This document shows positions 1-63,242 of a stretch of 63,242 nucleotides of DNA, one piece after another. The translations under genes and the position numbers were made by a program. The DNA comes from an uncultured Chitinophagaceae bacterium. GTDB taxonomy: Bacteria; Bacteroidota; Bacteroidia; Chitinophagales; Chitinophagaceae. The stretch spans positions 1 through 63,242 of the forward strand of contig CALLZY010000259.1 in assembly GCA_937858715.1 (NCBI GenBank), in the 5' to 3' direction. How positions within the stretch are numbered: position 1 is the first letter of the stretch; each line of letters starts with the position of its first letter. The notes below the pieces were generated by a model. The model ran no database searches. It saw nothing but the letters and a program-made list of their open reading frames with translations, and was not told where the DNA came from.

Positions 1-581
1 TTTCTATTTTTGCAACGCAGTCGTCTGAAAATATCGCATATAATATTCCGGCAATTGAAAAACTGCTCGAAGAATCAACTATTATAGTTCTGAATATTAT
101 TTCATATTGCAGAGGTTTAATACCGCTGATTAAGAAATACAATAAACCGGTGTGGACTGATTTACATGATTATGACGGTTCAAATAGCTATCACCAGGAT
201 TTTATTGATGCCTCACAGTTTATTCATTTAAGCTCAGATAATCTGCCAGATTATAAACTGGTAATGGAGCAGTTTATTAAAGATGGCAAAGAGATGGTGA
301 TTTGCACACATGGCAAAGACGGGGCTTCGCTGCTTACAAAGCAGGGCGAATGGATTGAACAACCCATTGTTAATGGTATTGAAATAGTTGATAGCAATGG
401 CGCCGGCGACAGTTTCTTCTCAGGGTTTTTATATGGCTTTTTTAATAATCAGCCGTTAAGAAAGTGTCTGCAATACGGCGCAGTATGCGGCGCTTATGCA
501 GTAGCTTCTCCAACATTGGTGTATGAGAATTTATCTCCTGTATTTTTAGAGGAAAAGCGAAAAATTCATTTTGGAGATTAA
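1..581 (+). CDS. PfkB-family carbohydrate kinase, C-terminal part
   Basis: The reading frame is open from the left edge (first full codon at base 3), so this is the C-terminal part of a gene that starts outside the window; the GTG at 150 is internal. The signature DSNGAGDSFFSGFL near base 390 is the second PfkB motif, in which the Asp of GAGD is the catalytic base that activates the sugar hydroxyl for phosphorylation by ATP. The motif WTDLHDYDG matches ribokinase-like enzymes. The family (ribokinase, fructokinase, adenosine kinase) is clear, but the substrate cannot be read from this fragment. It ends 8 bases before the convergent response regulator gene. Confidence 0.85.
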   Translation, partial: SIFATQSSENIAYNIPAIEKLLEESTIIVLNIISYCRGLIPLIKKYNKPVWTDLHDYDGSNSYHQDFIDASQFIHLSSDNLPDYKLVMEQFIKDGKEMVICTHGKDGASLLTKQGEWIEQPIVNGIEIVDSNGAGDSFFSGFLYGFFNNQPLRKCLQYGAVCGAYAVASPTLVYENLSPVFLEEKRKIHFGD

Positions 582-589
582 AAAAAGCC

Positions 590-1201
590 TCAGATTAGTT
601 TCTGTTCAAAAGCCATTTTCACTAATACGGCAGTATTGCGGGCACTAAGTTTAAACAAAAGGTTTTTCCGGTAGCTGTTCACCGTTTCTACACCAAGGAA
701 AATTTTTTCTGCAATCTCCTGGTTGGTATTTCCTTCGGCTATCAGTTGCAATAACTGCCGTTCACGGGGTGTGAGCCATATCGCATTGTTGGCTTGCTTT
801 TTCATCAGCAGATCCACTTCGTGGCAAAGAAAAGTTTCGCCTGATGCCACCACCTCAATTCCTTCTAACATTTCTTCGGCCATGGCATTTTTCAAAATAT
901 AACCTGAAGCGCCACTTTCCATCATGCGGCGCACCATAGTATATTCTCCGTAGCTGGTAAGAGCAAGAACTTTTAATGATGGATAAAGTGATTTCAATTC
1001 GGCGCAAAGTGTAATTCCATCAGTATCGGGCAGGTTAATGTCCAGTAACAAAACATCAGGCAGTGCTTCTTTCAAAAGTTGTCGGCAATCATTTCCTGAA
1101 TGCGCTGTGGCAATAACTCTTGCCTTACCCGAATCGTTGATTATTTTTTTAAGGCCTTCAGCCAGCAGAATATGGTCATCTGTAATCAGAACACTTATCA
1201 T
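590..1201 (-). CDS. NarL/FixJ-type response regulator
   Basis: A 203-residue DNA-binding response regulator. The receiver domain (about 1-120) has the acidic pair D8-D9 and the phospho-acceptor D54 in VLLLDINLP. The C-terminal LuxR-type helix-turn-helix (about 140-200) begins LTPRERQLLQLIAEGNTNQEIAEKI. The start codon overlaps the stop of the upstream sensor kinase by 4 bases (ATGA at 1198-1201), so the two are translationally coupled and almost certainly form one phosphorelay. The target genes cannot be inferred. The divergent OmpA-like gene beyond the kinase is a possible target by position only. Confidence 0.93.
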   Translation of the reverse strand: MISVLITDDHILLAEGLKKIINDSGKARVIATAHSGNDCRQLLKEALPDVLLLDINLPDTDGITLCAELKSLYPSLKVLALTSYGEYTMVRRMMESGASGYILKNAMAEEMLEGIEVVASGETFLCHEVDLLMKKQANNAIWLTPRERQLLQLIAEGNTNQEIAEKIFLGVETVNSYRKNLLFKLSARNTAVLVKMAFEQKLI

Positions 1202-3120
1202 GACTGGTTCGCAGTTTTGAATTCAACAATAATTTCTGTGCCTTGTCCGGCAGCAGAAAGAACATTCATGTTGCCGTTTAGTGAAGCTATACGGCTTTTC
1301 GCATTTTGCAACCCATGCCCATCGGTAACAGACTCCGGATCAAACCCTTTTCCATCGTCCTGAACGGTTAGTGAAATAAGATCAGGATGCTGGACAATCT
1401 GCACATTGATATTTTTAGCATCAGCATGGCGAAGGGCATTATTCACCAGTTCGTAGGCGATTCTGTAAAGGATAATTTCAAGTTTTGGATCTATCCTGCT
1501 ATCTTCTCCAAAATGGTGAAGCCTGGCGTTAGGAATATTGCTCAGGAAATCCTGCAGTGAGGCTTTCAGTCCGTAGCGGGACAGCGACTCCGGCATCATA
1601 TTATGAGCCACACGGCGTAATTCTTTGGTAGAGGTTTCAAGCATATCGAGAGCCTGGTTAAAGCGGGACACATCTTCTCCTTCGAGGTTTATTCCTTTTT
1701 TTACGTCGTGGAGGTTTAGTTTAATAACAGATAACATACCCCCAAGCCCGTCATGAAGATCTCTGGCAAGCCGTGCCCTTTCCGCAGTTTCACCGTCCAG
1801 CACAGCCTGGGTGGCAATCAGCTTTTTCTCCTGTTCCAGTTGTGCCACTTTTTGTTCAGCCAGCAGTTTCTTATGGCTGATGTTGTGCTGTCTTGAGATG
1901 AGGAGAAGAATAATAAGAAGAGACACAAGGGCTCCTGCTATAGAGGTAAAAAGGGTAAGTCTTTTTGTTTTTTCCAATGAATCAATTTTAAGCTGCTGCT
2001 TCTCTGTTCCATACTTTACTTCCATTTCTGAAAGTGACTTTTGATAGTTCTTGTTGATGCGATAATCAATGACCTTGCGATATTCGTTAAAATAACGGGT
2101 GGCATCTTCTGCCTTGCCCAACGAAATGCAGGCTATCACCAGGTGTTCTAGCATTGTTGTTTTTGTATCTGAATCAACAGAATCTGTCTTCAATGCTTCA
2201 TTGGCATATTGAATGGCTGATGAATATTCTTTTTTGTGAAGAGCAATGCTTGATAAAGTACTCAGGGCATTTGCGATGTACCTTGTTCCCCCGATTGCTT
2301 TTGCAAGAGCCAGCGATTGTCCGGCCATTTCTTCTGCTTTTACTGCATCATTTTTCTTCAGGTAAATCAGGGCCGCTTCTTTTTTTGCAACGGATTCAAA
2401 AATTTTTTCTCCACAGGCATGAAATGCTTCGGCTGACTGTAGCGCATAAGACAGCGCCTTATCGGTTTCCTGCCTTTCAGATGCAATTCTGCATAACCCC
2501 TGGTAGGCCTGTCCCAGTCCGCTGGAGTCTTTTATTTCACTTGCCACCTGTATTGCTTCGTTATAGTATTTTTCTGCCTGGTTAAAGTTTTCCAGGTACA
2601 TATACGATGCAGCAATGCTGCCAAGGGTTTTCCGGATATTTGGTTTATCGTTACTTTTTTCAAAAACAGGAAGAAGCTCGAAGAATTGTTTCAGGGCTTC
2701 CTGAAAATTGTTTTTCCGGATATTAAGAGTAGCAACGCTGAGATTAATGTAGGCAATAAGGGCCTCGTTTTTTGTTTTAATAGCAAACGATAATGCTTTG
2801 TTCAAACTATATGATGCGGAATCATATTTTCCCTCCACAGTATAACAGGCACCAAGAGTTCGGTACAGATTCGCCAGCATAACTGTGTTTTTTTGCTTTT
2901 CTGCGATACGAATTCCTTTGAAAGAATAAATTTTAGATTTATTAAAATCAGTGGTAACCAAATCCCTTCCTAGGCTGTTGTAAGTCTGCAGTTTGTCATT
3001 TTCTGAAGTTAAAATACTTTCAGAAAGAGAGTCTGCCTGTTGTGCTTCTGCATAAAGAAACCCTGATACTGTCAGCAAAACAATATTAAAGAGATAAATG
3101 AGGTGTGAATATTTCTTCAC
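1198..3120 (-). CDS. TPR-containing sensor histidine kinase (HisKA_3 type)
   Basis: A 640-residue sensor kinase. An N-terminal signal sequence (about 1-27, ending AEAQQ) is followed by a periplasmic region of tetratricopeptide repeats (about 45-345), one membrane helix (about 388-409), a short coiled coil, the dimerisation/phospho-acceptor motif ARLARDLHDGLGG with H456, and a GHKL ATPase domain with DDGKGFDPES and GHGLQNAKSR. This layout is common in Bacteroidota kinases that pair with NarL regulators. TPR sensors usually bind peptides or proteins, but the ligand here is unknown. The gene is coupled by a 4-base overlap to the response regulator at 590-1201. Confidence 0.92.
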   Translation of the reverse strand: MKKYSHLIYLFNIVLLTVSGFLYAEAQQADSLSESILTSENDKLQTYNSLGRDLVTTDFNKSKIYSFKGIRIAEKQKNTVMLANLYRTLGACYTVEGKYDSASYSLNKALSFAIKTKNEALIAYINLSVATLNIRKNNFQEALKQFFELLPVFEKSNDKPNIRKTLGSIAASYMYLENFNQAEKYYNEAIQVASEIKDSSGLGQAYQGLCRIASERQETDKALSYALQSAEAFHACGEKIFESVAKKEAALIYLKKNDAVKAEEMAGQSLALAKAIGGTRYIANALSTLSSIALHKKEYSSAIQYANEALKTDSVDSDTKTTMLEHLVIACISLGKAEDATRYFNEYRKVIDYRINKNYQKSLSEMEVKYGTEKQQLKIDSLEKTKRLTLFTSIAGALVSLLIILLLISRQHNISHKKLLAEQKVAQLEQEKKLIATQAVLDGETAERARLARDLHDGLGGMLSVIKLNLHDVKKGINLEGEDVSRFNQALDMLETSTKELRRVAHNMMPESLSRYGLKASLQDFLSNIPNARLHHFGEDSRIDPKLEIILYRIAYELVNNALRHADAKNINVQIVQHPDLISLTVQDDGKGFDPESVTDGHGLQNAKSRIASLNGNMNVLSAAGQGTEIIVEFKTANQS

Positions 3121-3241
3121 GTTAATCGGTTTGTGCTATTCTTTTGATGAAGGCGGTCAGGTACAAACAGCTGGCAGAAACCGGCATCAAAATTACTGAC
3201 AAAGTCCGCTGCAAATCTATTTTAACTGAATGCTTTATAAA

Positions 3242-3259
3242 AACCCCCTTTTGGGGGTT
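3242..3259. terminator. GC-rich hairpin in a divergent intergenic region
   Basis: A 7-bp perfect stem (aaccccc/gggggtt) with a tttt loop. It lies between the divergent kinase and OmpA-like genes, so it terminates no obvious transcript. It could be an operator or the remnant of a terminator. It has no strong T-tract on either strand. Confidence 0.35.
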
Positions 3260-3280
3260 ATTACGGTTTAGCTCACATGA

Positions 3281-3288
3281 TAGCTTTG
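3281..3288 (+). promoter_or_regulatory. Candidate -7 box (TAGCTTTG) for the OmpA-like gene
   Basis: An exact match to the Bacteroidota -7 consensus TAnnTTTG, 42 bases before the ATG at 3331. No well-spaced -33 TTG box is visible, so the call rests on the -7 match and its position. Confidence 0.45.
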
Positions 3289-3330
3289 TCGTGTAATTCA
3301 ATACGGCTTCTGTAAAATAATCTCACTGTT

Positions 3331-4620
3331 ATGAAGACCTTAAGAAGTGTTTTAATGCTGATTGCAGCATTGTTTGTTTCCGCAGGTATTTCGGCACAAA
3401 TAGATGTACTGAAAAAAATTAAAAATAAGGCCAACCAGCGTATCGAAAGGAAGGTTGATAAAACAATTGATCAGGGACTTGATTCAATCGAAAATGCTGC
3501 GAAGAAAAACCCTGCAGAAACTGAACCGCAGGATAAGCCTGCTGATAATAAAGACAATCAACAAACCAATATACCGGATACCACAGCCCCTCAGGGGCAG
3601 GAACAAGTCAGTTTACAAACTTACTCTAAGTATGATTTTATGCCCGGCGAGAAAGTGGTTTTTTATGATGACTTCAGTCAGGATGCTGTAGGCGATTTTC
3701 CGGCATTATGGAATACCAACGGTTCTGGCGAAGTGGTTAACACCAATCTTTTTCCGGGTAACTGGCTTAAATATGTTATGAACCAATCTATATGGACAGA
3801 CAAATTGCTAATTCTTCCCGATAACTATACATTGGAGTTCGATGTAATTGCAATTGCCGGCGATGAAGGAGGAATGGGAGGATGGAGTTTCAGGCTGATG
3901 AAATGCATTAATGAAAAGTCATGGGATGGCGGAGCTGTGCCTGGTAAAGCTGGCTTCCATTTTGGGGTTGAATATTTTGGGCGACCTTTTTACAGGGCTT
4001 ATAATAATAATTTAGATGGTGTGTTCTGGGACCAAAAAGGAAATAACGATGACGAAAAGATTTACCAGCGAAAAGATAATAAGTACCACATTTCGGTGTG
4101 GGTACAAAAAACAAGGGTTAGGGTTTATCAGAACGAGAATAAAATATTTGATGTGCCAAGGGCTTTACCCGATGCAACCCTAAAAATGGACAGGCTAAGA
4201 TTTGAGGCAAATGCTGCAATGATCAGCAATATCCGCATTGCTGTTGGCGCACCTGATATGCGTAACAAGCTGATGACGGAAGGGAAGATTGTGAGTTATG
4301 GAATTTACTTCGACGTAAACAAAGATGTGGTAAAACCACAGTCTTACGCTTCGCTGAAAGAAATAGCCAAAATACTAACCGACAATCCTGATGTAAAAAT
4401 TAATATAGTGGGGCACACCGATGCTGATGGAAGCGATGCCTCAAACCTTGATTTATCAAAACGCAGGGCAGCATCTGTAAAAAAAGAATTAGTTAAAACA
4501 TTTGGCATTGATGCAGCAAGGATGGAAACTGATGGTAAAGGTGAAACGCAGCCTGTTGCCACTAATGATACACCTTCAAACAAAGCCCTGAACCGGAGGG
4601 TTGAGTTTATCAAGTTATAA
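3331..4620 (+). CDS. OmpA-family outer-membrane protein with internal sugar-hydrolase-like fold
   Basis: A 429-residue secreted protein. A signal peptide (about 1-22, ending ISAQ) is followed by a charged, low-complexity linker (about 30-95). A central domain (about 100-310) starts VVFYDDFSQDAVGDFP and contains FDVIAIAG; it resembles the concanavalin/LamG-like domain of DUF1080-type proteins. The C-terminal OmpA domain (about 325-429) has GIYFDVNKDVVKP and the peptidoglycan-binding helix region NIVGHTDADGSDASNLDLSKRRA. Family knowledge says the OmpA domain binds diaminopimelate in peptidoglycan, tethering the envelope. The ligand of the central domain is unknown. It is a single-gene unit with its own promoter and terminator. 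Confidence 0.85.
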   Translation: MKTLRSVLMLIAALFVSAGISAQIDVLKKIKNKANQRIERKVDKTIDQGLDSIENAAKKNPAETEPQDKPADNKDNQQTNIPDTTAPQGQEQVSLQTYSKYDFMPGEKVVFYDDFSQDAVGDFPALWNTNGSGEVVNTNLFPGNWLKYVMNQSIWTDKLLILPDNYTLEFDVIAIAGDEGGMGGWSFRLMKCINEKSWDGGAVPGKAGFHFGVEYFGRPFYRAYNNNLDGVFWDQKGNNDDEKIYQRKDNKYHISVWVQKTRVRVYQNENKIFDVPRALPDATLKMDRLRFEANAAMISNIRIAVGAPDMRNKLMTEGKIVSYGIYFDVNKDVVKPQSYASLKEIAKILTDNPDVKINIVGHTDADGSDASNLDLSKRRAASVKKELVKTFGIDAARMETDGKGETQPVATNDTPSNKALNRRVEFIKL

Positions 4621-4640
4621 TAACCATTAAACAAGTCCTC

Positions 4641-4697
4641 AGGAGAATAAAGCTTACGCTGACTAACAGGTTTCGTAATGTCTTTATTCTCCTTTTT
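4641..4697 (+). terminator. Rho-independent-like terminator after the OmpA-like gene
   Basis: A perfect 12-bp outer stem (aggagaataaag at 4641-4652 with ctttattctcct at 4682-4693) and a 5-bp inner stem (ttacg/cgtaa at 4654-4658 and 4674-4678), followed by five T. It begins 20 bases after the stop codon. Confidence 0.7.
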
Positions 4698-5142
4698 CAA
4701 TGAGTGAAGTGGGTTTAGTTTGTAATAATTAAAAGCCCTAAAACAGCTTATGATAATGAAGCTCCCTTTTTTCGCCTGCCAGGTTTGAACTTTCCTACAG
4801 TTTGGATGATATCCGGAAACTCCTGCCGCTGATTGGCAAATAACCGGCGGTCTAACATTAATCAGGTCTTTTTTCTTTATCTATGATGGAAAACAGGCTG
4901 TTTTGCTATGGTCTTACCACCCCCAACTGACGTATCTCATCTTTTTTTAAGATTCTTTGGCTAACCTTTGTAATTACAAAGAAAAACAGCCTTTTCATGT
5001 ACTGTCTTTCTCATACTACTCAAAGAACAAAACGCAGATATTATCGTTCTGCCTGTTCTTTTATGTCCTTGTATTTCCCTCCGGGTTAAAGGCCTTGCTG
5101 CCTTATAAAATATCTTTTTTTTCTTAACTAAATTCTGTTGAT
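4698..5142. other. Non-coding leader region before the lysine degradation cluster
   Basis: About 445 bases without a credible gene. It holds one perfect 16-bp palindrome (4966-4981, listed separately) and an 8-T run at 5115-5122. I looked for a cobalamin riboswitch, because the downstream aminomutase needs B12, and saw no B12-box-like GCCACTG. Apart from the palindrome I recognise nothing. Confidence 0.6.
4966..4981. promoter_or_regulatory. Perfect 16-bp palindrome upstream of kal (candidate operator)
   Basis: The sequence ctttgtaattacaaag is identical to its own reverse complement. It overlaps an AACCTTTG stretch one base off the -7 consensus and lies about 160 bases upstream of the first gene of the lysine cluster. 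It has the symmetry of a dimeric repressor site. The function is inferred from symmetry and position only. Confidence 0.4.
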
Positions 5143-5532
5143 ATGGATAAAGTATTAATCCGTTTACGCATGGGTTCGCATGATGCACACTACGGCGGCA
5201 ACTTAGTTGATGGTGCTAAAATGTTACAACTTTTTGGTGATGTGGCCACCGAACTGCTCATTCGCCTTGATGGCGATGAGGGTTTATTTAAGGCTTACGA
5301 TATGGTGGAATTTATAGCACCGGTTTATGCCGGCGACTATATTGAAGCTGAAGGATACATCACTCATGTAGGAAACACCTCCCGTAAAATGGCTTTTGAG
5401 GCCAGAAAAGTGGTGGTGCCCCGGCCTGATATATCTGACTCAGCCGCTGATTATCTTGAAACACCTGTTGTGGTATGTAAAGCCACAGGAACCTGTGTGG
5501 TACCGGCTGCATGCCAACGCAAACCGAAATAA
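5143..5532 (+). CDS. kal: 3-aminobutyryl-CoA ammonia lyase
   Basis: A 129-residue hotdog-fold protein, the usual length for this enzyme, which removes ammonia from L-3-aminobutyryl-CoA to give crotonyl-CoA in lysine fermentation. The N-terminus [20 protein letters not shown] and the [13 protein letters not shown] segment fit the family. Assignment is strengthened by position: it opens a co-directional cluster with kce, kdd and kamABCDE. The ATG at 5143 has no Shine-Dalgarno site, as is normal for this phylum. A 102-base gap separates it from kce, and no terminator is visible there. Confidence 0.9.
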
Positions 5533-5634
5533 AAAAAATACAACCATTAAGGCATTAAGAAAATTGAGCATTGACAGAACCAGCTTAACTAACCTTAATC
5601 TCTTGATGTTTCAAAAACTCAATAATAAAATGTT

Positions 5635-6462
5635 ATGGAAAAGCTGATTATTACCGCCGCCATTTGCGGAGCCGAAGTAACAAAAGAACATAACCCTGCT
5701 GTTCCTTATACAATTGAAGAATGTGTAAGGGAGGCCACACTAGCTTACAATGCCGGTGCCAGCATCATTCACCTGCATGTGCGGCATGATGATGGCACAC
5801 CCACACAGGATAAAGAACGTTTCCGTGTGGTGATTGGTGCTATTAAAAAAGTGATCCCCGATGCAATCATTCAGCCGTCAACCGGCGGAGCTGTGGGCAT
5901 GAGCAATGATGAACGGCTGCAACCCACAGAGCTGCTGCCTGAAATGGCAACGCTTGACTGTGGCACACTCAATTTTGGCGGAGATGATATTTTCACCAAT
6001 ACAGAAAACACTATCAAATATTTTGGCCAGCGCATGATTGAACTTGGCATTAAACCCGAGCTGGAAGTTTTTGACAAGAGCATGATTGATATGGCGCTTC
6101 GCCTGCATAAGAAGGGCTTTATACAAAGTCCGATGCACTTTGACCTGGTGATGGGTGTAAACGGAGGCATTGCCGGTGAACTGCGTGACTTTGTGTTTAT
6201 GCGTCACAGCCTTCCGGCTGAAGCAACTTATACTGTTGCTGGTATTGGCCGGTACGAGTTTCCATTAGCAATGGCTGCCATTATTGATGGCGGGCATGTG
6301 AGAGTTGGGCTTGAGGACAATACTTATGTTTCAAAAGGAGTGCTGGCAAAATCAAACGGCGAACTGGTAGAAAAGGTTGTTCGTATGGCAAAAGAACTGG
6401 GCCGGGAAATTGCCAATCCGACTGAAGCCCGTAAGATATTAGGCTTGAAACCACTTGGATGA
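5635..6462 (+). CDS. kce: 3-keto-5-aminohexanoate cleavage enzyme (BKACE family)
   Basis: A 275-residue BKACE/DUF849 TIM-barrel enzyme that condenses 3-keto-5-aminohexanoate with acetyl-CoA to release 3-aminobutyryl-CoA and acetoacetate. The metal-binding HLHVRHDDG motif (about residues 46-54) and PSTGGAVGMS are present. Its length matches characterised Kce proteins. DUF849 enzymes cover several beta-keto acids, but the neighbouring kal and kdd fix the substrate with good confidence. It ends 18 bases before kdd and appears to be in the same transcript. Confidence 0.93.
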   Translation: MEKLIITAAICGAEVTKEHNPAVPYTIEECVREATLAYNAGASIIHLHVRHDDGTPTQDKERFRVVIGAIKKVIPDAIIQPSTGGAVGMSNDERLQPTELLPEMATLDCGTLNFGGDDIFTNTENTIKYFGQRMIELGIKPELEVFDKSMIDMALRLHKKGFIQSPMHFDLVMGVNGGIAGELRDFVFMRHSLPAEATYTVAGIGRYEFPLAMAAIIDGGHVRVGLEDNTYVSKGVLAKSNGELVEKVVRMAKELGREIANPTEARKILGLKPLG

Positions 6463-6480
6463 TTATTAAATGAACTACAA

Positions 6481-7521
6481 ATGAAGAAAGGAAATAAATT
6501 CGGAATTCATCGTGTTATCGAACCGGCTGGTGTGTTACCACAACCGGCCAATAAACTGGACAATAACATGGATGAGATATTCGACAACGAAATACTGATA
6601 GATGTAAAAACACTGAATATTGATTCTGCCAGTTTTACTCAAATCGAAGAACAAGCCGGTGGCGATGAAAATAAAATTGCTGAAATAATGCTCAGTATTG
6701 TGGAGAAGCAAGGCAAACATCGCAATCCTGTAACAGGATCGGGCGGAATGCTGCTCGGTGTGGTGGAAAAAATCGGCTCTGCACTCGAAGGTAAAATTGA
6801 CTTAAAACCCGGCGACAAAATCGCCACACTGGTTTCTCTTTCCCTCACACCACTTCGCATCGACGAAATAAAAGAAATAAGAAAAGAGGTGGACCAGGTG
6901 GACATAGACGGTAAGGCCATTTTGTTTGAAAGCGGTGTATATGCAAAAATTCCGGACGATATGCCGGAGAAATTAGTACTCTCTGCCCTTGATGTGGCCG
7001 GAGCACCTGCACAAACAGCCAAACTGGTAAAACCCGGCGATACAGTCTTCATTATCGGGGCCGGAGGTAAATCAGGAATGTTATGTTGCTATGAAGCAAA
7101 GAAAAGGGCTGGGGTTACCGGTAAAGTAATTGGTCTTACACACAGTGAAAAAAGCACCAGGCGGTTACAGGATCTGGGTTTTTGCGATTATGTATTTGCT
7201 GCTGATGCCACTAAGCCGGCGGAAGTGATGCAGAAAATGGAAGAACTGACCAACGGACAAATGGCCGACATCACCATTAACAACGTAAATATTACCGATA
7301 CTGAAATGACCAGCATTCTTTGTACAAAAAATGATGGACTGGTTTATTTCTTTTCTATGGCCACCAGTTTTACCAAAGCTGCGCTGGGTGCTGAAGGAGT
7401 GGGCAGCGATGTAACCATGATTGTGGGCAACGGTTATACAAAAGGCCACGCAGAAATAACACTGCAATTATTGCGGGAAAGCGATAAGCTCCGCAACATA
7501 TTTGAAGAACTCTATGCTTAA
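6481..7521 (+). CDS. kdd: L-erythro-3,5-diaminohexanoate dehydrogenase
   Basis: A 346-residue NAD(P)-dependent dehydrogenase that oxidatively deaminates 3,5-diaminohexanoate to 3-keto-5-aminohexanoate, the step between KamDE and Kce. A Rossmann-type dinucleotide motif [12 protein letters not shown] lies near residues 188-200. The N-terminal region [17 protein letters not shown] and the [14 protein letters not shown] segment match the family as I know it. The stop lies about 10 bases before the preferred kamA start. No frameshift or missing motif was seen. Confidence 0.92.
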
Positions 7522-7531
7522 AAAAGAAACT

Positions 7532-8782
7532 ATGGTAGCAATGACGAAACAAACAAACGATGTGATAAACAGCAGAAGACATATCCTTTTTCCAGAGGCA
7601 ACCGATGAACAATGGAACGACTGGAAATGGCAGGTAAAGCACCGGGTAGAAACATTGGCGCAACTGAAAAAAATAATCAACCTTACAGAGGAAGAAGAAC
7701 AGGGAGTAAAAAAATCACTGGAAAACCTCCGGATGGCCATTACGCCATATTACCTTTCTTTGATTGACCCTGACAATCCGGATGACCCTGTTCGTAAACA
7801 GGCCATTCCAACAGGATATGAAACGCATATTGCTGCTGCCGATTTGGTTGATCCATTGCATGAAGATGTGGACTCTCCCGTTCCGGGATTAACGCACCGC
7901 TATCCAGACAGGGTGTTGTTTCTTATTACCGATATGTGTTCTATGTATTGCAGGCATTGCACCCGCAGGAGATTTGCAGGCCAGCAGGATTATAATTCTT
8001 CATCCGACCACATACAGGGAGCTATTGATTATATCGCCAGGACACCAGAGGTCAGGGATGTGCTGTTGTCGGGCGGTGATGCATTAATGGTAAGTGACCA
8101 TTTCCTGGAATCCATTATCAAACGCCTCCGGGAGATACCACATGTTGAAATTATCCGCATCGGTTCAAGGGTTCCGGTTGTGTGTCCACAGCGCATTACA
8201 CCGGCATTGGTGGATATGATGAAGAAATACCATCCTATCTGGCTTAATACTCACTTTAATCATCCAAACGAAATAACAACAGAATCGGCTGCAGCTTGCG
8301 CCAGGCTTGCTGATGCCGGTATTCCGTTGGGCAATCAGTCAGTGCTGTTGCGTGGAGTAAACGATTGTGTGCATATCATGAAAAGATTAGTGCATGGCCT
8401 GGTGAAAATCAGGGTTCGTCCCTATTATATTTATCAATGCGATTTGTCAATGGGGCTGGAGCATTTCCGTACTCCTGTTTCCAAGGGTATTGAAATTATC
8501 GAAGGATTAAGAGGGCACACTTCGGGTTATGCGGTTCCCACATTTGTGGTAGATGCTCCAGGGGGCGGTGGCAAGATTCCGGTAATGCCCGATTACCTTA
8601 TTTCACAAAGTCCGGAACGAGTACTACTCAGAAATTTTGAAGGGGTGATAACAACTTATACCCAGCCGGTTGATTACAAAAACGAATGTCACTGTGAGGA
8701 TTGCAAAAAACAAAAGAAGGTTGATTCATTGCTTTCCGAAAAGGACATTGAAATGGTACCGAAGATTTCAGGCAGAAAATAA
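7532..8782 (+). CDS. kamA: Lysine 2,3-aminomutase (radical SAM, PLP)
   Basis: A 416-residue enzyme converting L-lysine to L-beta-lysine, the same length as the clostridial KamA. The radical-SAM cluster is C136-x3-C140-x2-C143 (CSMYCRHC). The PLP lysine is K348 in [10 protein letters not shown]-terminal Cys cluster (ECHCEDC) plus the Cys of GVNDC matches the structural zinc site of the clostridial enzyme. I chose the ATG at 7532: the TTG at 7502 and ATG at 7514 would overlap kdd, and the extra residues look non-conserved. It performs the first step of the pathway encoded around it. Confidence 0.95.
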
Positions 8783-8817
8783 AGGTGTAATAAAGAAAAC
8801 AGAGCCCATAAATAGTA

Positions 8818-9828
8818 ATGCCTTTCATTCCCGACATATTGAAATATAAAAGCCTTGCTATAACAGGGCTCGAAAAAAACACCGGCAAAACGGAATGCCT
8901 GAATTATATTATTGACAGAATAAAAGACACTGGACATAAAATTGCAGTCACATCCGTTGGGCTTGATGGTGAAGGCACAGACCAGCTAACTATCACACAC
9001 AAACCGGATATTGTACTTCACGAAGGGATGATATTTGTTACGAGTGAAAAGCATTTTCGCCAGGCAAAACTGCAGGCGGAAATATTGGATATTACTTCAC
9101 AATATTCAGCGACAGGCAGGCTGGTGATTGCCGAAGCAAAGACAACTGGCAAGGTTATTCTTTCGGGCCCATCCAATACAAATTGGCTGAAAGAAATAAT
9201 CGACAGGATGGCTTTTTATGGAGTGCAGACAACTTTGATAGATGGAGCACTTTCCAGAATCAGTACAGCATCTCCTGCTGTTGCAGAAGCTATGATATTA
9301 GCTACCGGAGCAACTGTTTCAGCAAGTATTGAAGAGTTGATGAACAAAACAGCATATGCGGTAGCACTGATTAATCTGCCTGAGTTTAAATCTCCGTTAC
9401 AGGACAAATTGTTGGCTTTGGAGAGCGGAGTTTATACAATTGATGATGAAAACTCTGTTTCAGATACGGGTATCCGTTCTGCATTATTGCCCGGTAATAC
9501 CAAAGAGATTCTCATTGGCGGAAAACTTGTGTATGTAAGCGGGGCGGTCACTGGGCGGTTGCTTGATACGCTGCGAATGCAAAAAAATGTTGCAGATATT
9601 ACCCTGGTGTTACAGGACTTCACCAGAATATTCGCATCACCACAATCATATAATGCTTACGTGGTAAAAGGGGGAAAAATAAAAGTGTTGCGGAAAACTA
9701 ATTTGTTGGCTGTATGTATAAATCCGGTTTCGCCGCAGGGCTATGTACTTAATACAGACCTGCTTTGTGAGAAGCTGCAACAAAGAGTAAATATTCCTGT
9801 ATATGATATAATGCAAACTGTATTATGA
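8818..9828 (+). CDS. kamB: KamB, P-loop protein of the lysine aminomutase cluster
   Basis: A 336-residue protein with an N-terminal P-loop, GLEKNTGKT (residues 17-25), so it probably binds a nucleotide. No further domain is recognisable by eye. In lysine-fermenting bacteria a gene of this size sits between kamA and the aminomutase genes as kamB. Its role is not established to my knowledge; a part in reactivating or loading the B12-dependent lysine 5,6-aminomutase has been suggested for KamB and KamC. The stop overlaps the kamC start by 4 bases (ATGA at 9825-9828), so the two are probably made in fixed ratio. Confidence 0.8.
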   Translation: MPFIPDILKYKSLAITGLEKNTGKTECLNYIIDRIKDTGHKIAVTSVGLDGEGTDQLTITHKPDIVLHEGMIFVTSEKHFRQAKLQAEILDITSQYSATGRLVIAEAKTTGKVILSGPSNTNWLKEIIDRMAFYGVQTTLIDGALSRISTASPAVAEAMILATGATVSASIEELMNKTAYAVALINLPEFKSPLQDKLLALESGVYTIDDENSVSDTGIRSALLPGNTKEILIGGKLVYVSGAVTGRLLDTLRMQKNVADITLVLQDFTRIFASPQSYNAYVVKGGKIKVLRKTNLLAVCINPVSPQGYVLNTDLLCEKLQQRVNIPVYDIMQTVL

Positions 9829-11216
9829 ACAGGTTTAGTGACATATTAAACACTTTCAGCGAACTACGTTATGTAGCAGAGGGGTTACCCTTTTCTTCTC
9901 CGCTTGGAAAGCGAAGGATGTTAAATCAACCCTTTCTTTTGGCTAAAAATGAAATTGAAAAAGAACTAAACAAAACCGCTGTTGTGGTTTCGTTTTTGTC
10001 TGATACGGCGAATAAAACAACTGCCGGTGCTATCATGCAGGTGTTGCACCAGGCACAGGATATTGAAGGTACACTTCGTAATCTGCAGGCAGGAATGGTG
10101 CTGGACGATATAGAATTGTTTGAGATAAAAAAATTTGCTTTACTGGTGGCAGAGCTGATAGAAATGCCCGAAGTTGCCAGTCTTGTTGAATTAGCAGAAG
10201 TTGAAGAAACGATAGAAGTCCTTGACCCGGAGCATAAACGGATACCACGGTTTTTTATTTATGACGAGTATGATGTGAGGCTGGCGCCATTAAGAAAAAA
10301 GCTGAGACAATTCAGCACTCCTCCTGCAGAGAAAGCAATCCTGGAAACCGAATGTTCAGCAATTGAAGACAGTATAAGGCAGCTGCTTTCAGAAAAATTA
10401 CTGGTACATCATTCATCGCTGCACCAGTCATTCATGGCATTTGCAGAACTGGACTTTCTGCTGGCAAAAGCGGCTTTCTGCATTCAGCATCATTGCTGCT
10501 GTCCGGTGGTTGCAAAAGGTGAAACTGTTTATACGGGCCTTTTCAACATGGAGGTACAGGATTTGCTGCAAAAGAAAGGTAAAGGGTTCCAGCCGGTTGA
10601 TATTTCATTAACCGCTGATCCCTGTATTATCACCGGTGCCAATATGGGTGGTAAAACAATTTTGCTGAAGTCAGTAGCTGTGGCACAATATCTTTTTCAG
10701 TTTGGCTTTTTTGTACCTGCGGCAAAGGCGGCAATTGTTCCAGTAGAAAAAGTGCTGTGCAGCTTTGAAATAGTTACAAACACTAAATCCGGCTTATCGT
10801 CTTTTGCAACAGAAATTGTCCGCATCAGCGGCATATTGCAACAGGCAAAGAGCAATACGAAGTTGCTGGTGCTGCTGGACGAGCCGGCACAAACCACCAA
10901 TCCGGCTGAAGGTGCTGCAATAGTATCAGCTATTGCTTCAATACTGAAGGACAGTAATATCCGCAGCCTGATAACGACACATTACAGTAATATTAAGGGA
11001 GTATTTCGCAGGCTGAATGTAAAAGGATTGAAAGTGCCTGTGGGTGGTGCAAATATTACGGCCGAGAACATTACAGCTTATATGGATTATAGTCTTGAGG
11101 AAAATACAACCGGAAAGGCTCCGGTAAACGCCATCCAGGTGGCAGCCATGCTGGGGGTGGACGAAGAATTAGTAAGTAAAGCAAAAGAAGCTTTGCGGAA
11201 ATCTGAATTTGAATAA
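9825..11216 (+). CDS. kamC: KamC, MutS-like ATPase of the lysine aminomutase cluster
   Basis: A 463-residue protein with the core and ATPase domains of the MutS family but without the N-terminal mismatch-recognition domain. The Walker A motif is GANMGGKT (271-278), and Walker B is LLVLLDEPAQTTNP (about residues 345-358). MutS2-type nuclease (Smr) and endonuclease regions are absent. MutS-like genes are regular members of lysine aminomutase clusters, where a reactivase or chaperone role for KamDE is the working idea rather than DNA repair. It is coupled by overlap to kamB and ends 20 bases before kamD. Confidence 0.85.
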   Translation: MNRFSDILNTFSELRYVAEGLPFSSPLGKRRMLNQPFLLAKNEIEKELNKTAVVVSFLSDTANKTTAGAIMQVLHQAQDIEGTLRNLQAGMVLDDIELFEIKKFALLVAELIEMPEVASLVELAEVEETIEVLDPEHKRIPRFFIYDEYDVRLAPLRKKLRQFSTPPAEKAILETECSAIEDSIRQLLSEKLLVHHSSLHQSFMAFAELDFLLAKAAFCIQHHCCCPVVAKGETVYTGLFNMEVQDLLQKKGKGFQPVDISLTADPCIITGANMGGKTILLKSVAVAQYLFQFGFFVPAAKAAIVPVEKVLCSFEIVTNTKSGLSSFATEIVRISGILQQAKSNTKLLVLLDEPAQTTNPAEGAAIVSAIASILKDSNIRSLITTHYSNIKGVFRRLNVKGLKVPVGGANITAENITAYMDYSLEENTTGKAPVNAIQVAAMLGVDEELVSKAKEALRKSEFE

Positions 11217-11236
11217 AGGAAAACTTTTAATAGAAA

Positions 11237-12793
11237 ATGAAGAGCAAGCTTGGATTAGATTTTACAAAAGTGGCCGAAGCCAAAAAGATTGCCCGCAGCA
11301 TTGCGGCCAATGTGCAGGACTTCATCAAAGATTATAGCACTGTTGCATCAGAACGTACACTCTGCCGTCTGTTAGGTATAGATGGAGTAAATATTGATGA
11401 TGTTCCTTATCCTAATGTTGTTGTAGATTATCTCCGTGAAAAGAATGTATTGGAACAGGGCGTATTATTTTGGCTTGGCCATGGAATGGCATCAACAGGA
11501 TTGTCGCCACAGCAGCTGGCTGAAAAAATAGCGAACGAATCATTTGATATTACTACGATTGAAATTCAGAGATCCGAAAATTTCCTTGCTGCTCTGCAAC
11601 CGCATATTGATAAAGCGGTACAACGTATAAGAGCCAACCGAAAAAAACGGGAAGACTTTATCGCTAACATTGGCGAAGGGAACAAACCATACATTTATGT
11701 TATTGTTGCTACCGGAAATATTTATGAAGATGTCGTACAGGCACAGGCTGCTGCAAAGCAAGGGGCAGACATCATAGCTGTAATTCGTTCCACCGGCCAA
11801 AGCTTGCTTGATTATGTTCCCTATGGGGCCACTACTGAAGGTTTCGGTGGCACTTTTGCCACACAGGAAAATTTCCGAATCATGCGCAAGGCACTTGATG
11901 AAGTGGGAGAGCAGGAAGGACGCTATATCCGTCTTTGCAATTACTGTTCAGGATTGTGTATGCCTGAGATTGCTGCAATGGGAGCATTAGAGGGATTGGA
12001 TGTAATGCTCAACGATGCACTGTATGGTATTCTGTTTAGGGATATCAACATGCAGCGTACCATGATTGATCAGTACTTCTCCCGTATCATCAATGGTTTT
12101 GCCGGCGTCATTATCAATACTGGTGAAGATAATTACCTTACTACTGCTGACGCATTTGAAGAAGCACACACCGTTCTGGCAAGCGATTTAATAAATGAAC
12201 AACTTGCACTTATAGCCGGCATTCCGGAGGAGCAGATGGGTCTTGGTCATGCATTTGAAATGGACCCGCAACTTGAAAACGGATTTTTGTACGAACTGGC
12301 ACAGGCACAAATGACGAGAGAAATTTTTCCAAAAGCACCGCTAAAGTATATGCCACCGACAAAATTTATGACAGGCAATATTTTCCGGGGACAACTACAG
12401 GATGCCCTGTTCAATCAGGTGGCCATCTGGACAGGTCAGGGCATACAACTGCTGGGCATGATGACAGAAGCAATTCATACTCCATTTATGAGCGACCGGT
12501 TCCTTGCAATCGAAAATGCGAAATATATTTTCAGTAACATGAAAAGTATCGGCGATGAAATGGAGTTTAAAGAAAACGGCCTCATTCGCAACCGGGCTAA
12601 GCAGGTACTTGATGAAACACTGGAGTTATTGAAGAAGATTGATTATGAAGGATTATTTACGGCCCTGGAAAAAGGAATTTTTGCAAATGTAAAGCGGCCG
12701 AAAAACGGCGGCAAAGGCCTTGATGGTGTTTTTAAAAAATCGAAAACATACCACAACCCGTTTATTCATTTAATGAAAGGAGATACTTTATGA
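11237..12793 (+). CDS. kamD: Lysine 5,6-aminomutase alpha subunit
   Basis: A 518-residue large subunit of the adenosylcobalamin- and PLP-dependent aminomutase that moves the terminal amino group of beta-lysine (or D-lysine) from C6 to C5. Length and the conserved segments PYPNVVVDYLREKNVLEQGV, RSTGQSLLDYVPYG and FRIMRKALDEVGEQEGRYI fit the TIM-barrel subunit that holds PLP and the top face of the cofactor. It overlaps kamE by 4 bases (ATGA at 12790-12793). A gaaaggag sequence just before the kamE start is one of few Shine-Dalgarno-like sites in the window. Confidence 0.95.
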   Translation: MKSKLGLDFTKVAEAKKIARSIAANVQDFIKDYSTVASERTLCRLLGIDGVNIDDVPYPNVVVDYLREKNVLEQGVLFWLGHGMASTGLSPQQLAEKIANESFDITTIEIQRSENFLAALQPHIDKAVQRIRANRKKREDFIANIGEGNKPYIYVIVATGNIYEDVVQAQAAAKQGADIIAVIRSTGQSLLDYVPYGATTEGFGGTFATQENFRIMRKALDEVGEQEGRYIRLCNYCSGLCMPEIAAMGALEGLDVMLNDALYGILFRDINMQRTMIDQYFSRIINGFAGVIINTGEDNYLTTADAFEEAHTVLASDLINEQLALIAGIPEEQMGLGHAFEMDPQLENGFLYELAQAQMTREIFPKAPLKYMPPTKFMTGNIFRGQLQDALFNQVAIWTGQGIQLLGMMTEAIHTPFMSDRFLAIENAKYIFSNMKSIGDEMEFKENGLIRNRAKQVLDETLELLKKIDYEGLFTALEKGIFANVKRPKNGGKGLDGVFKKSKTYHNPFIHLMKGDTL

Positions 12794-13578
12794 GCAGCGG
12801 ATTATACAGTATGAATAATAAATCAGGCAGCCAGCAACTCAACCTGAAAAAACTGAAACCTTACGGCGACACCATGAATGACGGCCGGGTGCAGCTCAGT
12901 TTTACGCTGCCCGTGCCCTGCAACGATGAGGCGATTGAAGCTGCAAAGCAACTGATGCGAAAGATGGGATTTGAGAATCCGCAGGTTGTTTTTTATAAAG
13001 AACTTACACAAGGCTTCACTTTCTTTAACTGCTATGGCGAAAGCACTCACACGGTTGACTACACTGCCATTCATGTGCCCAAAGTGCAGACGGAATTAAT
13101 GACAATGGAAGAAACAGATGCCTTCATCCGTACACATATAGGCAGGCCATTGGTTGTAATTGGTGCCAGCACCGGCACCGATGCACATACAGTCGGCATT
13201 GATGCTATTATGAACATGAAAGGCTATGCCGGACATTATGGACTGGAACGGTACGAAATGTTTGAGGCGTATAACCTTGGCAGCCAGGTGAGCAACGAAG
13301 ATTTTATTGCAAAAGCCATAGAACTCAATGCTGATGCACTACTTGTTTCGCAAACGGTTACACAAAAAGATGTGCATATAAAAAATATGGTGCAACTGGT
13401 GGAGCTGCTTGAAGCCGAAAACCTGCGGCATAAAGTAGTACTCGTTTGCGGGGGCCCTCGTATTACTCATGAACTTGCAAAAGAACTCGGCTACGATGCT
13501 GGTTTTGGCATGAACTCCTACGCTGACAATGTTGCCTCATATCTTGCTAAGGAAATGGACAGAAGGGTGAACGGGTGA
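12790..13578 (+). CDS. kamE: Lysine 5,6-aminomutase beta subunit, B12-binding
   Basis: A 262-residue small subunit. The base-off cobalamin motif DxHxxG is D131-A-H133-T-V-G136, so H133 should coordinate cobalt. K144 in MNMKGYAGHYG is at the same number as the PLP-anchoring lysine of the clostridial enzyme. A Rossmann B12-binding domain follows (VVLVCGGPRITHELAKELGYDAGFG). It is the last gene of the cluster; the next gene, recA, starts 110 bases later with its own -7 boxes. No terminator hairpin is visible between them. Confidence 0.95.
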   Translation: MSSGLYSMNNKSGSQQLNLKKLKPYGDTMNDGRVQLSFTLPVPCNDEAIEAAKQLMRKMGFENPQVVFYKELTQGFTFFNCYGESTHTVDYTAIHVPKVQTELMTMEETDAFIRTHIGRPLVVIGASTGTDAHTVGIDAIMNMKGYAGHYGLERYEMFEAYNLGSQVSNEDFIAKAIELNADALLVSQTVTQKDVHIKNMVQLVELLEAENLRHKVVLVCGGPRITHELAKELGYDAGFGMNSYADNVASYLAKEMDRRVNG

Positions 13579-13676
13579 GCTTTTTTCAAAAAATTTCCAA
13601 AATAATTAGTTTTATTTTGCTAAAACTATTAGCTTTGACTGTTAATTACTTTTTTATACAGGTAACCGGTAAAACA

Positions 13677-13684
13677 TAATTTTG
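13677..13684 (+). promoter_or_regulatory. -7 box (TAATTTTG) directly upstream of recA
   Basis: An exact TAnnTTTG match with 4 bases between it and the recA ATG at 13689, so a transcript from it would be leaderless or nearly so. A second exact match, TAGCTTTG, lies at 13630-13637 and would give a leader of about 45 bases. Neither has a clearly spaced -33 box. Confidence 0.45.
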
Positions 13685-13688
13685 AAGC

Positions 13689-14720
13689 ATGGCTAAATCA
13701 GAAAAAACTACAGATATGTCAGCAAACAGCGAAAAATTGAAAGCACTCAAGCTTACAATGGATAAGATTGAGAAAGACTACGGCAAGGGAAGTGTAATGA
13801 TGATGAATGAAAGGGCAGAAGTTCAACAGGAGGTAATCTCTACCGGTTCCATCGGATTGGATGTGGCTCTTGGTATTGGTGGTCTTCCCCGTGGCCGTGT
13901 GGTGGAAATATATGGTCCTGAATCTTCAGGTAAGACAACCATCGCCACCCATGTAATCGCCGAAGCGCAGAAAAAGGGCGGCATGTGTGCATTTATTGAT
14001 GCAGAACATGCTTTCGACAGCAACTATGCCCAAAAATTAGGTGTTGATGTTGATAATCTTTTAATCTCCCAGCCAGACTATGGCGAGCAGGCCCTTGAGA
14101 TTGCCGACAGGCTTATCCTCTCCGGTGCCCTTGATGTGGTGGTGATTGACTCTGTGGCAGCCCTTGTTCCTAAAAGTGAGCTGGAAGGAGAAATGGGCGA
14201 CAGCAAAATGGGTTTACATGCCCGCCTGATGAGCCAGGCTTTGCGTAAGCTTACTTCTACAATTTCAAAAACAAATACCATTTGCATATTCATTAACCAA
14301 TTGCGTGAAAAGATTGGTGTTATGTTCGGCAACCCCGAAACAACAACTGGTGGTAATGCCCTTAAATTCTACGCATCAGTTCGTCTTGATATCCGCCGCA
14401 CCCAGCAGATAAAAGACGGTGACGAGGCTGTTGGTAACCATGTGAAGGTTAAAGTGGTAAAAAACAAAGTGGCTCCGCCTTTCCGGTCAGCGGAGTTTGA
14501 TATCATCTTCGGCGAGGGCATTTCCAAAACAGGTGAGATAATAGATATGGGTACTGAGCTGGGGATTGTTCAGAAAAGTGGAAGCTGGTACAGTTATAAC
14601 AGCGATAAGCTGGGTCAGGGCCGTGATGCTGTTAAACAACTTTTGGTGGATAATCCTGAGCTGGCAAAAGAAATTGAGGCCAAAATCAGGGAAAAGATTA
14701 AGGAGATGCAGGCATCTTAA
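13689..14720 (+). CDS. recA: Recombinase RecA
   Basis: A 343-residue RecA, normal length. It forms the ATP-dependent filament on single-stranded DNA for homologous recombination and SOS signalling. Walker A is GPESSGKTT, Walker B is [12 protein letters not shown], loop L1 contains [23 protein letters not shown], and loop L2 contains [21 protein letters not shown]. The acidic C-terminal tail typical of enterobacterial RecA is replaced by a basic one ([12 protein letters not shown]), as in other Bacteroidota. No intein and no RecX gene were seen nearby. Confidence 0.98.
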
Positions 14721-14770
14721 TACCTGAATTTCAAGCAAATAATTACTTTTTTCGATGGGGTTAGTAAGTA

Positions 14771-14804
14771 AAGCCCTCTGTGTTAAAAACAGGGGGTTTT
14801 TACT
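14771..14804 (+). terminator. Rho-independent terminator after recA
   Basis: Stem ccctctg (14774-14780) with caggggg (14790-14796), one G-U pair, a 9-base loop, and flanking A/T pairs running into ttttta. It lies about 50 bases past the recA stop. Confidence 0.75.
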
Positions 14805-14838
14805 TGTTCACAAAAAATTAGCAAGTAAAAGATAAAAT

Positions 14839-14862
14839 CAATGTTTAAACATTGTATTTTTG
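14839..14862 (+). promoter_or_regulatory. Perfect 16-bp palindrome abutting a -7 box
   Basis: The palindrome caatgtttaaacattg (14839-14854) is directly followed by TATTTTTG (14855-14862), an exact TAnnTTTG match, 56 bases before the ATG at 14919. A dimeric repressor bound here would block the promoter of the membrane protein/yceI pair. No local regulator gene is present. Confidence 0.5.
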
Positions 14863-14918
14863 TTTCAGCATCACAACCTGAGGGTTAAAATGTACGTTAT
14901 AGATAAAACTCAAAAAGC

Positions 14919-15809
14919 ATGAATATTTCACAAACCGGAAAATGGACAGGAGTGGCATCCGCCCTGGTGCTGGCTGTTTCTTTCTTTCTGCCATGGGTTT
15001 CCTGGGAGACAAATGCAATAACCGGCGGCGACATTGCACTTGGAAATTTCTTCCGTATTGCGGATGAAAAATTCGGATTGGGAAATCCTTTTCCCCAGTT
15101 TGAATTTGCCTTCAGGGCATTCTGGCTGATTCCGATGCTGGCTATTGTTGTCATTGTACTGCTCGGGACTAAAAAGAAAACAATGTTGCCTGCGTTCATG
15201 GCAGGAGCGATGTCTCTTTCGTTAGTAATTGTTTATTATTTATTCAGTGGAAAGCTCTCCGAACTTGGGGTAAGCAAATCTGTGTCACCATGGTTCTACG
15301 TACAGGCTCTTTCCGCAGTTGTATTAATAATATCTGCCGGAAGTAAAAACCGGCTGATAAACACAGGTTTTGTCATATTGGTAGCGGCAGGTACCTGGTT
15401 TGGTTTTGGTATTGTAAGCAAGCAGGCTGAAGATAAGATGATGGGTGAAACGCATGCTTCCACCGAATCAATAAAAGAGGATTATACTTTAAGTGCCGAT
15501 GATTTGATTAAGGAGTTCCTGGTTAACGATACGGCAGCTAATAAAAAGTACACAGAAAAAGTATTGGTGGTATCAGGGTTTGTTTCTGAATCGGCCGTAG
15601 CTGCTGATTCAACAGGCACTGTAAGTTTTGCAGACAGCACCGGCTCTTATGCTATTTTCTCCATTGATAAGGGGCAAATGGAAAAAGTAAAACTGATTAA
15701 GAAAGGGGATGCAGCTACAGTAAAAGGTATATGTAGTGGCGGTATGTTCAGTGAGATTTTGGGAACCACATCTATTACATTCAAACGTTCAACAATTATT
15801 TCTAAATAA
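14919..15809 (+). CDS. Membrane protein with C-terminal OB-fold (tRNA_anti-like) domain
   Basis: A 296-residue protein of unknown function. The first half has four or five membrane segments (starting about residues 6, 67, 90, 120 and 145). After a linker, about residues 185-290 form a small beta-rich domain (YTEKVLVVSGFVSE ... GTVSFADSTGSYAIFSI ... KGDAATVKGICSGG) that resembles the OB-fold putative-lipoprotein/tRNA_anti-like family found in Bacteroidota. The domain should face the periplasm if the N-terminus is inside. It is followed 19 bases later by yceI, which suggests a shared transcript and perhaps a shared small ligand. The fold call is by eye. Confidence 0.65.
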   Translation: MNISQTGKWTGVASALVLAVSFFLPWVSWETNAITGGDIALGNFFRIADEKFGLGNPFPQFEFAFRAFWLIPMLAIVVIVLLGTKKKTMLPAFMAGAMSLSLVIVYYLFSGKLSELGVSKSVSPWFYVQALSAVVLIISAGSKNRLINTGFVILVAAGTWFGFGIVSKQAEDKMMGETHASTESIKEDYTLSADDLIKEFLVNDTAANKKYTEKVLVVSGFVSESAVAADSTGTVSFADSTGSYAIFSIDKGQMEKVKLIKKGDAATVKGICSGGMFSEILGTTSITFKRSTIISK

Positions 15810-15828
15810 AAACAAAACCAGGATTAAA

Positions 15829-16371
15829 ATGAAAAAGACTGTATTTATTCTTTCGCTTGTACTTTCTGTGGCATCTGTTAGTGCGCAAAAAGCTACTACT
15901 ACAACAGCTGTTGTAACATTTGATGCCACTACACCTAAAGACGCTTTACCTAAAGCCGAAAACAAAACTGTTATTGGTTCTTTAGACAAGACGACCGGGG
16001 CTGTTGTATTTGAGGCAGCTGTAAACAACTTTGCATTCACCAACGCAATGATCCAGGATCATTTCAATGGAGAAAAATGGCTTAACTCTACAGCTTTTCC
16101 AAAATTTACTTTCAGTGGCAAAATTGATAAGCTGAATAAAATTAAGTTCACAAAAGATGGTACATATAAGGCAACTGTTGCCGGTACACTTACTGTAAAA
16201 GGTACTGCGAAGCCCGTAACAACTGAGGCAACATTTGTAGTGGCAAATGGTAAGGTAAATACTTCGGCATCGTTTTCTATAAAGCTGGCTGATTATGGAA
16301 TCAGCGGTCAGGCGATAGATGCAGGTAAAGTGGCCACCGATCCAAAGATTACTGTTTCAGCAGATTTCTAA
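15829..16371 (+). CDS. YceI-family periplasmic protein
   Basis: A 180-residue protein with a signal peptide (1-20, MKKTVFILSLVLSVASVSAQ) and a YceI lipocalin-like beta-barrel, recognisable by FEAAVNNFAFTNAMIQDHFNGEKWLNSTAFPKF-type spacing, TVAGTLTVKGTAKPV and SFSIKLADYGI. The family binds isoprenoid-type or fatty lipids in the periplasm; the exact ligand here is unknown. I take the ATG at 15829 because a signal peptide starts there. It is probably co-transcribed with the upstream membrane protein and is followed by a strong terminator. Confidence 0.88.
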   Translation: MKKTVFILSLVLSVASVSAQKATTTTAVVTFDATTPKDALPKAENKTVIGSLDKTTGAVVFEAAVNNFAFTNAMIQDHFNGEKWLNSTAFPKFTFSGKIDKLNKIKFTKDGTYKATVAGTLTVKGTAKPVTTEATFVVANGKVNTSASFSIKLADYGISGQAIDAGKVATDPKITVSADF

Positions 16372-16402
16372 GTTTAGATTTGGTTGAGAGTTATAATAAG
16401 GA

Positions 16403-16429
16403 AGCCCGGCGCAAAGCCGGGTTTTTTTG
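16403..16429 (+). terminator. Rho-independent terminator after yceI
   Basis: Stem cccggc (16405-16410) with gccggg (16416-16421), loop gcaaa, followed by seven T. Confidence 0.9.
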
Positions 16430-16430
16430 T

Positions 16431-16437
16431 TACTTTG
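16431..16437 (+). promoter_or_regulatory. -7-like box (TACTTTG) just before mgsA
   Basis: A one-base-shorter variant of TAnnTTTG, 4 bases before the mgsA ATG and only a few bases after the upstream terminator T-tract. It implies a leaderless mgsA transcript if real. Confidence 0.4.
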
Positions 16438-16441
16438 CCCT

Positions 16442-16897
16442 ATGCTCAAAAGAACTATTTCAGCCGTAAAAAAGATTGCCCTGGTGGCACATGATAATAA
16501 GAAAGATGACTTGTTGAAATGGGCTGCAGGGAATAAAGCGGTACTTAAAAATCACCAATTATTTGCAACCGGTACAACAGGAACCATACTAGAAAAAAAA
16601 CTAAAACTGCCGGTCACGAAATTTTTAAGCGGCCCTCTTGGTGGAGACCAGCAAATTGGTGCAGGCATCGCTGAAGGTAAAATAGATATGCTGATTTTTT
16701 TCTGGGATCCTATGGAAGCGCAGCCACATGACCCAGATGTAAAAGCATTGCTTCGTGTCGCAGCAACATGGGATATTCCGGTTGCCTGTGACAGGGCTAC
16801 TGCCGATTTCATCTTTTCTTCGCCGTACATGAATAAAGAATATGTTTCGCTGATAGATGAATACAAGACATACACAAACCGTTTGCTGAAGAAATAA
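16442..16897 (+). CDS. mgsA: Methylglyoxal synthase
   Basis: A 151-residue enzyme that turns dihydroxyacetone phosphate into methylglyoxal and phosphate, a bypass of lower glycolysis under phosphate limitation. The catalytic Asp region SGPLGGDQQIGAGIAEG and the active-site His/Asp segment DPMEAQPHDPDVKALLR match the E. coli enzyme (its D71, H98 and D101). The ATG at 16442 is preferred to a TTG at 16427, which lies inside the upstream T-tract and promoter area. It is a single gene with uvrB starting 24 bases later. Confidence 0.95.
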   Translation: MLKRTISAVKKIALVAHDNKKDDLLKWAAGNKAVLKNHQLFATGTTGTILEKKLKLPVTKFLSGPLGGDQQIGAGIAEGKIDMLIFFWDPMEAQPHDPDVKALLRVAATWDIPVACDRATADFIFSSPYMNKEYVSLIDEYKTYTNRLLKK

Positions 16898-16921
16898 TTA
16901 ACCTGAACAGTTTAATCTAAG

Positions 16922-18961
16922 ATGCCGTTTCAGCTACAATCCCCTTTTCTGCCATCTGGTGATCAGCCGGAAGCTATCCGTCAACTGACAGAGGGGATAC
17001 TTGGTAATGAGCAATATCAGACACTACTGGGTGTAACCGGTAGCGGAAAAACTTTTACTGTTGCAAACGTTATTCAGAATACACAGAGGCCAACACTAGT
17101 GCTAACACATAACAAAACCCTTGTGGCGCAGTTGTATGGTGAGTTCAGGCAATTTTTTCCTGATAATGCTGTCGAGTATTTTGTTTCCTATTACGACTAC
17201 TATCAGCCAGAAGCTTACCTGCCTGTTAGTGACGTTTATATTGAAAAAGACCTGAGTATTAATGAAGAACTGGACAAACTCAGGTTGAGGGCAACAACCA
17301 GTTTGCTAAGCGGTCGCCGGGATATTATTGTTGTGGCTTCGGTAAGCTGTATTTATGGTATGGGCAACCCCACCGATTATGAGAACGGTATCATCAGGAT
17401 AAATAAGGGCCAGGTTATTTCGAGACAAGCATTTCTTCATTCGCTTGTAAATTCTTTGTATAACAGAACGACCGTTGATTTTAACCGCGGCACATTCAGG
17501 GTAAAAGGCGATACGGTTGATATCAATCTTCCTTATGTAGATTATGGCTACCGTGTCACTTTCTTTGGTGATGAAATTGAAGAGATAGAAAGCATTGAAG
17601 TAATTACTGGCAAGCGGATTGGGAGAATGGAAAATGCAGCCATTTTTCCTGCCAACCTGTATGTAGCTCCTAAAGACATTATGCAACAAGTGATGTATGA
17701 GATACAGGATGAAATGTCAGCACAAGCAGAATATTTTAAAACACAAGGTAAATATATCGAAGCGCAACGTATAACTGAACGGGTGAATTATGATTTGGAG
17801 ATGATTAAAGAACTGGGATACTGTAATGGAATTGAAAATTATTCCCGCTTCTTTGACAGAAGGGTGCCCGGCACAAGACCATTCTGTTTGCTGGATTATT
17901 TTCCGAAAGACTACTTGATGATTATTGATGAAAGCCATCAAACAATTCCGCAGGTAAGCGGTATGTATGGTGGCGACAGAAGCCGGAAACTGATTTTGGT
18001 TGATTTTGGTTTCCGCCTGCCTTCAGCATTAGATAACAGGCCGCTTAATTTTCATGAGTTTGAAGCATTGCAAAACCAGGTAGTGTTTGTTTCTGCTACA
18101 CCGGATGATTATGAATTGGAAAAATGCGGCGGTGTGGTAGTGGAGCAGGTGGTAAGACCAACCGGACTATTGGATCCGCCAATTGAAATAAGGCCTTCGG
18201 TAAACCAGATTGATGATCTGCTGGATGAAATTGATAAGCGGGTAACAAAAGGTGACCGGGTGCTCGTTACCACTTTAACCAAACGAATGGCAGAGGAGAT
18301 GGATAAGTATCTGCACAAAATCAACATCAAATCAAAATATATCCATAGCGAGGTGGACACACTGGAACGGGTGGAAATATTGAGGGAACTTCGTCTTGGA
18401 ACAATTGATGTTTTGGTGGGAGTGAATTTATTAAGGGAAGGACTGGATATTCCGGAAGTATCGCTGGTGGCAATACTTGATGCAGACAAAGAGGGATTCT
18501 TAAGAAATGAAAAATCACTCACCCAAACAGCCGGCCGGGCAGCCAGGAATGTGGACGGGCTGGTAATTTTTTATGCAGACAAGATGACGGAGAGTATGCA
18601 GAAAACAATTGATGAAACCAACCGGCGCAGAGAAAAGCAGGTGGCTTACAATATTAAACATAACATCACTCCAAGAACAATTTCAAAATCCACTAAAGAT
18701 GTTTTTGCTCAAACATCAGTTCTGGATATAAAAGGATACGAACCCGGCAAACCGTACACTATTGCCCCGGATGAAGATCTGGTTACCATAGCAGCTGAAG
18801 AACAGGCTGAATACAAGACCATCCCTCAAATGGAAAAAGCCATTTCAAAAATTAAAAAGGAAATGGAAAAAGCTGCCCGCAACCTCGATTTTATGGAAGC
18901 AGCGAGATTAAGAGATGAGATGTTTCTGCTTCAGAAACAGTTGGATACAATGAAAAAATAG
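16922..18961 (+). CDS. uvrB: Excinuclease ABC subunit B
   Basis: A 679-residue UvrB, the damage-verification helicase of nucleotide excision repair. Walker A is GVTGSGKTFT; the beta-hairpin that probes DNA is YYDYYQPEAYLP; helicase motifs DESH (IIDESHQTIPQ), SATP and GLDIPEV...QTAGRAARN follow. The C-terminal UVR domain that contacts UvrC is present (KAARNLDFMEAARLRDEM). Length and domain order are normal. uvrA and uvrC are not in this window. Confidence 0.98.
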   Translation: MPFQLQSPFLPSGDQPEAIRQLTEGILGNEQYQTLLGVTGSGKTFTVANVIQNTQRPTLVLTHNKTLVAQLYGEFRQFFPDNAVEYFVSYYDYYQPEAYLPVSDVYIEKDLSINEELDKLRLRATTSLLSGRRDIIVVASVSCIYGMGNPTDYENGIIRINKGQVISRQAFLHSLVNSLYNRTTVDFNRGTFRVKGDTVDINLPYVDYGYRVTFFGDEIEEIESIEVITGKRIGRMENAAIFPANLYVAPKDIMQQVMYEIQDEMSAQAEYFKTQGKYIEAQRITERVNYDLEMIKELGYCNGIENYSRFFDRRVPGTRPFCLLDYFPKDYLMIIDESHQTIPQVSGMYGGDRSRKLILVDFGFRLPSALDNRPLNFHEFEALQNQVVFVSATPDDYELEKCGGVVVEQVVRPTGLLDPPIEIRPSVNQIDDLLDEIDKRVTKGDRVLVTTLTKRMAEEMDKYLHKINIKSKYIHSEVDTLERVEILRELRLGTIDVLVGVNLLREGLDIPEVSLVAILDADKEGFLRNEKSLTQTAGRAARNVDGLVIFYADKMTESMQKTIDETNRRREKQVAYNIKHNITPRTISKSTKDVFAQTSVLDIKGYEPGKPYTIAPDEDLVTIAAEEQAEYKTIPQMEKAISKIKKEMEKAARNLDFMEAARLRDEMFLLQKQLDTMKK

Positions 18962-18989
18962 GATTCGTAGTTCTACGATTAGTGTCTGC

Positions 18990-19033
18990 GTATTTGTGCC
19001 CAGTTTTCTTAATTAAAAGGGCAAATACTTTTT
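18990..19033 (+). terminator. Probable terminator after uvrB
   Basis: Stem gtatttgtgccc (18990-19001) with gggcaaatac (19019-19028), one bulged T, and five T directly after the stem. Confidence 0.7.
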
Positions 19034-19111
19034 GGCTGAAGTAACCAGTACTATTTTAGCAGTGAAAACCAAGAGTAATCCAATATTTGTAAAACCGTAA
19101 ATCCAGTATTT

Positions 19112-19357
19112 ATGAAAAGACGAGTTCGTAAAATCGCAAACTTCTTTGCGTTCAATCTGCTGTTCTTCGCTTTGTATCTGAACTTCATTCACAAAGACCA
19201 GGCTCCCGCAGTAAGCGGTAGCGTTTCAGCACAGGAATCTCCTGCATCGTATAGTAAGTCCGAAGTTTCAAAAACTGAAGCCCAGGTTGTTGCTGACCAG
19301 TCTTCTGGAAGTGTAACTGCAGCGAACACAGCTCCGTTGAAACTCTCTATCAACTAA
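19112..19357 (+). CDS. Small single-span membrane protein of unknown function
   Basis: An 81-residue protein. A strongly basic start (MKRRVRKIAN) leads into one hydrophobic helix (about 11-27), then a Ser/Ala/Val-rich tail with no motif I recognise. It could be anchored in the inner membrane with the tail in the periplasm, or exported. It lies alone between uvrB and polA, with a terminator before it and a hairpin after it. The ATG start, lack of competing frames and positioned hairpin favour a real gene, but there is no homology evidence by eye. Confidence 0.55.
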   Translation: MKRRVRKIANFFAFNLLFFALYLNFIHKDQAPAVSGSVSAQESPASYSKSEVSKTEAQVVADQSSGSVTAANTAPLKLSIN

Positions 19358-19383
19358 AAAAGCAGCGTTAATAGTAATAATAT

Positions 19384-19420
19384 ACAATCCCGTTTCTGTA
19401 ATAGTGCGGGGCGGGATTGT
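19384..19420. terminator. Hairpin after the small membrane protein gene
   Basis: A perfect 9-bp stem (acaatcccg at 19384-19392, cgggattgt at 19412-19420) with a 19-base loop. The flank is AT-rich but has no clean T-tract, so it may be a weak terminator or a regulatory stem ahead of polA. Confidence 0.4.
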
Positions 19421-19477
19421 TATATAAAAACGCATCCCTTTTTTGGGTAAGGCCTGCCACAAACCTATCTTAGTGGC

Positions 19478-22357
19478 ATGGATAAAAGAGTTTTCCTCCT
19501 CGATGCCTTTGCCCTGGTGTTCCGGGCTTATTATGCCCTCATCCGCAATCCCCGGCTTACTTCCAAAGGAAAAAATACCAATGCACAGTTTGGTTTCACC
19601 AATGCCTTGGTGGAATTGATAAATAAACGAAAGCCATCACATATGGCTGTTTGTTTTGATACTTCTGCTCCCACTGAACGTCACACCGATTTTGCCGATT
19701 ATAAAGCCAACCGCCAGGAAACACCTGAGGATATTCTGGCTGCAGTTCCCGATATAAAAAGGATTATAGAAGGCTTCAATATTCCCATTATTGCGATAGA
19801 TGGCTATGAGGCGGATGATGTAATTGGCACCTTGTCCAAACAAGGCGAAAAAGCCGGTTACGAGGTGTATATGGTTACACCAGACAAAGATTATGGCCAG
19901 CTTGTTTCTGAAAAAATAAAAATTTACAAACCTGCCTACCAGGGAAATGATGCCGAAATATTAGGCCCGGAAGAGGTGTGCAGTAAGTGGAATATTAAAG
20001 ATGTAAGCCAGGTGGTGGATATGCTGGGTATGATGGGCGATGCAGTGGATAATATTCCAGGCATACCGGGAGTGGGAGAAAAAACTGCTGCAAAGTTTTT
20101 GGCCGAATATGGTTCAATGGAAAACACACTGGCGAATGCAGATAAGATAAAAGGAGCGATGGGCGAAAAGGTGAGAAAAGGAGCCGAACTGGCAGTGCTT
20201 TCAAAAAAACTGGCAACGATTATTACAAATGTTCCTGTTGAGTTTCATGAAGAAGACTTCAGGTTAAAGGAGTGGAACAAAGAAAAATTGCAGGATGTGT
20301 TTGCTGAACTTGAGTTCAGGACTTTGGGAAAAAGACTGCTTGGCGAAGAATTTTCAGTTGCCGTTCCGGCAAAATCGGTTGTTGAAAAAGAAATTCTGCA
20401 GGGGATACAGACAGACCTTTTTGGGAATATTATTGAAGAACAGAAACCAGTTCGCAAGCACTCTATTGGGGAGGTCAGAGGTCAGAAATCAGAGGATACA
20501 GAAGTGTCTTCTTCTGAGGGCTTTCCGGAGGTCGTAAGAAACATAAATAATATACCCCACAATTATATTGCTGTTGAGGATGAGGAATCAATCAAGTTAC
20601 TGGTGGGTAAACTGAATCAGCATCATGAAATTTGTTTTGATACAGAAACAACAGGTATTGATGCAAATGATGCCGAGTTAGTGGGATTGAGTTTTTCTGT
20701 AAAATCCGGCGAAGCCTGGTATGTTCCCTGCCCGGCTGAGCAGGTTAAAACAAAAAAGATATTATCACACTTCAAAGAATTGTTTTCTGACCGGACAAAA
20801 ACATGGATTGGACAAAACACCAAGTACGATATGCTGGTGCTGAAATGGTACGGCATTGAACTGGCCGGAAACATTTTCGATACCATGCTGGCGCATTATG
20901 TTATAGAGCCGGATGGCAAGAGGAGTATGGACGACCTAAGTGAAAAGTATCTTGGATATGAACCGGTACATATTGAGGAGCTGATTGGCAAGAAAGGGAA
21001 AACCCAGGGTAGTATGCGGGACGTGGAGATTGAAAAGATAAAGGAATATGCCGGAGAGGATGCCGATATAACTTTACAGCTAAAGCACATCTTTACCCCA
21101 TTATTGAAAGAAAGAGAAGTTGAAAAGGTGTTCAGTGAAGTGGAGAATCCGCTGGTGAAAGTATTGGTGGATATGGAGTATGAAGGAATTAAAATTGATG
21201 TGGACTTTCTCAACGATTACTCAAAAGAACTGGAGAAAGACGCCAAACGGGCAGAAGAAAGTGTATATAAGCAAGCCGGTGTTCGTTTTAATCTCGCTTC
21301 ACCAAAGCAATTAGGTGAAGTACTTTTTGATAAACTGAAACTTGACCCGTCAGCAAAAAAGACCAAGACCGGACAATACCAAACCGGTGAAGATGTATTG
21401 CTGAAGCTGGCAGCAAAGGGAAATCAGATAGTAGATGATATCCTTGCTTTCAGGGAACTGACCAAACTGAAATCAACTTATGTGGATGCTTTGCCTGCAT
21501 TGATAAACAGAAAAACCGGAAGGGTGCATACCACTTACGGCCAGGCTGTGGCGGTAACAGGAAGGCTTGCCAGCAACAACCCTAACCTGCAGAATATTCC
21601 GGTTCGTACGGAAAGGGGAAAGGAAATCCGCAAGGCATTTATTCCAAGAGATGATAACCATATTCTGCTTTCTGCAGATTACTCGCAAATAGAGCTGAGA
21701 ATAGTTGCTGCTATCAGTGGGGATGCAAATATGTGCAAAGCATTCAAAGAAGGAACGGACATCCATACCGCCACAGCTGCAAGGGTGTATAATGTGGCAG
21801 AGTCTGACGTAACCAAAGAAATGCGCTACAAAGCAAAGAGTGTAAACTTTGGAATCATTTATGGACAGGGAGCATTTGGTTTGGCAGATAATCTGGGCAT
21901 TTCAAGAACGGAGGCCAAAGAGATAATTGATAACTATAAGAAAGAGTTTCCAGGGATTCAGAAGTATATGGATGATACTATCAATTTTGCAAGAGAACAT
22001 GGCTATGTACAAACGCTGATGGGGCGGAAAAGATGGCTACGAGATATTAACTCGTCTAACTTCACTGTTCGTGGTTTTGCAGAAAGAAATGCCATCAACT
22101 CGCCAATACAAGGAACGGCCGCTGATATGATAAAACTGGCCATGCAGAAAGTACATGCGGCTATGCAGAAAGAAAAAATGAAAAGTAAAATGATTCTACA
22201 GGTACATGATGAACTTGTGTTTGATGCCCTGACTGCCGAAGTGAATGAACTGAAACCTTTGATAATTGAAAATATGCAGATTGCTTTACCGCTTCCCCAG
22301 GATGTGCCGGTTATTGCAGAATGCGGTGAAGGGAAAAACTGGCTTGAAGCCCATTAA
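19478..22357 (+). CDS. polA: DNA polymerase I
   Basis: A 959-residue three-domain enzyme for Okazaki fragment processing and repair synthesis. The 5'-3' flap nuclease domain occupies about 1-290. The 3'-5' exonuclease domain (about 365-560) keeps ExoI FDTETTG, ExoII GQNTKYD and ExoIII YAGEDAD, so proofreading should be active. The polymerase domain (about 570-959) has motif A DYSQIELR, motif B RYKAKSVNFGIIYG and motif C QVHDELVFD. The linker around residues 328-350 contains a low-complexity insertion (GEVRGQKSED) encoded by a repeat element described separately. Confidence 0.98.
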   Translation: MDKRVFLLDAFALVFRAYYALIRNPRLTSKGKNTNAQFGFTNALVELINKRKPSHMAVCFDTSAPTERHTDFADYKANRQETPEDILAAVPDIKRIIEGFNIPIIAIDGYEADDVIGTLSKQGEKAGYEVYMVTPDKDYGQLVSEKIKIYKPAYQGNDAEILGPEEVCSKWNIKDVSQVVDMLGMMGDAVDNIPGIPGVGEKTAAKFLAEYGSMENTLANADKIKGAMGEKVRKGAELAVLSKKLATIITNVPVEFHEEDFRLKEWNKEKLQDVFAELEFRTLGKRLLGEEFSVAVPAKSVVEKEILQGIQTDLFGNIIEEQKPVRKHSIGEVRGQKSEDTEVSSSEGFPEVVRNINNIPHNYIAVEDEESIKLLVGKLNQHHEICFDTETTGIDANDAELVGLSFSVKSGEAWYVPCPAEQVKTKKILSHFKELFSDRTKTWIGQNTKYDMLVLKWYGIELAGNIFDTMLAHYVIEPDGKRSMDDLSEKYLGYEPVHIEELIGKKGKTQGSMRDVEIEKIKEYAGEDADITLQLKHIFTPLLKEREVEKVFSEVENPLVKVLVDMEYEGIKIDVDFLNDYSKELEKDAKRAEESVYKQAGVRFNLASPKQLGEVLFDKLKLDPSAKKTKTGQYQTGEDVLLKLAAKGNQIVDDILAFRELTKLKSTYVDALPALINRKTGRVHTTYGQAVAVTGRLASNNPNLQNIPVRTERGKEIRKAFIPRDDNHILLSADYSQIELRIVAAISGDANMCKAFKEGTDIHTATAARVYNVAESDVTKEMRYKAKSVNFGIIYGQGAFGLADNLGISRTEAKEIIDNYKKEFPGIQKYMDDTINFAREHGYVQTLMGRKRWLRDINSSNFTVRGFAERNAINSPIQGTAADMIKLAMQKVHAAMQKEKMKSKMILQVHDELVFDALTAEVNELKPLIIENMQIALPLPQDVPVIAECGEGKNWLEAH
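20471..20495 (+). repeat. Purine-rich gaggtcagaggtcag repeat inside polA
   Basis: Two and a half units of a roughly 10-base gaRgtcagaRgt pattern, in frame in the linker between the nuclease and exonuclease domains of DNA polymerase I (residues 332-339). It matches the element at 50118-50142 (opposite strand) at 19 of 25 positions, with most differences being A/G changes. Confidence 0.6.
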
Positions 22358-22371
22358 GATATAAGAAACGT

Positions 22372-23019
22372 ATGCACTCAACTATTTATTATTGTTACGA
22401 CGCTTACTGTGGATGGTGCTATGGCTTCAGCCCAGTCATTAAAAAACTTGCTGAAGAATACAAGAGCAAAATAAGCTTTGAAGTTCTTTCTGGCGGGATG
22501 ATTCCGAAAGAAAATGCCCGTCATATCAGTTCCATTGCATCGTACATACAAGGGGCCTACAAGCAGGTAGAAGAAATGACCGGAGTGAAATTTGGCGACG
22601 ACTATCTATGGCATATTTTCAATCCGGAGCAGAGCGACTGGTTCCAGCATTCCGAAAAATCGGCTGTAGCCCTTTGCATATTCAAAGAAAGATATCCCGG
22701 TCAACAGGTTGCCTTTGCTGCCGATTTGCAATATGCCCTTCATTATGAAGGCAGGGATTTAACCGATGACGAAGCTTATCGTCACCTGTTGAGCAAGTAT
22801 AATATTCAGGAAGAAGATTTTTATGTAAAACTGAATAGTGAAGAATATCTTGAAAAAGCAAAGTATGAATTTGCTCTTTGCAGGCAGTTACAGGCTACCA
22901 GTTTTCCGCAAGTGTTAATCCAGGTTGCTGAGCACAAGTTCTATTTGTTGGCAAAGGGTTATACAGATTATGAAGCCCTGAAGTCAAGAATTGACTCAGT
23001 TTTGGCAGAAGCGGTCTAA
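22372..23019 (+). CDS. DsbA-family (FrnE-like) thioredoxin-fold protein
   Basis: A 215-residue cytoplasmic DsbA-like protein without a signal peptide. The redox motif CGWC lies near residue 12 in YCYDAYCGWCYGFSP, followed by an alpha-helical insertion and a C-terminal thioredoxin half with the cis-Pro segment ATSFPQVLI. FrnE/2-hydroxychromene isomerase-like proteins act in disulfide exchange or polyketide-like isomerisation; the role here is not determined. It starts 15 bases after polA and may share its transcript. The next gene, an ECF sigma factor, has its own upstream region. Confidence 0.82.
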   Translation: MHSTIYYCYDAYCGWCYGFSPVIKKLAEEYKSKISFEVLSGGMIPKENARHISSIASYIQGAYKQVEEMTGVKFGDDYLWHIFNPEQSDWFQHSEKSAVALCIFKERYPGQQVAFAADLQYALHYEGRDLTDDEAYRHLLSKYNIQEEDFYVKLNSEEYLEKAKYEFALCRQLQATSFPQVLIQVAEHKFYLLAKGYTDYEALKSRIDSVLAEAV

Positions 23020-23053
23020 TCGGCATAATTGCATTTCTCAAACTCATAAGGCG

Positions 23054-23071
23054 GTGTAACATTCGTTACAC
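23054..23071 (+). promoter_or_regulatory. gtgtaac-N4-gttacac inverted repeat upstream of the ECF sigma gene
   Basis: A perfect 7-bp inverted repeat with a 4-base spacer, about 80 bases upstream of the sigma factor ATG. The half-site tgtaac resembles the -35 element recognised by many ECF sigma factors, so it may be the autoregulated promoter, with cagtatt or gtcc downstream as -10 candidates. Alternatively it is an operator. Confidence 0.4.
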
Positions 23072-23151
23072 ATTGTCAGTATTGTCCTTTATATATTTAC
23101 TTTCAGACCATAAGATTTTTTTTAGGAAGGGGTCTAATTTGCAATAACCTG

Positions 23152-23700
23152 ATGCAGGATGCAGAATTGATACAAAACGTTCTTTCCGGAAACCAGAAAG
23201 ACTACGAACAGTTGGTGAAAAAATATCAAACCAATGTGTTCCGTACCGTCATTGGCATACTGCACAATAAGGAAGATGCTGAAGAGATAACACAGGATGT
23301 ATTCATAAAGGCCTATCAGTCGCTTTCTTCATTCTCCGGAAAGTCGGCTTTTTCTACCTGGCTCTACCGGATAGCAATTAATGCAAGTATCAGCTACTTA
23401 AGGAAAAAGAAAAGAAGAGGGCTATGGGTTGAACTGACCGGTTTTTTTCAAATTCAGGCAAAAGAAAAAAGTGCCGAGGCGGAACTAACAGAAAAAAGTG
23501 GTCAACACCTGGTTCGCCAGGCAATAGATGGCTTGCCGGATAAACAGAAGCTTGCGTTTGTTCTTACCAAATATGAGGAGCTATCGCAAAGACAAGTGGC
23601 TGAAATATTGCAAATTACAGAGGGAGCCGTAGAACAGTTGGTGGTAAGGGCAAAGGTCAATCTGAGAAAGAAATTAGCCGGAGTATTCCGGGAACCGTAG
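23152..23700 (+). CDS. ECF-type RNA polymerase sigma factor
   Basis: A 182-residue sigma-70 family ECF factor. Region 2 (about 22-95) includes EEITQDVFIKAYQSLSSF and FSTWLYRIAINASISYLRKKKRR; region 4 (about 128-178) has LPDKQKLAFVLTKYEELSQRQVAEIL and the recognition helix around GAVEQLVVRAKVNLRKKL. Region 3 is absent, as expected. It heads a four-gene unit with a membrane-anchored partner, a CpxP/CnrX-like periplasmic protein and a small secreted protein, which points to an envelope or metal stress response. Confidence 0.94.
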   Translation: MQDAELIQNVLSGNQKDYEQLVKKYQTNVFRTVIGILHNKEDAEEITQDVFIKAYQSLSSFSGKSAFSTWLYRIAINASISYLRKKKRRGLWVELTGFFQIQAKEKSAEAELTEKSGQHLVRQAIDGLPDKQKLAFVLTKYEELSQRQVAEILQITEGAVEQLVVRAKVNLRKKLAGVFREP

Positions 23701-23743
23701 GATTATAAAAGAAAAGTTGTCAAATATTTTAATCAGCACAATT

Positions 23744-24052
23744 ATGAATAAAAGAAATGATGTTGATCTTCTTGTAGAGCAGTTTATTGTGGAAGAAAAA
23801 TCCATCGAACATAATCCTTTTCTGAGTACAAGGGTTATGGCTGTGCTGGACAACAAGAAACAACAGAATGTTAAAAGACTGTCGCCTGTGCTGAGGGCCG
23901 CTATAGTTTCATTTGGTTTTGCGGCCGCAGTCTTTGTTGGTTTTGCTGCAGGTAATTTGTATAATACGGAGGATAAAAAAGCAGAGGTGGTACTGGTTAA
24001 TGACGATGCTATGGAGCATTTTGCATTTTATAAGGACATAGAAAATGAATAA
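23744..24052 (+). CDS. Putative membrane-anchored anti-sigma factor
   Basis: A 102-residue protein with an N-terminal cytoplasmic stretch (1-48), one membrane helix (about 50-70, AAIVSFGFAAAVFVGFAAG) and a short periplasmic tail. It lacks the His-x3-Cys-x2-Cys zinc motif of ZAS anti-sigma factors. Its place directly after the ECF sigma gene and before a CpxP/CnrX-like gene parallels CnrY/NccY-type anti-sigma factors, which also lack zinc. ATG 23744 is chosen over an upstream TTG. The role is inferred from context and topology. Confidence 0.6.
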   Translation: MNKRNDVDLLVEQFIVEEKSIEHNPFLSTRVMAVLDNKKQQNVKRLSPVLRAAIVSFGFAAAVFVGFAAGNLYNTEDKKAEVVLVNDDAMEHFAFYKDIENE

Positions 24053-24061
24053 AGGAGTATG

Positions 24062-24589
24062 ATGCGCAAGACACAAATATTAACATGGGCTGTTGTTTTT
24101 CTTGCTGTAACAAACGCCGTTACGATAGGAACAATCCTTTATCACAACTACCAGGAAAGTCAGGAAAAAACAAATGTTGCCATAAACAGTGCAGACGGAA
24201 GTAATATGATTAATGGAAGGTATCTTAGGCAAACGCTGGGCTTTGATGCTGAACAAATAGCCTCATTCAGAGAGATTAATCAGCAGTTCAGACCCGCTGT
24301 GTACGATCTTACTATTTTGATTGATTCTTTAAAAACAAATATGTTCAGTGAAATGCAAAAATCATCGCCGGATACTGTTTTGCTTAGAAAGCTGTCTGCC
24401 AGCATCGGTGAAATGCACGGACAGTTAAAGTATGAAACATATAATTTCTTTTTGCGGCTGAAAAATATTTGCACACCCGAACAGGCGAAAGAATTAGAAA
24501 AGACTTTTCAACCTTTATTTAAAACTGAAGGCATAACACATCCTCCTTACCGGCACAGGTACAGGGGAGGGTTTCAAAAAGATTCATAA
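24062..24589 (+). CDS. CpxP/CnrX-like periplasmic sensor or chaperone
   Basis: A 175-residue membrane-anchored periplasmic protein. One N-terminal helix (about 6-25) is followed by an all-alpha domain with the pattern LRQTLGFDAEQIASFREINQQFRPAVYDL and a second repeat CTPEQAKELEKTFQPLF, the LTxxQ-type motif of the Spy/CpxP/CnrX group. In CnrX-type systems the domain senses metal ions and releases the sigma factor. AAAGGAG lies 4 bases before the ATG at 24062, one of the few clear ribosome binding sites here, so I choose this ATG over the one at 24059. No His/Met-rich metal site is evident apart from HPPYRHRYR at the C-terminus. Confidence 0.75.
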   Translation: MRKTQILTWAVVFLAVTNAVTIGTILYHNYQESQEKTNVAINSADGSNMINGRYLRQTLGFDAEQIASFREINQQFRPAVYDLTILIDSLKTNMFSEMQKSSPDTVLLRKLSASIGEMHGQLKYETYNFFLRLKNICTPEQAKELEKTFQPLFKTEGITHPPYRHRYRGGFQKDS

Positions 24590-24605
24590 CAACAAATATT
24601 GAAAC

Positions 24606-24893
24606 ATGAAAAAGATGATTCTGACAGCAATCGTAATGGTTGCTCTGGGCAGCGTATTGTCTGCTCAAACAACAAAACCTGTAACAAGGAACAATGGCAC
24701 TAACAAAAACAGTTCTGCTTATGTTGATGCCAACAAGAACAATGTGTGTGACAATTTTGAAAACAACACAAGGCCTTATGCGGGCAGGGGGCAGCAGTTT
24801 CGCAGGGGCGGTGGCGGCAATGGCTGTGGTATGGGCAATCGGTTCGGTCGTGGTAATGGGCAATGCCGCAGAGGCGGTGGATGGCGTTCATAA
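24606..24893 (+). CDS. Small secreted Gly/Arg-rich protein with an EF-hand-like loop
   Basis: A 95-residue protein: signal peptide (1-20, ending LSAQ), a Thr/Asn-rich stretch, one EF-hand or dockerin-like loop YVDANKNNVCDNFE (about 39-52), and a Gly/Arg-rich C-terminus with two Cys (GGGGNGCGMGN and GNGQCRRGGG). The DxNxNxxCDxxE spacing suggests calcium or another metal ion. It is the last gene of the ECF unit. The exact function is unknown; metal binding is inference. A different-frame overlap of similar length on this strand is not credible. Confidence 0.7.
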   Translation: MKKMILTAIVMVALGSVLSAQTTKPVTRNNGTNKNSSAYVDANKNNVCDNFENNTRPYAGRGQQFRRGGGGNGCGMGNRFGRGNGQCRRGGGWRS

Positions 24894-24989
24894 TTTTTTG
24901 ATTACTGGTTAAACCAATCAGGGTGAGGATAATCAAATTGCAGGAATAAAAATTTCGCTATTTTAAGCCATATAAAATAGTTACAGATT

Positions 24990-25493
24990 ATGCAGGTGAC
25001 AATAAGAAGATGGAAGTATGAAGATTTAAGCAGTCTGGTTTTTCATGCAAACAACATTAATGTGTGGAATAATGTCCGCAATTATTTTCCTCACCCTTAC
25101 ACCGAAGAAAATGGAAGAGCATGGCTTGATAAGGTAGTGGAACCGGAGCCAGTAATAAATATGGCAATTGATGTTGATGGCGAGGCTGTAGGTGGAATTG
25201 GGTTGATTTTGAATGGTGATGTTTATATTAAGTCTGCCGAAATAGGTTATTGGCTTGGGGAGTCTTTTTGGGGTAAAGGGGTTACGACTGAAGCTGTACG
25301 GCAAATGACTGAATATGTGTTTTATTATTTTGATTTAGTTAGGCTATATGCAGAAGTTTTTGAGAGTAACAAGGCATCAATGAGAGTTTTGGAAAAAAAT
25401 GGCTATTACCTGGAAGGTGTTCGAAGGAAAGCTGTTTTTAAAAATGAAAAACTGATGGACGATTATATATGGGTGAAACTGCGGCCATACTGA
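24990..25493 (+). CDS. GNAT-family N-acetyltransferase (RimJ/RimL type)
   Basis: A 167-residue acetyl-CoA-dependent acyltransferase. The acetyl-CoA-binding region EIGYWLGESFWGKGVTTEAVRQM is clear, and RLYAEVFESNKASMRVLEKNGYYLEGVRRKAVF is the family C-terminal half. Substrates in this subfamily are amino termini of ribosomal proteins or small amines, which cannot be distinguished here. It ends 59 bases before the PqqD-like gene and reads in the same direction, so it could be the first gene of that operon or an independent neighbour. Confidence 0.88.
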   Translation: MQVTIRRWKYEDLSSLVFHANNINVWNNVRNYFPHPYTEENGRAWLDKVVEPEPVINMAIDVDGEAVGGIGLILNGDVYIKSAEIGYWLGESFWGKGVTTEAVRQMTEYVFYYFDLVRLYAEVFESNKASMRVLEKNGYYLEGVRRKAVFKNEKLMDDYIWVKLRPY

Positions 25494-25552
25494 TCTTGTG
25501 CTGAGGTTAAGGTTAAAATTTTTACATCTGACATTTCTGAAAACTGCCCGTT

Positions 25553-25795
25553 ATGTATTTAAAGAAGAACATCGCAACCAGCGAATCTGGTTTTATTTTC
25601 AATCCCTCTACTGGCGATTCATATGCTGCAAACCCCGTCGCAGCGGAAATTATTTCAATGCTGAAGCAAGGGACACCAGCTTCTTCTGTAAAGCAGCATA
25701 TCCTGGAACAGTATGAAGTAGATACGCTGCGTCTTGAGAAGGACTGGGATGATTTTATGAGCCAATTAAAAGAAGCAAACCTTGTTGAAGACTAA
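25553..25795 (+). CDS. PqqD-like peptide-binding protein (RRE type)
   Basis: An 80-residue PqqD-family protein. The pattern is typical: an N-terminal beta strand with SGFIFNPSTGDSYAANPVAAEII, then MLKQGTPASSVKQHILEQYEVDTLRLEKDWDDFMSQLKEANLVED, matching the winged helix-turn-helix fold that binds leader peptides in RiPP pathways. No radical-SAM partner (PqqE type) is nearby, which is unusual. It starts a run of six genes spaced 9 to 16 bases apart or overlapping. In this context it probably presents a peptide or a protein tail to the ATP-grasp enzyme or the decarboxylase that follow. Confidence 0.82.
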   Translation: MYLKKNIATSESGFIFNPSTGDSYAANPVAAEIISMLKQGTPASSVKQHILEQYEVDTLRLEKDWDDFMSQLKEANLVED

Positions 25796-25804
25796 AATTT
25801 TTTT

Positions 25805-26857
25805 ATGAAAGAATCCGTTAAACCTTTGACGATTGCTGTAACCGGACTTAACGCCATTGATAGTCCCGGTCCGGGAGTTGCCGTAATCCGGGCACTACGG
25901 GATGGACTTGACAGACCGGTGCGGATAATTGGTTTGTCTTATGAGACGCTTGAACCCGGAATTTATATGCATGATGTGGTTGACAAGACTTACCAGGTGC
26001 CATATCCTGCTGCAGGTTCAGAAACACTTCTTAAACGTCTTCAATACATACACAGTAAAGAGGACTTACAGCTTATCATTCCCAATTTTGATGCTGAGTT
26101 GTATAATTTCATCAGACTGGCGCCTGTTTTAAAAAGTATGGGTATTGCTACTTTTCTTCCCACTCCAGAGCAATTTGAAGCAAGAGATAAGGTAAACCTA
26201 TACAGGTTTGGTGAAAAACATGGGCTAATAGTTCCCCAGGATAGAATCATTAATTCTGTTTTAGAGTTAAGCTCATGTGAAGAGGATTTTGGATTTCCAC
26301 TTGTTATAAAAGGAAAGTTTTATGATGCAATTATTGCTCATACAATGGAACAGGCGCAAAAGGCCTTTTATAAACTTTCTGCTAAATGGGGCTTGCCCAT
26401 CATCGTTCAGAAGTTTATAAGCGGAACAGAAATCAACATCGCAGTATTAGGTGATGGGCGAGGGAATGCCGTGAGTATTATTCCAATGCGGAAACTCTAT
26501 ATAACAGATAAGGGGAAAGCTTGGGCCGGAATTACTCTTGAAGACGAGGCATTAATAAAAGTTGCCAGCGATTTTGTAAAAGCCACCAACTGGAAAGGCG
26601 GCTGTGAACTGGAAATAATGAAGACGGCCAAAGGAGAGCTGTACATTATGGAAATTAATCCCCGGTTCCCGGCATGGATTTACTTAACAGCTGCTGCAGG
26701 TCAAAATCAACCCGCCTCACTTGCAAGAATGGCATTAAACGAAGATCAGCCTTTGTATAAAGAATATGCTGTCGGGAAAATATTTGTTCGCTATTCGTGG
26801 GATCATATAACCGATATTAATGAGTTTCACCAGATAAGCGGGAAAGGAGAATTATAA
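25805..26857 (+). CDS. ATP-grasp carboxylate-amine ligase-like protein
   Basis: A 350-residue ATP-grasp protein. The N-terminal part (about 1-115) is a Rossmann-like pre-ATP domain; the ATP-grasp lobes follow, with FPLVIKGKFYDAII for the phosphate-binding strand and MEINPRFP (282-289) giving the metal-binding Glu-x-Asn. The fold is closest by eye to carbamoyl phosphate synthase/biotin carboxylase-type and peptide-ligase ATP-grasp enzymes, which activate a carboxylate as acyl phosphate and join it to an amine. The substrate is unknown. It sits 9 bases after the PqqD-like gene and 10 bases before the decarboxylase. Confidence 0.82.
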   Translation: MKESVKPLTIAVTGLNAIDSPGPGVAVIRALRDGLDRPVRIIGLSYETLEPGIYMHDVVDKTYQVPYPAAGSETLLKRLQYIHSKEDLQLIIPNFDAELYNFIRLAPVLKSMGIATFLPTPEQFEARDKVNLYRFGEKHGLIVPQDRIINSVLELSSCEEDFGFPLVIKGKFYDAIIAHTMEQAQKAFYKLSAKWGLPIIVQKFISGTEINIAVLGDGRGNAVSIIPMRKLYITDKGKAWAGITLEDEALIKVASDFVKATNWKGGCELEIMKTAKGELYIMEINPRFPAWIYLTAAAGQNQPASLARMALNEDQPLYKEYAVGKIFVRYSWDHITDINEFHQISGKGEL

Positions 26858-26867
26858 TACGAATACT

Positions 26868-28226
26868 ATGAAGAAATTAAAGTATGAAAGCCCTTCCATT
26901 CAGAAAATGAATGGCGGGTTGATGAATAAGTTTGGAACGAGAACTGAATATGAACCAGTGAAGCACATTGACGGAGTATCAGTGCATGCAATGATGGAGC
27001 AATACGGCTCGCCCTTGTTTGTTATCAGTGAAAGAACCATCAGGAATAACTATCAAAATGCCGTAAGGGCCTTTACAACCCGTTACCCCAAAGTACAGTT
27101 TGCATGGAGTTACAAAACGAATTACCTGAATGCTGTCTGCAAAATATTTCATCAGGAAGGCAGCTGGGCAGAAGTGGTAAGCGGATTTGAGTATCAGAAG
27201 GCTCTTGGAAATGGTGTCCCGGGAGATAAAATCATTTTTAATGGTCCGGAGAAAACAAATGAAGAATTAAAGATTGCCGCAGATAACGGATCACTAATTC
27301 ACATTGACCATTTTGATGAGTTATATCAGCTTATCGAAATCAGTGATACGTTGAAAAGAAAACCCAGAGTGGCGATTCGTGTAAATATGGATACCGGGGT
27401 TTATCCTTTGTGGGACCGCTTCGGGTTCAACTATGAAAATGGCCAAGCATGGAGTGCAATTACAAAAATTGTAAACTCAGGTAAAATGGAGTTAACGGGT
27501 TTGCACTGTCATATCGGGACATTCATGCTTTCTGTGAATGCGTATGCAACCGCTGTAAAGAAACTGGGAGACCTTGCATGGAGGTGTAAAACACAATTGA
27601 ATAATCCCGTACTGTATATTGACCTTGGTGGTGGCTTTCCATCAAGCAATACACTTCGTGGCTCATTCCTTCCGGGAACAGATAATGTTCCGACGGTTGA
27701 TGAATTTGCAGAAGCCATCACATCACAACTGCTTCTGCTTGGTTTTTCTGCAAATGAGCTGCCGTTGCTAATGCTTGAAAGCGGCCGTGTGCTGGTAGAT
27801 GATGCAGGGTATCTGCTTTCAACAGTTTTGGCAAACAAAAGACTTAGTGATGGACGAAGGGCCACCATTCTCGATGCAGGAGTTAATATACTCTTTACTT
27901 CTTTTTGGTATGATCACAAAATTACTCCGGCACAAGAGTTTACACAGCATACAGAGGATATGGCTTTATATGGTCCTTTGTGCATGAATATCGATGTGGT
28001 GCGGCAAAGTGTAAATCTTCCTTTGCTCAACCGTGGCGATAAAGTGGTAGTGCATAAAGTAGGTGCTTACAATATGACACAATGGATGCAGTTTATTCAA
28101 ATGAGGCCCAATGTGATTTTAGTTGATGAAAATGGCGAAACACATTTAATCAGGGAAGCAGAGAGTCTGCATTATCTTGAAAGCCTTGAAAAGGTTCCGG
28201 AGCATTTACAGAAGATAAGTTTATAA
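26868..28226 (+). CDS. Fold-type III PLP decarboxylase (DAP/Orn/Arg decarboxylase-like) with leader-like N-terminus
   Basis: A 452-residue alanine-racemase-fold decarboxylase. PLP lysine K83 is in SYKTNY; H213 and H215 are in GLHCHIG; the phosphate-binding loop is GGGFP (254-258); LESGR (303-307) replaces the usual EPGR; C372-x3-D376 in GPLCMNID corresponds to the CxxxD catalytic site; Y401 is present. All catalytic elements are therefore kept. The first 23 residues (YESPSIQKMNGGLMNKFG within them) precede the catalytic fold, are not part of known decarboxylases, and read like a RiPP leader. The substrate could be diaminopimelate, another amino acid or a peptide C-terminus. It probably works with the adjacent PqqD-like and ATP-grasp proteins. 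Confidence 0.85.
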   Translation: MKKLKYESPSIQKMNGGLMNKFGTRTEYEPVKHIDGVSVHAMMEQYGSPLFVISERTIRNNYQNAVRAFTTRYPKVQFAWSYKTNYLNAVCKIFHQEGSWAEVVSGFEYQKALGNGVPGDKIIFNGPEKTNEELKIAADNGSLIHIDHFDELYQLIEISDTLKRKPRVAIRVNMDTGVYPLWDRFGFNYENGQAWSAITKIVNSGKMELTGLHCHIGTFMLSVNAYATAVKKLGDLAWRCKTQLNNPVLYIDLGGGFPSSNTLRGSFLPGTDNVPTVDEFAEAITSQLLLLGFSANELPLLMLESGRVLVDDAGYLLSTVLANKRLSDGRRATILDAGVNILFTSFWYDHKITPAQEFTQHTEDMALYGPLCMNIDVVRQSVNLPLLNRGDKVVVHKVGAYNMTQWMQFIQMRPNVILVDENGETHLIREAESLHYLESLEKVPEHLQKISL

Positions 28227-28242
28227 AGCTATACCGACAAGA

Positions 28243-30435
28243 GTGAAAACCAGAAGTATCATATCATTTGGCCAATACACCTTCAATACGGTGCTGAACA
28301 GTTATTCAATGCTCTTTTTCAGTAACCGCAAATTCTTTGCAGGGATTGTAATGCTGGTTTCTTTTTTCAATCCTTATACTGGTTTTGCCGGATTTGTAGC
28401 CACCTTAATAGCCGCACTTGCTGCATGGTTTATTGGGTTTAGCAGGGAGCAGGTAAGAACAGGACTTTATACCTACAGTGGTCTTTTAGCAGGGCTGGGG
28501 ATGGGAACATTTTATGAATTCAGTTTGGGGTTTTGGATATTGCTTGCTCTTGCTGCAATTTTTTCTGTAATGCTTTCAGCAGCCCTGATTGCCAAACTGG
28601 CTAAAAGTAATTTACCGGCATTGTCGCTGGCTTTCATTTTTACATTGTGGTTGGTAATATTATCATCAAGGGAGTTTGCGGTAATCGGGCTGACTGAACG
28701 AAATATTTATTGGCTGAATGAGATGTATGCTACCGGAGGAACCGGGTTGATTCGTCTTGTGCAGTGGTTTGAAGAATTGCCATTGCCTGAATCTGTTGCC
28801 GGTTTTTTACGTTCGCTGAGTGCTATTCTTTTTCAGAGCAATATTGCTGCAGGCATTGTACTTGCTATCGGCCTCTTTCTTTTTTCAAGAATAGCCCTGA
28901 CATTAATGATAGCCGGTTATACTATCGCCATTCTTTTCATTCAGCTGATGGATGGCTATTCTGGGAGTGTGAACTATTATAATCTCGGAACTAATTTCAT
29001 GCTGGTATCGGTAGCTCTGGGGGGCTTTTATATCATCCCTTCTGTCCGTTCTTATTTTTGGTCGCTGATTACAGTGCCTATATCCTATATCCTTGTTATT
29101 GCATTTTGGAAAATTACGTACACCTGGGGTCTTCCCGTTTTCTCTTTGCCTTTTTGTTTTACTGTAATACTCTTTATTTATGTTCTGCAATTAAGAAAGG
29201 CGGGCGGGAAAATGGTGCTAACACCTATTCAGTATTATAGTCCTGAAGAAAATTTGTACCGTTACATCAACAGTAAAGAAAGGGTATATAGCAACTTCTA
29301 TTATTATCACCTGGCACTTCCCTTTTTAGGAGAATGGACGGTAAGTCAAGGGTATAATGGCGGCTTAACACACAAGGGTGAGTGGAGCAAGGCTCTGGAT
29401 TTTGTTATAACGGATAAGGGTGGAAAAACATTTTATGGTAATGGGTCTGAACCAGAACAGTTTTATTGTTATAATAAACCAGTCGTAAGCCCGGCAGACG
29501 GAATTGTAGAAGAGGTGATTGACTATGTGGATGATAATCCAATAGGGAAAAATAACTTACACCATAACTGGGGAAACACAATTGTGATAAAACATGCGGA
29601 AGGGCTTTATACTAAATTGTCGCATTTAAAGAAAGGCTCATTTAAAGTTTCCAAAGGAGCTTATGTAAGAAAAGGAGATATTGTTGCAAACTGTGGCAGT
29701 TCGGGCAGGTCTCCCGAACCTCACCTTCATTTCCAGGTTCAGGCAACACCGTATTTCGATTCGAGAACACTGGCCTATCCGTTCGCTTATTATATTAAGA
29801 CAGTTGAAAACAAATCATCTGTTGAAACATTTTCAGTGCCAGAAGAGGGTACGACCGCCGGCAACATGACATTAAATAATCAGCTTGTAAGTGCTTTCAC
29901 ATTTCAGCCAGGGTATTGTATGAAAGTGAGTGCTGCTGACCACAAGGATGAGGAATGGGAAGTAATGGTAAGCGCATACAACGAAACATACTTGTATTGC
30001 AGTGAGTATAAGGCATATGCCTATTTTGTGAATAATGGTTCTGTTTTTTATTTCACCAATTATTTTGGCAGCAACAAATCGCTGTTATACTTGTTTTATA
30101 AGGCAGCGTATAAAATTGTGCTGACATCCGATAAAAGAATTACCACAGGTGATATATATCCTCAGAACATCCTGAACAGGCATCCTATGAAATGGCTGCA
30201 GGATATCATCTCTCCCTTTGCTGTTTTTATGCGGGTTTCATACAGAAGCACTGTAAAACAAGGCAGTGATATTATGGGTGGAACTGAGATTACGATAGAA
30301 AGCAGGGCAATACAAAAGTTTCTTAGAAACGAGAAAGAAATCTTTGCCGCCGAATTAACCATAGCCGGGGGGAGAATTGCTTCGTTTACTGCAATAATGA
30401 AAAACAAGAAAATTGAAGTTATATGCGGAAGTTGA
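28243..30435 (+). CDS. Urea-transporter-like membrane domain fused to M23 peptidase
   Basis: A 730-residue fusion. Residues 1-320 hold about ten membrane segments with urea transporter features (NPYTGFAGFVA, GLYTYSGLLAGLG, NYYNLGTNFMLVSVALGGFYIIPS). Residues about 355-510 are a LytM/M23 zinc peptidase with the full ligand set H377/D386 (THKGEWSKALDF), H461 (KLSHLKK) and H494-x-H496 (EPHLHFQ). The last 220 residues form a beta-rich domain I do not recognise. The GTG at 28243 is used because the preceding UT-like helix region would be lost at the next ATG (28309). It may move a small amide or amine and cut peptidoglycan stems or a peptide outside. It overlaps the next gene by 13 bases. Confidence 0.8.
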   Translation: MKTRSIISFGQYTFNTVLNSYSMLFFSNRKFFAGIVMLVSFFNPYTGFAGFVATLIAALAAWFIGFSREQVRTGLYTYSGLLAGLGMGTFYEFSLGFWILLALAAIFSVMLSAALIAKLAKSNLPALSLAFIFTLWLVILSSREFAVIGLTERNIYWLNEMYATGGTGLIRLVQWFEELPLPESVAGFLRSLSAILFQSNIAAGIVLAIGLFLFSRIALTLMIAGYTIAILFIQLMDGYSGSVNYYNLGTNFMLVSVALGGFYIIPSVRSYFWSLITVPISYILVIAFWKITYTWGLPVFSLPFCFTVILFIYVLQLRKAGGKMVLTPIQYYSPEENLYRYINSKERVYSNFYYYHLALPFLGEWTVSQGYNGGLTHKGEWSKALDFVITDKGGKTFYGNGSEPEQFYCYNKPVVSPADGIVEEVIDYVDDNPIGKNNLHHNWGNTIVIKHAEGLYTKLSHLKKGSFKVSKGAYVRKGDIVANCGSSGRSPEPHLHFQVQATPYFDSRTLAYPFAYYIKTVENKSSVETFSVPEEGTTAGNMTLNNQLVSAFTFQPGYCMKVSAADHKDEEWEVMVSAYNETYLYCSEYKAYAYFVNNGSVFYFTNYFGSNKSLLYLFYKAAYKIVLTSDKRITTGDIYPQNILNRHPMKWLQDIISPFAVFMRVSYRSTVKQGSDIMGGTEITIESRAIQKFLRNEKEIFAAELTIAGGRIASFTAIMKNKKIEVICGS

Positions 30436-31598
30436 TAATTACAGGATGGATAGTTTTGCTTTTTGCAGAACTGCCTGTTATTGCTCAAAATGAATTTTCA
30501 TTTACAAGGGTTGATAGCTTGTCTTACTCATTATATGAAAGGGGGGAATGGAAATCGCTGCTGCTTTATGGTAAAAAGGCGATTACAAATCAGCAAGATT
30601 TTTTATTGTTGCGCTTACGTTTGGGGTATGCAGCTTTTATGCTTAAAAATTACAGCGAAGCAATAAAACAGTATAATGCAGTGTTGAAAGAAGATTCTTA
30701 TAACAGCACTGCACACTTTTTTATTTACTGGAGCAGAATGAATTTGAATCAACCGGAAATAGCAATGGTGGAAGTAAAATTATTAGCACCGGGTGTTTTG
30801 CCTGAAAACAAGTATCAGCCATTTGCATTGTCTGGTGCGGAAGCAGAAGTAAGTTTTAAGAAGGCGGACAGTGCTTCCCGCGGAAAACCACTTTACGCAA
30901 GGGTCGGGATAGGAAACCGCTTCAGCCATTCTTTTCATATGCAGCAGTCTCTTGCAACCTATCAGCAAACACTTAATGAACCTTTGTTTACAGCAGTTAG
31001 CAACAGTGATAAGATAAACATCAGCCAGTTTGAATACTATAACCGGATGATGATTAATCTTGACCGGAGGTGGCAGCTTAAGACAGCCTATCATTATCTC
31101 TATACACCGTTCAATAATTTCACATATCAGAATCATCTTTTGCTGGCTGGTGTTAAATATTATGGTGGTTATTTCGATATTCAGGCTGATGCAATAATTG
31201 GCCGGCTTACAGATACAGCTACAAAACAGTATAATTTTCAATTGGGCTTTTATCCGTTTGGCAATTTGAATCTTTATAGTTTTTCAACGGCAAGTGTAAG
31301 ACAGCGGCATGGTTCAGCTTTTAATTTCAGGCAGGTGCTGGGGGTAAAGGTGTACAAAAACACCTGGCTTGAGGGCAATGTTACAATGGGCAAATTTCAA
31401 AATTTTGCAGAGAATGATGCGCTGTATGTGTATAACTCAGTTGATCCTGATAAAATAAAAGCAGGGATATCAGGCTATTTTATGTTTGGGAAAACAATGG
31501 CACAATTAGGGTACACATTCGAGCAAAAGGAATTTTTTAGTACAGCAAATACTTATAATCAACATTCAATTACCGGAGGTTTATCATGGAAGTTTTAA
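30423..31598 (+). CDS. TPR protein with C-terminal outer-membrane beta-barrel
   Basis: A 391-residue exported protein: signal peptide (about 1-21, ending PVIAQ), two or three TPR-like helical repeats (about 35-120), then alternating amphipathic strands to the end. The last residues are LSWKF, whose terminal Phe is the usual signal for insertion by the Bam complex. No exact family is recognised; it is YaiO-like in layout. It overlaps the upstream fusion protein and the downstream TPR gene by 13 bases each, so its translation is coupled to both. A role as outer-membrane exit or docking partner of the system is inference. Confidence 0.7.
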   Translation: MRKLIITGWIVLLFAELPVIAQNEFSFTRVDSLSYSLYERGEWKSLLLYGKKAITNQQDFLLLRLRLGYAAFMLKNYSEAIKQYNAVLKEDSYNSTAHFFIYWSRMNLNQPEIAMVEVKLLAPGVLPENKYQPFALSGAEAEVSFKKADSASRGKPLYARVGIGNRFSHSFHMQQSLATYQQTLNEPLFTAVSNSDKINISQFEYYNRMMINLDRRWQLKTAYHYLYTPFNNFTYQNHLLLAGVKYYGGYFDIQADAIIGRLTDTATKQYNFQLGFYPFGNLNLYSFSTASVRQRHGSAFNFRQVLGVKVYKNTWLEGNVTMGKFQNFAENDALYVYNSVDPDKIKAGISGYFMFGKTMAQLGYTFEQKEFFSTANTYNQHSITGGLSWKF

Positions 31599-32206
31599 GA
31601 AACACTACATTGGCCGTTATTGCAACCCTGTTCTTCTTTTCTGCAACCGCACAGCAGGATGCAAAACTTCAGGCTGCTTTTAAAGAAAGTTATACGCAGG
31701 AGGCAAATAAGCAGTACACTGCTGCCGTAGCAACACTTAAATCGGTTTACGATGAAAAAAGTTATGAGTTAAACCTGCGGATTGGATGGTTATACTATCT
31801 TGGAAAAGATTATCCGCAATCGCAGACATACTACCAAAAAGCGGTTAATCTGAAGCCATATGCTTTGGAAGCTAAATTTGGTTTATTGAAACCACTCAGC
31901 AGTTTGGAAAGTTGGGATAAAGTACTGCAACTATATGAGGATATTCTGAAGATTGACCCGCAAAATACCTTTGCAGGATACTGGGCAGGAGTTATTTACT
32001 ATAACCGCCGCAAGTATGAGCAGGCGGCAAAATACTTTGAGAAAGTTATAAACTTATATCCGTTTGATTACGATGGTAACCATATGCTTGGCTGGACATA
32101 CCTGAACCTGGGCCGCAGCAATGACGCTAAAATACTTTTCAATAAAGCGTTGTTGTCAAAGCCGGGCGATGCTTCGTGCCTGGAAGGTTTGGGAAAAATA
32201 AGATAG
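31586..32206 (+). CDS. Secreted TPR protein
   Basis: A 206-residue protein with a signal peptide (about 1-23, ending SATAQ) and about four tetratricopeptide repeats, for example ELNLRIGWLYYLGKDYPQSQTYYQKAVNLKP and AGYWAGVIYYNRRKYEQAAKYFEKVINLYP. TPR proteins in the periplasm usually scaffold a complex. It is the last gene of the six-gene set and overlaps the barrel protein by 13 bases. It is followed closely by the convergent acetyltransferase gene with only 17 bases between, so no terminator is visible. Confidence 0.8.
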   Translation: MEVLRNTTLAVIATLFFFSATAQQDAKLQAAFKESYTQEANKQYTAAVATLKSVYDEKSYELNLRIGWLYYLGKDYPQSQTYYQKAVNLKPYALEAKFGLLKPLSSLESWDKVLQLYEDILKIDPQNTFAGYWAGVIYYNRRKYEQAAKYFEKVINLYPFDYDGNHMLGWTYLNLGRSNDAKILFNKALLSKPGDASCLEGLGKIR

Positions 32207-32223
32207 AATTCAGAAAAGAACGA

Positions 32224-32826
32224 TTACCGGGTAATGCCTTCCAGCATTTCTTTTTTACCCCGTTCCCATTCTTTTTTCAGTATGCTCATTACTATACTGT
32301 CTCTTCTGCCGCCTGTTAATGCGGGCATATGGCTTCTCTGTATGCCCTCCTGCACACAGCCTATTGCTTTCATAGATTTGATGCTTTTTACGTTTCTGGC
32401 ATCGGCTCTTAAGCCGCAGCGTTCAAGTCCCCATACATCAAATGCGTATGTAAGCATTAACAGTTTGCAGTGCCGGTTAACGCCGGTATGTTGAAAGTTT
32501 TTACCAAAGAATGTGTAACCGATTTCTGTTGTAAGGTAATCTTGCCGAATATCATAAAAACGGGTACAGCCAGCATAAGCTTTAGTTTTTTTATCAAAAA
32601 CAATGAAAGGGAATTCAGTTTTATTGTTTCTGTTTCTTATAGCATTTGCTATGTATTTTTTAAGATTTTCTTCTCCGGCGGCTGTGTCTAATCCATAATA
32701 CCACAGTTCGGGTTCGTTAAGTGAAAAGGGGAGCAGATGTTCAAAATCTGACTCTTGTAACGGACGGAGCAAAACCCTGTCATCTTCCAGAACGGGGTTC
32801 TGTTCAAAAATATCAATAGAAGGCAT
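32224..32826 (-). CDS. GNAT-family N-acetyltransferase
   Basis: A 200-residue RimJ/RimL-type acetyltransferase. Signature segments are DRVLLRPLQESDFEHLLPFSL at the N-terminus, TEIGYTFFGKNFQHTGVNRHCKLLMLTYAF (acetyl-CoA region), and LERCGLRADARNVKSIKSMKAIGCVQEGIQRSHM. The target is unknown. It follows the secreted protein gene at 32857 on the same strand with a 30-base gap, possibly as part of the murA transcript. It converges on the PqqD/ATP-grasp operon and appears unrelated to it. Confidence 0.9.
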   Translation of the reverse strand: MPSIDIFEQNPVLEDDRVLLRPLQESDFEHLLPFSLNEPELWYYGLDTAAGEENLKKYIANAIRNRNNKTEFPFIVFDKKTKAYAGCTRFYDIRQDYLTTEIGYTFFGKNFQHTGVNRHCKLLMLTYAFDVWGLERCGLRADARNVKSIKSMKAIGCVQEGIQRSHMPALTGGRRDSIVMSILKKEWERGKKEMLEGITR

Positions 32827-32856
32827 AGCAGTCGTTTAGATAAGCAAGGTAGTTAA

Positions 32857-33525
32857 TTAGTCAGTTTGTTTATAGACAACCAGGTTCTTTTTTTGGCGGC
32901 TCCAGTTGTTGTATTCGGTCAGGATAGTAATAAGTTCTTTTACAGAAAACCGCTTTTCCATTCGTTCAGTCAATTCACTATTATCACTGGTGTATCTTTC
33001 CAGTTCTTTTTTTCTGAAAGACTCTAACAGTACAGGTTTGCTTAATGCAGGCGAAGAAGAATCTGTTTTTGCAATGTAATACGTGGTATAGTCCTTTCTT
33101 GTTGTTTCTGTTTTTTGTTGTTGCACACCGTCAATGGTGGTTCTTTTTGTTGTTGTAATACTGTAATAATGCTCGTAAAAACTGATTGTGCCGGCAACTA
33201 TTTTTTTTAGAAATAATGTCTGATACCGGGACTGGTTACCGAGCAGAATTTCAATATCAACCGCACCGTAATGATATTCATTGCCTTTGTCATAAACACC
33301 ATAACCGGTTATGGTGCCACCAGCATGGAAAGAAACCACTTCGTTTTCTACAAGAAGGGTAACACTGTGTTTGTGAAGTTCCGCACACTCTTTGCAAAAT
33401 TTTACTTTGCAAAAAATTGTATCTGCCCCTTTGAGGGCATATCCCGTTTTAAACGTTGTGTCCTGCGAATGAAGGTTTAAGACGGATGAGGTTATCAAAG
33501 TGATAATGAGAATAAGGCGGTTCAT
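32857..33525 (-). CDS. Exported protein of unknown function
   Basis: A 222-residue protein with a signal peptide (about 1-20, ending LHSQ). The mature part is mainly beta (TFKTGYALKGADTIFCKVKFCKECAELHKHSV ... VDIEILLGNQSRYQTLFLKKIVAGTISFYEHYYSI) and resembles Bacteroidota envelope proteins of unknown role. KFCKECAELHKH contains a CxxC near residue 45. A helical C-terminus (FSVKELITILTEYNNWSRQKK) follows. The start is at 33525, one base before the murA stop at 33526, so it probably follows murA in the same transcript. Confidence 0.72.
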   Translation of the reverse strand: MNRLILIITLITSSVLNLHSQDTTFKTGYALKGADTIFCKVKFCKECAELHKHSVTLLVENEVVSFHAGGTITGYGVYDKGNEYHYGAVDIEILLGNQSRYQTLFLKKIVAGTISFYEHYYSITTTKRTTIDGVQQQKTETTRKDYTTYYIAKTDSSSPALSKPVLLESFRKKELERYTSDNSELTERMEKRFSVKELITILTEYNNWSRQKKNLVVYKQTD

Positions 33526-34827
33526 TTATATTCTTTTAATGTCTGCCCCCAAAGTTCGCAACCTTTCATCAATATTCTGGTATCCCCTGTCTATTTGTTC
33601 AATATTCTGAATGATGCTTTTGCCTTCGGCGCTAAGTGCTGCTATCAGTAAGGCAACACCGGCACGGATGTCGGGGCTGCTCATGGTTATTCCCCGGAGA
33701 AATTGTTCTCTTTCCAGGCCAATAACAACGGCACGGTGCGGATCGCAAAGTACGATACGGGCACCCATGTCTATCAGTTTGTCAACAAAGAACAGGCGGC
33801 TCTCAAACATTTTCTGATGGATAAGCACACTGCCTTTGGCCTGAATGGCAGTAACCAAAACAATACTTAGCAGGTCAGGCGTAAAGCCCGGCCAGGGATG
33901 GTCGTAAATAGTCATTACTGAACCATCGAGAAATGTTTGAATCTCATAAATTTCCTGCGATGGTATATGAATATCATCCCCATTGAAATTCATTTGTATG
34001 CCAAGTTGCGCAAATTTTTCAGGAATAATGCCGAGGTGTTCCACTCCTGCATTTTTGATAAGGATGTTGCTTTGTGTCATGGCGGCAAGGCCGATGAAAG
34101 AACCCACTTCAATCATATCCGGTAACAGATGGTGCGCTGTGCCACCGAGATAAGTTACACCTTCGATGGTAAGGAGGTTGCTTCCGATGCCACTGATTTT
34201 TGCACCCATGTTATTGAGCATCCTGCACAGTTGCTGGATGTACGGTTCGCAGGCAGCATTGTAAATTGTGGTTATGCCAATTGCCATTGAGGCGGCCATT
34301 ATGATATTGGCGGTACCTGTAACAGAAGGCTCATCCAGCAGCATAGTGGCTCCTTGCAGGTGTGGTGCCTCCACATGAAAGAAGCCGTCTTCTTCATGAT
34401 AAATAAATGTTGCATTCAGTTTTTCGAAGCCGATGATATGTGTATCAAGTCTTCTGCGGCCAATTTTGTCTCCTCCGGGTTTTGGAATAAACGCTTTTCT
34501 GTAACGGGCCAGCATTGGGCCGGCAAGCATTACGGATCCACGAAGCCTTCCGCTTTTCTTTTTATATGCTTCGCCGTGCAGATAATCTATATTTACATCA
34601 TCGGCCTGAAAAATACAGGTGCCGGGGCAGGGGCGTTCAATACTCACATTCATTTCGCCCAGCAGTTCAATCAGCAGGTTTACATCAATAATATCGGGAA
34701 TGTTAGCGATAGTTACTTTTTCGGGAGTAAGCAATACGGCACTTATTACCTGCAGCGCTTCGTTTTTTGCACCTTGCGGAGTTATTTCGCCGCTAAGTTT
34801 TTTACCACCTCTTACCTCAAAATGCAT
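33526..34827 (-). CDS. murA: UDP-N-acetylglucosamine 1-carboxyvinyltransferase, Asp variant
   Basis: A 433-residue MurA that transfers enolpyruvate from PEP to UDP-GlcNAc, the first committed step of peptidoglycan synthesis. The KNEALQ motif (21-26) and DRGYQNIDERLRTLGA C-terminal region are present. The active-site loop PKPGGDKIGRRRLDTH has Asp120 where most MurA have the fosfomycin-reactive Cys (PGGC). Cys-to-Asp MurA in other bacteria is active and fosfomycin-insensitive. The change is consistent with what I recall for Bacteroidota. A terminator-like hairpin lies between the upstream DUF4290 gene and murA. Confidence 0.96.
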   Translation of the reverse strand: MHFEVRGGKKLSGEITPQGAKNEALQVISAVLLTPEKVTIANIPDIIDVNLLIELLGEMNVSIERPCPGTCIFQADDVNIDYLHGEAYKKKSGRLRGSVMLAGPMLARYRKAFIPKPGGDKIGRRRLDTHIIGFEKLNATFIYHEEDGFFHVEAPHLQGATMLLDEPSVTGTANIIMAASMAIGITTIYNAACEPYIQQLCRMLNNMGAKISGIGSNLLTIEGVTYLGGTAHHLLPDMIEVGSFIGLAAMTQSNILIKNAGVEHLGIIPEKFAQLGIQMNFNGDDIHIPSQEIYEIQTFLDGSVMTIYDHPWPGFTPDLLSIVLVTAIQAKGSVLIHQKMFESRLFFVDKLIDMGARIVLCDPHRAVVIGLEREQFLRGITMSSPDIRAGVALLIAALSAEGKSIIQNIEQIDRGYQNIDERLRTLGADIKRI

Positions 34828-34870
34828 AGTTGACTATTGTTTGCTGAAAAATGAAAACATACTGCAATGT

Positions 34871-34911
34871 AAAAACAAAAAAGTTGACAAAACTTTCGTA
34901 TTGCCAACTTT
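34871..34911 (-). terminator. Terminator on the minus strand between DUF4290 gene and murA
   Basis: Stem aaagttgacaa with ttgccaacttt (34880-34890 and 34901-34911 on the plus strand), 10 pairs with one mismatch, a 10-base loop, followed on the minus strand by tttttgttttt. It would end transcripts coming from the DUF4290 gene, so murA likely has its own promoter. Confidence 0.65.
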
Positions 34912-34930
34912 CAGTATTTGGATATGTAAT

Positions 34931-35611
34931 TTAGTATCTCTTTTTCTTAAAATTTCCACCGCCCCTGTTGTCACGGCCTTCATTTCTGCGGCTATTGTTA
35001 CCGCCACGTTGCTGAAACTTTCCGCCTCCGTTTCTTTTTCCGTACCCGCCGCTGCGGCTTTCCGGCTGGTGACGATATGCTTTTACAAAAGGAGTATTAG
35101 TAAAAGTAAGCTGCCCTTCAGTAAGCGAAGTAAGTTCGCTTTGTATTGCATCATCATGCACCAGTTCTTTATGCCAGTTATTGTAAGCCAGTTTCATGTA
35201 GTAGGCAATGGCATTGGCAAAGCCAAGTTTCTTTTCAGGGTTTTCTTCTTTGAGGGCTTTATCAATAATCACTTCCAGGTTTTTTCCCAGGTGAGAAAAC
35301 CTGGGATACCTTTTAGGATAAGGAAGCGGCTCAGGTTTTGCCTTCAGTGTTTCCCTGGTAGGAATTGGGTATGGTGATTTTACATCAAGACTAAAGTCTG
35401 CAATCAGGAAAAGGTGGTCCCAAAGTTTATGACGAAAATCTTCTACGTTTTTCAAGTGTGGGTTCAAAAATCCCATCAGCTCAATAACGGCCTGAGCATT
35501 ACGCTGCCGGCGTTCCGGGTCTTCAATTGTAAGAATGTGTTCCACCATTTTTTGCACATGCCTTCCGTATTCACGCATGGTGAGGTGGTTTCGAGTAGTA
35601 TTATATTCCAT
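34931..35611 (-). CDS. DUF4290 family protein
   Basis: A 226-residue protein restricted to Bacteroidota as far as I know. The globular part (about 1-165) starts MEYNTTRNHLTMREYGRHVQKMVEHILTIED and contains FRHKLWDHLFLIADFSLDVKSPYP, the typical DUF4290 features. The tail (about 180-226) is rich in Gly, Arg and Asn (RSGGYGKRNGGGKFQQRGG...GNFKKKRY), like RNA-binding or disordered RGG tails. The function is unknown. Its neighbour murA is commonly found beside it in related genomes, in my recollection. Confidence 0.85.
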   Translation of the reverse strand: MEYNTTRNHLTMREYGRHVQKMVEHILTIEDPERRQRNAQAVIELMGFLNPHLKNVEDFRHKLWDHLFLIADFSLDVKSPYPIPTRETLKAKPEPLPYPKRYPRFSHLGKNLEVIIDKALKEENPEKKLGFANAIAYYMKLAYNNWHKELVHDDAIQSELTSLTEGQLTFTNTPFVKAYRHQPESRSGGYGKRNGGGKFQQRGGNNSRRNEGRDNRGGGNFKKKRY

Positions 35612-35634
35612 GAAATATCAATTCGTAAGAATGC

Positions 35635-35642
35635 CAAAAGTA
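35635..35642 (-). promoter_or_regulatory. -7 box (TACTTTTG) for the DUF4290 gene
   Basis: An exact TAnnTTTG match on the minus strand, 23 bases before the DUF4290 ATG. A tttt-tg stretch upstream is too close to be a standard -33 box. Confidence 0.4.
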
Positions 35643-35663
35643 AGTAAATGCCCCCAAAACAGG

Positions 35664-35820
35664 TAAAAAAAGAAGGGGCCCCGAACCAAGGCCCCTTTTA
35701 CAAGCCACCATCCTCTTCCACCTAAGAGGTCGTTTAAGAAAAGTTGATTGACACAATAAGGATGGCCAGTATATCGTCCAATGAACCTTAATCAGCTCAT
35801 ATTGATAATATGTGGCTTGT
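35664..35820 (-). ncRNA. Candidate structured RNA with own terminator
   Basis: Read on the minus strand, a 9-bp closing helix (acaagccac near 35820-35812 with gtggcttgt near 35708-35700) encloses about 100 bases that can form a hairpin with a 6-bp cctctt/aagagg stem and a catatt/aatatg stem. It is followed by a GC-rich terminator (aaggggcc/ggcccctt, plus-strand 35673-35680 and 35690-35697) and a run of seven T. No protein gene on this strand needs a terminator here. It does not show the conserved loop of SRP RNA, and I cannot assign it to 6S RNA or another family. Confidence 0.4.
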
Positions 35821-36069
35821 GTCGTTTATAATAACAGCCTTTTAGCTGCAGGCATCAACGATTACATCTTATTTAACAAATATGATACCAACCTTCTTTT
35901 CCAGATATTATTTTATGCAACTTTTTTGTTGGTTCTTTCCGGGATAAATGTATAATCTGAAAGTCGTCTTTGCAATAGTAAAACACAGAGGGAAAAACCA
36001 TATTTTTTGATGTTGGTTTTCATAAAGGTTTTCGCATTGATTACTTCGTAATAAACGGCTTGTAACCGA

Positions 36070-36077
36070 TAACTTTG
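36070..36077 (+). promoter_or_regulatory. -7 box (TAACTTTG) of the glycosyltransferase gene
   Basis: An exact TAnnTTTG match with 8 bases before ATG 36086. It overlaps a GTG that would otherwise be an alternative start, which supports the downstream ATG. Confidence 0.5.
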
Positions 36078-36085
36078 TGTTTCAG

Positions 36086-37213
36086 ATGGTTATTGCTGTT
36101 AATACAAGATTTTTACTTACCGGTTACCTGGAAGGGTACGGCTATTTTATCTATGAATCCTTTAAAAGGATTGCAAAGAATAACCCACAGCACCAGTTTA
36201 TTTTCATTTTTGACAGGCCATATAACGAACAGTTTGTGTTTGCACCAAACATTACGCCTGTTATTGCCGGTCCGCCTGCCCGTCATCCTTTGCTGTGGAA
36301 ACTGTGGTATGATATAAAAGTTCCTGCAATCCTCAGAAAGGTGAAGGCTGATGTTTTTGTTTCCTGTGATGGCTTTTGCTCATTGCATACTAAAGTGCCG
36401 CAATGCCTGGTGGTTCATGACCTTTCATTTTTGCATTTTCCTTCGTTTATAAGAAAATCACACCTGCTGTATTACAGGCGGAACACTCCTAAATTTTTGG
36501 CAAAAGCAAGCAGGGTGGCAACGGTTTCTGAATTTTCGAAAAAAGATATTGAGGATACATACAAGGTTGCTGCTGGTAAAACCGATGTTGTGTACAGCGC
36601 ATCAAAAGAAATCTTTCAACCTGTTTCTGCTGCGGTAAAAAGTGAAGTGAAAGAAAAATACACAGCAGGAAAGGAATATTTTATTTACACAGGAGCGATA
36701 CATCCACGAAAGAATCTGATGAATTTGCTGAAAGCCTTTTCCCTTTTTAAAAAAAGACAGCAAACCGGGATGAAACTCGTATTGGCCGGCCGGCTTGCCT
36801 GGAAGTATGAGTCATTTACAAAAAGTCTGGAGACATATAAATACAGAAATGATGTGGTACTGACAGGTTATATAGATGAGGCAGAGCTGGCAAGGCTTAC
36901 CGGGGCTGCTTACGCAATGGTGTATCCTTCTTTATTTGAAGGATTTGGTGTTCCGGTTCTGGAGGCTATGCAATGCGGGGTGCCTGTCATTACTTCGTCA
37001 GATACTTCAATGCAGGAAATAGCAAAAGAAGCAGCATTGTATGCAACCCCCGGGGATATAAATGAAATTGCAGAAAAGATGATGCTGATATATAAAGATG
37101 AAAACCTGAAAAAACAATTAACGGAAAAAGGAAAAATAGTTGCGGAACAGTATAGCTGGGATAAAACCGCTGAACTTCTGTGGGACAGTATTCTGAAAGC
37201 CAGTAATAAATAA
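36086..37213 (+). CDS. Group 1 (GT-B, GT4-like) glycosyltransferase
   Basis: A 375-residue cytoplasmic glycosyltransferase. The N-terminal half starts VIAVNTRFLLTGYLEGYGYFIYESF, the acceptor-side Rossmann fold. The C-terminal half has IYTGAIHPRKNLMNLLKAFSLF and the nucleotide-sugar site AYAMVYPSLFEGFGVPVLEAMQCGVPVITSS, with the E-x7-E motif of GT4 enzymes. Donor and acceptor are unknown; a role in surface polysaccharide is likely. ATG 36086 fits the promoter better than the GTG at 36077. It lies alone, with the gldC promoter overlapping its 3' end. Confidence 0.9.
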   Translation: MVIAVNTRFLLTGYLEGYGYFIYESFKRIAKNNPQHQFIFIFDRPYNEQFVFAPNITPVIAGPPARHPLLWKLWYDIKVPAILRKVKADVFVSCDGFCSLHTKVPQCLVVHDLSFLHFPSFIRKSHLLYYRRNTPKFLAKASRVATVSEFSKKDIEDTYKVAAGKTDVVYSASKEIFQPVSAAVKSEVKEKYTAGKEYFIYTGAIHPRKNLMNLLKAFSLFKKRQQTGMKLVLAGRLAWKYESFTKSLETYKYRNDVVLTGYIDEAELARLTGAAYAMVYPSLFEGFGVPVLEAMQCGVPVITSSDTSMQEIAKEAALYATPGDINEIAEKMMLIYKDENLKKQLTEKGKIVAEQYSWDKTAELLWDSILKASNK

Positions 37214-37215
37214 AT

Positions 37216-37223
37216 TAACTTTG
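37216..37223 (+). promoter_or_regulatory. -7 box (TAACTTTG) of gldC
   Basis: An exact TAnnTTTG match beginning 3 bases after the glycosyltransferase stop and 17 bases before the gldC ATG. Confidence 0.5.
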
Positions 37224-37240
37224 TACCCTAATAAAATTAT

Positions 37241-37600
37241 ATGCATAAATCAACAATAACTATAGATGTATTGATGGACGATAACCGGCTGCCTGATACC
37301 ATTACCTGGACGGCAACAGATACCGGGGCAGAAAATGCACAGCAGGCAAAGGCGTTCATTCTGTCAATGTGGGATGGTGCAGAAAAAGCTGCCTTACGCA
37401 TTGACCTGTGGACCAAAAACATGATGATTGATGAGATGGCCGACTTTTTTTATCAGACAATGATGACTATGGCTGACACCTATGGCCGTGCAACACAATA
37501 CTCTGACGATGTGGAGGAACTGAAACAATTCGCTAAAAATTTTTACGAAAAATTCAGGGCAAAACAGTTAAAAGAAAATCAACATCAGCATAAACATTAA
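37241..37600 (+). CDS. gldC: Gliding motility protein GldC
   Basis: A 119-residue soluble protein matching GldC: KSTITIDVLMDDNRLPDTITWTATDTG, AKAFILSMWDGAEKAALRIDLWTKNMMIDEMADFFYQTMMTMADTYGRAT. GldC is required for or associated with gliding in Flavobacterium, but its biochemical role is not known; it is also found in non-gliding Bacteroidota. The C-terminus is His/Gln-rich (ENQHQHKH). It is followed by yqeY after 9 bases, likely in the same transcript. Confidence 0.93.
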   Translation: MHKSTITIDVLMDDNRLPDTITWTATDTGAENAQQAKAFILSMWDGAEKAALRIDLWTKNMMIDEMADFFYQTMMTMADTYGRATQYSDDVEELKQFAKNFYEKFRAKQLKENQHQHKH

Positions 37601-37609
37601 ATTCTTTAT

Positions 37610-38062
37610 ATGGGACTCGAACAAAAAATAATGACAGAAATGAAAACGGCCATGCTGGCCAAAGATGAAGCTGCTTTAAGGAGCCTCCGTGCTGTTAAGG
37701 CTGCAATATTGCTGGCCAAAACATCAGAAGGTGCCGGTGGCGAACTGAAAGAAGAAGATGAAATAAAACTTTTGCAGAAGCTGGTTAAGCAGCGGAAAGA
37801 TTCTCTAGAAATATTTCAGCAGCAAAACAGGGCCGACCTTGCTAAAAAAGAAGAAGAAGAAATTGCAGTGATTGAAAAATTCCTGCCTGAGCAGATGCCG
37901 GCTGATGAAATAAAAGAAGAGCTGGTAAAAATAATAGCTGCTGTTGGAGCTTCCTCTCCTGCAGATATGGGTAAAGTGATGGGTGTCGCTACAAAACAAC
38001 TTGCAGGCAAGGCAGATGGAAAAACAATTTCTTTGCTGGTGAAGGAGTTACTTGTTAAGTAG
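37610..38062 (+). CDS. yqeY: GatB/YqeY domain protein
   Basis: A 150-residue all-helical protein of the YqeY family, which shares the tRNA-binding tail of GatB. Key segments are MGLEQKIMTEMKTAMLAKDEAALRSLR, ELKEEDEIKLLQKLVKQRKDSLEIF and PADMGKVMGVATKQLAGKADGKTIS. The cellular role is not well defined; tRNA-linked functions are inferred from the GatB similarity. It is commonly seen beside cvpA and gldC in related genomes, as here. Confidence 0.95.
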   Translation: MGLEQKIMTEMKTAMLAKDEAALRSLRAVKAAILLAKTSEGAGGELKEEDEIKLLQKLVKQRKDSLEIFQQQNRADLAKKEEEEIAVIEKFLPEQMPADEIKEELVKIIAAVGASSPADMGKVMGVATKQLAGKADGKTISLLVKELLVK

Positions 38063-38123
38063 GCTCTTGAAAGCGGTTGGTGAAATATAAACCTGCCATA
38101 AACGTTATACTTTAAACCATTCC

Positions 38124-38666
38124 ATGCTGATAGATATTGTTTTTGCCGCTCTTTTGGTACTTGCTGCGATAAAAGGATATCAGCGAGGTTTGATACTTGG
38201 TGTTTTTTCTTTCGTGGCGATTATTGTTGGTTTGGCGGCAGCTTTAAAACTGTCAACCGTGGTGGCCGGTTACATAGGCAGTGCCGTTAATATTTCCGAT
38301 GAGTGGTTGCCATTAGTATCATTTGCAGCTGTTTTTGTTGTAGTGGTTATTATTATAAGGCTTGGTGCAAAAGCCCTGGAAGAAACAGCGGAAACCGTCA
38401 TGCTGGGCTGGGCAAACAAGGTGGGTGGTGTTTTGTTTTATGCCGCAATCTATCTTATCATTTTCAGCATACTTCTTTTTTATATGCAGCATATGAAGTT
38501 GCTGCAACCGGCCACCATTGCACAATCGGCCACTTATTCGTTTGTACAACCATTTGGGCCAAAGGTCATTAATGGCATTGGCTCTGTAATTCCGTTTTTT
38601 AAAGACATGTTTGCCGATTTGGAGAATTTTTTTAGTAGGGTGGCAACGAATATTCCTTCAAAATAG
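38124..38666 (+). CDS. CvpA-family membrane protein
   Basis: A 180-residue protein with four membrane helices (about 2-20, 27-50, 65-85 and 100-120) and the CvpA signature LIDIVFAALLVLAAIKGYQRGLILGVFSFVAIIVGLAAALKLS. Family members affect envelope integrity and, in enterobacteria, colicin V production and purF expression. The role in Bacteroidota is not known to me. The gene is 61 bases after yqeY and probably in the same transcript. Confidence 0.9.
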   Translation: MLIDIVFAALLVLAAIKGYQRGLILGVFSFVAIIVGLAAALKLSTVVAGYIGSAVNISDEWLPLVSFAAVFVVVVIIIRLGAKALEETAETVMLGWANKVGGVLFYAAIYLIIFSILLFYMQHMKLLQPATIAQSATYSFVQPFGPKVINGIGSVIPFFKDMFADLENFFSRVATNIPSK

Positions 38667-38865
38667 AATAGTCCCGGGTTTAGCTGTCTGGTAATTGAAG
38701 TTTTAGAACAGTAATAAAAACTTGTTTTTTAAACAGGGTTCTTGCACATATATTTGCCCGGACAGCAGGGCCGATAATACAGTTTATTGCTGATTTTTTG
38801 CCCTAAATAGACTATTTTGCAGCCTTGGAACAATCATTATTTCGGTAGATACAGAATTGACTGCC

Positions 38866-39642
38866 ATGGAGTACGAAATAAAAAGCACAGGAAAGTTTAA
38901 ATATATAGAAGAAGGCAACGGGGAACCGCTGGTGCTGTTGCATGGACTGTTTGGCGCACTAAGTAATTTTCGCAGCCTTATTGAATATTTCAGACATCAT
39001 AACCGGGTAATTGTGCCCATGCTGCCCCTGCTGGACATGGACATACTTCATACTTCGGTAGGAGGCCTGGCCAAATATGTTCACAAATTTCTGGAGGCGA
39101 AAGAGCTGACAGGTATTCATTTGATGGGCAACTCACTTGGCGGGCATGTGGGGCTTGTGCACACATTAAAGCATCCGGAAAGGATAAAATCACTGATACT
39201 TACCGGCAGTTCGGGACTTTTTGAAAATGGAATGGGCGATAGTTATCCCAAGCGGGGCGATTATGAGTACATCCGCAAAAAAACCGAACTTACTTTCTAT
39301 GATCCGGCAATGGCAACCAAAGAACTGGTGGATGAAGTGTACAGTATCACCAATAACCGGATGAAAGTTATTAAGATTATTGCGTTAGCTAAAAGTGCTA
39401 TTCGCAACAATTTGGGAGAAGAGCTAAACCAGATTAAGCAACCCACATTACTCATTTGGGGAAATAATGATACTATCACACCACCCTTTGTTGCAAAAGA
39501 ATTTAACAAACTCATCCCCAGCAGCGAACTGTACTTTATTGATAAATGCGGCCATGCTCCAATGATGGAAGTGCCGGAAGAATTCAACGCAATTCTTCAT
39601 AAATTTTTAAAAAAACTCAATGAGCCTGCAACAGTTGCCTGA
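38866..39642 (+). CDS. Alpha/beta-fold hydrolase
   Basis: A 258-residue hydrolase. Oxyanion region LLHGLFGALSNF, nucleophile elbow GNSLGGH (Ser near residue 90), an acid in IWGNNDTITPP, and the catalytic His in KCGHAPMMEVPEEF make a full Ser-Asp-His triad. The substrate is unknown; the fold covers esterases, lipases and C-C hydrolases. In Flavobacteria a similar hydrolase sits next to the CBS protein and nadK, as here. The ATG at 38866 is preferred to a TTG 9 bases upstream. Confidence 0.9.
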   Translation: MEYEIKSTGKFKYIEEGNGEPLVLLHGLFGALSNFRSLIEYFRHHNRVIVPMLPLLDMDILHTSVGGLAKYVHKFLEAKELTGIHLMGNSLGGHVGLVHTLKHPERIKSLILTGSSGLFENGMGDSYPKRGDYEYIRKKTELTFYDPAMATKELVDEVYSITNNRMKVIKIIALAKSAIRNNLGEELNQIKQPTLLIWGNNDTITPPFVAKEFNKLIPSSELYFIDKCGHAPMMEVPEEFNAILHKFLKKLNEPATVA

Positions 39643-39676
39643 TCATTGATGTCTTTACTGCAAACTGTGAAACACC

Positions 39677-40339
39677 ATGCTGTCAGGCTCATTACAAACA
39701 CATTCATTACCCACACTTCGTACCAGTGACAAAGTGTATCAGGCCCTGCAGCTGATGAATGACTATCATGTCACACATCTTCCAATCGTTGATGATGAAA
39801 AATATATTGGCATCATCAGCGAAGAAGATTTATTACAGGCAGATAATGACAACGACACTTTAGAAAAATTTGAACAATCATTTGCCAATACTTCGGTAAA
39901 AGCCGATACGCATTTCTTAACAGCCCTGCAGGTTGCTGCTGATAATGGTTTAAGTGTTGTTCCTTTAGTAAATAACGATAATGAACTGGTGGGTGCAGTT
40001 GCATATAATGATTTACTTAAGCAGGCATCAACCTTTATGAGTCTGGGTGAGCCGGGGGGGCTGATTGTTCTGGAAATTTCCGGAAACCAGTATTCTTTCA
40101 ATGAAATAAGCAAACTGGTTGAAACCAATGATGCGCAGATAACACAACTGAACACAAACAATAACCCCGAAACAGGAACGATGGAAGTAACAATCCGTAT
40201 AAATAAACCCGAAGTTTCTGATGTTGTGTCAACATTTCAGCGCTACGAATACAATGTAAAATACTTTTTTGGCGAAGAAGTATATGATAATGAGTTGAAA
40301 AGCAACTACGAAAATCTGATGAATTACCTCAGAATCTGA
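39677..40339 (+). CDS. CBS-domain protein
   Basis: A 220-residue protein with two CBS repeats (about 10-60, DKVYQALQLMNDYHVTHLPIVDDEKYIGIISEEDLL, and 75-120, FLTALQVAADNGLSVVPLVNNDNELVGAVAYNDLL) and a C-terminal ACT-like region (GGLIVLEISGNQYSFNEISKLVETNDAQITQLN). Paired CBS repeats bind adenosine nucleotides. It is found beside nadK and the Bam/lipid genes in many Bacteroidota, but its partner is unknown. The start at 39677 gives the first CBS strand in full. Confidence 0.9.
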   Translation: MLSGSLQTHSLPTLRTSDKVYQALQLMNDYHVTHLPIVDDEKYIGIISEEDLLQADNDNDTLEKFEQSFANTSVKADTHFLTALQVAADNGLSVVPLVNNDNELVGAVAYNDLLKQASTFMSLGEPGGLIVLEISGNQYSFNEISKLVETNDAQITQLNTNNNPETGTMEVTIRINKPEVSDVVSTFQRYEYNVKYFFGEEVYDNELKSNYENLMNYLRI

Positions 40340-40395
40340 TTTTTTCTGTTAAAGAAAATTCCTGCTATATTTAATATCTGCTGTAAAAAGTGCTG

Positions 40396-41838
40396 ATGCT
40401 TCGTGATATAAAATATCAATTATGGCTTGTGTGTATCATAGCTGGCTGCCTTTCAGTGAAAGCTCAGGAAGCCAACCTGATCCTGCCTGAAAAAGACTCC
40501 GCCAGTGTAACGGGTTCTTCAATGGATTGTTTTATCGGAAAGATTACAGTGGTGGGGAATAAAAAAACGAAAGAGAATATCATTCTTCGTGAAATTCCTT
40601 TTCGGCCAGGAGAAACCTATCCGCTTAATGTATTGGCAGAGAAATTTGAAGATGCCCGCAGACAGTTGATGAATACTGCACTTTTTCACAGTGTGGTGGT
40701 AGCCGCCGAAAGCTTTGAATCTGCAACGGTACATATTATTATTACTGTAAAAGAAAGGTGGTACCTTTTTCCTGTACCTTACCTGAAGCCAGTGGACCGC
40801 AACCTGAACCAGTGGATTATTCAGCAAAAAGCAAGAATTGACCGGGTTGAATATGGTGGTAAATTATATTACTATAATACTACCGGCCGAAACGACAAAC
40901 TAAAGTTTCAGTTCATTGATGGTTATTCCAGGCAGTTTTCAATAAGCTACGACAGACTTTATATTGACAAAAAAATGAAATGGGGTCTGAAACTTGGCTT
41001 TGCAGCAGGGCGGCACCGGGAGTTTAATTACAACACCATCGATGATAAGCAGGCTTTTTTTAAAGACCCCGACAATTACACAAGCAGGTTTTTAAACTCT
41101 TATGTTAACCTTACTTATCGGAGGGCCATTCGCACCACACATAGTTTTGGTATCGGCTACTCAAAAACTAAACTGGCTGACACCATTATTGTTCTCAATC
41201 CCAATTTTTATAATAACGGCACCAACACAATCAGAATTCCCGGAGTTTATTATTCGATGGCGCATTATAATCTTGATTATAACGCTTACCCGACAAAAGG
41301 ATATGCCGCTGAACTGGGTTTTGCAAAACGGGGTTTTAATAAAGACTTTGATTCGTGGGAGTTTAATGCAAAGGGGTTCGGGGCCTGGCATCTGTCCCCC
41401 CGCACTTTTCTTTCAACAGCCATATATGGAGGTATAAAGTTGCCATTTAATCAGCCCTTTGTAAATAAGCGTTTCCTTGGATATGGAGATGTGTTTCTTC
41501 ATGGATATGAATACTACGTTGCAGATGGTGTGGCCGGTGGATACTTAAAACTTTCGCTAAACAGGGAATTGTTTGATTTTAAAATCAGGATTCCGCCAAT
41601 TAAAAAAGGGAAAGAGTCAACCTATATACCCTTCAGGTTTGTTGGAAAGGTATTTGGCAACACAGGATATGTGCACAATCCCGAACCAGGAAATAATACA
41701 CTGTCGAACAGAATGCTTTACAGTGGTGGCATTGGGCTGGATATAATCTCTTTTTACGATCTGGTATTTAAGATTGAGTGGTCTTTTAACCAGTTAGGAG
41801 AAAACGGTTTATTTTTACACAGAAAGTCAATTTTTTAA
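40396..41838 (+). CDS. Omp85/BamA-like outer-membrane barrel protein with a single POTRA
   Basis: A 480-residue protein: signal peptide (about 1-20, ending VKAQ), one or two POTRA-like modules (about 35-120; ITVVGNKKTKENIILREIPFRPGETYPLN) and a beta-barrel to the end with RFLGYGDVFLHGYEYYVADGVAGGYLKLSLNRELF. Few POTRA modules and a different size separate it from BamA at 45239. It could be a TamA- or lipid-trafficking-like protein; which is unknown. A GTG two codons upstream is an alternative start. It ends 4 bases before nadK. Confidence 0.8.
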   Translation: MLRDIKYQLWLVCIIAGCLSVKAQEANLILPEKDSASVTGSSMDCFIGKITVVGNKKTKENIILREIPFRPGETYPLNVLAEKFEDARRQLMNTALFHSVVVAAESFESATVHIIITVKERWYLFPVPYLKPVDRNLNQWIIQQKARIDRVEYGGKLYYYNTTGRNDKLKFQFIDGYSRQFSISYDRLYIDKKMKWGLKLGFAAGRHREFNYNTIDDKQAFFKDPDNYTSRFLNSYVNLTYRRAIRTTHSFGIGYSKTKLADTIIVLNPNFYNNGTNTIRIPGVYYSMAHYNLDYNAYPTKGYAAELGFAKRGFNKDFDSWEFNAKGFGAWHLSPRTFLSTAIYGGIKLPFNQPFVNKRFLGYGDVFLHGYEYYVADGVAGGYLKLSLNRELFDFKIRIPPIKKGKESTYIPFRFVGKVFGNTGYVHNPEPGNNTLSNRMLYSGGIGLDIISFYDLVFKIEWSFNQLGENGLFLHRKSIF

Positions 41839-41842
41839 AAAG

Positions 41843-42721
41843 GTGAAAGCAGCTATATACAGCCGGATTTTTGAAGCAGAGCAGCAAAAAGATGTACAGC
41901 TTTTTTTTGATGAGCTTTACAGGCAGCAAATAATACCTGTAGTTTTTCACCCGTTTTTCAATCAGATTAAGAATAAAATTCAACTGCCCGAAAACACCCT
42001 GACCTTTTCTACAACAGAAGATCTTACTGATGAAATAGAATTTATTATAAGTTTTGGTGGCGATGGCACCTTGCTAGACACTATTTCACTTGTCAGGGAT
42101 AAGAAAATTGCCATAATGGGCGTCAACTTTGGACGTCTTGGTTTTTTGGCTGGTATTGGCAGAGAAGAAGTGGTGGAAGCCATCAGGGCAATTGTTCAAA
42201 GGGCTTATGTTGTGGATGCCCGTACACTTATTCATGTGGAAGCCGACCTGCCGCTGTTTGGCGATATTCCCTATGGTCTTAATGAGTTTGCTATACACAA
42301 ACGGGATGTGGCATCAATGATAAAAATCCACACTTACCTGAATGGGGAGTTTCTGAATACTTACTGGGCTGACGGGTTGATAGTCGCTACCCCCACAGGT
42401 TCAACAGGTTACTCATTAAGCTGTGGTGGCCCGGTGGTTTTCCCGGATGCCGGTAGTTTTGTAATCACACCTGTAGCTCCGCACAACCTTAATGTGAGGC
42501 CTATTGTTGTCCCTGACTCCAGTGTTATTTCATTTGAAATTGAAAGCAGATCCGGCGATGTGATTTGTGCAATGGATTCACGGAGGGAGATAGTTGGCAC
42601 CAGCATTCAGCTGGCTGTAAGAAAAGAAAGTTTTAAAATAAGCCTGGTACGTCTCAATGAGAATAACTTCCTTCACACACTTCGTAATAAACTAACCTGG
42701 GGACTTGATCGCAGGAATTAA
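41843..42721 (+). CDS. nadK: NAD kinase
   Basis: A 292-residue ATP-NAD kinase that makes NADP. The GGDG motif is FGGDGTLLDTI, followed by GVNFGRLGFLAGI, LNEFAIHK and the PTGSTGYSLSCGGP nucleotide loop. The start is a GTG at 41843, 4 bases after the previous stop; no upstream ATG fits. Length is normal for the phylum. Confidence 0.97.
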   Translation: MKAAIYSRIFEAEQQKDVQLFFDELYRQQIIPVVFHPFFNQIKNKIQLPENTLTFSTTEDLTDEIEFIISFGGDGTLLDTISLVRDKKIAIMGVNFGRLGFLAGIGREEVVEAIRAIVQRAYVVDARTLIHVEADLPLFGDIPYGLNEFAIHKRDVASMIKIHTYLNGEFLNTYWADGLIVATPTGSTGYSLSCGGPVVFPDAGSFVITPVAPHNLNVRPIVVPDSSVISFEIESRSGDVICAMDSRREIVGTSIQLAVRKESFKISLVRLNENNFLHTLRNKLTWGLDRRN

Positions 42722-42793
42722 AAAACCTTATTAATAAATAAGAAAATAACTACTTTTATCGTTCTGGTAAAATCCTGATTATTAGAAATTACT

Positions 42794-43651
42794 ATGATTA
42801 AAAAGATTACAGCGGCAGCCGGTTTAATATTAATGTTCCTATTTGGAAACCAGCAAGTTAATGCACAGGAAGTGGTGCAGGAAGGTGAGTTTGGTGTGGG
42901 TGTTGGTGCCGGCCACTATTTTGGCGATTTGAATACCCGGGGAAAATTAAACAGGGCCAAAATTGCCGGAACCGTTTTTTTCAGGAAAAATTTTGGGAAC
43001 TATATAGCTGTAAGAATCGGAGCCAGCTTTGCACGGCTTGGCTACTCAGATGTTTATAATACGCATAACAAGTACATGAATCTGAGAAACCTGAGTTTCA
43101 ATTCAAATGTTTGGGAATTGGCATTGCAGGGCGACTTTAATTTTTTCCGTTTTATGCCCGGAGAACCCGAATATAGTTTTACTCCTTACATTACTCTTGG
43201 CGGTGGTATATTTTCATATGATCCTTTTGCTTACTTACAAGGAAGAAAGGTGAATCTGCGGCCTTTAAACACCGAGGGACAGAATTCAACGCAGTATCCT
43301 GACAGAAAGTCGTACAAAACGATGGCCTTCAGCATTCCTTTTGGCGGCGGTGTTAAGTATGCCATTAACGACCGGGTAAATATTGCTTTCGAGATCCTGC
43401 ACAGGTTCACTAATACCGACTATCTGGACGATGTAAGTAAAACCTATGTTGAATCGTCTATTTTTATGAACCCGGCAACTGGAGAACCCACTGACGGATA
43501 CTATTTATATGACAGATCATACGAACTGGGCACTCCCATCGGAAAAGTGGGAAATATGCGTGGTAACAGCAAACAGAAAGATCAGTTTGTGACCGCAATG
43601 TTTCACCTTACATTCAATTTGCAGTCGTATAAGTGTCCAACTTCCAAATAG
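42794..43651 (+). CDS. DUF6089/PorG-like outer-membrane beta-barrel protein
   Basis: A 285-residue protein with a signal peptide (about 1-24, ending VNAQ) and a beta-barrel. The segment GEFGVGVGAGHYFGDLNTRGK and repeated strands such as FRKNFGNYIAVRIGASFARLGYSD fit the DUF6089 family, whose member PorG belongs to the type IX secretion and gliding machinery. Its position just before uppS, bamA and the skp genes matches the conserved order around porG. I call it PorG-like rather than PorG because no other T9SS gene is in the window. Confidence 0.8.
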   Translation: MIKKITAAAGLILMFLFGNQQVNAQEVVQEGEFGVGVGAGHYFGDLNTRGKLNRAKIAGTVFFRKNFGNYIAVRIGASFARLGYSDVYNTHNKYMNLRNLSFNSNVWELALQGDFNFFRFMPGEPEYSFTPYITLGGGIFSYDPFAYLQGRKVNLRPLNTEGQNSTQYPDRKSYKTMAFSIPFGGGVKYAINDRVNIAFEILHRFTNTDYLDDVSKTYVESSIFMNPATGEPTDGYYLYDRSYELGTPIGKVGNMRGNSKQKDQFVTAMFHLTFNLQSYKCPTSK

Positions 43652-43783
43652 AAACTACAGCTAAATCATACAAACGGGGTATTGCATAATTGTTTACAAA
43701 TGCTTTTATTGTATTGGCATTAAACCATGACGACCCGTTAAGGTCAACAATAACTTTAATTACATTAACCAAAAAACACAATT

Positions 43784-44194
43784 ATGCAAGTAACAAAAAC
43801 CTTATTCAGCCTTGCGCTGGCTGTATTCTTTACTTTTTCCACGGCATTTCAGTCATCAAAAACCGCCATAGGCCCATGGCGATTTCTTGGTGATAAGAAT
43901 GTAAACTTTTCTGTTGACAGGGATGTACTTCATTTCAGCAACTGGGGCGATGATGTGCGTCAATTGAAGTTGAAAGTAACAGATGGCCCCCTTAAAATGT
44001 ATTCAATGACGGTTCACTTCGACAATGGAAGCACTCAAAGTGTAGAGCTCAGAAACCATTTTGCACAAGGAAGCTGGAGCCGGGTAATAGACCTGGACGG
44101 AGGCCTGCGGCACCTTACCAAAATAGAATTTGTGTACGAAACACAGGGTTTTCTCAAAGGAAAATCAAGAGTGGCCGTTTGGGGCAGAAAATAA
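43784..44194 (+). CDS. DUF2541-like exported protein
   Basis: A 136-residue secreted protein. A signal peptide (about 1-24) is followed by GPWRFLGDKNVNFSVDRDVLHFSNWGDDVRQLKLKVTDGPLKMYSMTVHFDNGSTQSVELR and a closing VAVWGRK, the pattern of DUF2541 proteins. Function unknown. It sits between the PorG-like gene and uppS, where I would not normally expect it, and is followed by a strong terminator. An overlapping frame starting at 43690 is not a real gene. Confidence 0.7.
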   Translation: MQVTKTLFSLALAVFFTFSTAFQSSKTAIGPWRFLGDKNVNFSVDRDVLHFSNWGDDVRQLKLKVTDGPLKMYSMTVHFDNGSTQSVELRNHFAQGSWSRVIDLDGGLRHLTKIEFVYETQGFLKGKSRVAVWGRK

Positions 44195-44216
44195 TTCCTG
44201 GTTTTAAGTAATATTT

Positions 44217-44262
44217 AGCCCGGAACATAGTGGCAAAACTCACTATGCTCCGGGCTTTTTTA
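44217..44262 (+). terminator. Strong terminator after the DUF2541-like gene
   Basis: A 15-pair stem with one mismatch (44217-44232 with 44241-44256), an 8-base loop, and six T directly after it. Confidence 0.92.
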
Positions 44263-44270
44263 TACCTTTG
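44263..44270 (+). promoter_or_regulatory. -7 box (TACCTTTG) of uppS
   Basis: An exact TAnnTTTG match immediately after the upstream terminator T-tract. The implied start of transcription is about 44277, which rules out the GTG at 44268 as the uppS start. Confidence 0.55.
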
Positions 44271-44294
44271 TGCCCCCTTAAAACGGGGTGTGTC

Positions 44295-45047
44295 ATGTCA
44301 TCACTTCTCGAAAAAATTGATAAAGAACGCCTGCCAAGGCATATTGCCATCATCATGGATGGTAATGGCCGATGGGCAAAAGAAAAGGGGGAAGACCGCC
44401 TTTTTGGCCATTTTCACGGAGTGGAAAGTGTACGCAATATTGTGGAAGGGTGTGCAGAACTGGGCGTTGAATGCCTCACCTTGTATGCCTTTTCTACCGA
44501 AAACTGGGACAGACCTGAATATGAGGTGGTGGGACTGATGGAATTGCTGGTAAGCACAATACGCAAAGAAGTGGAGAGCCTCGACAAAAATAATATCAGG
44601 CTCCATGTAATAGGCGATATGAGTATGCTGCCTGAATATGCCCGCAACGAACTGAACGAAGCCCTGGATATTACAAAAGACAATACTGGCCTGAACCTGA
44701 TAATGGCATTAAGCTATAGCGGTCGCTGGGAATTGCTGAATGCAGTGAAGAATATTGCCTGGGAGGTAAAGAATGGCCGCCTTAGTGTTGATGAGATTAA
44801 CCAGGATACTTTGCAAAAGTTCTTGTGTACCAGCGGTTTTCCCGACCCTGAGCTGATGATAAGAACCAGCGGAGAATTCAGGATAAGCAATTTTTTGCTG
44901 TATCAGCTTGCTTATGCTGAACTGTATTTTACCAATGTACGCTGGCCCGATTTCAGGAAAGAGAATCTGTATGAAGCAATTGTTGACTACCAAAACCGGG
45001 AAAGAAGATTTGGAAAAACCAGTGAGCAGGTAGAAACAGAAGCCTGA
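44295..45047 (+). CDS. uppS: Isoprenyl transferase (undecaprenyl diphosphate synthase)
   Basis: A 250-residue cis-prenyltransferase producing the C55 lipid carrier for peptidoglycan and polysaccharide synthesis. The catalytic Asp is in IAIIMDGNGRWAKEKG. The downstream motifs FSTENWDRP, ALSYSGRWELLNAVK and DPELMIRTSGEFRISNFLLYQLAYAELYFT are conserved. ATG 44295 was chosen because the upstream GTG overlaps the promoter; the resulting length is the family norm. It is probably co-transcribed with bamA, with a 191-base gap. Confidence 0.97.
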   Translation: MSSLLEKIDKERLPRHIAIIMDGNGRWAKEKGEDRLFGHFHGVESVRNIVEGCAELGVECLTLYAFSTENWDRPEYEVVGLMELLVSTIRKEVESLDKNNIRLHVIGDMSMLPEYARNELNEALDITKDNTGLNLIMALSYSGRWELLNAVKNIAWEVKNGRLSVDEINQDTLQKFLCTSGFPDPELMIRTSGEFRISNFLLYQLAYAELYFTNVRWPDFRKENLYEAIVDYQNRERRFGKTSEQVETEA

Positions 45048-45061
45048 TGACTTTAGTTTTT

Positions 45062-45100
45062 AGAGGCCAAAAAGTTATTTTAACACGGATGTTGGCCTCT
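45062..45100 (+). terminator. Stem-loop after uppS
   Basis: A perfect 9-bp stem (agaggccaa at 45062-45070, ttggcctct at 45092-45100) with a 21-base loop. The tail is only weakly T-rich, so it may be a weak terminator or a stability element. Confidence 0.45.
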
Positions 45101-45238
45101 GTTAGTGTCTTTTAACAAACACTTTCGATATTAACCTTTAATTTGCCGCAAATCAGGAGGCGGATTAAATACATAAACCGCAGAAAACAAATAAATTATC
45201 CCACCCGGATGGGACTTGAATGACCAGAACAAACAATC

Positions 45239-47971
45239 ATGCAACGAATTATTAAAAGGCTTGGCGTTACGGCAGTTGTTTTAATGACTACAATTGTAGC
45301 TGTAAAGGCACAGGAAGATACAACGAGACCCACATCAGTTGACCCCAAATTGCTGGAATGGGTAAATGCTAAGATTCCAAAAGAATATACAATTGCCAGT
45401 GTGGAGATAACCGGTGTAAAACACCTTGATACAGCCATTGTGGCTTCGATTACCAACCTGCAGCCAGGCGATAAATTTATGCACCCCGGGTCTGATATTT
45501 TTGCAAAAGCCATTGCTAACCTGTGGAGGCAGAAGTTTTTTTCAAATGTTCAGATTTACATAACAAAACTTGATGATGATAAAGTCTGGGTGGAAGTGAA
45601 TGTATTGGAACGTCCAAGGTTGGGCAATTATAAATTTATAGGCATAAAAAAATCTGAGGAAGAAGACATACAAGGAAAACTGAACCTGGCCAAGCAAACG
45701 ATAATTCTGGAAAGTACCCGTAAGGACATCGTTGAAAAAATCACAAAGCATTTTTCTGAGAAAGGATTCCGTAATGTAGGCGTACGCATTGATGAGCAGG
45801 TTGATACCATGTATGCCAACTCCAACAGTATGACCATTTATGTTGACAAAGGCGGCAAAGTAAAAATCAACGAAATCGGTTTTTTTGGAAATGAAAATAT
45901 TGATGCGCTGAAACTTAAAAAACAAATGAAGGGTACTAAAGAAATGCCCAAAATAACCCTGTATGCCGATTCAGAACAAAGCCCATATGGTGTTAAAAAG
46001 AAATACTCTTTTAGTGAATACACTAAGGACTGGGGTTTTCTGAGCCTCAGCCGCACCAGGCAACTGCTGGACCCTTACATAAGGTTTAAATTCAGCGGGG
46101 GTAAGTTTAACCCTGTCAAGTTTGATGAAGATAAAAACAAAGTACTGGATTACTACAACGCCAACGGATACCGTGATGCCCAGATAATTGCCGATACGCA
46201 ATACGCAACAAAGAAGGGCAACCTGAATGTTGACATAAAAGTTAATGAAGGGCGCAAATACTATTTTGGAAATATAGTGTGGAAGGGGAACGCCAAGTAT
46301 GGCGATTCAATTTTGAATAATATCCTTGGTATTAACAAAGGCGATATTTACAACCTTTCAGTATTAAACAAACGGCTTGGTAAAGAAGCGGCACAGGAAG
46401 GTGGCGACATCAGCGGCCTTTACATGGATGATGGCTACCTGTTCTTCCGTGCAGAGCCGGTGGAAACAGCCGTGTATAACGACACTATTGACCATGAAAT
46501 AAGAATTGTAGAAGGCCCGCAGGCAAGAATTAAAAATGTAACTATTGCCGGTAACGAAAAGACCAAAGATTTTGTTATCCGCAGAGAATTGAGAACAATA
46601 CCCGGCGAGCTGTTCAGCCGTACTGATCTCATCCGTTCTCAAAGGGAACTGGCGAACCTGCAGTTCTTTAACCAGGAAACCATCAACCCGGGTGTTGTGC
46701 CCAATGCTGATGACGGAACGGTTGATATTAACTGGAAACTGGAAGAAAAATCATCCGACCAATTGGAGCTTTCAGCAGGCTGGGGTGGCGGTGTTGGTCT
46801 TACCGGTACGCTTGGTGTAACCTTCAACAACTTTTCTATCCGTAATATTACAAAAAGGTCATCATGGGATCCGCTTCCTACTGGCGACGGTCAAAAACTT
46901 AGCCTGAGGGTGCAGTCTAACGGAAGGGCATACCGTTCGTATAACTTCTCATTTACCGAGCCCTGGCTTGGTGGTAAGAAAAGAAATTCATTGACTATTG
47001 GGGTTAACAGCAGTAAGTTTTCAAATGCGTTTGACTATTATACCGGAACAATTGACAGGGCAAAATCTGATACAAACTACCTGAAGACAACCGGTCTTTC
47101 TATCGCACTTGGTAAGCAGTTAAAATGGCCTGATGACTACTTTAGCCTTGTTTATACATTGAACTTTACGCAGTATAAGTTGCTTAACTACCCGATTTTT
47201 GATGCGAACTTCAAAACGGGTAAATCGAATAATATCAGTGCGAAAATTGCTATTCAGCGTTCTTCCGTTTTCGATCCGATATTTCCCCGCAGCGGATCCA
47301 ACTTCTTAGCCAGTGTGCAGTTTACTCCGCCCTATTCTTTGTTTAATAAGAATATCGAGAAGTCTAACGATAAGTATAAAAACCCCGAGTATCACAAGTG
47401 GCGTTTTAATGCAGAATGGTATGTGCCAATTGGCAAACCAATGGGAGCAGAAAAGAATCGTCAGTTTGTAATGAAGGTGGCTGCCAAGTATGGTTTTATG
47501 GGCCGCTACAACAGCAAGCTTGAATACTCTCCGTTTGAAAGGTTCCAGGTAGGTGATGCAGGTCTTACCAACAATTTCGGGTTGCTTGGATACGATATCA
47601 TTGCACACCGTGGATATCCGGTTTACCAAACATCTGACCCCACAATTAATCCCGATCAGCAAAGTGCCAGCCAGTTCTTTACAATATTCAATAAATATCA
47701 GTTAGAACTGCGTTATCCACTTGTAACCAATCCGAGCAGCACCATTTATGCTCTTACATTTTTTGAAGCTGCAAACGGCTGGTACAATTACAAGGACTAT
47801 AACCCGTTCAAGCTACGCCGTAGTGTGGGAGTGGGCATGAGGTTCTTCCTGCCGATGTTCGGCTTACTTGGTTTTGACTATGGTGTGGGACTTGATAGAA
47901 TTCAACCCGGCCAAACTGGTCTTAAAGGTGCTTCCCGCTTTACCTTTATGCTCGGATTTGAACCTGAATAA
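45239..47971 (+). CDS. bamA: Outer-membrane assembly factor BamA
   Basis: A 910-residue Omp85 protein, the core of the Bam complex that inserts beta-barrels. Signal peptide (about 1-24, ending VKAQ), then POTRA repeats: IASVEITGVKHLDTAIVASIT, WVEVNVLERPRLGNYKFIGIKKSEEEDIQ, KVKINEIGFFGNENIDALKLKKQMK, YYFGNIVWKGNAKYGDSILNN and IKNVTIAGNEKTKDFVIRRELRTIPGE, so five. The 16-strand barrel follows, with the (V/I)RG-like loop region GDAGLTNNFGLLGYDIIAHRGYP and a C-terminal RFTFMLGFEPE. Longer than E. coli BamA, as usual in this phylum. Confidence 0.96.
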   Translation: MQRIIKRLGVTAVVLMTTIVAVKAQEDTTRPTSVDPKLLEWVNAKIPKEYTIASVEITGVKHLDTAIVASITNLQPGDKFMHPGSDIFAKAIANLWRQKFFSNVQIYITKLDDDKVWVEVNVLERPRLGNYKFIGIKKSEEEDIQGKLNLAKQTIILESTRKDIVEKITKHFSEKGFRNVGVRIDEQVDTMYANSNSMTIYVDKGGKVKINEIGFFGNENIDALKLKKQMKGTKEMPKITLYADSEQSPYGVKKKYSFSEYTKDWGFLSLSRTRQLLDPYIRFKFSGGKFNPVKFDEDKNKVLDYYNANGYRDAQIIADTQYATKKGNLNVDIKVNEGRKYYFGNIVWKGNAKYGDSILNNILGINKGDIYNLSVLNKRLGKEAAQEGGDISGLYMDDGYLFFRAEPVETAVYNDTIDHEIRIVEGPQARIKNVTIAGNEKTKDFVIRRELRTIPGELFSRTDLIRSQRELANLQFFNQETINPGVVPNADDGTVDINWKLEEKSSDQLELSAGWGGGVGLTGTLGVTFNNFSIRNITKRSSWDPLPTGDGQKLSLRVQSNGRAYRSYNFSFTEPWLGGKKRNSLTIGVNSSKFSNAFDYYTGTIDRAKSDTNYLKTTGLSIALGKQLKWPDDYFSLVYTLNFTQYKLLNYPIFDANFKTGKSNNISAKIAIQRSSVFDPIFPRSGSNFLASVQFTPPYSLFNKNIEKSNDKYKNPEYHKWRFNAEWYVPIGKPMGAEKNRQFVMKVAAKYGFMGRYNSKLEYSPFERFQVGDAGLTNNFGLLGYDIIAHRGYPVYQTSDPTINPDQQSASQFFTIFNKYQLELRYPLVTNPSSTIYALTFFEAANGWYNYKDYNPFKLRRSVGVGMRFFLPMFGLLGFDYGVGLDRIQPGQTGLKGASRFTFMLGFEPE

Positions 47972-48002
47972 CTTCAAATTGTTAAACCACAAACCCCAAA
48001 AA

Positions 48003-48512
48003 ATGAAAAAGATACTGTTTCTCGCCTTACTGATGGGAGCTACTATTACAGGGTTCTCACAGAAATATGCCATTATTGACACCCGTTATATATTAGATAA
48101 AATGCCTGAATACAAAGCTGCCCAAAAGCAATTGGACGAAATTGCTGCAGGCTGGCAAACAGAGATTGACACCAAACAGACTGAACTGGATGGTATGTAT
48201 AAGGCTTTTGAGGCAGAACAGGTAATGCTGAGTGATGAACTGAAAAAGAAGCGGGAAGACCAGCTTTTTAATAAAGAGAAGGATTTACGGGATCTGCAAC
48301 GCAAACGTTTTGGTTTTGAAGGTGATTTGTTCAAAAAAAGGCAGGAACTGATTAAGCCTGTTCAGGATAAAGTATATAATGCAGTACAGAAAATGGCGGT
48401 AAGCAAAGGCTATGATTTTGTACTGGATAAAAGTGAAGGAATTACCGTTATCTTTGCCGACCCCAAATTGGATAAGAGTGAAGATGTGCTGAAAGATCTG
48501 GGTGTAAAGTAA
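48003..48512 (+). CDS. OmpH/Skp-family periplasmic chaperone
   Basis: A 169-residue Skp-like protein. Signal peptide (about 1-19, MKKILFLALLMGATITGFSQ), then the OmpH pattern KYAIIDTRYILDKMPEYKAAQKQLDEIAAGW and a long charged coiled-coil with DLQRKRFGFEGDLFKKRQELIKPV, ending IIDFVLDKSEGITVIFADPKLDKSEDVL-like residues. It holds unfolded outer-membrane proteins for BamA. ATG 48003, 31 bases after bamA, is chosen because it gives the signal peptide; the frame is open for 45 codons upstream inside bamA. Confidence 0.93.
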   Translation: MKKILFLALLMGATITGFSQKYAIIDTRYILDKMPEYKAAQKQLDEIAAGWQTEIDTKQTELDGMYKAFEAEQVMLSDELKKKREDQLFNKEKDLRDLQRKRFGFEGDLFKKRQELIKPVQDKVYNAVQKMAVSKGYDFVLDKSEGITVIFADPKLDKSEDVLKDLGVK

Positions 48513-48587
48513 ATTGTTAAATAATATGCAACGGCGCAACTAACCGTCCGGCATGTGAATCATAAAAGCAATCACAAATAAAGTAAA

Positions 48588-49172
48588 ATGAGAAAATTTC
48601 TTTCCCTTATTGTTCTTGCAGCAGGAGTGCTGTTCGCAGGCAATGCAAATGCACAAACAAAAATTGGTTTGGTGAATATTGATAATGTTGTTGACTACGT
48701 GGTAAGCCAGCTTCCCGCAAAGGTGAATATGGATACTGTAGGCCAGCAATTCGTTAAAGATTCAGTATTGCCCCGCTACCAGTTTGTAGAATCAGAGTAT
48801 AACAGGAAAATGCAGGATATTCAGGATACTGCAAAGTCTTCTTCTGTAAGAGCTGAAATATTAAAGTCAATGCAGGCCGATAAGGAAGAATTGGATGCTG
48901 CGAATTCTGTTATTCAGCAGGTTTTGCAATACAAGCAAAGTGAGTTCTTAGCTCCTTTTTACGAAAAAGCTCAGAAAGCAATTGAAGCTGTAGCAAAGAA
49001 AAAAGGATATACCCATGTAATGGCTCCCGATGGATTCAGGGTGTTTCCTGAAGGAGATAATATCTCTATAGCTGTTTTAACTGAACTGGGCCTCAAACTG
49101 CCAGAACAGCCTAAACCGGTGGCCCCCGCTACAAAACCGGCAACAACACCGGCAAAACCAGCCACCAAGTAA
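48588..49172 (+). CDS. OmpH/Skp-family periplasmic chaperone, second copy
   Basis: A 194-residue paralogue of the preceding gene: signal peptide (about 1-23, ending NANAQ), TKIGLVNIDNVVDYVVSQLP, a coiled-coil centre and GYTHVMAPDGFRVFPEGDNISIAV. It differs by a low-complexity Pro/Ala/Thr/Lys tail (about 170-194; PVAPATKPATTPAKPATK). Tandem Skp genes after bamA are the rule in Bacteroidota. The reason for two copies is not known; different substrates are a plausible inference. Confidence 0.92.
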   Translation: MRKFLSLIVLAAGVLFAGNANAQTKIGLVNIDNVVDYVVSQLPAKVNMDTVGQQFVKDSVLPRYQFVESEYNRKMQDIQDTAKSSSVRAEILKSMQADKEELDAANSVIQQVLQYKQSEFLAPFYEKAQKAIEAVAKKKGYTHVMAPDGFRVFPEGDNISIAVLTELGLKLPEQPKPVAPATKPATTPAKPATK

Positions 49173-49195
49173 TTACCAAACAATAACATATTGCA

Positions 49196-49230
49196 AACCC
49201 GGCTTTTCAATAAGGCCGGGTTTTTATTTT
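49196..49230 (+). terminator. Terminator after the second skp gene
   Basis: Stem aacccggc (49196-49203) with gccgggtt (49215-49222), 11-base loop, followed by tttttatttt. It overlaps the murI promoter region by one base. Confidence 0.9.
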
Positions 49231-49237
49231 ACTTTTG
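49230..49237 (+). promoter_or_regulatory. -7 box (TACTTTTG) of murI
   Basis: An exact TAnnTTTG match with 4 bases before the murI ATG at 49242, predicting a leaderless transcript. Confidence 0.45.
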
Positions 49238-49241
49238 TTTT

Positions 49242-50075
49242 ATGAACGACAAAGGGCCAATTGGTGTGTTTGACTCCGGTTATGGCGGTCTTACTGTTTT
49301 AAAGGAAATAGTAAAGGGTCTTCCGCAATATGATTATCTGTACCTGGGCGATAATGCCCGTTCGCCTTATGGAAACCGGTCTTTCGATACGGTCTATCAC
49401 TATACACTGCAATGTGTGAAATGGTTTTTTGATCAGGGTTGTTCGTTGGTTATCCTGGCCTGCAATACAGCATCGGCAAAAGCTTTAAGAACTATACAGC
49501 AAAATGATTTGCCAAAAATAGCCCCCGAAAAACGGGTGTTGGGAGTAATAAGACCGACGGCAGAAATAATTGGCTCCTTTTCTGAAAGTGGCAGTGTGGG
49601 AGTGTTGGCGACTAATGGAACAGTGGCTTCTGAGTCTTATCCGATAGAAATAGCTAAGTTTTTCCCTGAGATAAAAGTGTTTCAGGAGGCCTGCACAATG
49701 TGGGTGCCGTTGGTTGAAGCAAACGAGCATAACAGCCACGGTGCAGACTTTTTTGTAAAGAAAAATGTAGAAAACCTTTTTGAAAAGGGAGAAGAAATTG
49801 ATGTTATCCTGCTGGGCTGCACACATTATCCGCTGCTGAAGGACAAGATAGAAGAATATATGCCGGTAGGTGTAAAGCTCATTTCTCAGGGTGAAATAGT
49901 GGCCGAAAGCCTGGCTGATTACCTCCTTCGCCATCCGGAAATTGAATTAAAATGCAGCAAAACGGGTCAGCGAAAATTCTTCACCACCGACTCTGCCGGT
50001 GATTTTGACAATCATGCCACCATATTCTATGGCGAGCCTGTAAGCTCTGTGCATATTGATTTGGAGAAAATTTAG
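49242..50075 (+). CDS. murI: Glutamate racemase
   Basis: A 277-residue cofactor-independent racemase producing D-glutamate for peptidoglycan. The two catalytic cysteines are in LACNTASA and LLGCTHYPLL; IGVFDSGYGGLTV is the N-terminal signature. ATG 49242 is chosen over an earlier frame opening at 49191, which lies within the terminator of the preceding gene. Size is normal. Confidence 0.96.
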   Translation: MNDKGPIGVFDSGYGGLTVLKEIVKGLPQYDYLYLGDNARSPYGNRSFDTVYHYTLQCVKWFFDQGCSLVILACNTASAKALRTIQQNDLPKIAPEKRVLGVIRPTAEIIGSFSESGSVGVLATNGTVASESYPIEIAKFFPEIKVFQEACTMWVPLVEANEHNSHGADFFVKKNVENLFEKGEEIDVILLGCTHYPLLKDKIEEYMPVGVKLISQGEIVAESLADYLLRHPEIELKCSKTGQRKFFTTDSAGDFDNHATIFYGEPVSSVHIDLEKI

Positions 50076-50117
50076 CCTGAATATCACATCATTACGAAGG
50101 AGTGGTAAAATATCTGG

Positions 50118-50142
50118 CTTCTGACTTCCCACTTCTGACTTC
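50118..50142 (-). repeat. gaagtcagaagtgggaagtcag repeat upstream of the rpmH promoter
   Basis: On the minus strand it reads as two copies of gaagtcagaag separated by three bases. It resembles the polA-internal element at 20471-20495. It ends 7 bases before the rpmH -7 box. Confidence 0.6.
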
Positions 50143-50149
50143 GTTCCCT

Positions 50150-50157
50150 TACCTTTG
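50150..50157 (+). promoter_or_regulatory. -7 box (TACCTTTG) of the rpmH operon
   Basis: An exact TAnnTTTG match about 125 bases before the rpmH ATG. The implied transcription start is near 50164. Confidence 0.5.
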
Positions 50158-50163
50158 CCGTCC

Positions 50164-50280
50164 TTTCACAAATTGATGGATGTGGTGATCCGTTAATGAC
50201 ATGAAACCTGGGCCGTTCTCCCGGTCCGCATTTCAAAAAGTGTTCTGAAGGAAATCCTTCGGATAAAAAAAGGAAAAACA
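50164..50280 (+). promoter_or_regulatory. Structured 5' leader of rpmH
   Basis: The long leader can form a stem ctggg/cccgg around 50208-50224 and a stem gaagg/ccttc at 50247-50260 close to the rpmH ATG. Such hairpins are common in ribosomal protein leaders. Autoregulation is only a possibility. Confidence 0.35.
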
Positions 50281-50436
50281 ATGAAACGTACATTTCAACC
50301 CCATCGTAAGCGCCGCAAAACCGTTCACGGATTCCGTAAACGTATGCAAACAGCTAATGGCCGCAAAGTACTGGCAAGCCGCCGTGCAAAAGGCCGTAAA
50401 AAGCTGACCGTTTCTGATGAAAGGAAATTAAAGTAA
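50281..50436 (+). CDS. rpmH: 50S ribosomal protein L34
   Basis: A 51-residue protein translated directly from the sequence: [20 protein letters not shown] at the N-terminus, then [20 protein letters not shown] and a lysine-rich end. It is the smallest large-subunit protein and almost universally precedes rnpA. The gene is too short for many gene callers. It is followed by a hairpin that reads as a terminator, then rnpA. Confidence 0.97.
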
Positions 50437-50478
50437 AAATAACTCCGGGTGTTTAACCCGTTGTTTCGATAATTTTAT

Positions 50479-50505
50479 AGCTCCGCATACGGCGGAGCTT
50501 TTTTA
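50479..50505 (+). terminator. Terminator or attenuator between rpmH and rnpA
   Basis: Stem agctccgc (50479-50486) with gcggagct (50492-50499), 5-base loop, then tttttta. It ends 3 bases before the rnpA GTG start, so read-through across the hairpin, or a promoter inside it, is needed to express rnpA. Confidence 0.85.
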
Positions 50506-50507
50506 TT

Positions 50508-50891
50508 GTGGCAAAAAAACAACATACACTTGGCCGAACAGAACGGCTCAAAAGCCGGAAGTCCCTTGATTCTCTTTTTAAGCAGGGCAAACGGTTTATA
50601 TTGCCCCCGTTCAGGGTGCATTATATGCCCGCCACAGACGGATTAAAGTTTGGAGCCGGAGTAAGCACCCGCAACTTCAAAAACGCAGTTGACCGTAACC
50701 GGGTTAAGCGGCTGATAAGAGAAGCGTACCGGTTGCAAAATGGCGAGATGAAAGCACAGTTTTCCGTCACCGGAAAAGGGCTCCATGTTTTTTTTATTTA
50801 TACAGGGACCGAATTGCCGGAATACAATGTTGTTTTTGATAAAATGGCTCTGGCATTAAGAAAACTGTCCGGACAATTACAAACTCAATGA
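50508..50891 (+). CDS. rnpA: Ribonuclease P protein component
   Basis: A 127-residue basic protein subunit of RNase P, which matures tRNA 5' ends. The RNR motif is [15 protein letters not shown], and [13 protein letters not shown] precedes it. The GTG start at 50508 is the only one that keeps the N-terminal [28 protein letters not shown]; the next Met is about 40 residues in. It overlaps yidD by 4 bases. Confidence 0.92.
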
Positions 50892-51118
50892 AACTGCTCC
50901 TTCAAATACTCGGCCTTCCTTTTATTGCACTGATAAAAATTTACCAGTGGGTGATATCGCCATGGCTTGGCCCCAAGTGCAGATATACACCTACCTGTTC
51001 GCATTATGCGGCAGAAGCTTTAAAAAAACATGGTGTGTTTAAGGGCCTTTGGTTGGCTGCAAAGCGGATAAGCAGGTGTCATCCCTGGGGTGGCAGCGGC
51101 TACGATCCGGTGCCCTAA
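50888..51118 (+). CDS. yidD: Membrane protein insertion efficiency factor YidD
   Basis: A 76-residue protein: hydrophobic/amphipathic N-terminus ([39 protein letters not shown]) and [13 protein letters not shown] at the end, matching YidD. It aids insertion of membrane proteins with YidC. Coupled by overlap to rnpA. The three Cys of the family (KCR, TCS, RCHP) are present. Confidence 0.96.
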
Positions 51119-51219
51119 ACAATCTGTTTATTTATCATGTTAAAAAATTTTGATTAGAAGGAATTAGTATTACCTTGTAACAGGCATTACCAGTTTATAT
51201 ATTACCAAAACCATAAAAA

Positions 51220-51522
51220 ATGAAAAAACAATTATTATCTGCAATTCTTATTGGTGCTGTTTTGTTTACAACTTCCTGCGGCTCCTCTTCATCCTTTGAA
51301 AGTGATGTAAGAAAAAAAGCAAATTACATGTGCGAAATACAAAAATTACAGGACAAGGCTGCAACAGATGAAAGTGCAGCTAAAAAACTGGAAGCTGTAA
51401 AAAAGGAAATGGATGCTTTTGATGAAAAGATGGAGAAAAAATATGACAAGAAAGAACCGACAGAAGAGCAGCAAAAAAAGGCCAAAGAAATAGTGGAAGA
51501 AATAATGGCAAAATGTAAATAA
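51220..51522 (+). CDS. Small putative lipoprotein with coiled-coil
   Basis: A 100-residue protein. A lipobox-like LFTTSC (Cys at residue 20) follows a hydrophobic signal sequence, and the rest is a Lys/Glu-rich helix (KLEAVKKEMDAFDEKMEKKYDKKEPTEEQQKKAKEIVEEI). There is a second Cys pair near residues 38 and 99. No family is recognised. It lies alone between yidD and the convergent sod gene and is followed by a long bidirectional terminator. Confidence 0.7.
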   Translation: MKKQLLSAILIGAVLFTTSCGSSSSFESDVRKKANYMCEIQKLQDKAATDESAAKKLEAVKKEMDAFDEKMEKKYDKKEPTEEQQKKAKEIVEEIMAKCK

Positions 51523-51529
51523 GCGTTCT

Positions 51530-51580
51530 TGAGATAAAAAAACGGGGTTGCAGAATGCAATCCCGTTTTTTTATCTCAAT
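51530..51580. terminator. Bidirectional terminator between converging genes
   Basis: A long inverted repeat: tgagataaaaaaacggggttgca-type left arm and its near-exact complement on the right, around a gaa loop, with T-tracts on both strands. One G-T wobble lies in the core stem. It serves both the small lipoprotein gene and sod. Confidence 0.92.
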
Positions 51581-51586
51581 TAAGTG

Positions 51587-52180
51587 TCAAAACCTTTCTG
51601 CCACTTTATCCCAATTTACCACATTCCAGAAAGCAGCAAGATAATCTGCCCTTCTGTTCTGATATTTCAGGTAGTAGGCATGTTCCCAGACATCCACACC
51701 CAGAATGGGTTTTCCTTTTACTTCGGTCACATCCATCAGCGGGTTATCCTGGTTAGGGGTTGAAGTAATTTCAAGTTTGCCATCTTTTACAATCAGCCAT
51801 GCCCAGCCACTTCCAAAGCGGGTCATACCTGCTGCTGCAAACTTTTCTTTAAATGTATCAAACGAACCAAATGCTTCATTAATAGCATCGGCCAGCTTGC
51901 CGGTCGGCGCCCCGCCTTTGTTGGCACCAAGGCTTTCCCAGAAGAAAGTGTGGTTCCAGTGTCCGCCACCGTTATTTCGTACAGCCGGAGAAATAGAACC
52001 TGCAACAGCTACCAGTTCTTCCAGCGACTTATTTTCATTATCAGTACCTGCAACTGCTTTGTTAAGGTTGTCAACATAAGCCTGGTGGTGTTTGCCGTGG
52101 TGTATTTGCATGGTGAGGGTGTCAATATGCGGCTCCAGCGCATCATGTGCATAAGGAAGAGGAGCTAATGTAAATGCCAT
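51587..52180 (-). CDS. Fe/Mn superoxide dismutase
   Basis: A 197-residue SOD removing superoxide, indicating exposure to oxygen. Metal ligands are H27 (MQIHHGKHH), H77 (NHTFFW), and the Asp/His of [12 protein letters not shown]. The Gly-rich [17 protein letters not shown] is the second-shell region. Whether iron or manganese is preferred cannot be told safely from sequence. It has its own upstream promoter with a good match at both boxes. Confidence 0.96.
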
Positions 52181-52241
52181 AGTTAATTTATTTGTCCCCG
52201 GCAGATAAAAACCGGAGAGGTGAAGAATATTTTTTGGAAAG

Positions 52242-52272
52242 CAAATTTACAAATAGCAACAGTATCAAAAAA
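52242..52272 (-). promoter_or_regulatory. Promoter of sod (TTTTTTG-N16-TAAATTTG)
   Basis: On the minus strand, TTTTTTG (52266-52272) and TAAATTTG (52242-52249) are separated by 16 bases; the second is an exact TAnnTTTG match. The leader downstream can form a tctccgg/ccgggga hairpin. Confidence 0.65.
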
Positions 52273-52322
52273 TCTGTATTTGTAAATGTTTCTGAACTCG
52301 CAAACATAGTCAGCAAAAAAAA

Positions 52323-52760
52323 TTAGCGTTTTGCTTTAAAAAAATCTTTCATCAACTGGGCACACTCTTTCTGCAAAACACCTTTAATAACTTCTGCTTT
52401 TGGATGAAAAGGCCAGTTTGTTCCAGTGATTTTTTTGTGTCCATTTTTTTTATCGTCAGCGCCGTAAACAATTCTTCCGACTTTACTCCAGTAAATTGCC
52501 CCGGCGCACATCAGGCAAGGCTCTACAGTTACATAAAGTGTCGCTTCCGGCAGATATTTTGAACCTAGAGCATTAAAAGCCGATGTAAGTGCAATCATTT
52601 CAGCATGTGCTGTCGGATCGTTCAGCCGTTCGGTCATATTGTGTCCACGGGCAATTATTTTGTCTTTTATTACCACAACAGCCCCAATGGGGATTTCATC
52701 TTCTTCAAATGCAATCCGGGCTTCTTTAAGTGCCTGCATCATGTGATATTCATCGGTCAT
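52323..52760 (-). CDS. tadA: tRNA-specific adenosine deaminase
   Basis: A 145-residue zinc deaminase that converts adenosine 34 of tRNA-Arg to inosine. The active site is HAEMIAL (His ligand, catalytic Glu) and PCLMCAGA (two Cys ligands). ATG 52760 is taken as start, since the upstream TTG 27 bases before adds no conserved residues. It is divergent from the aldehyde dehydrogenase with 42 bases between the starts. Confidence 0.93.
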   Translation of the reverse strand: MTDEYHMMQALKEARIAFEEDEIPIGAVVVIKDKIIARGHNMTERLNDPTAHAEMIALTSAFNALGSKYLPEATLYVTVEPCLMCAGAIYWSKVGRIVYGADDKKNGHKKITGTNWPFHPKAEVIKGVLQKECAQLMKDFFKAKR

Positions 52761-52802
52761 CGGTCGGGTCGTTTTACTTATCTTCAAATAAAATTACAGT
52801 AA

Positions 52803-54176
52803 ATGCTTCATACCTCTCGACTGGAGGCCATGCGCCGGTATTTCAGCAGCGGCATCACACTTACTTATGATTTCAGGGCGGAGCAGCTCAAAAAACTTAG
52901 AGCAGCCATTGTTGCTCATGAGCAGGAGTTGTTTGATGCGCTTTATTCCGACTTAAAGAAAAGCCCGGAGGAAAGTTGGGTGACAGAATTGGGGATGGTG
53001 CTTGCAGAATTGAATGTAATGCGGCGTAAACTTAAGAAGTGGATGAAGCCGGAAAGGGTAAGGACTAACCTGCTCAATATGCCTTCAACAAGCTATGTGT
53101 ATAAGGATCCGTGGGGTGTAGTGCTTATTATTGGTCCGTGGAATTATCCTTTTCAGCTTTTGATTAATCCATTACTTGGTGCAATTGCTGCGGGCAATTG
53201 TGTGGTGCTTAAACCAAGTGAATTCGCTCCGGCTACGTCAGCAGTAATGAAAAAGATAATTGAGAAAACATTTCCGCCGGAGTATATTCTGTATACAGAA
53301 GGAAATGGGGCGACAGTTATTCCTGCAATGATGCAAAATTTTCATTTTGACCATGTATTTTATACCGGCAGTACTGAAGTGGGAAGACTGATATATAAAA
53401 TGGCGGCGGAAAAACTTGTACCGGTTACCCTTGAACTTGGCGGGAAAAGCCCTTGTATTGTAGAAGATGATGCGAATATAAAAGTAGCAGCAAAACGAAT
53501 TGCCGTTACCAAGTTCAGCAATGCAGGGCAAATGTGTGTGGCGCCTGATTATTTACTGGTGCAAGAGAGCCGGGCGGAAGAATTGATAAAAGAACTCCGG
53601 TTAGCTGTAGAAAAATTTTATGGAGAGCAACCTGCAGAATCTTACAACTATGGCAAAATTATTAACCTTAAACAGTACGACAGGCTGCTGGGCTATCTCA
53701 ATGATGGGAAAATAGCATTTGGAGGAAAGCATGACAGGGGCAAACTGTTTATAGAACCAACATTGATCACTGAGGTATCGCTTAATTCGCCAGTAATGCA
53801 AGATGAAATATTCGGGCCGGTTCTTCCAGTTATAACTTTTAAAACGGTTGATGAGGCCAGGGGAGTAATTGCCTTAAATCCCAATCCGCTTGCACTTTAC
53901 GTTTTTACATCAAGTAAGAAAAAAGAAAAGGACTGGCTTCACAATATGGCTTTTGGCGGAGGCTGTGTAAACAATACAAGCTGGCATTTAACCAATCATA
54001 ACCTGCCTTTTGGCGGGCGGGGCTTTAGCGGAACAGGCCAGTATCATGGCAAATACTCATTTGAAACCTTCAGCCATAAAAAGCCGGTGATGAAAACCCC
54101 CACATGGTTTGACCCGGCAATCAAATACCCGCCATTTAAAGGAAAACTAAAATTATTTAAACATTTTGTAAGATGA
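52803..54176 (+). CDS. Aldehyde dehydrogenase (fatty-aldehyde type)
   Basis: A 457-residue NAD(P)-dependent enzyme oxidising aldehydes to acids. WGVVLIIGPWNYPFQLLINPLLGAIAAGN is the nucleotide-site signature; the catalytic Glu is in VTLELGGKSPC and the catalytic Cys in NAGQMCVAPDYLLV. Short length and the missing N-terminal extension place it with class 3/fatty aldehyde dehydrogenases. Substrate unknown. It overlaps the glutathione peroxidase gene by 4 bases, suggesting a joint role against lipid peroxidation products. Confidence 0.93.
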   Translation: MLHTSRLEAMRRYFSSGITLTYDFRAEQLKKLRAAIVAHEQELFDALYSDLKKSPEESWVTELGMVLAELNVMRRKLKKWMKPERVRTNLLNMPSTSYVYKDPWGVVLIIGPWNYPFQLLINPLLGAIAAGNCVVLKPSEFAPATSAVMKKIIEKTFPPEYILYTEGNGATVIPAMMQNFHFDHVFYTGSTEVGRLIYKMAAEKLVPVTLELGGKSPCIVEDDANIKVAAKRIAVTKFSNAGQMCVAPDYLLVQESRAEELIKELRLAVEKFYGEQPAESYNYGKIINLKQYDRLLGYLNDGKIAFGGKHDRGKLFIEPTLITEVSLNSPVMQDEIFGPVLPVITFKTVDEARGVIALNPNPLALYVFTSSKKKEKDWLHNMAFGGGCVNNTSWHLTNHNLPFGGRGFSGTGQYHGKYSFETFSHKKPVMKTPTWFDPAIKYPPFKGKLKLFKHFVR

Positions 54177-54778
54177 AAAAAATGACTGTACGGCAAAGGA
54201 TATTAAGAATACTGTATCCGGCATTGATGTGGGTAACAAAAATGTTCAGGAAAGATAAAAGTATTAACATGGGAAAGGCTTTTTCAAAAACGGAACCATC
54301 AGTTTCTTTTTATAGTTTATCTGCTGTCAGGAATGATGGAGCAGAAATATTATTCGCAGACTTTAAAGGGAAAATAGTTTTGCTGGTTAACACCGCATCG
54401 GGTTGTGGTTATACGGAGCAATACAGTGAACTGCAAAAGTTGTACGAGCTGTATAATGAAAGAGTAATAGTTCTTGCTTTTCCTTCAAATGATTTTAAAG
54501 AACAGGAAAAAGGCGATGATGCTGAGATAGCCCGGTTTTGTAAACTCAACTTTGGGATAACGTTTCCGCTATTGAAAAAGTCGGCTGTAATAAAATCACC
54601 GGAACAGCATCCGGTTTACCAATGGCTCACTGATGCAGGAAAAAATGGCTGGTGTAACCAGTCTGCTGAGTGGAATTTTTCAAAATATCTTGTGAATGAA
54701 TCGGGGATGCTGACTCATTATTTCGCACCTTCGGTTTCTCCCTTAAGCAATGAAGTAAAAGAGGCAATATCCGGGTAA
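54173..54778 (+). CDS. Glutathione peroxidase family protein
   Basis: A 201-residue thiol peroxidase. The peroxidatic Cys is in NTASGCGYTEQY (usual: NVASxCG), the Gln in DFKEQEKGD, and Trp-Asn in WNFSKYLV, so the tetrad is present. Two changes from the common form are NDF for NQF and a basic, membrane-like extension of about 35 residues at the N-terminus (MKKMTVRQRILRILYPALMWVTKMF). The extension may anchor it at the membrane. It overlaps the aldehyde dehydrogenase gene by 4 bases. Confidence 0.9.
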   Translation: MKKMTVRQRILRILYPALMWVTKMFRKDKSINMGKAFSKTEPSVSFYSLSAVRNDGAEILFADFKGKIVLLVNTASGCGYTEQYSELQKLYELYNERVIVLAFPSNDFKEQEKGDDAEIARFCKLNFGITFPLLKKSAVIKSPEQHPVYQWLTDAGKNGWCNQSAEWNFSKYLVNESGMLTHYFAPSVSPLSNEVKEAISG

Positions 54779-54779
54779 G

Positions 54780-55742
54780 TTATTTTTTACCCATCACTTT
54801 TTCCCATAATTGCGGAATACGTTTTATCCAGACAAATTCTTTCATTTTTTCCCTGGCATCCTCAACCGGCGAGCCAAAGTAAACCTTACCTCCTTCGATA
54901 GTATCTTTTACACCGCTTTGGGCATATACAACAGCACCTTTTCCGATTGTAAGCGTTTTGCTAACTCCCACTTGTCCCCATAAAATAACTTCGTCTTCTA
55001 TCGTAGTTGCTCCGGCAATACCAACCTGCCCGGCAAAAAGACAATTTTTACCAACTACTGTATCGTGGCCAATATGAATCAGATTATCCATTTTAGTGCC
55101 GGCGCCAATAATGGTGTCAGCGCTTACGCCCCTGTCTATTGTACAGTTTGCTCCAATCTCCACATTACTTTCTATTACTACTCTTCCGCAGCTTGTCATT
55201 TTTTTGTAATGAACCGGTCTGTTGGTTTTCTTGTTGTAATAGAATGCATCGCTGCCAATAACTGTTCCTGCCTGGATGATTACGTCATCGCCAATAATAC
55301 AATGGTCAAGTATGGTAACATTGGGATGAATAATACACTTGTTACCGATTATTACATGGTTGCCAATGTAGGCACCGGGCATTATGATTGTATCCCCCCC
55401 AACCGATGAAGTATCGCTTATCATCTTCATCGAAGGAGAAAGCGGACGAAAATAATTAACGATTTTGAGATAAGCTTCAAAAGGTTCATCTGTTACCAGC
55501 AGCGCTTTTCCATCAGGGCAGTCAACCTTTTTGTTAATGATAATGAAGCTTGCTGCTGAGTTAATACAGGTTTCGTAATACTTGGGATGGTCAACAAAGA
55601 CAAGGTCACCGTGTTCAACTTTGTGAATTTCATTTATACCCGTTGCTTCACCGCTGGTGTTTCCAACTATTTCTGCTTCTATTATACCGGCGATAACAGA
55701 AAGGGGAACAGGTGTCTCAAATCGCATAACGTTTTTTTTCAA
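54780..55742 (-). CDS. LpxD-like left-handed beta-helix acyltransferase
   Basis: A 320-residue acyltransferase. The N-terminal part (about 1-100) is the uridine-binding-like domain; then hexapeptide repeats ([37 protein letters not shown]...) form the left-handed beta-helix. [22 protein letters not shown] carries the catalytic-type His. It resembles UDP-3-O-acyl-glucosamine N-acyltransferase, but the Bacteroidota have more than one such paralogue, so which reaction it performs is unsure. It is convergent with the peroxidase gene. Confidence 0.8.
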
Positions 55743-55964
55743 AGGTAATGTGCTGCTTTGTAAAGTGGGGAAAAGCTTTATGCTTTACCGCTAACAATAT
55801 TAATAGCTGCTATTAGATTATAGAAATCAATTTTGATTTCGTAGACGAAAAAATAGTTTATCGACAGCCAATTTTTTTGATAGCTAATCAATAAGCGATG
55901 AAGTATGTAACCACCGGCTTTTCCACAATCGGTATTAAAATGTTAATAAAATAGTTTGGAAATA

Positions 55965-55997
55965 TTTTTTGAATAAATAAAATTCTTTTTAATATTG
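55965..55997 (+). promoter_or_regulatory. Promoter (TTTTTTG-N18-TAATATTG)
   Basis: TTTTTTG at 55965-55971 and TAATATTG at 55990-55997, one base off TAnnTTTG, spaced 18 bases. It places a start near 56000-56003, at the base of a stem-loop. Confidence 0.55.
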
Positions 55998-56076
55998 CAT
56001 AGGGAAATTTATTTCCCTGTACTTACTAACCCATCTATATATTAATCCCTCTGGTCTTCCAGGGGGGTTTTTTTTA
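55998..56076 (+). ncRNA. Candidate small RNA of about 75 nt with terminator
   Basis: After the promoter comes a stem agggaaat/atttccct (56001-56008 and 56011-56018), a single-stranded stretch (56019-56046), then a terminator stem ccctctgg/ccaggggg (56047-56054 and 56059-56066) with a tctt loop and eight T. No ORF is present. It could be a free small RNA or an attenuated leader of yicC, whose start is 120 bases downstream. Confidence 0.5.
56047..56075 (+). terminator. Terminator ahead of yicC
   Basis: GC-rich 8-bp stem with one wobble, 4-base loop and eight T. It belongs to the candidate RNA at 55998-56076. Confidence 0.85.
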
Positions 56077-56196
56077 GCAATACTTCTTTTGTTCATTCGG
56101 TAAGATTTGTTTTTTCATTGGGAAAATAACCTGTAAATGCAATTGAAGTATTATTAGGCGGATATAGATACCTTTACGATAATTAAACAAGAATAC

Positions 56197-57072
56197 ATGT
56201 TAAAATCAATGACAGGCTTTGGAAGAGTTGAAAAAAATGCCGGTGATAAAACCTTTTTAATAGATATAAAATCACTAAACGGTAAACAATTTGACCTTCA
56301 GCTCAGGATGCCTGCACTGCTAAAGCCATTTGAGTTTGACATTCGAAAATTGTTATCAGAAAACCTGAACCGCGGTACTGTTGATTGCTTTATCAGCTTA
56401 AAAGAAACAGGCGCAGCCAAACCTGTAACCATAAATACAGATTTGGCTAAAGCGTATTTTAAACCATTGCAGGAATTATCAGCAGCGCTTAACCTTGACC
56501 CTTCGCACATCCTGAGCACACTTGTAAAACTTCCGGAAGTGATAACCCCAAGCAGCGAAACACTAAACGAAGAAGAATGGGATACCTTTCAGAATATTAT
56601 CAAAGAAGCTATAGCCGACCTTAACCTTCACCGCCTTGAAGAAGGAAAATCACTTGAAGATGACCTGCGCTTGCGCATTGCAAATATTCTGGCACAACAG
56701 GAAGAAGTAATAAAACTTGAGCCCCTGCGCCAGCAAAAAATCAGAGATGGGCTTACCAAATTGCTTGAAGAAAATGTGGGGAAAGAGAATTTTGATAAAA
56801 ACCGCCTGGAACAGGAATTGATTTATTATATCGAAAAAATTGACATCAGTGAAGAGCAGGTAAGGCTAAAAAACCACTGCGACTACTTTGTTTCTTTATT
56901 AAACGAACAGGATGATGCTAAAGGCAAGAAACTGTCCTTTATTCTCCAGGAAATTGGGAGGGAAATAAACACCACCGGATCCAAGGCGTACGATTCTACT
57001 ATACAGAAATGCGTGGTGCAAATGAAAGATGAACTGGAGAAGGCTAAAGAGCAGGTGTTAAATGTTCTTTAA
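56197..57072 (+). CDS. yicC: YicC-family endoribonuclease
   Basis: A 291-residue YicC protein. It starts LKSMTGFGRVEKNAGDKTFLIDIKSLNGKQFDL; the C-terminal DUF1732 part has EKIDISEEQVRLKNHCDYFVSLLNE and KLSFILQEIGREINTTGSKAYDS. E. coli YicC is an endoribonuclease involved in small-RNA turnover; whether that holds here is inference. A candidate small RNA lies just upstream. Confidence 0.95.
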   Translation: MLKSMTGFGRVEKNAGDKTFLIDIKSLNGKQFDLQLRMPALLKPFEFDIRKLLSENLNRGTVDCFISLKETGAAKPVTINTDLAKAYFKPLQELSAALNLDPSHILSTLVKLPEVITPSSETLNEEEWDTFQNIIKEAIADLNLHRLEEGKSLEDDLRLRIANILAQQEEVIKLEPLRQQKIRDGLTKLLEENVGKENFDKNRLEQELIYYIEKIDISEEQVRLKNHCDYFVSLLNEQDDAKGKKLSFILQEIGREINTTGSKAYDSTIQKCVVQMKDELEKAKEQVLNVL

Positions 57073-57103
57073 CCGGCATTATCCGTCGTTTTTATTCGTA
57101 ACT

Positions 57104-57111
57104 TAATTTTG
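57104..57111 (+). promoter_or_regulatory. -7 box (TAATTTTG) of gldH
   Basis: An exact TAnnTTTG match, 13 bases before the TTG start of gldH. Confidence 0.45.
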
Positions 57112-57124
57112 TAAAAAAGTTCAC

Positions 57125-57610
57125 TTGAAAAGAGGATTACAACTGTCATTAATAGTTTTAATGGTTTCGTATTTACTCACTGCCTGCAATACAGTTGATT
57201 TGTACGAGAAATCTGCTTCCATTCCTGGTCATGCATGGGCTAGCAGCTTTAAGCCTTCGTTTACATTTACTATCAGGGATACCTCTGTAGCCTATAAAAT
57301 GTTTTTTGTCATCAGGCATACTGATAAATACAGTTTTAATAACATTTACATAAATATCATATCAAAAGTGCCCGGGGCGGATACTGCCCAAACCGGTCCA
57401 TTGCCCCTTGAACTGGCCACCAATGAAAAAGGATGGCTGGCAACAGGGATGGATGATATTTATGAGCACAGAATCCAGCTTTCGGATGCTGGCAAGGATT
57501 TTTATTTTAGAAAGCCCGGCGAATATACTTTCACGGTTGAGCAGATAATGAGACAAGATCCTCTGAAAAACGTACTTAGCGCAGGATTACGGATAGAGAA
57601 GAAGCAATAA
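57125..57610 (+). CDS. gldH: Gliding motility lipoprotein GldH
   Basis: A 161-residue lipoprotein. Lipobox SYLLTAC with Cys at residue 21; mature part CNTVDLYEKSASIPGHAWASSFKPSFTFTIRDTSVAYKMFFVIRHTDKYSFNNIYI matches GldH. It is needed for gliding in Flavobacterium and is part of the gliding/type IX secretion gene set. The TTG start at 57125 is used because the next ATG (57162) would leave only a fragment of the signal sequence. Confidence 0.9.
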   Translation: MKRGLQLSLIVLMVSYLLTACNTVDLYEKSASIPGHAWASSFKPSFTFTIRDTSVAYKMFFVIRHTDKYSFNNIYINIISKVPGADTAQTGPLPLELATNEKGWLATGMDDIYEHRIQLSDAGKDFYFRKPGEYTFTVEQIMRQDPLKNVLSAGLRIEKKQ

Positions 57611-57620
57611 AATCAATCTT

Positions 57621-58610
57621 ATGCCGGCAACAATCGCCAAACGCCTCAAACGCACCACTTTTGTTTTCTGGATGCTGCTCTTTTACATTATTGCAGCATT
57701 GGTATGGTGGTATGTTTCCTTGCAGCACCAAAGCAGACTGTTGACTGAGCAACAGTATCAGAACCTAAGTATTAAGAAAGAAGAGTTGAGCCCGGATGAA
57801 TATAACGTTGAATACTCTGCAATTTCGAAAGATAAAGAACGAAATACTCAAAAATATGCCGGAGAAGGTGTGATCTTTTTGATTTTAATCCTGGTGGGGG
57901 CATATTTCGTTTTTCGCTCAATAAAAAGACAGTTTAAGCTGCAGCAACAGCAGCAAAACTTTATGATGGCTGTTACACATGAACTTAAAACACCTATTTC
58001 CATTACACGGTTGAATCTGGAAACCCTTCAGAAATACAACCTTGATCCGGAGAAGCAGAAAAAAATTATTAAAACCACACTTGCGGAAACGGCAAGACTT
58101 AATTTTTTGACAAGTAATATATTGGTATCAGCCCAACTGGAAAGCAGTAATACCAGTTCTGATAAAGAGGAACTGGACTTATCAACTCTGCTCAAAGACT
58201 GCATCAGAGATTTCCAGGTACGTTACCCTGAAATTGTTTTTAAAACAGAGATTGAAGATGAGGCCGATGTAAAAGGTGATGCCCTGCTGCTCCAGATGCT
58301 GATAAATAACCTGCTTGAAAACGCTATAAAATATTCTCCCAAAGAATCTCCCATCACGGCTGTATTGCACCGGGAAAAAACCGGAATAGTGTTACTGCTG
58401 AAAGATGGCGGGCCTGGAATTCCCGATGAAGAAAAGAGCAAAATCTTTAGTAAATTTTATCGTATTGGAAATGAATCTACCAGAAAAACGCAAGGCACAG
58501 GACTTGGTTTGTATCTTTGCAAAAAGATTGCTGCCACCCATAATGGAGACATTTCGGTGACAAATAATATACCCAAGGGAAGTATTTTCACTGTTATTTT
58601 TAAGCTATGA
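57621..58610 (+). CDS. Sensor histidine kinase (HisKA type)
   Basis: A 329-residue two-span kinase: membrane helices at about 13-33 and 83-100, a short periplasmic sensor of about 50 residues, then phospho-acceptor H120 in MMAVTHELKTPISITRLNLETL, and ATPase motifs NLLENAIKYSPK, KDGGPGIPDEEKSKIF, and GTGLGLYLCKK. It overlaps the response regulator by 4 bases. The small sensor has no recognisable domain. It starts 10 bases after gldH and may share its transcript. Confidence 0.94.
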   Translation: MPATIAKRLKRTTFVFWMLLFYIIAALVWWYVSLQHQSRLLTEQQYQNLSIKKEELSPDEYNVEYSAISKDKERNTQKYAGEGVIFLILILVGAYFVFRSIKRQFKLQQQQQNFMMAVTHELKTPISITRLNLETLQKYNLDPEKQKKIIKTTLAETARLNFLTSNILVSAQLESSNTSSDKEELDLSTLLKDCIRDFQVRYPEIVFKTEIEDEADVKGDALLLQMLINNLLENAIKYSPKESPITAVLHREKTGIVLLLKDGGPGIPDEEKSKIFSKFYRIGNESTRKTQGTGLGLYLCKKIAATHNGDISVTNNIPKGSIFTVIFKL

Positions 58611-59311
58611 GCAATAACAAAATATCAATACTGCTGGTTGAAGATGAAGAAAACCTTCATGAAGCCCTGAAACTGAACCTCGAGCTGGAAGGATATAATG
58701 TTACTTCTGCCTTTAACGGAGCCGCAGCACTGAATGCCATTCAGAATGAATATTTCGACCTGATTATAATGGATGTTATGTTGCCTGAAATGGACGGTAT
58801 ATCAGTTACTGAGACTATCCGCATCAGTAATAACGAAGTGCCTATCCTTATTTTAAGTGCCAAAAACAGCAGTGCCGACCGTGTGCTTGGCTTGAAAAAA
58901 GGTGCGGACGATTATCTTACAAAACCATTCAACCTGGAAGAACTTTTTCTTCGAATAACAAAACTCGTTGATAAGAACAGAAAGTTACAGGATAAAGTAA
59001 CAATTGGCGATGTTTACACTTTTGATAACAATACAATCGATTTTAAAGGGCAGCAGGCAATTAAAGCCAATGGTGAAAAGATTGAATTGAGCAAAAAGGA
59101 AACGATGCTTCTAAAGCTGCTGATTGAAAATAAAAATGAAGTGGTGCCCCGTGAAAAAATCCTTCAAACCGTTTGGGGCTATAATGTTTATCCTACTACG
59201 AGAACGATTGACAATTTCATTCTCAACTTCAGGAAATATTTTGAAGAGGACAGCCGTAATCCCAAGTATTTTCACTCTGTAAGAGGAGTAGGTTACAAGT
59301 ATTCCGAATAG
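58607..59311 (+). CDS. OmpR/PhoB-type response regulator
   Basis: A 234-residue regulator. Receiver with phospho-acceptor D56 (LIIMDVMLPEMDG) and the conserved Lys in YLTKPFN; C-terminal winged helix-turn-helix with KKETMLLKLLIENKNEVVPREKIL and TTRTIDNFILNFRKYFE. Coupled to the kinase by overlap, so this is one signalling pair. Targets are not visible. Confidence 0.96.
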   Translation: MSNNKISILLVEDEENLHEALKLNLELEGYNVTSAFNGAAALNAIQNEYFDLIIMDVMLPEMDGISVTETIRISNNEVPILILSAKNSSADRVLGLKKGADDYLTKPFNLEELFLRITKLVDKNRKLQDKVTIGDVYTFDNNTIDFKGQQAIKANGEKIELSKKETMLLKLLIENKNEVVPREKILQTVWGYNVYPTTRTIDNFILNFRKYFEEDSRNPKYFHSVRGVGYKYSE

Positions 59312-59312
59312 T

Positions 59313-61019
59313 TTATTGATGGCTGCCATTTACCTCGTTCAATATATCAGTAATCTCGTTCAGTAAGCCAACCCTGTCTTTACCGGATGCTGTGTTTGTA
59401 TAAATGAGGGTTTCGCAATCGTCTATTATTTTCAGAAGTTTGTTTCTGTGTTCAGCTGCTATTCCGCTTTCTGCCAGCTTTTCTTTAAGTATATCTTTTG
59501 TCATTTCACTGCCGGAAAGTTTAAACCTTTTCGCAGCAAACAGCCATAAAACCTGGTACAGTGATGAATAGAATATGTTATCCGGGGCATTAATGTTTTC
59601 ATAAGCAAGGACAAGAGTAACCTCAGTTTTTTCATGGCTGATAATGCTATTTTCTTTTCTTGCAGGCTCTTTCCTTCGAAAAACCCAGAACAGTAATACC
59701 AGTACTACAATGGCCAGCACAATCAATCCTGCAGTTTTTGCGGCCCTTTCGCTTTGCTCATTAATAGAGAGTTTTTTTTCTGTAATAAGTTCTTCCTTTT
59801 TGCCGACATTATAAACAGTTATGCTTGTTTCTTTTGAAAAGACTGTTTGGTAACTCTTTGACCTAATGTTATAAAAAGAAAATGATACAGACGGAATGGT
59901 GTATTTGCCGGGTGCTGCACAGACAAACGGGAACCTGAATTCTCTGTTATGAAGAAAGTCTGCTGACAGATTGCCAGAACTGTCGTTTGTCACAGCTTCA
60001 TAACCTTCTGTTCCGGCAGGCCAGCTTATTACAGGAGGCTCTAACTGAATCATATTACCGTTGCCATTAATTCTGATCACAAAAAATCCTTGTTCATTCG
60101 CAGAAAGATTATCTTTTTCGACCGATGCAGTAATTGTAAAATTTCCGACAGCCCCCGAGAATGTTGCGGGTTTGTTTCTTTCAGGCAAAGGCAATACAGT
60201 GATGGGGATGTTTTCTGTTTCTAAACTAAGTTCATAGACTTTCTCTTTGCCTTTTTCTGTTGATGCGGTTGTAACCGGAACCTTGTTCTTAATCTTTATC
60301 GGGTCAATAAAAAATTTGCCTGCCTGCAATGGATACAATTCCACTTTTCGAATGGTGTGAACATTAAAAAGCCTTCTGTTGATGAATTCGGTTGTTACTT
60401 TTTGTGTACCTAGATTTTCCGTATCAAGTACAGTAAAGCCATAGAAGCCCGGATTTTTCTCCACTTCCGATAATGTTTCAATACAGGAGTACAGTTTGAA
60501 TTCGGCAGTTACGGGTTCTCCAGGATAACAGTTTTTTTTGTTAGTTGAAACTTTAACAAACAGGTTTTTCCTGATTTCCTGTTCTTCACTTTCTCCGCTT
60601 TCAAGGAATAGTGTTGGCAGGTTTTTAGCTTTGCCCGGACTTACACTTTCCTGTGGTCGTACTGTAACAATCGCAGACTGGCAGCTCACCTTGTTGTTAT
60701 TAATTGAAACGGTGGCAGCAGGAATTTTATAATTTCCGGGATTGCTTATCACAAGAGTGAATACATAATTCTTAGGCTGTTTATTATTTGTGCCCGGTTT
60801 TATTTCACCGAGATAAACATCGGGACCGGTAATATATTGAAGGGGCGAAAAGTCGGGAATAACCAAATTACCCGCAGCTTTACCATCAGCCACCACATAT
60901 TGTATCCTGAAGGGTTCTCCGGCGATGACGGGTGAGGTAGGAACAATAAGTTGGAATTGTTGCGACTGGCAGAACAATGAGAGAGAAATAAGCAGCAGTA
61001 TAACAGAAGGCTTTTTCAT
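59313..61019 (-). CDS. batD: BatD-like protein
   Basis: A 568-residue exported membrane protein: signal peptide (about 1-20), four or so Ig-like beta domains (SPVIAGEPFRIQYVVADG, VKVSTNKKNCYPGEPVTAEFKLYS), a membrane helix (about 430-450; AAKTAGLIVLAIVVLVLLFWVF) and a cytoplasmic tail with a helical bundle. It matches BatD, usually in an aerotolerance (bat) operon with moxR, DUF58 and VWA genes, none of which is next to it here. The orphan position is unusual. Confidence 0.8.
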   Translation of the reverse strand: MKKPSVILLLISLSLFCQSQQFQLIVPTSPVIAGEPFRIQYVVADGKAAGNLVIPDFSPLQYITGPDVYLGEIKPGTNNKQPKNYVFTLVISNPGNYKIPAATVSINNNKVSCQSAIVTVRPQESVSPGKAKNLPTLFLESGESEEQEIRKNLFVKVSTNKKNCYPGEPVTAEFKLYSCIETLSEVEKNPGFYGFTVLDTENLGTQKVTTEFINRRLFNVHTIRKVELYPLQAGKFFIDPIKIKNKVPVTTASTEKGKEKVYELSLETENIPITVLPLPERNKPATFSGAVGNFTITASVEKDNLSANEQGFFVIRINGNGNMIQLEPPVISWPAGTEGYEAVTNDSSGNLSADFLHNREFRFPFVCAAPGKYTIPSVSFSFYNIRSKSYQTVFSKETSITVYNVGKKEELITEKKLSINEQSERAAKTAGLIVLAIVVLVLLFWVFRRKEPARKENSIISHEKTEVTLVLAYENINAPDNIFYSSLYQVLWLFAAKRFKLSGSEMTKDILKEKLAESGIAAEHRNKLLKIIDDCETLIYTNTASGKDRVGLLNEITDILNEVNGSHQ

Positions 61020-61089
61020 TTCGGCCTGCTAAAATAGCCACGGCTTTTAAAAAACTTTCTTAAAATGGGCTGAATGGTTACGGCCTGTT

Positions 61090-61788
61090 TTATAAGTCGC
61101 CCAGTTGTGGCCGCAGCACAATATCTTCCACACAGGCGGCCGGAGATAGCTGTGAGGCGGAATATATCATTCTGGCAATATCATCTGCCACCATTATCCG
61201 GCTGGCCGAGTTGTCAAAATCGCCCCATGAATCGGTAAGCACAGCCCCTGGAAAAACTGCGGTGACTTTTATATTATGCGGTTTCATTTCTTCACGCAGG
61301 TTGGCACTGAGACCGTGCAAGGCATATTTACTTACACTGTATGAGCCGCCATTTGCATAGGCATTTAATGATGCAATGGAACAGATATTGAAAACATGCC
61401 CGGTTTTAGCTTTCATCATTTCCGGAAGCAAAGCCCGGGTAATGTGATAGGCACTGAACAGGTTTATATTCAGCATTTTTTCCAGCATTCCGTCGGCTTC
61501 GTTGTACAGGCTGCCCGGTTCAAACCCACCGGCATTATTTACGAGCACATCCGGAACGGTGATTTCGTTTACCCATTTGGCGAATGATTCAGCCTCTGCT
61601 TTAACACTCAGGTCGCAGGGCTTTGCCTTAACTGAAATGGATGGATATTTTGCTTGCAATTCCTTCAATGTGCTATATAGCGGTGTTTCGCTTTTGCTGC
61701 ACAAAAAAAGATTATGCCCGTTTTGGGCAAATATTTCTGCAATGGCTTTACCTATTCCTCTTGAAGCACCTGTAATGACAACGTTCAT
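61090..61788 (-). CDS. Short-chain dehydrogenase/reductase
   Basis: A 232-residue SDR. NAD(P)-binding TGASRGIGKAIAE at the N-terminus, VNNAGG (NNAG motif), SxnYxxxK as SYSVSKYALHG with upstream Ser (FNICSIASLNAYANGGSYSV), and AVFPGAVLTD. The frame is open for 46 codons upstream, but the ATG at 61788 starts the nucleotide fold directly, so I use it. Substrate unknown. Confidence 0.92.
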   Translation of the reverse strand: MNVVITGASRGIGKAIAEIFAQNGHNLFLCSKSETPLYSTLKELQAKYPSISVKAKPCDLSVKAEAESFAKWVNEITVPDVLVNNAGGFEPGSLYNEADGMLEKMLNINLFSAYHITRALLPEMMKAKTGHVFNICSIASLNAYANGGSYSVSKYALHGLSANLREEMKPHNIKVTAVFPGAVLTDSWGDFDNSASRIMVADDIARMIYSASQLSPAACVEDIVLRPQLGDL

Positions 61789-61803
61789 AACCGAAGTTTG
61801 AGA

Positions 61804-61863
61804 TACGAAGTACGAACTTTTTTCTCTTTTATCCGTACTTGATACATTGTACTTCGTACTTTG
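61804..61863. repeat. tacgaagtac/gtacttcgta repeat carrying a -7 box
   Basis: Perfect 10-bp inverted repeat (61804-61813 and 61849-61858) plus three gtactt hexamers. It ends in TACTTTG (61857-61863), 5 bases before the ATG of the HAD gene, and fills the region between the divergent SDR and HAD genes. Confidence 0.55.
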
Positions 61864-61868
61864 TGGCC

Positions 61869-62576
61869 ATGAAATACAGGCATCTCTTTTTCGATCTTGA
61901 TCACACCCTTTGGGATTTTGAAGCAAACAGCCGCCAAACGTTAGAGGAATTATATACTGAACTGCAATTGCAGGAGAAAGGCATTTATGATTTTGACCTT
62001 TTTCACAAACAATACCTGTTGCACAACGACAAACTATGGGAACGCTACCGCAACGGGTACATAAAAGTAGATGAACTTCGCTGGAAAAGAATGTGGCTTG
62101 CCTTACTTGATTTTAAAATAGCCAATGAGCCGCTGGCAAGAGAAATGGGAGTCAGGTTTCTCGATTCGTTGCCTACCCGTAAGATATTATTTCCTTATAC
62201 GTTTGAGATATTAGACTACCTGGTTGACAGGCAATACAAACTGCACCTGATAACAAACGGTTTTGAGGTTACACAGCACAGCAAACTGAAATATTCAGGG
62301 CTTGACAAATACTTTGGTCATGTAATTACATCAGAAGGAAGTAACAGCCTGAAACCGCACAAGGAAATTTTTGATTATGCCTTTCAGAAAACAGGCGCAA
62401 GTCCAGCAGAGAGCATCATGATAGGCGATACAATCGATGTAGATATCCTCGGTGCTATGAATGCAGGTATTGATCAGGTACATGTTAATCACCTTACCAA
62501 ACAAGTGGAAGGAATAAACGGGAAAAACCCAACTTATACTGTGTATTCTTTGAAGGAACTGGAGGCAATTTTCTGA
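61869..62576 (+). CDS. YjjG-like HAD-family nucleotidase
   Basis: A 235-residue HAD hydrolase. Motif I is FFDLDHTLWDF, motif II Thr in LHLITNGFEV, motif III K in GSNSLKPHKEIFDYAF, and motif IV GDTIDVDILGAMNAG. The LWDFEANS segment is typical of YjjG, a noncanonical pyrimidine nucleotidase. ATG 61869 is preferred to an upstream frame start at 61839, which lies in the repeat. Confidence 0.9.
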   Translation: MKYRHLFFDLDHTLWDFEANSRQTLEELYTELQLQEKGIYDFDLFHKQYLLHNDKLWERYRNGYIKVDELRWKRMWLALLDFKIANEPLAREMGVRFLDSLPTRKILFPYTFEILDYLVDRQYKLHLITNGFEVTQHSKLKYSGLDKYFGHVITSEGSNSLKPHKEIFDYAFQKTGASPAESIMIGDTIDVDILGAMNAGIDQVHVNHLTKQVEGINGKNPTYTVYSLKELEAIF

Positions 62577-62582
62577 CAGAAA

Positions 62583-63242
62583 TTACCAGGTTGCAATCAC
62601 CGTAACACCACCCCTGGGCTTGTCGCCGATCTTTACGTTCACCTTTGCATCTAAGGGAAGCAACAGGTCAACCCGGGAGCCAAATTTGATAAAACCCATC
62701 TCGTCGTTTTGTTTTACCTGCATGCCGGGTTTAAGATAATTGCAGATGCGTTTAGCGAGGGCTCCGGCAATCTGTTTTACCAATACTTCTTTGCCGTTGC
62801 TGCCACGATATACAACTGAGTGTCTTTCGTTTTCGGTGGACGATTTGGGATGCCAGGCCACTAAGTACTTTCCTTTATGGTACTGGCTGTACAGTACTTC
62901 TCCGCTTATGACATTGCGGTTTACATGCACATTCAGCGGACTCATAAATATGGAAACCTGGATTCTTCTGTCGGTAAAGTATTCATCGGCCTGTACTTCT
63001 TCAATTACCACCACTTTGCCATCACAAGGGGCAATAAGGGCATTTTCCTGGTAAGTAAACTGCCTTTTGGGTATGCGGAAAAAGGATATTAAAAATACAA
63101 GCAGCCCCAGTGTGGCAGCAAAAATTAAGATACTGATTACAGGCAGTGATGAACTGAAAATATAAAATGAAGCAAGGTTAATAATGCAAAACAGGATGAC
63201 CCCGATTGCAATGGATTTATAGCCTTCTTTGTGAATTGTCAT
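62583..63242 (-). CDS. psd: Phosphatidylserine decarboxylase, short type
   Basis: A 219-residue enzyme making phosphatidylethanolamine. Two N-terminal membrane segments (about 10-45), FTYQENALIAPCDGKVVVIEEV, and the self-cleavage serine in FGSRVDLLLPLDAKVNVKIGDK that yields the pyruvoyl cofactor. The short form is the archaetidylserine-decarboxylase-like type common in Bacteroidota. The start codon is the last three bases of the window, so upstream signals are missing. Confidence 0.94.
   Translation of the reverse strand: MTIHKEGYKSIAIGVILFCIINLASFYIFSSSLPVISILIFAATLGLLVFLISFFRIPKRQFTYQENALIAPCDGKVVVIEEVQADEYFTDRRIQVSIFMSPLNVHVNRNVISGEVLYSQYHKGKYLVAWHPKSSTENERHSVVYRGSNGKEVLVKQIAGALAKRICNYLKPGMQVKQNDEMGFIKFGSRVDLLLPLDAKVNVKIGDKPRGGVTVIATW

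What the first reader, a model, noticed from the sequence alone, without database searches (positions are those of the whole stretch)
25553..32206. Undescribed six-gene system: PqqD-like, ATP-grasp, PLP decarboxylase, UT-M23 fusion, barrel and TPR proteins
Seen: six co-directional genes with gaps of 9, 10 and 16 bases and then two 13-base overlaps, so they are almost certainly one operon. Established: PqqD-like proteins bind leader peptides, ATP-grasp enzymes form acyl-phosphate-driven amide bonds, fold III PLP enzymes decarboxylate amino acids, M23 enzymes cut peptide cross-links. Inference: together they could make or trim an amino acid- or peptide-derived product and pass it through the inner membrane (UT domain), process it in the periplasm (M23) and dock at the outer membrane (barrel, TPR). 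No radical SAM, ABC exporter or precursor peptide gene was found, which separates it from known RiPP clusters.
Basis: partly seen in the sequence, partly recalled or inferred. Interest (0 to 1): 0.9.

Follow-up and report, generated by a model that had tools for sequence, protein, structure and literature searches.

The report
Six-gene operon with leader-tagged decarboxylase
A six-gene operon, kept in much the same order across many bacteria of one phylum, looks built to make and export an unknown small molecule, and one of its enzymes carries at its own front end the kind of address tag that usually sits on peptide precursors.

Summary
In detail: six co-directional genes with the stated gaps and overlaps. 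It is a real system. In a draw of 395 Bacteroidota genomes, 34 (27 of 170 genera) encode the UT-M23 fusion, the same 34 encode this decarboxylase subfamily, and all 34 have PqqD-like, ATP-grasp, decarboxylase and UT-M23 genes in that order on one strand.

New here: (1) The decarboxylase has an N-terminal tail, [YFW]xxPx[ILV]..., with an invariant Lys at fixed spacing, in 48 of 49 sequences; the 49th lacks a readable N terminus. It resembles the leader motif bound by lasso-peptide RRE proteins. (2) Among solved structures the PqqD-like protein is closest to those RREs, TbiB1 and TfuB1. (3) In 31 genomes the tail has one strong match each, the decarboxylase itself. (4) Pocket residues resemble FigC/FslC, which act on amide-capped amino acids.

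Best reading: the RRE docks the tagged decarboxylase to the ligase; amide formation, then decarboxylation, gives a small exported product. Binding, chemistry and product are untested.

The parts
25553..25795 (+). PqqD-like protein (80 aa), proposed RRE that binds the decarboxylase tail
   Evidence: Pfam PqqD 3.9e-11; best solved relatives TbiB1 1.5e-11 and TfuB1 1.1e-8, PQQ-pathway PqqD only 0.018; NCBIfam lasso_PqqD_Strm 2.1e-8 but 34.2 bits against a cut-off of 70
25805..26857 (+). ATP-grasp ligase (350 aa), PRK12767-like
   Evidence: Pfam ATPgrasp_Ter 1.9e-10; NCBIfam NF009405 2.1e-28, below cut-off; E270, E283, N285, R287 invariant in 13 of 13; no other copy at E<=1e-5 in the own genome
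26868..28226 (+). Fold III PLP decarboxylase (452 aa) of the FigC/LysA group
   Evidence: Pfam; best PDB match N-citrylornithine decarboxylase 7kh2, 191.7 bits, next 143.9; NCBIfam FslC 219.6 and lysA 216.7 bits, both below cut-off
26868..26936 (+). Leader-like N-terminal tail of the decarboxylase (residues 1-23); motif Y6-E-S-P9-S-I11 at 26883-26900, invariant K21 at 26928-26930
   Evidence: 48 of 49 sequences, fixed spacing; P9 and K21 invariant in 24 of 24 diverse sequences; tail identity 0.56 against 0.24 in the following linker and 0.57 in the fold; pLDDT below 50 for 1-30
28243..30435 (+). UT-M23 fusion (730 aa), GTG start
   Evidence: Pfam UT and Peptidase_M23; 34 of 395 phylum genomes
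28285..29184 (+). UT (urea-transporter fold) membrane domain, residues 15-314
   Evidence: positive-inside loops
29473..29742 (+). M23 metallopeptidase domain (Pfam match, residues 411-500; similarity extends to about residue 357), predicted cytoplasmic
   Evidence: H377, D386, H461, H494, H496 invariant in 45 of 45
30423..31598 (+). TPR plus 14-stranded outer-membrane beta barrel (391 aa); TPR helices about 30501-30776, barrel about 30825-31592
31586..32206 (+). TPR protein (206 aa) with N-terminal signal-like segment
   Evidence: Pfam TPR_2 1e-17; TPR gene in 30 of 32 phylum loci
24990..25493 (+). GNAT acetyltransferase gene 59 bases upstream; lineage-specific companion, not core
   Evidence: Pfam Acetyltransf_3 3e-27; same position in 9 of 44 loci compared

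Best explanation
A cytoplasmic enzyme complex makes a small amide-containing, decarboxylated molecule that leaves through the envelope. The PqqD-like protein is a RiPP recognition element (RRE) whose ligand is not a precursor peptide but the N-terminal tail of the operon's own decarboxylase; it docks that enzyme to the ATP-grasp ligase. The ligase forms an amide on an amino acid, and the FigC-like decarboxylase then removes the carboxyl group of the capped amino acid. The membrane protein UT-M23 lets the product pass the inner membrane, with its M23 domain on the cytoplasmic side, and the TPR-barrel with the TPR protein takes it through the outer membrane. Shown by calls: operon, conservation, tail, RRE relatedness, pocket residues, barrel model. 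Inferred: tail binding, order of reactions, topology, direction of transport. Unknown: the substrate and the product. My odds: RRE binds the tail 0.75; amide first, then decarboxylation 0.6; export rather than import 0.65.
For: Same 34 of 395 genomes carry UT-M23 and the decarboxylase subfamily, with the four genes in order in all 34 (window, L024, L072-L103). Tail in 48 of 49, with full motif and Lys in 32 of 32 phylum loci; background of the short motif in the first 30 residues of other ORFs 16 of 647. The own genome's two paralogous fold III proteins lack the tail. PqqD profile: TbiB1 1.5e-11, TfuB1 1.1e-8; these lasso RREs bind YxxPxL leaders (passages, PMC6784204; PMC12710340, W/Y/LxxP/L/I). 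One strong tail match in each of 31 genomes, all at the decarboxylase, E<=7.8e-9. Pocket: C372-M373 aligns with FigC C354-M355 where DAPDC has Cys-Glu; T344 and Y348 align with FigC T327 and Y331 where DAPDC has its Arg (roles from section 8 of PMC7857480). Related BtrK and MccE act on carrier-protein- or peptide-linked substrates (passages). TPR-barrel model.
Against: No binding was tested; AlphaFold jobs took single chains only. The tail has G at a different spacing (residue 17) from the YxxPxLxxxG form I recalled. NCBIfam scores FslC and LysA almost alike (219.6 and 216.7 bits) and both below cut-off. The citrate-binding FigC residues H357, R387 and N389 are I375, Q405 and M407 here (alignment), so the substrate is not citryl. 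The P0003 model is poor outside the tail too (318-412 below 50). UT direction and cargo are unknown; its two filter positions (recalled from a bacterial urea channel) are varied. The 14-stranded barrels it resembles include uptake channels (FadL, TodX), so import is possible.
Confidence: 0.5

Rival explanations
1. A RiPP pathway whose precursor peptide is encoded elsewhere in the genome; the RRE serves that peptide and the decarboxylase tail is a mimic or a regulatory brake.
For: The RRE is of the lasso B1 type, and RiPP precursors can be unlinked (recalled).
Against: A tail profile run on 31 genomes gave one strong hit each, the decarboxylase; the 23 further rows have E from 0.014 to 0.9. Of these I looked at four: chance frames inside or antisense to other ORFs or in a short spurious ORF; nineteen were not looked at. 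9 of the 34 phylum genomes were not given. A precursor with a different leader would be missed.
Confidence: 0.12
2. The tail itself is a precursor: the ATP-grasp enzyme modifies it, M23 cuts it off, and the peptide is exported. The decarboxylase is a borosin-like enzyme-precursor fusion.
For: Fixed spacing of leader motif and Lys/Gly block; a catalytically complete M23 domain predicted on the cytoplasmic side; precedent in borosins (abstract, PMC7878506).
Against: Only 6 core-like residues (GxMNKFG) are conserved; one peptide per enzyme molecule is costly; no cleavage site evidence.
Confidence: 0.12
3. An NIS-siderophore- or polyamine-like small-molecule pathway in which the tail is only structural and the PqqD-like protein is a general accessory.
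For: Closest characterised decarboxylase makes rhizoferrin; barrel resembles channels.
Against: Two tail residues are invariant outside the fold in 24 of 24 sequences while the linker after it drifts; no NIS synthetase among the core genes; citrate-binding residues replaced.
Confidence: 0.15
4. One reading: a peptide or amino-acid product trimmed in the periplasm by M23, possibly acting on peptidoglycan.
For: M23 enzymes are mostly murein hydrolases (recalled); catalytic residues intact.
Against: Positive-inside charges and UT homology place M23 in the cytoplasm: six loops assigned inside are net +0.27 to +1.51, three of four assigned outside are net negative, the fourth +0.38 (loop limits chosen by me from hydropathy). 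Related M23 domains occur on plasmids of haloarchaea, which lack murein (recalled).
Confidence: 0.1

Closest known systems
Lasso-peptide B1 (discrete RRE) and its YxxPxL leader
   Same: RRE closest to TbiB1 and TfuB1; aromatic-xx-Pro-x-aliphatic motif near an N terminus
   Different: Motif sits on a 450-residue PLP enzyme; no B2 protease or C cyclase seen among the core genes; no precursor found
FigC/FslC N-citrylornithine decarboxylase with its NIS synthetase
   Same: Fold, Met next to the catalytic Cys, Thr and Tyr in place of the DAPDC Arg; ligase-plus-decarboxylase logic
   Different: Citrate-binding residues replaced; ATP-grasp ligase instead of NIS synthetase; has a leader-like tail and an RRE
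BtrI/BtrJ/BtrK of butirosin biosynthesis
   Same: Decarboxylase of the same group acts on carrier-bound glutamate (passages); BtrJ as ATP-grasp loader is recalled
   Different: No separate carrier protein seen in the core operon; only 87 bits to BtrK
Borosins (OphMA)
   Same: Enzyme and peptide substrate region in one chain (abstract)
   Different: Methyltransferase, core at the C terminus; here a tail at the N terminus of a decarboxylase, modification not shown
Exosortase A-associated clusters (PLP decarboxylase PEP1, HPr-rel-A PqqD; context recalled)
   Same: P0003 hits dCO2ase_PEP1 1.3e-36 and P0001 hits PqqD_rel_X 1.9e-5, both below cut-off
   Different: Better hits elsewhere; 26 of 30 host genomes, the own genome included, have no exosortase match at E<=0.001

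Membership tests
Lasso peptide cluster | RRE related to B1 proteins | tested here: met
   TbiB1 1.5e-11, TfuB1 1.1e-8, though below the NCBIfam lasso cut-offs
Lasso peptide cluster | Precursor peptide gene with YxxPxL leader | tested here: not met
   Tail profile strong only on the decarboxylase in 31 of 31 genomes; a different leader would be missed
Lasso peptide cluster | B2 protease and asparagine-synthetase-like C cyclase in the cluster | tested here: not met
   The six proteins and the upstream GNAT protein show no such domain in Pfam or NCBIfam; the rest of the genome was not searched for them
Graspetide cluster | ATP-grasp macrocyclase plus precursor peptide | tested here: inconclusive
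   ATP-grasp is PRK12767-like; no precursor found by tail profile; not compared with graspetide ligases directly
FigC/FslC N-citrylornithine decarboxylase | Curated FslC model cut-off | tested here: not met
   219.6 bits against 500
FigC/FslC N-citrylornithine decarboxylase | Met beside the catalytic Cys and Thr/Tyr on the specificity helix | tested here: met
   C372-M373, T344, Y348 (alignment, conservation, roles)
FigC/FslC N-citrylornithine decarboxylase | Citrate-binding H357, R387, N389 | tested here: not met
   I375, Q405, M407 (alignment; I375 and Q405 invariant)
Diaminopimelate decarboxylase (LysA) | Cys-Glu loop and Arg for the distal carboxylate | tested here: not met
   Met and Thr instead; lysA 216.7 bits against 297.9
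Urea transporter (yut/UT) | UT fold | tested here: met
   Pfam 164 bits against 25
Urea transporter (yut/UT) | NCBIfam urea_trans_yut cut-off; filter Gln and Glu (recalled) | tested here: not met
   102 bits against 274.6; Gln position Q in 27 of 45, M in 10; Glu position A/L/S mostly, no Glu among the six commonest letters
M23 metallopeptidase | Zn ligands and catalytic His | tested here: met
   H377, D386, H461, H494, H496 in 45 of 45
M23 metallopeptidase | Periplasmic murein hydrolase | tested here: inconclusive
   Charges predict a cytoplasmic domain; no experiment
Slam-type or exopolysaccharide TPR-barrel exporter | N-terminal TPR and C-terminal OM barrel | tested here: met
   TPR_Slam only 0.075
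Slam-type or exopolysaccharide TPR-barrel exporter | Export of a known cargo | not testable with these tools
   no functional data
Exosortase A-associated cluster | Exosortase in the genome | tested here: not met
   No match at E<=0.001 in 26 of 30 genomes, own included

The most novel reading that the evidence does not exclude
A self-carrier enzyme. The invariant Lys21 of the decarboxylase tail is the covalent carrier: the RRE presents the tail to the ATP-grasp ligase, which joins an amino acid to Lys21; the enzyme decarboxylates it in place, as BtrK does on a carrier protein; the cytoplasmic M23 domain cuts the product from the tail beside the UT channel, and the TPR-barrel releases it outside the cell. 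It would be a RiPP-style address tag turned into a built-in carrier arm.
Probability: 0.15. Interest if true: 0.95.

Novelty: categorically new. Interest (0 to 1): 0.8.

Why it matters
RRE domains are used to find RiPP pathways by looking for a precursor peptide nearby. Here the RRE's only recognisable partner is the tail of an enzyme, so the RRE-leader pair would be a general docking device for metabolic enzymes, and clusters now dismissed for lack of a precursor would need a second look. The system is common (34 of 395 genomes, 15 families by the labels) and gives an entry to an unknown Bacteroidota metabolite, a possible non-urea UT channel and an M23 peptidase that appears to face the cytoplasm. 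The central claim needs one peptide-binding assay.

Tried and rejected
Known-system labels: PADLOC gave nothing for the six proteins, PHROGs nothing for the first three; Rfam gave no RNA family in the window; sigma-70 and terminator scans found about as many sites as shuffles would allow (30 against 21.7 sd 4.6; 12 against 7.4 sd 3.1) and were not used.

A free-standing precursor peptide: not found with the tail profile. A different leader cannot be excluded.

Diaminopimelate decarboxylase and plain ornithine decarboxylase: rejected on pocket residues. Exosortase link: rejected. Plasmid records: 54 match P0004 in part, none over 80%. Relatives: 12 of 58 match P0004 at E<=1e-20, but G001, G010 and G032 match only the M23 part, so 9 of 58 have the fusion; L027 and L028 come from such paralogues and were dropped from counts. 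Six loci that repeat contigs held under another id were dropped before the gap counts; identical C termini were merged before the tail count (54 to 49).

Fold search: Slam or PgaA structures are not in the 50 rows shown; that says nothing against such kinship. Distribution outside the phylum was not tested, apart from the plasmid search.

Literature: eight listings. None named this gene set; the searches aimed at it were made, in open-licence papers only. One search asked for a paper that is not held.
Full report

Host. The genome is a 4.4 Mb draft. Close loci found by name are Chitinophagaceae and neighbours: Flavihumibacter, Ferruginibacter, Sediminibacterium and unnamed Chitinophagales bins.

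Is it a system? Thirteen named loci from genome contigs and the loci of close relatives show the same gene order wherever the contig is long enough. In a draw of 395 genomes from the phylum, 34 have the UT-M23 fusion at E<=1e-60 and the same 34 have the decarboxylase subfamily at E<=1e-120; none has one without the other at these strict limits. I read the neighbourhood in all 34 (the window, L024 and L072-L103): PqqD-like, ATP-grasp, decarboxylase and UT-M23 genes stand in that order on one strand in each. In L101 the PqqD gene lies about 2 kb further upstream, and in L097 the UT-M23 gene is in two frames. A TPR gene follows in 30 of the 32 loci L072-L103. The window's barrel family is recognised in 11 of those 32. 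A second family of about 275 residues with barrel-like sequence (my reading, no model) lies right after the TPR gene in 12 loci of the same comparison and elsewhere near the operon in 3. So the first four genes are the invariant core and the two envelope genes are the usual but more variable end.

The tail. The alignment of the decarboxylases showed a conserved stretch ahead of the fold. In 48 of 49 non-identical sequences it fits [YFW]xxPx[ILV] with a Lys exactly 15 residues after the aromatic residue; the 49th (L035) has no readable N terminus. In the 32 phylum loci it is 32 of 32. In 24 diverse sequences Pro9 and Lys21 are invariant, and Lys3, Glu7, Gly17 and Gly23 reach 90%. Mean pairwise identity is 0.56 in the tail, 0.24 in the linker after it and 0.57 in the fold, with no indels inside the tail. 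The short motif alone occurs in the first 30 residues of 16 of 647 other ORFs. The genome's own paralogues of this fold lack it. In the AlphaFold2 model residues 1-30 have pLDDT below 50; this is weak support, because part of the C-terminal domain is also poorly modelled.

What reads the tail. A profile of the PqqD-like proteins finds TbiB1 (1.5e-11) and TfuB1 (1.1e-8) first among solved structures, and PQQ-pathway PqqD only at 0.018. Those two are lasso-peptide RREs. Passages in two papers give YxxPxL as the leader motif of such lasso peptides (PMC6784204; PMC10368454), and a third describes W/Y/LxxP/L/I recognition sequences for a large RRE group that includes FusE and PqqD (PMC12710340). 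A profile of the tail was run on 31 genomes (25 of the 34 plus six relatives). Each gave one strong match (E from 1.3e-15 to 7.8e-9), the decarboxylase gene. The other 23 rows have E from 0.014 to 0.90. I looked at four of these and saw chance frames. The simplest reading is that the RRE's partner is the decarboxylase itself. Binding has not been shown.

What the enzymes may do. The closest solved relative of the decarboxylase is N-citrylornithine decarboxylase (191.7 bits; next 143.9), although profile models score FslC and LysA nearly alike and below their cut-offs. Where diaminopimelate decarboxylase has an acidic residue next to the catalytic Cys, this family has Met373, and where that enzyme has the Arg for the distal carboxylate it has Thr344/Tyr348, as in FigC (roles from section 8 of PMC7857480). 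The FigC residues proposed to hold citrate are replaced by Ile375, Gln405 and Met407, so the cap is not citrate. The group also contains BtrK and MccE, which act on carrier-bound or peptide-linked substrates (passages). An ATP-grasp ligase next door fits amide formation before decarboxylation. The ligase's substrate is unknown.

Where M23 works. Over 45 homologues the six loops assigned to the inside are net positive (+0.27 to +1.51). Three of the four assigned to the outside are net negative, and the fourth is +0.38. The loop limits are my choice from hydropathy. With the known N-in, C-in topology of urea transporters (recalled) this puts the M23 domain in the cytoplasm. Its five catalytic residues are invariant in 45 of 45. 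The UT filter positions (recalled) vary: Gln in 27 and Met in 10 of 45 at one, mostly Ala, Leu or Ser at the other.

Best explanation and odds. RRE-docked ligase and decarboxylase make a capped, decarboxylated small molecule that leaves through UT and the TPR-barrel: 0.5 for the whole statement. The boldest reading that is left standing is that Lys21 is a built-in carrier arm: 0.15.

Novelty. The parts are known families; the combination is not one I could find (open-licence papers only), and no family tested here takes it in. Exosortase clusters, the nearest remembered context with PqqD-like and PLP genes, are not linked: 26 of 30 host genomes lack an exosortase match.

Noticed in passing
window 24990-25493: A GNAT acetyltransferase gene 59 bases upstream on the same strand; a relative stands in the same place in 9 of 44 loci compared. 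It may tailor the product in this lineage.
   Followed up: partly
L082, L083, L085-L088, L090, L091, L093, L103: In ten loci a secreted protein of about 280 residues with a C-terminal sorting-type domain (my reading) lies just upstream of the PqqD gene. It could be a surface partner.
   Followed up: partly
L109:8458-8808: A second PqqD-domain ORF in the own genome, among transporter and peptidase genes; no tail-bearing partner was seen beside it.
   Followed up: partly
L112, L113, L114: M23 domains similar to that of P0004 (36 to 44% identity) sit on plasmids of haloarchaea and Thermus. Haloarchaea have no murein (recalled), so this M23 branch may have another job.
   Followed up: no
L097:7944-10198: The UT-M23 gene of one genome is in two overlapping frames, probably a frameshift.
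   Followed up: partly
L025 and L026 (genome G012): Two contigs of one bin carry near-identical copies of the start of the operon, each cut inside the UT part at the contig end: a duplication or mixed strains.
   Followed up: no
window 23152-24589: A sigma-factor-like gene with two small membrane or periplasmic protein genes lies upstream of the GNAT gene; sigma-factor-like genes also lie near the operon in L030, L031 and L032.
   Followed up: no
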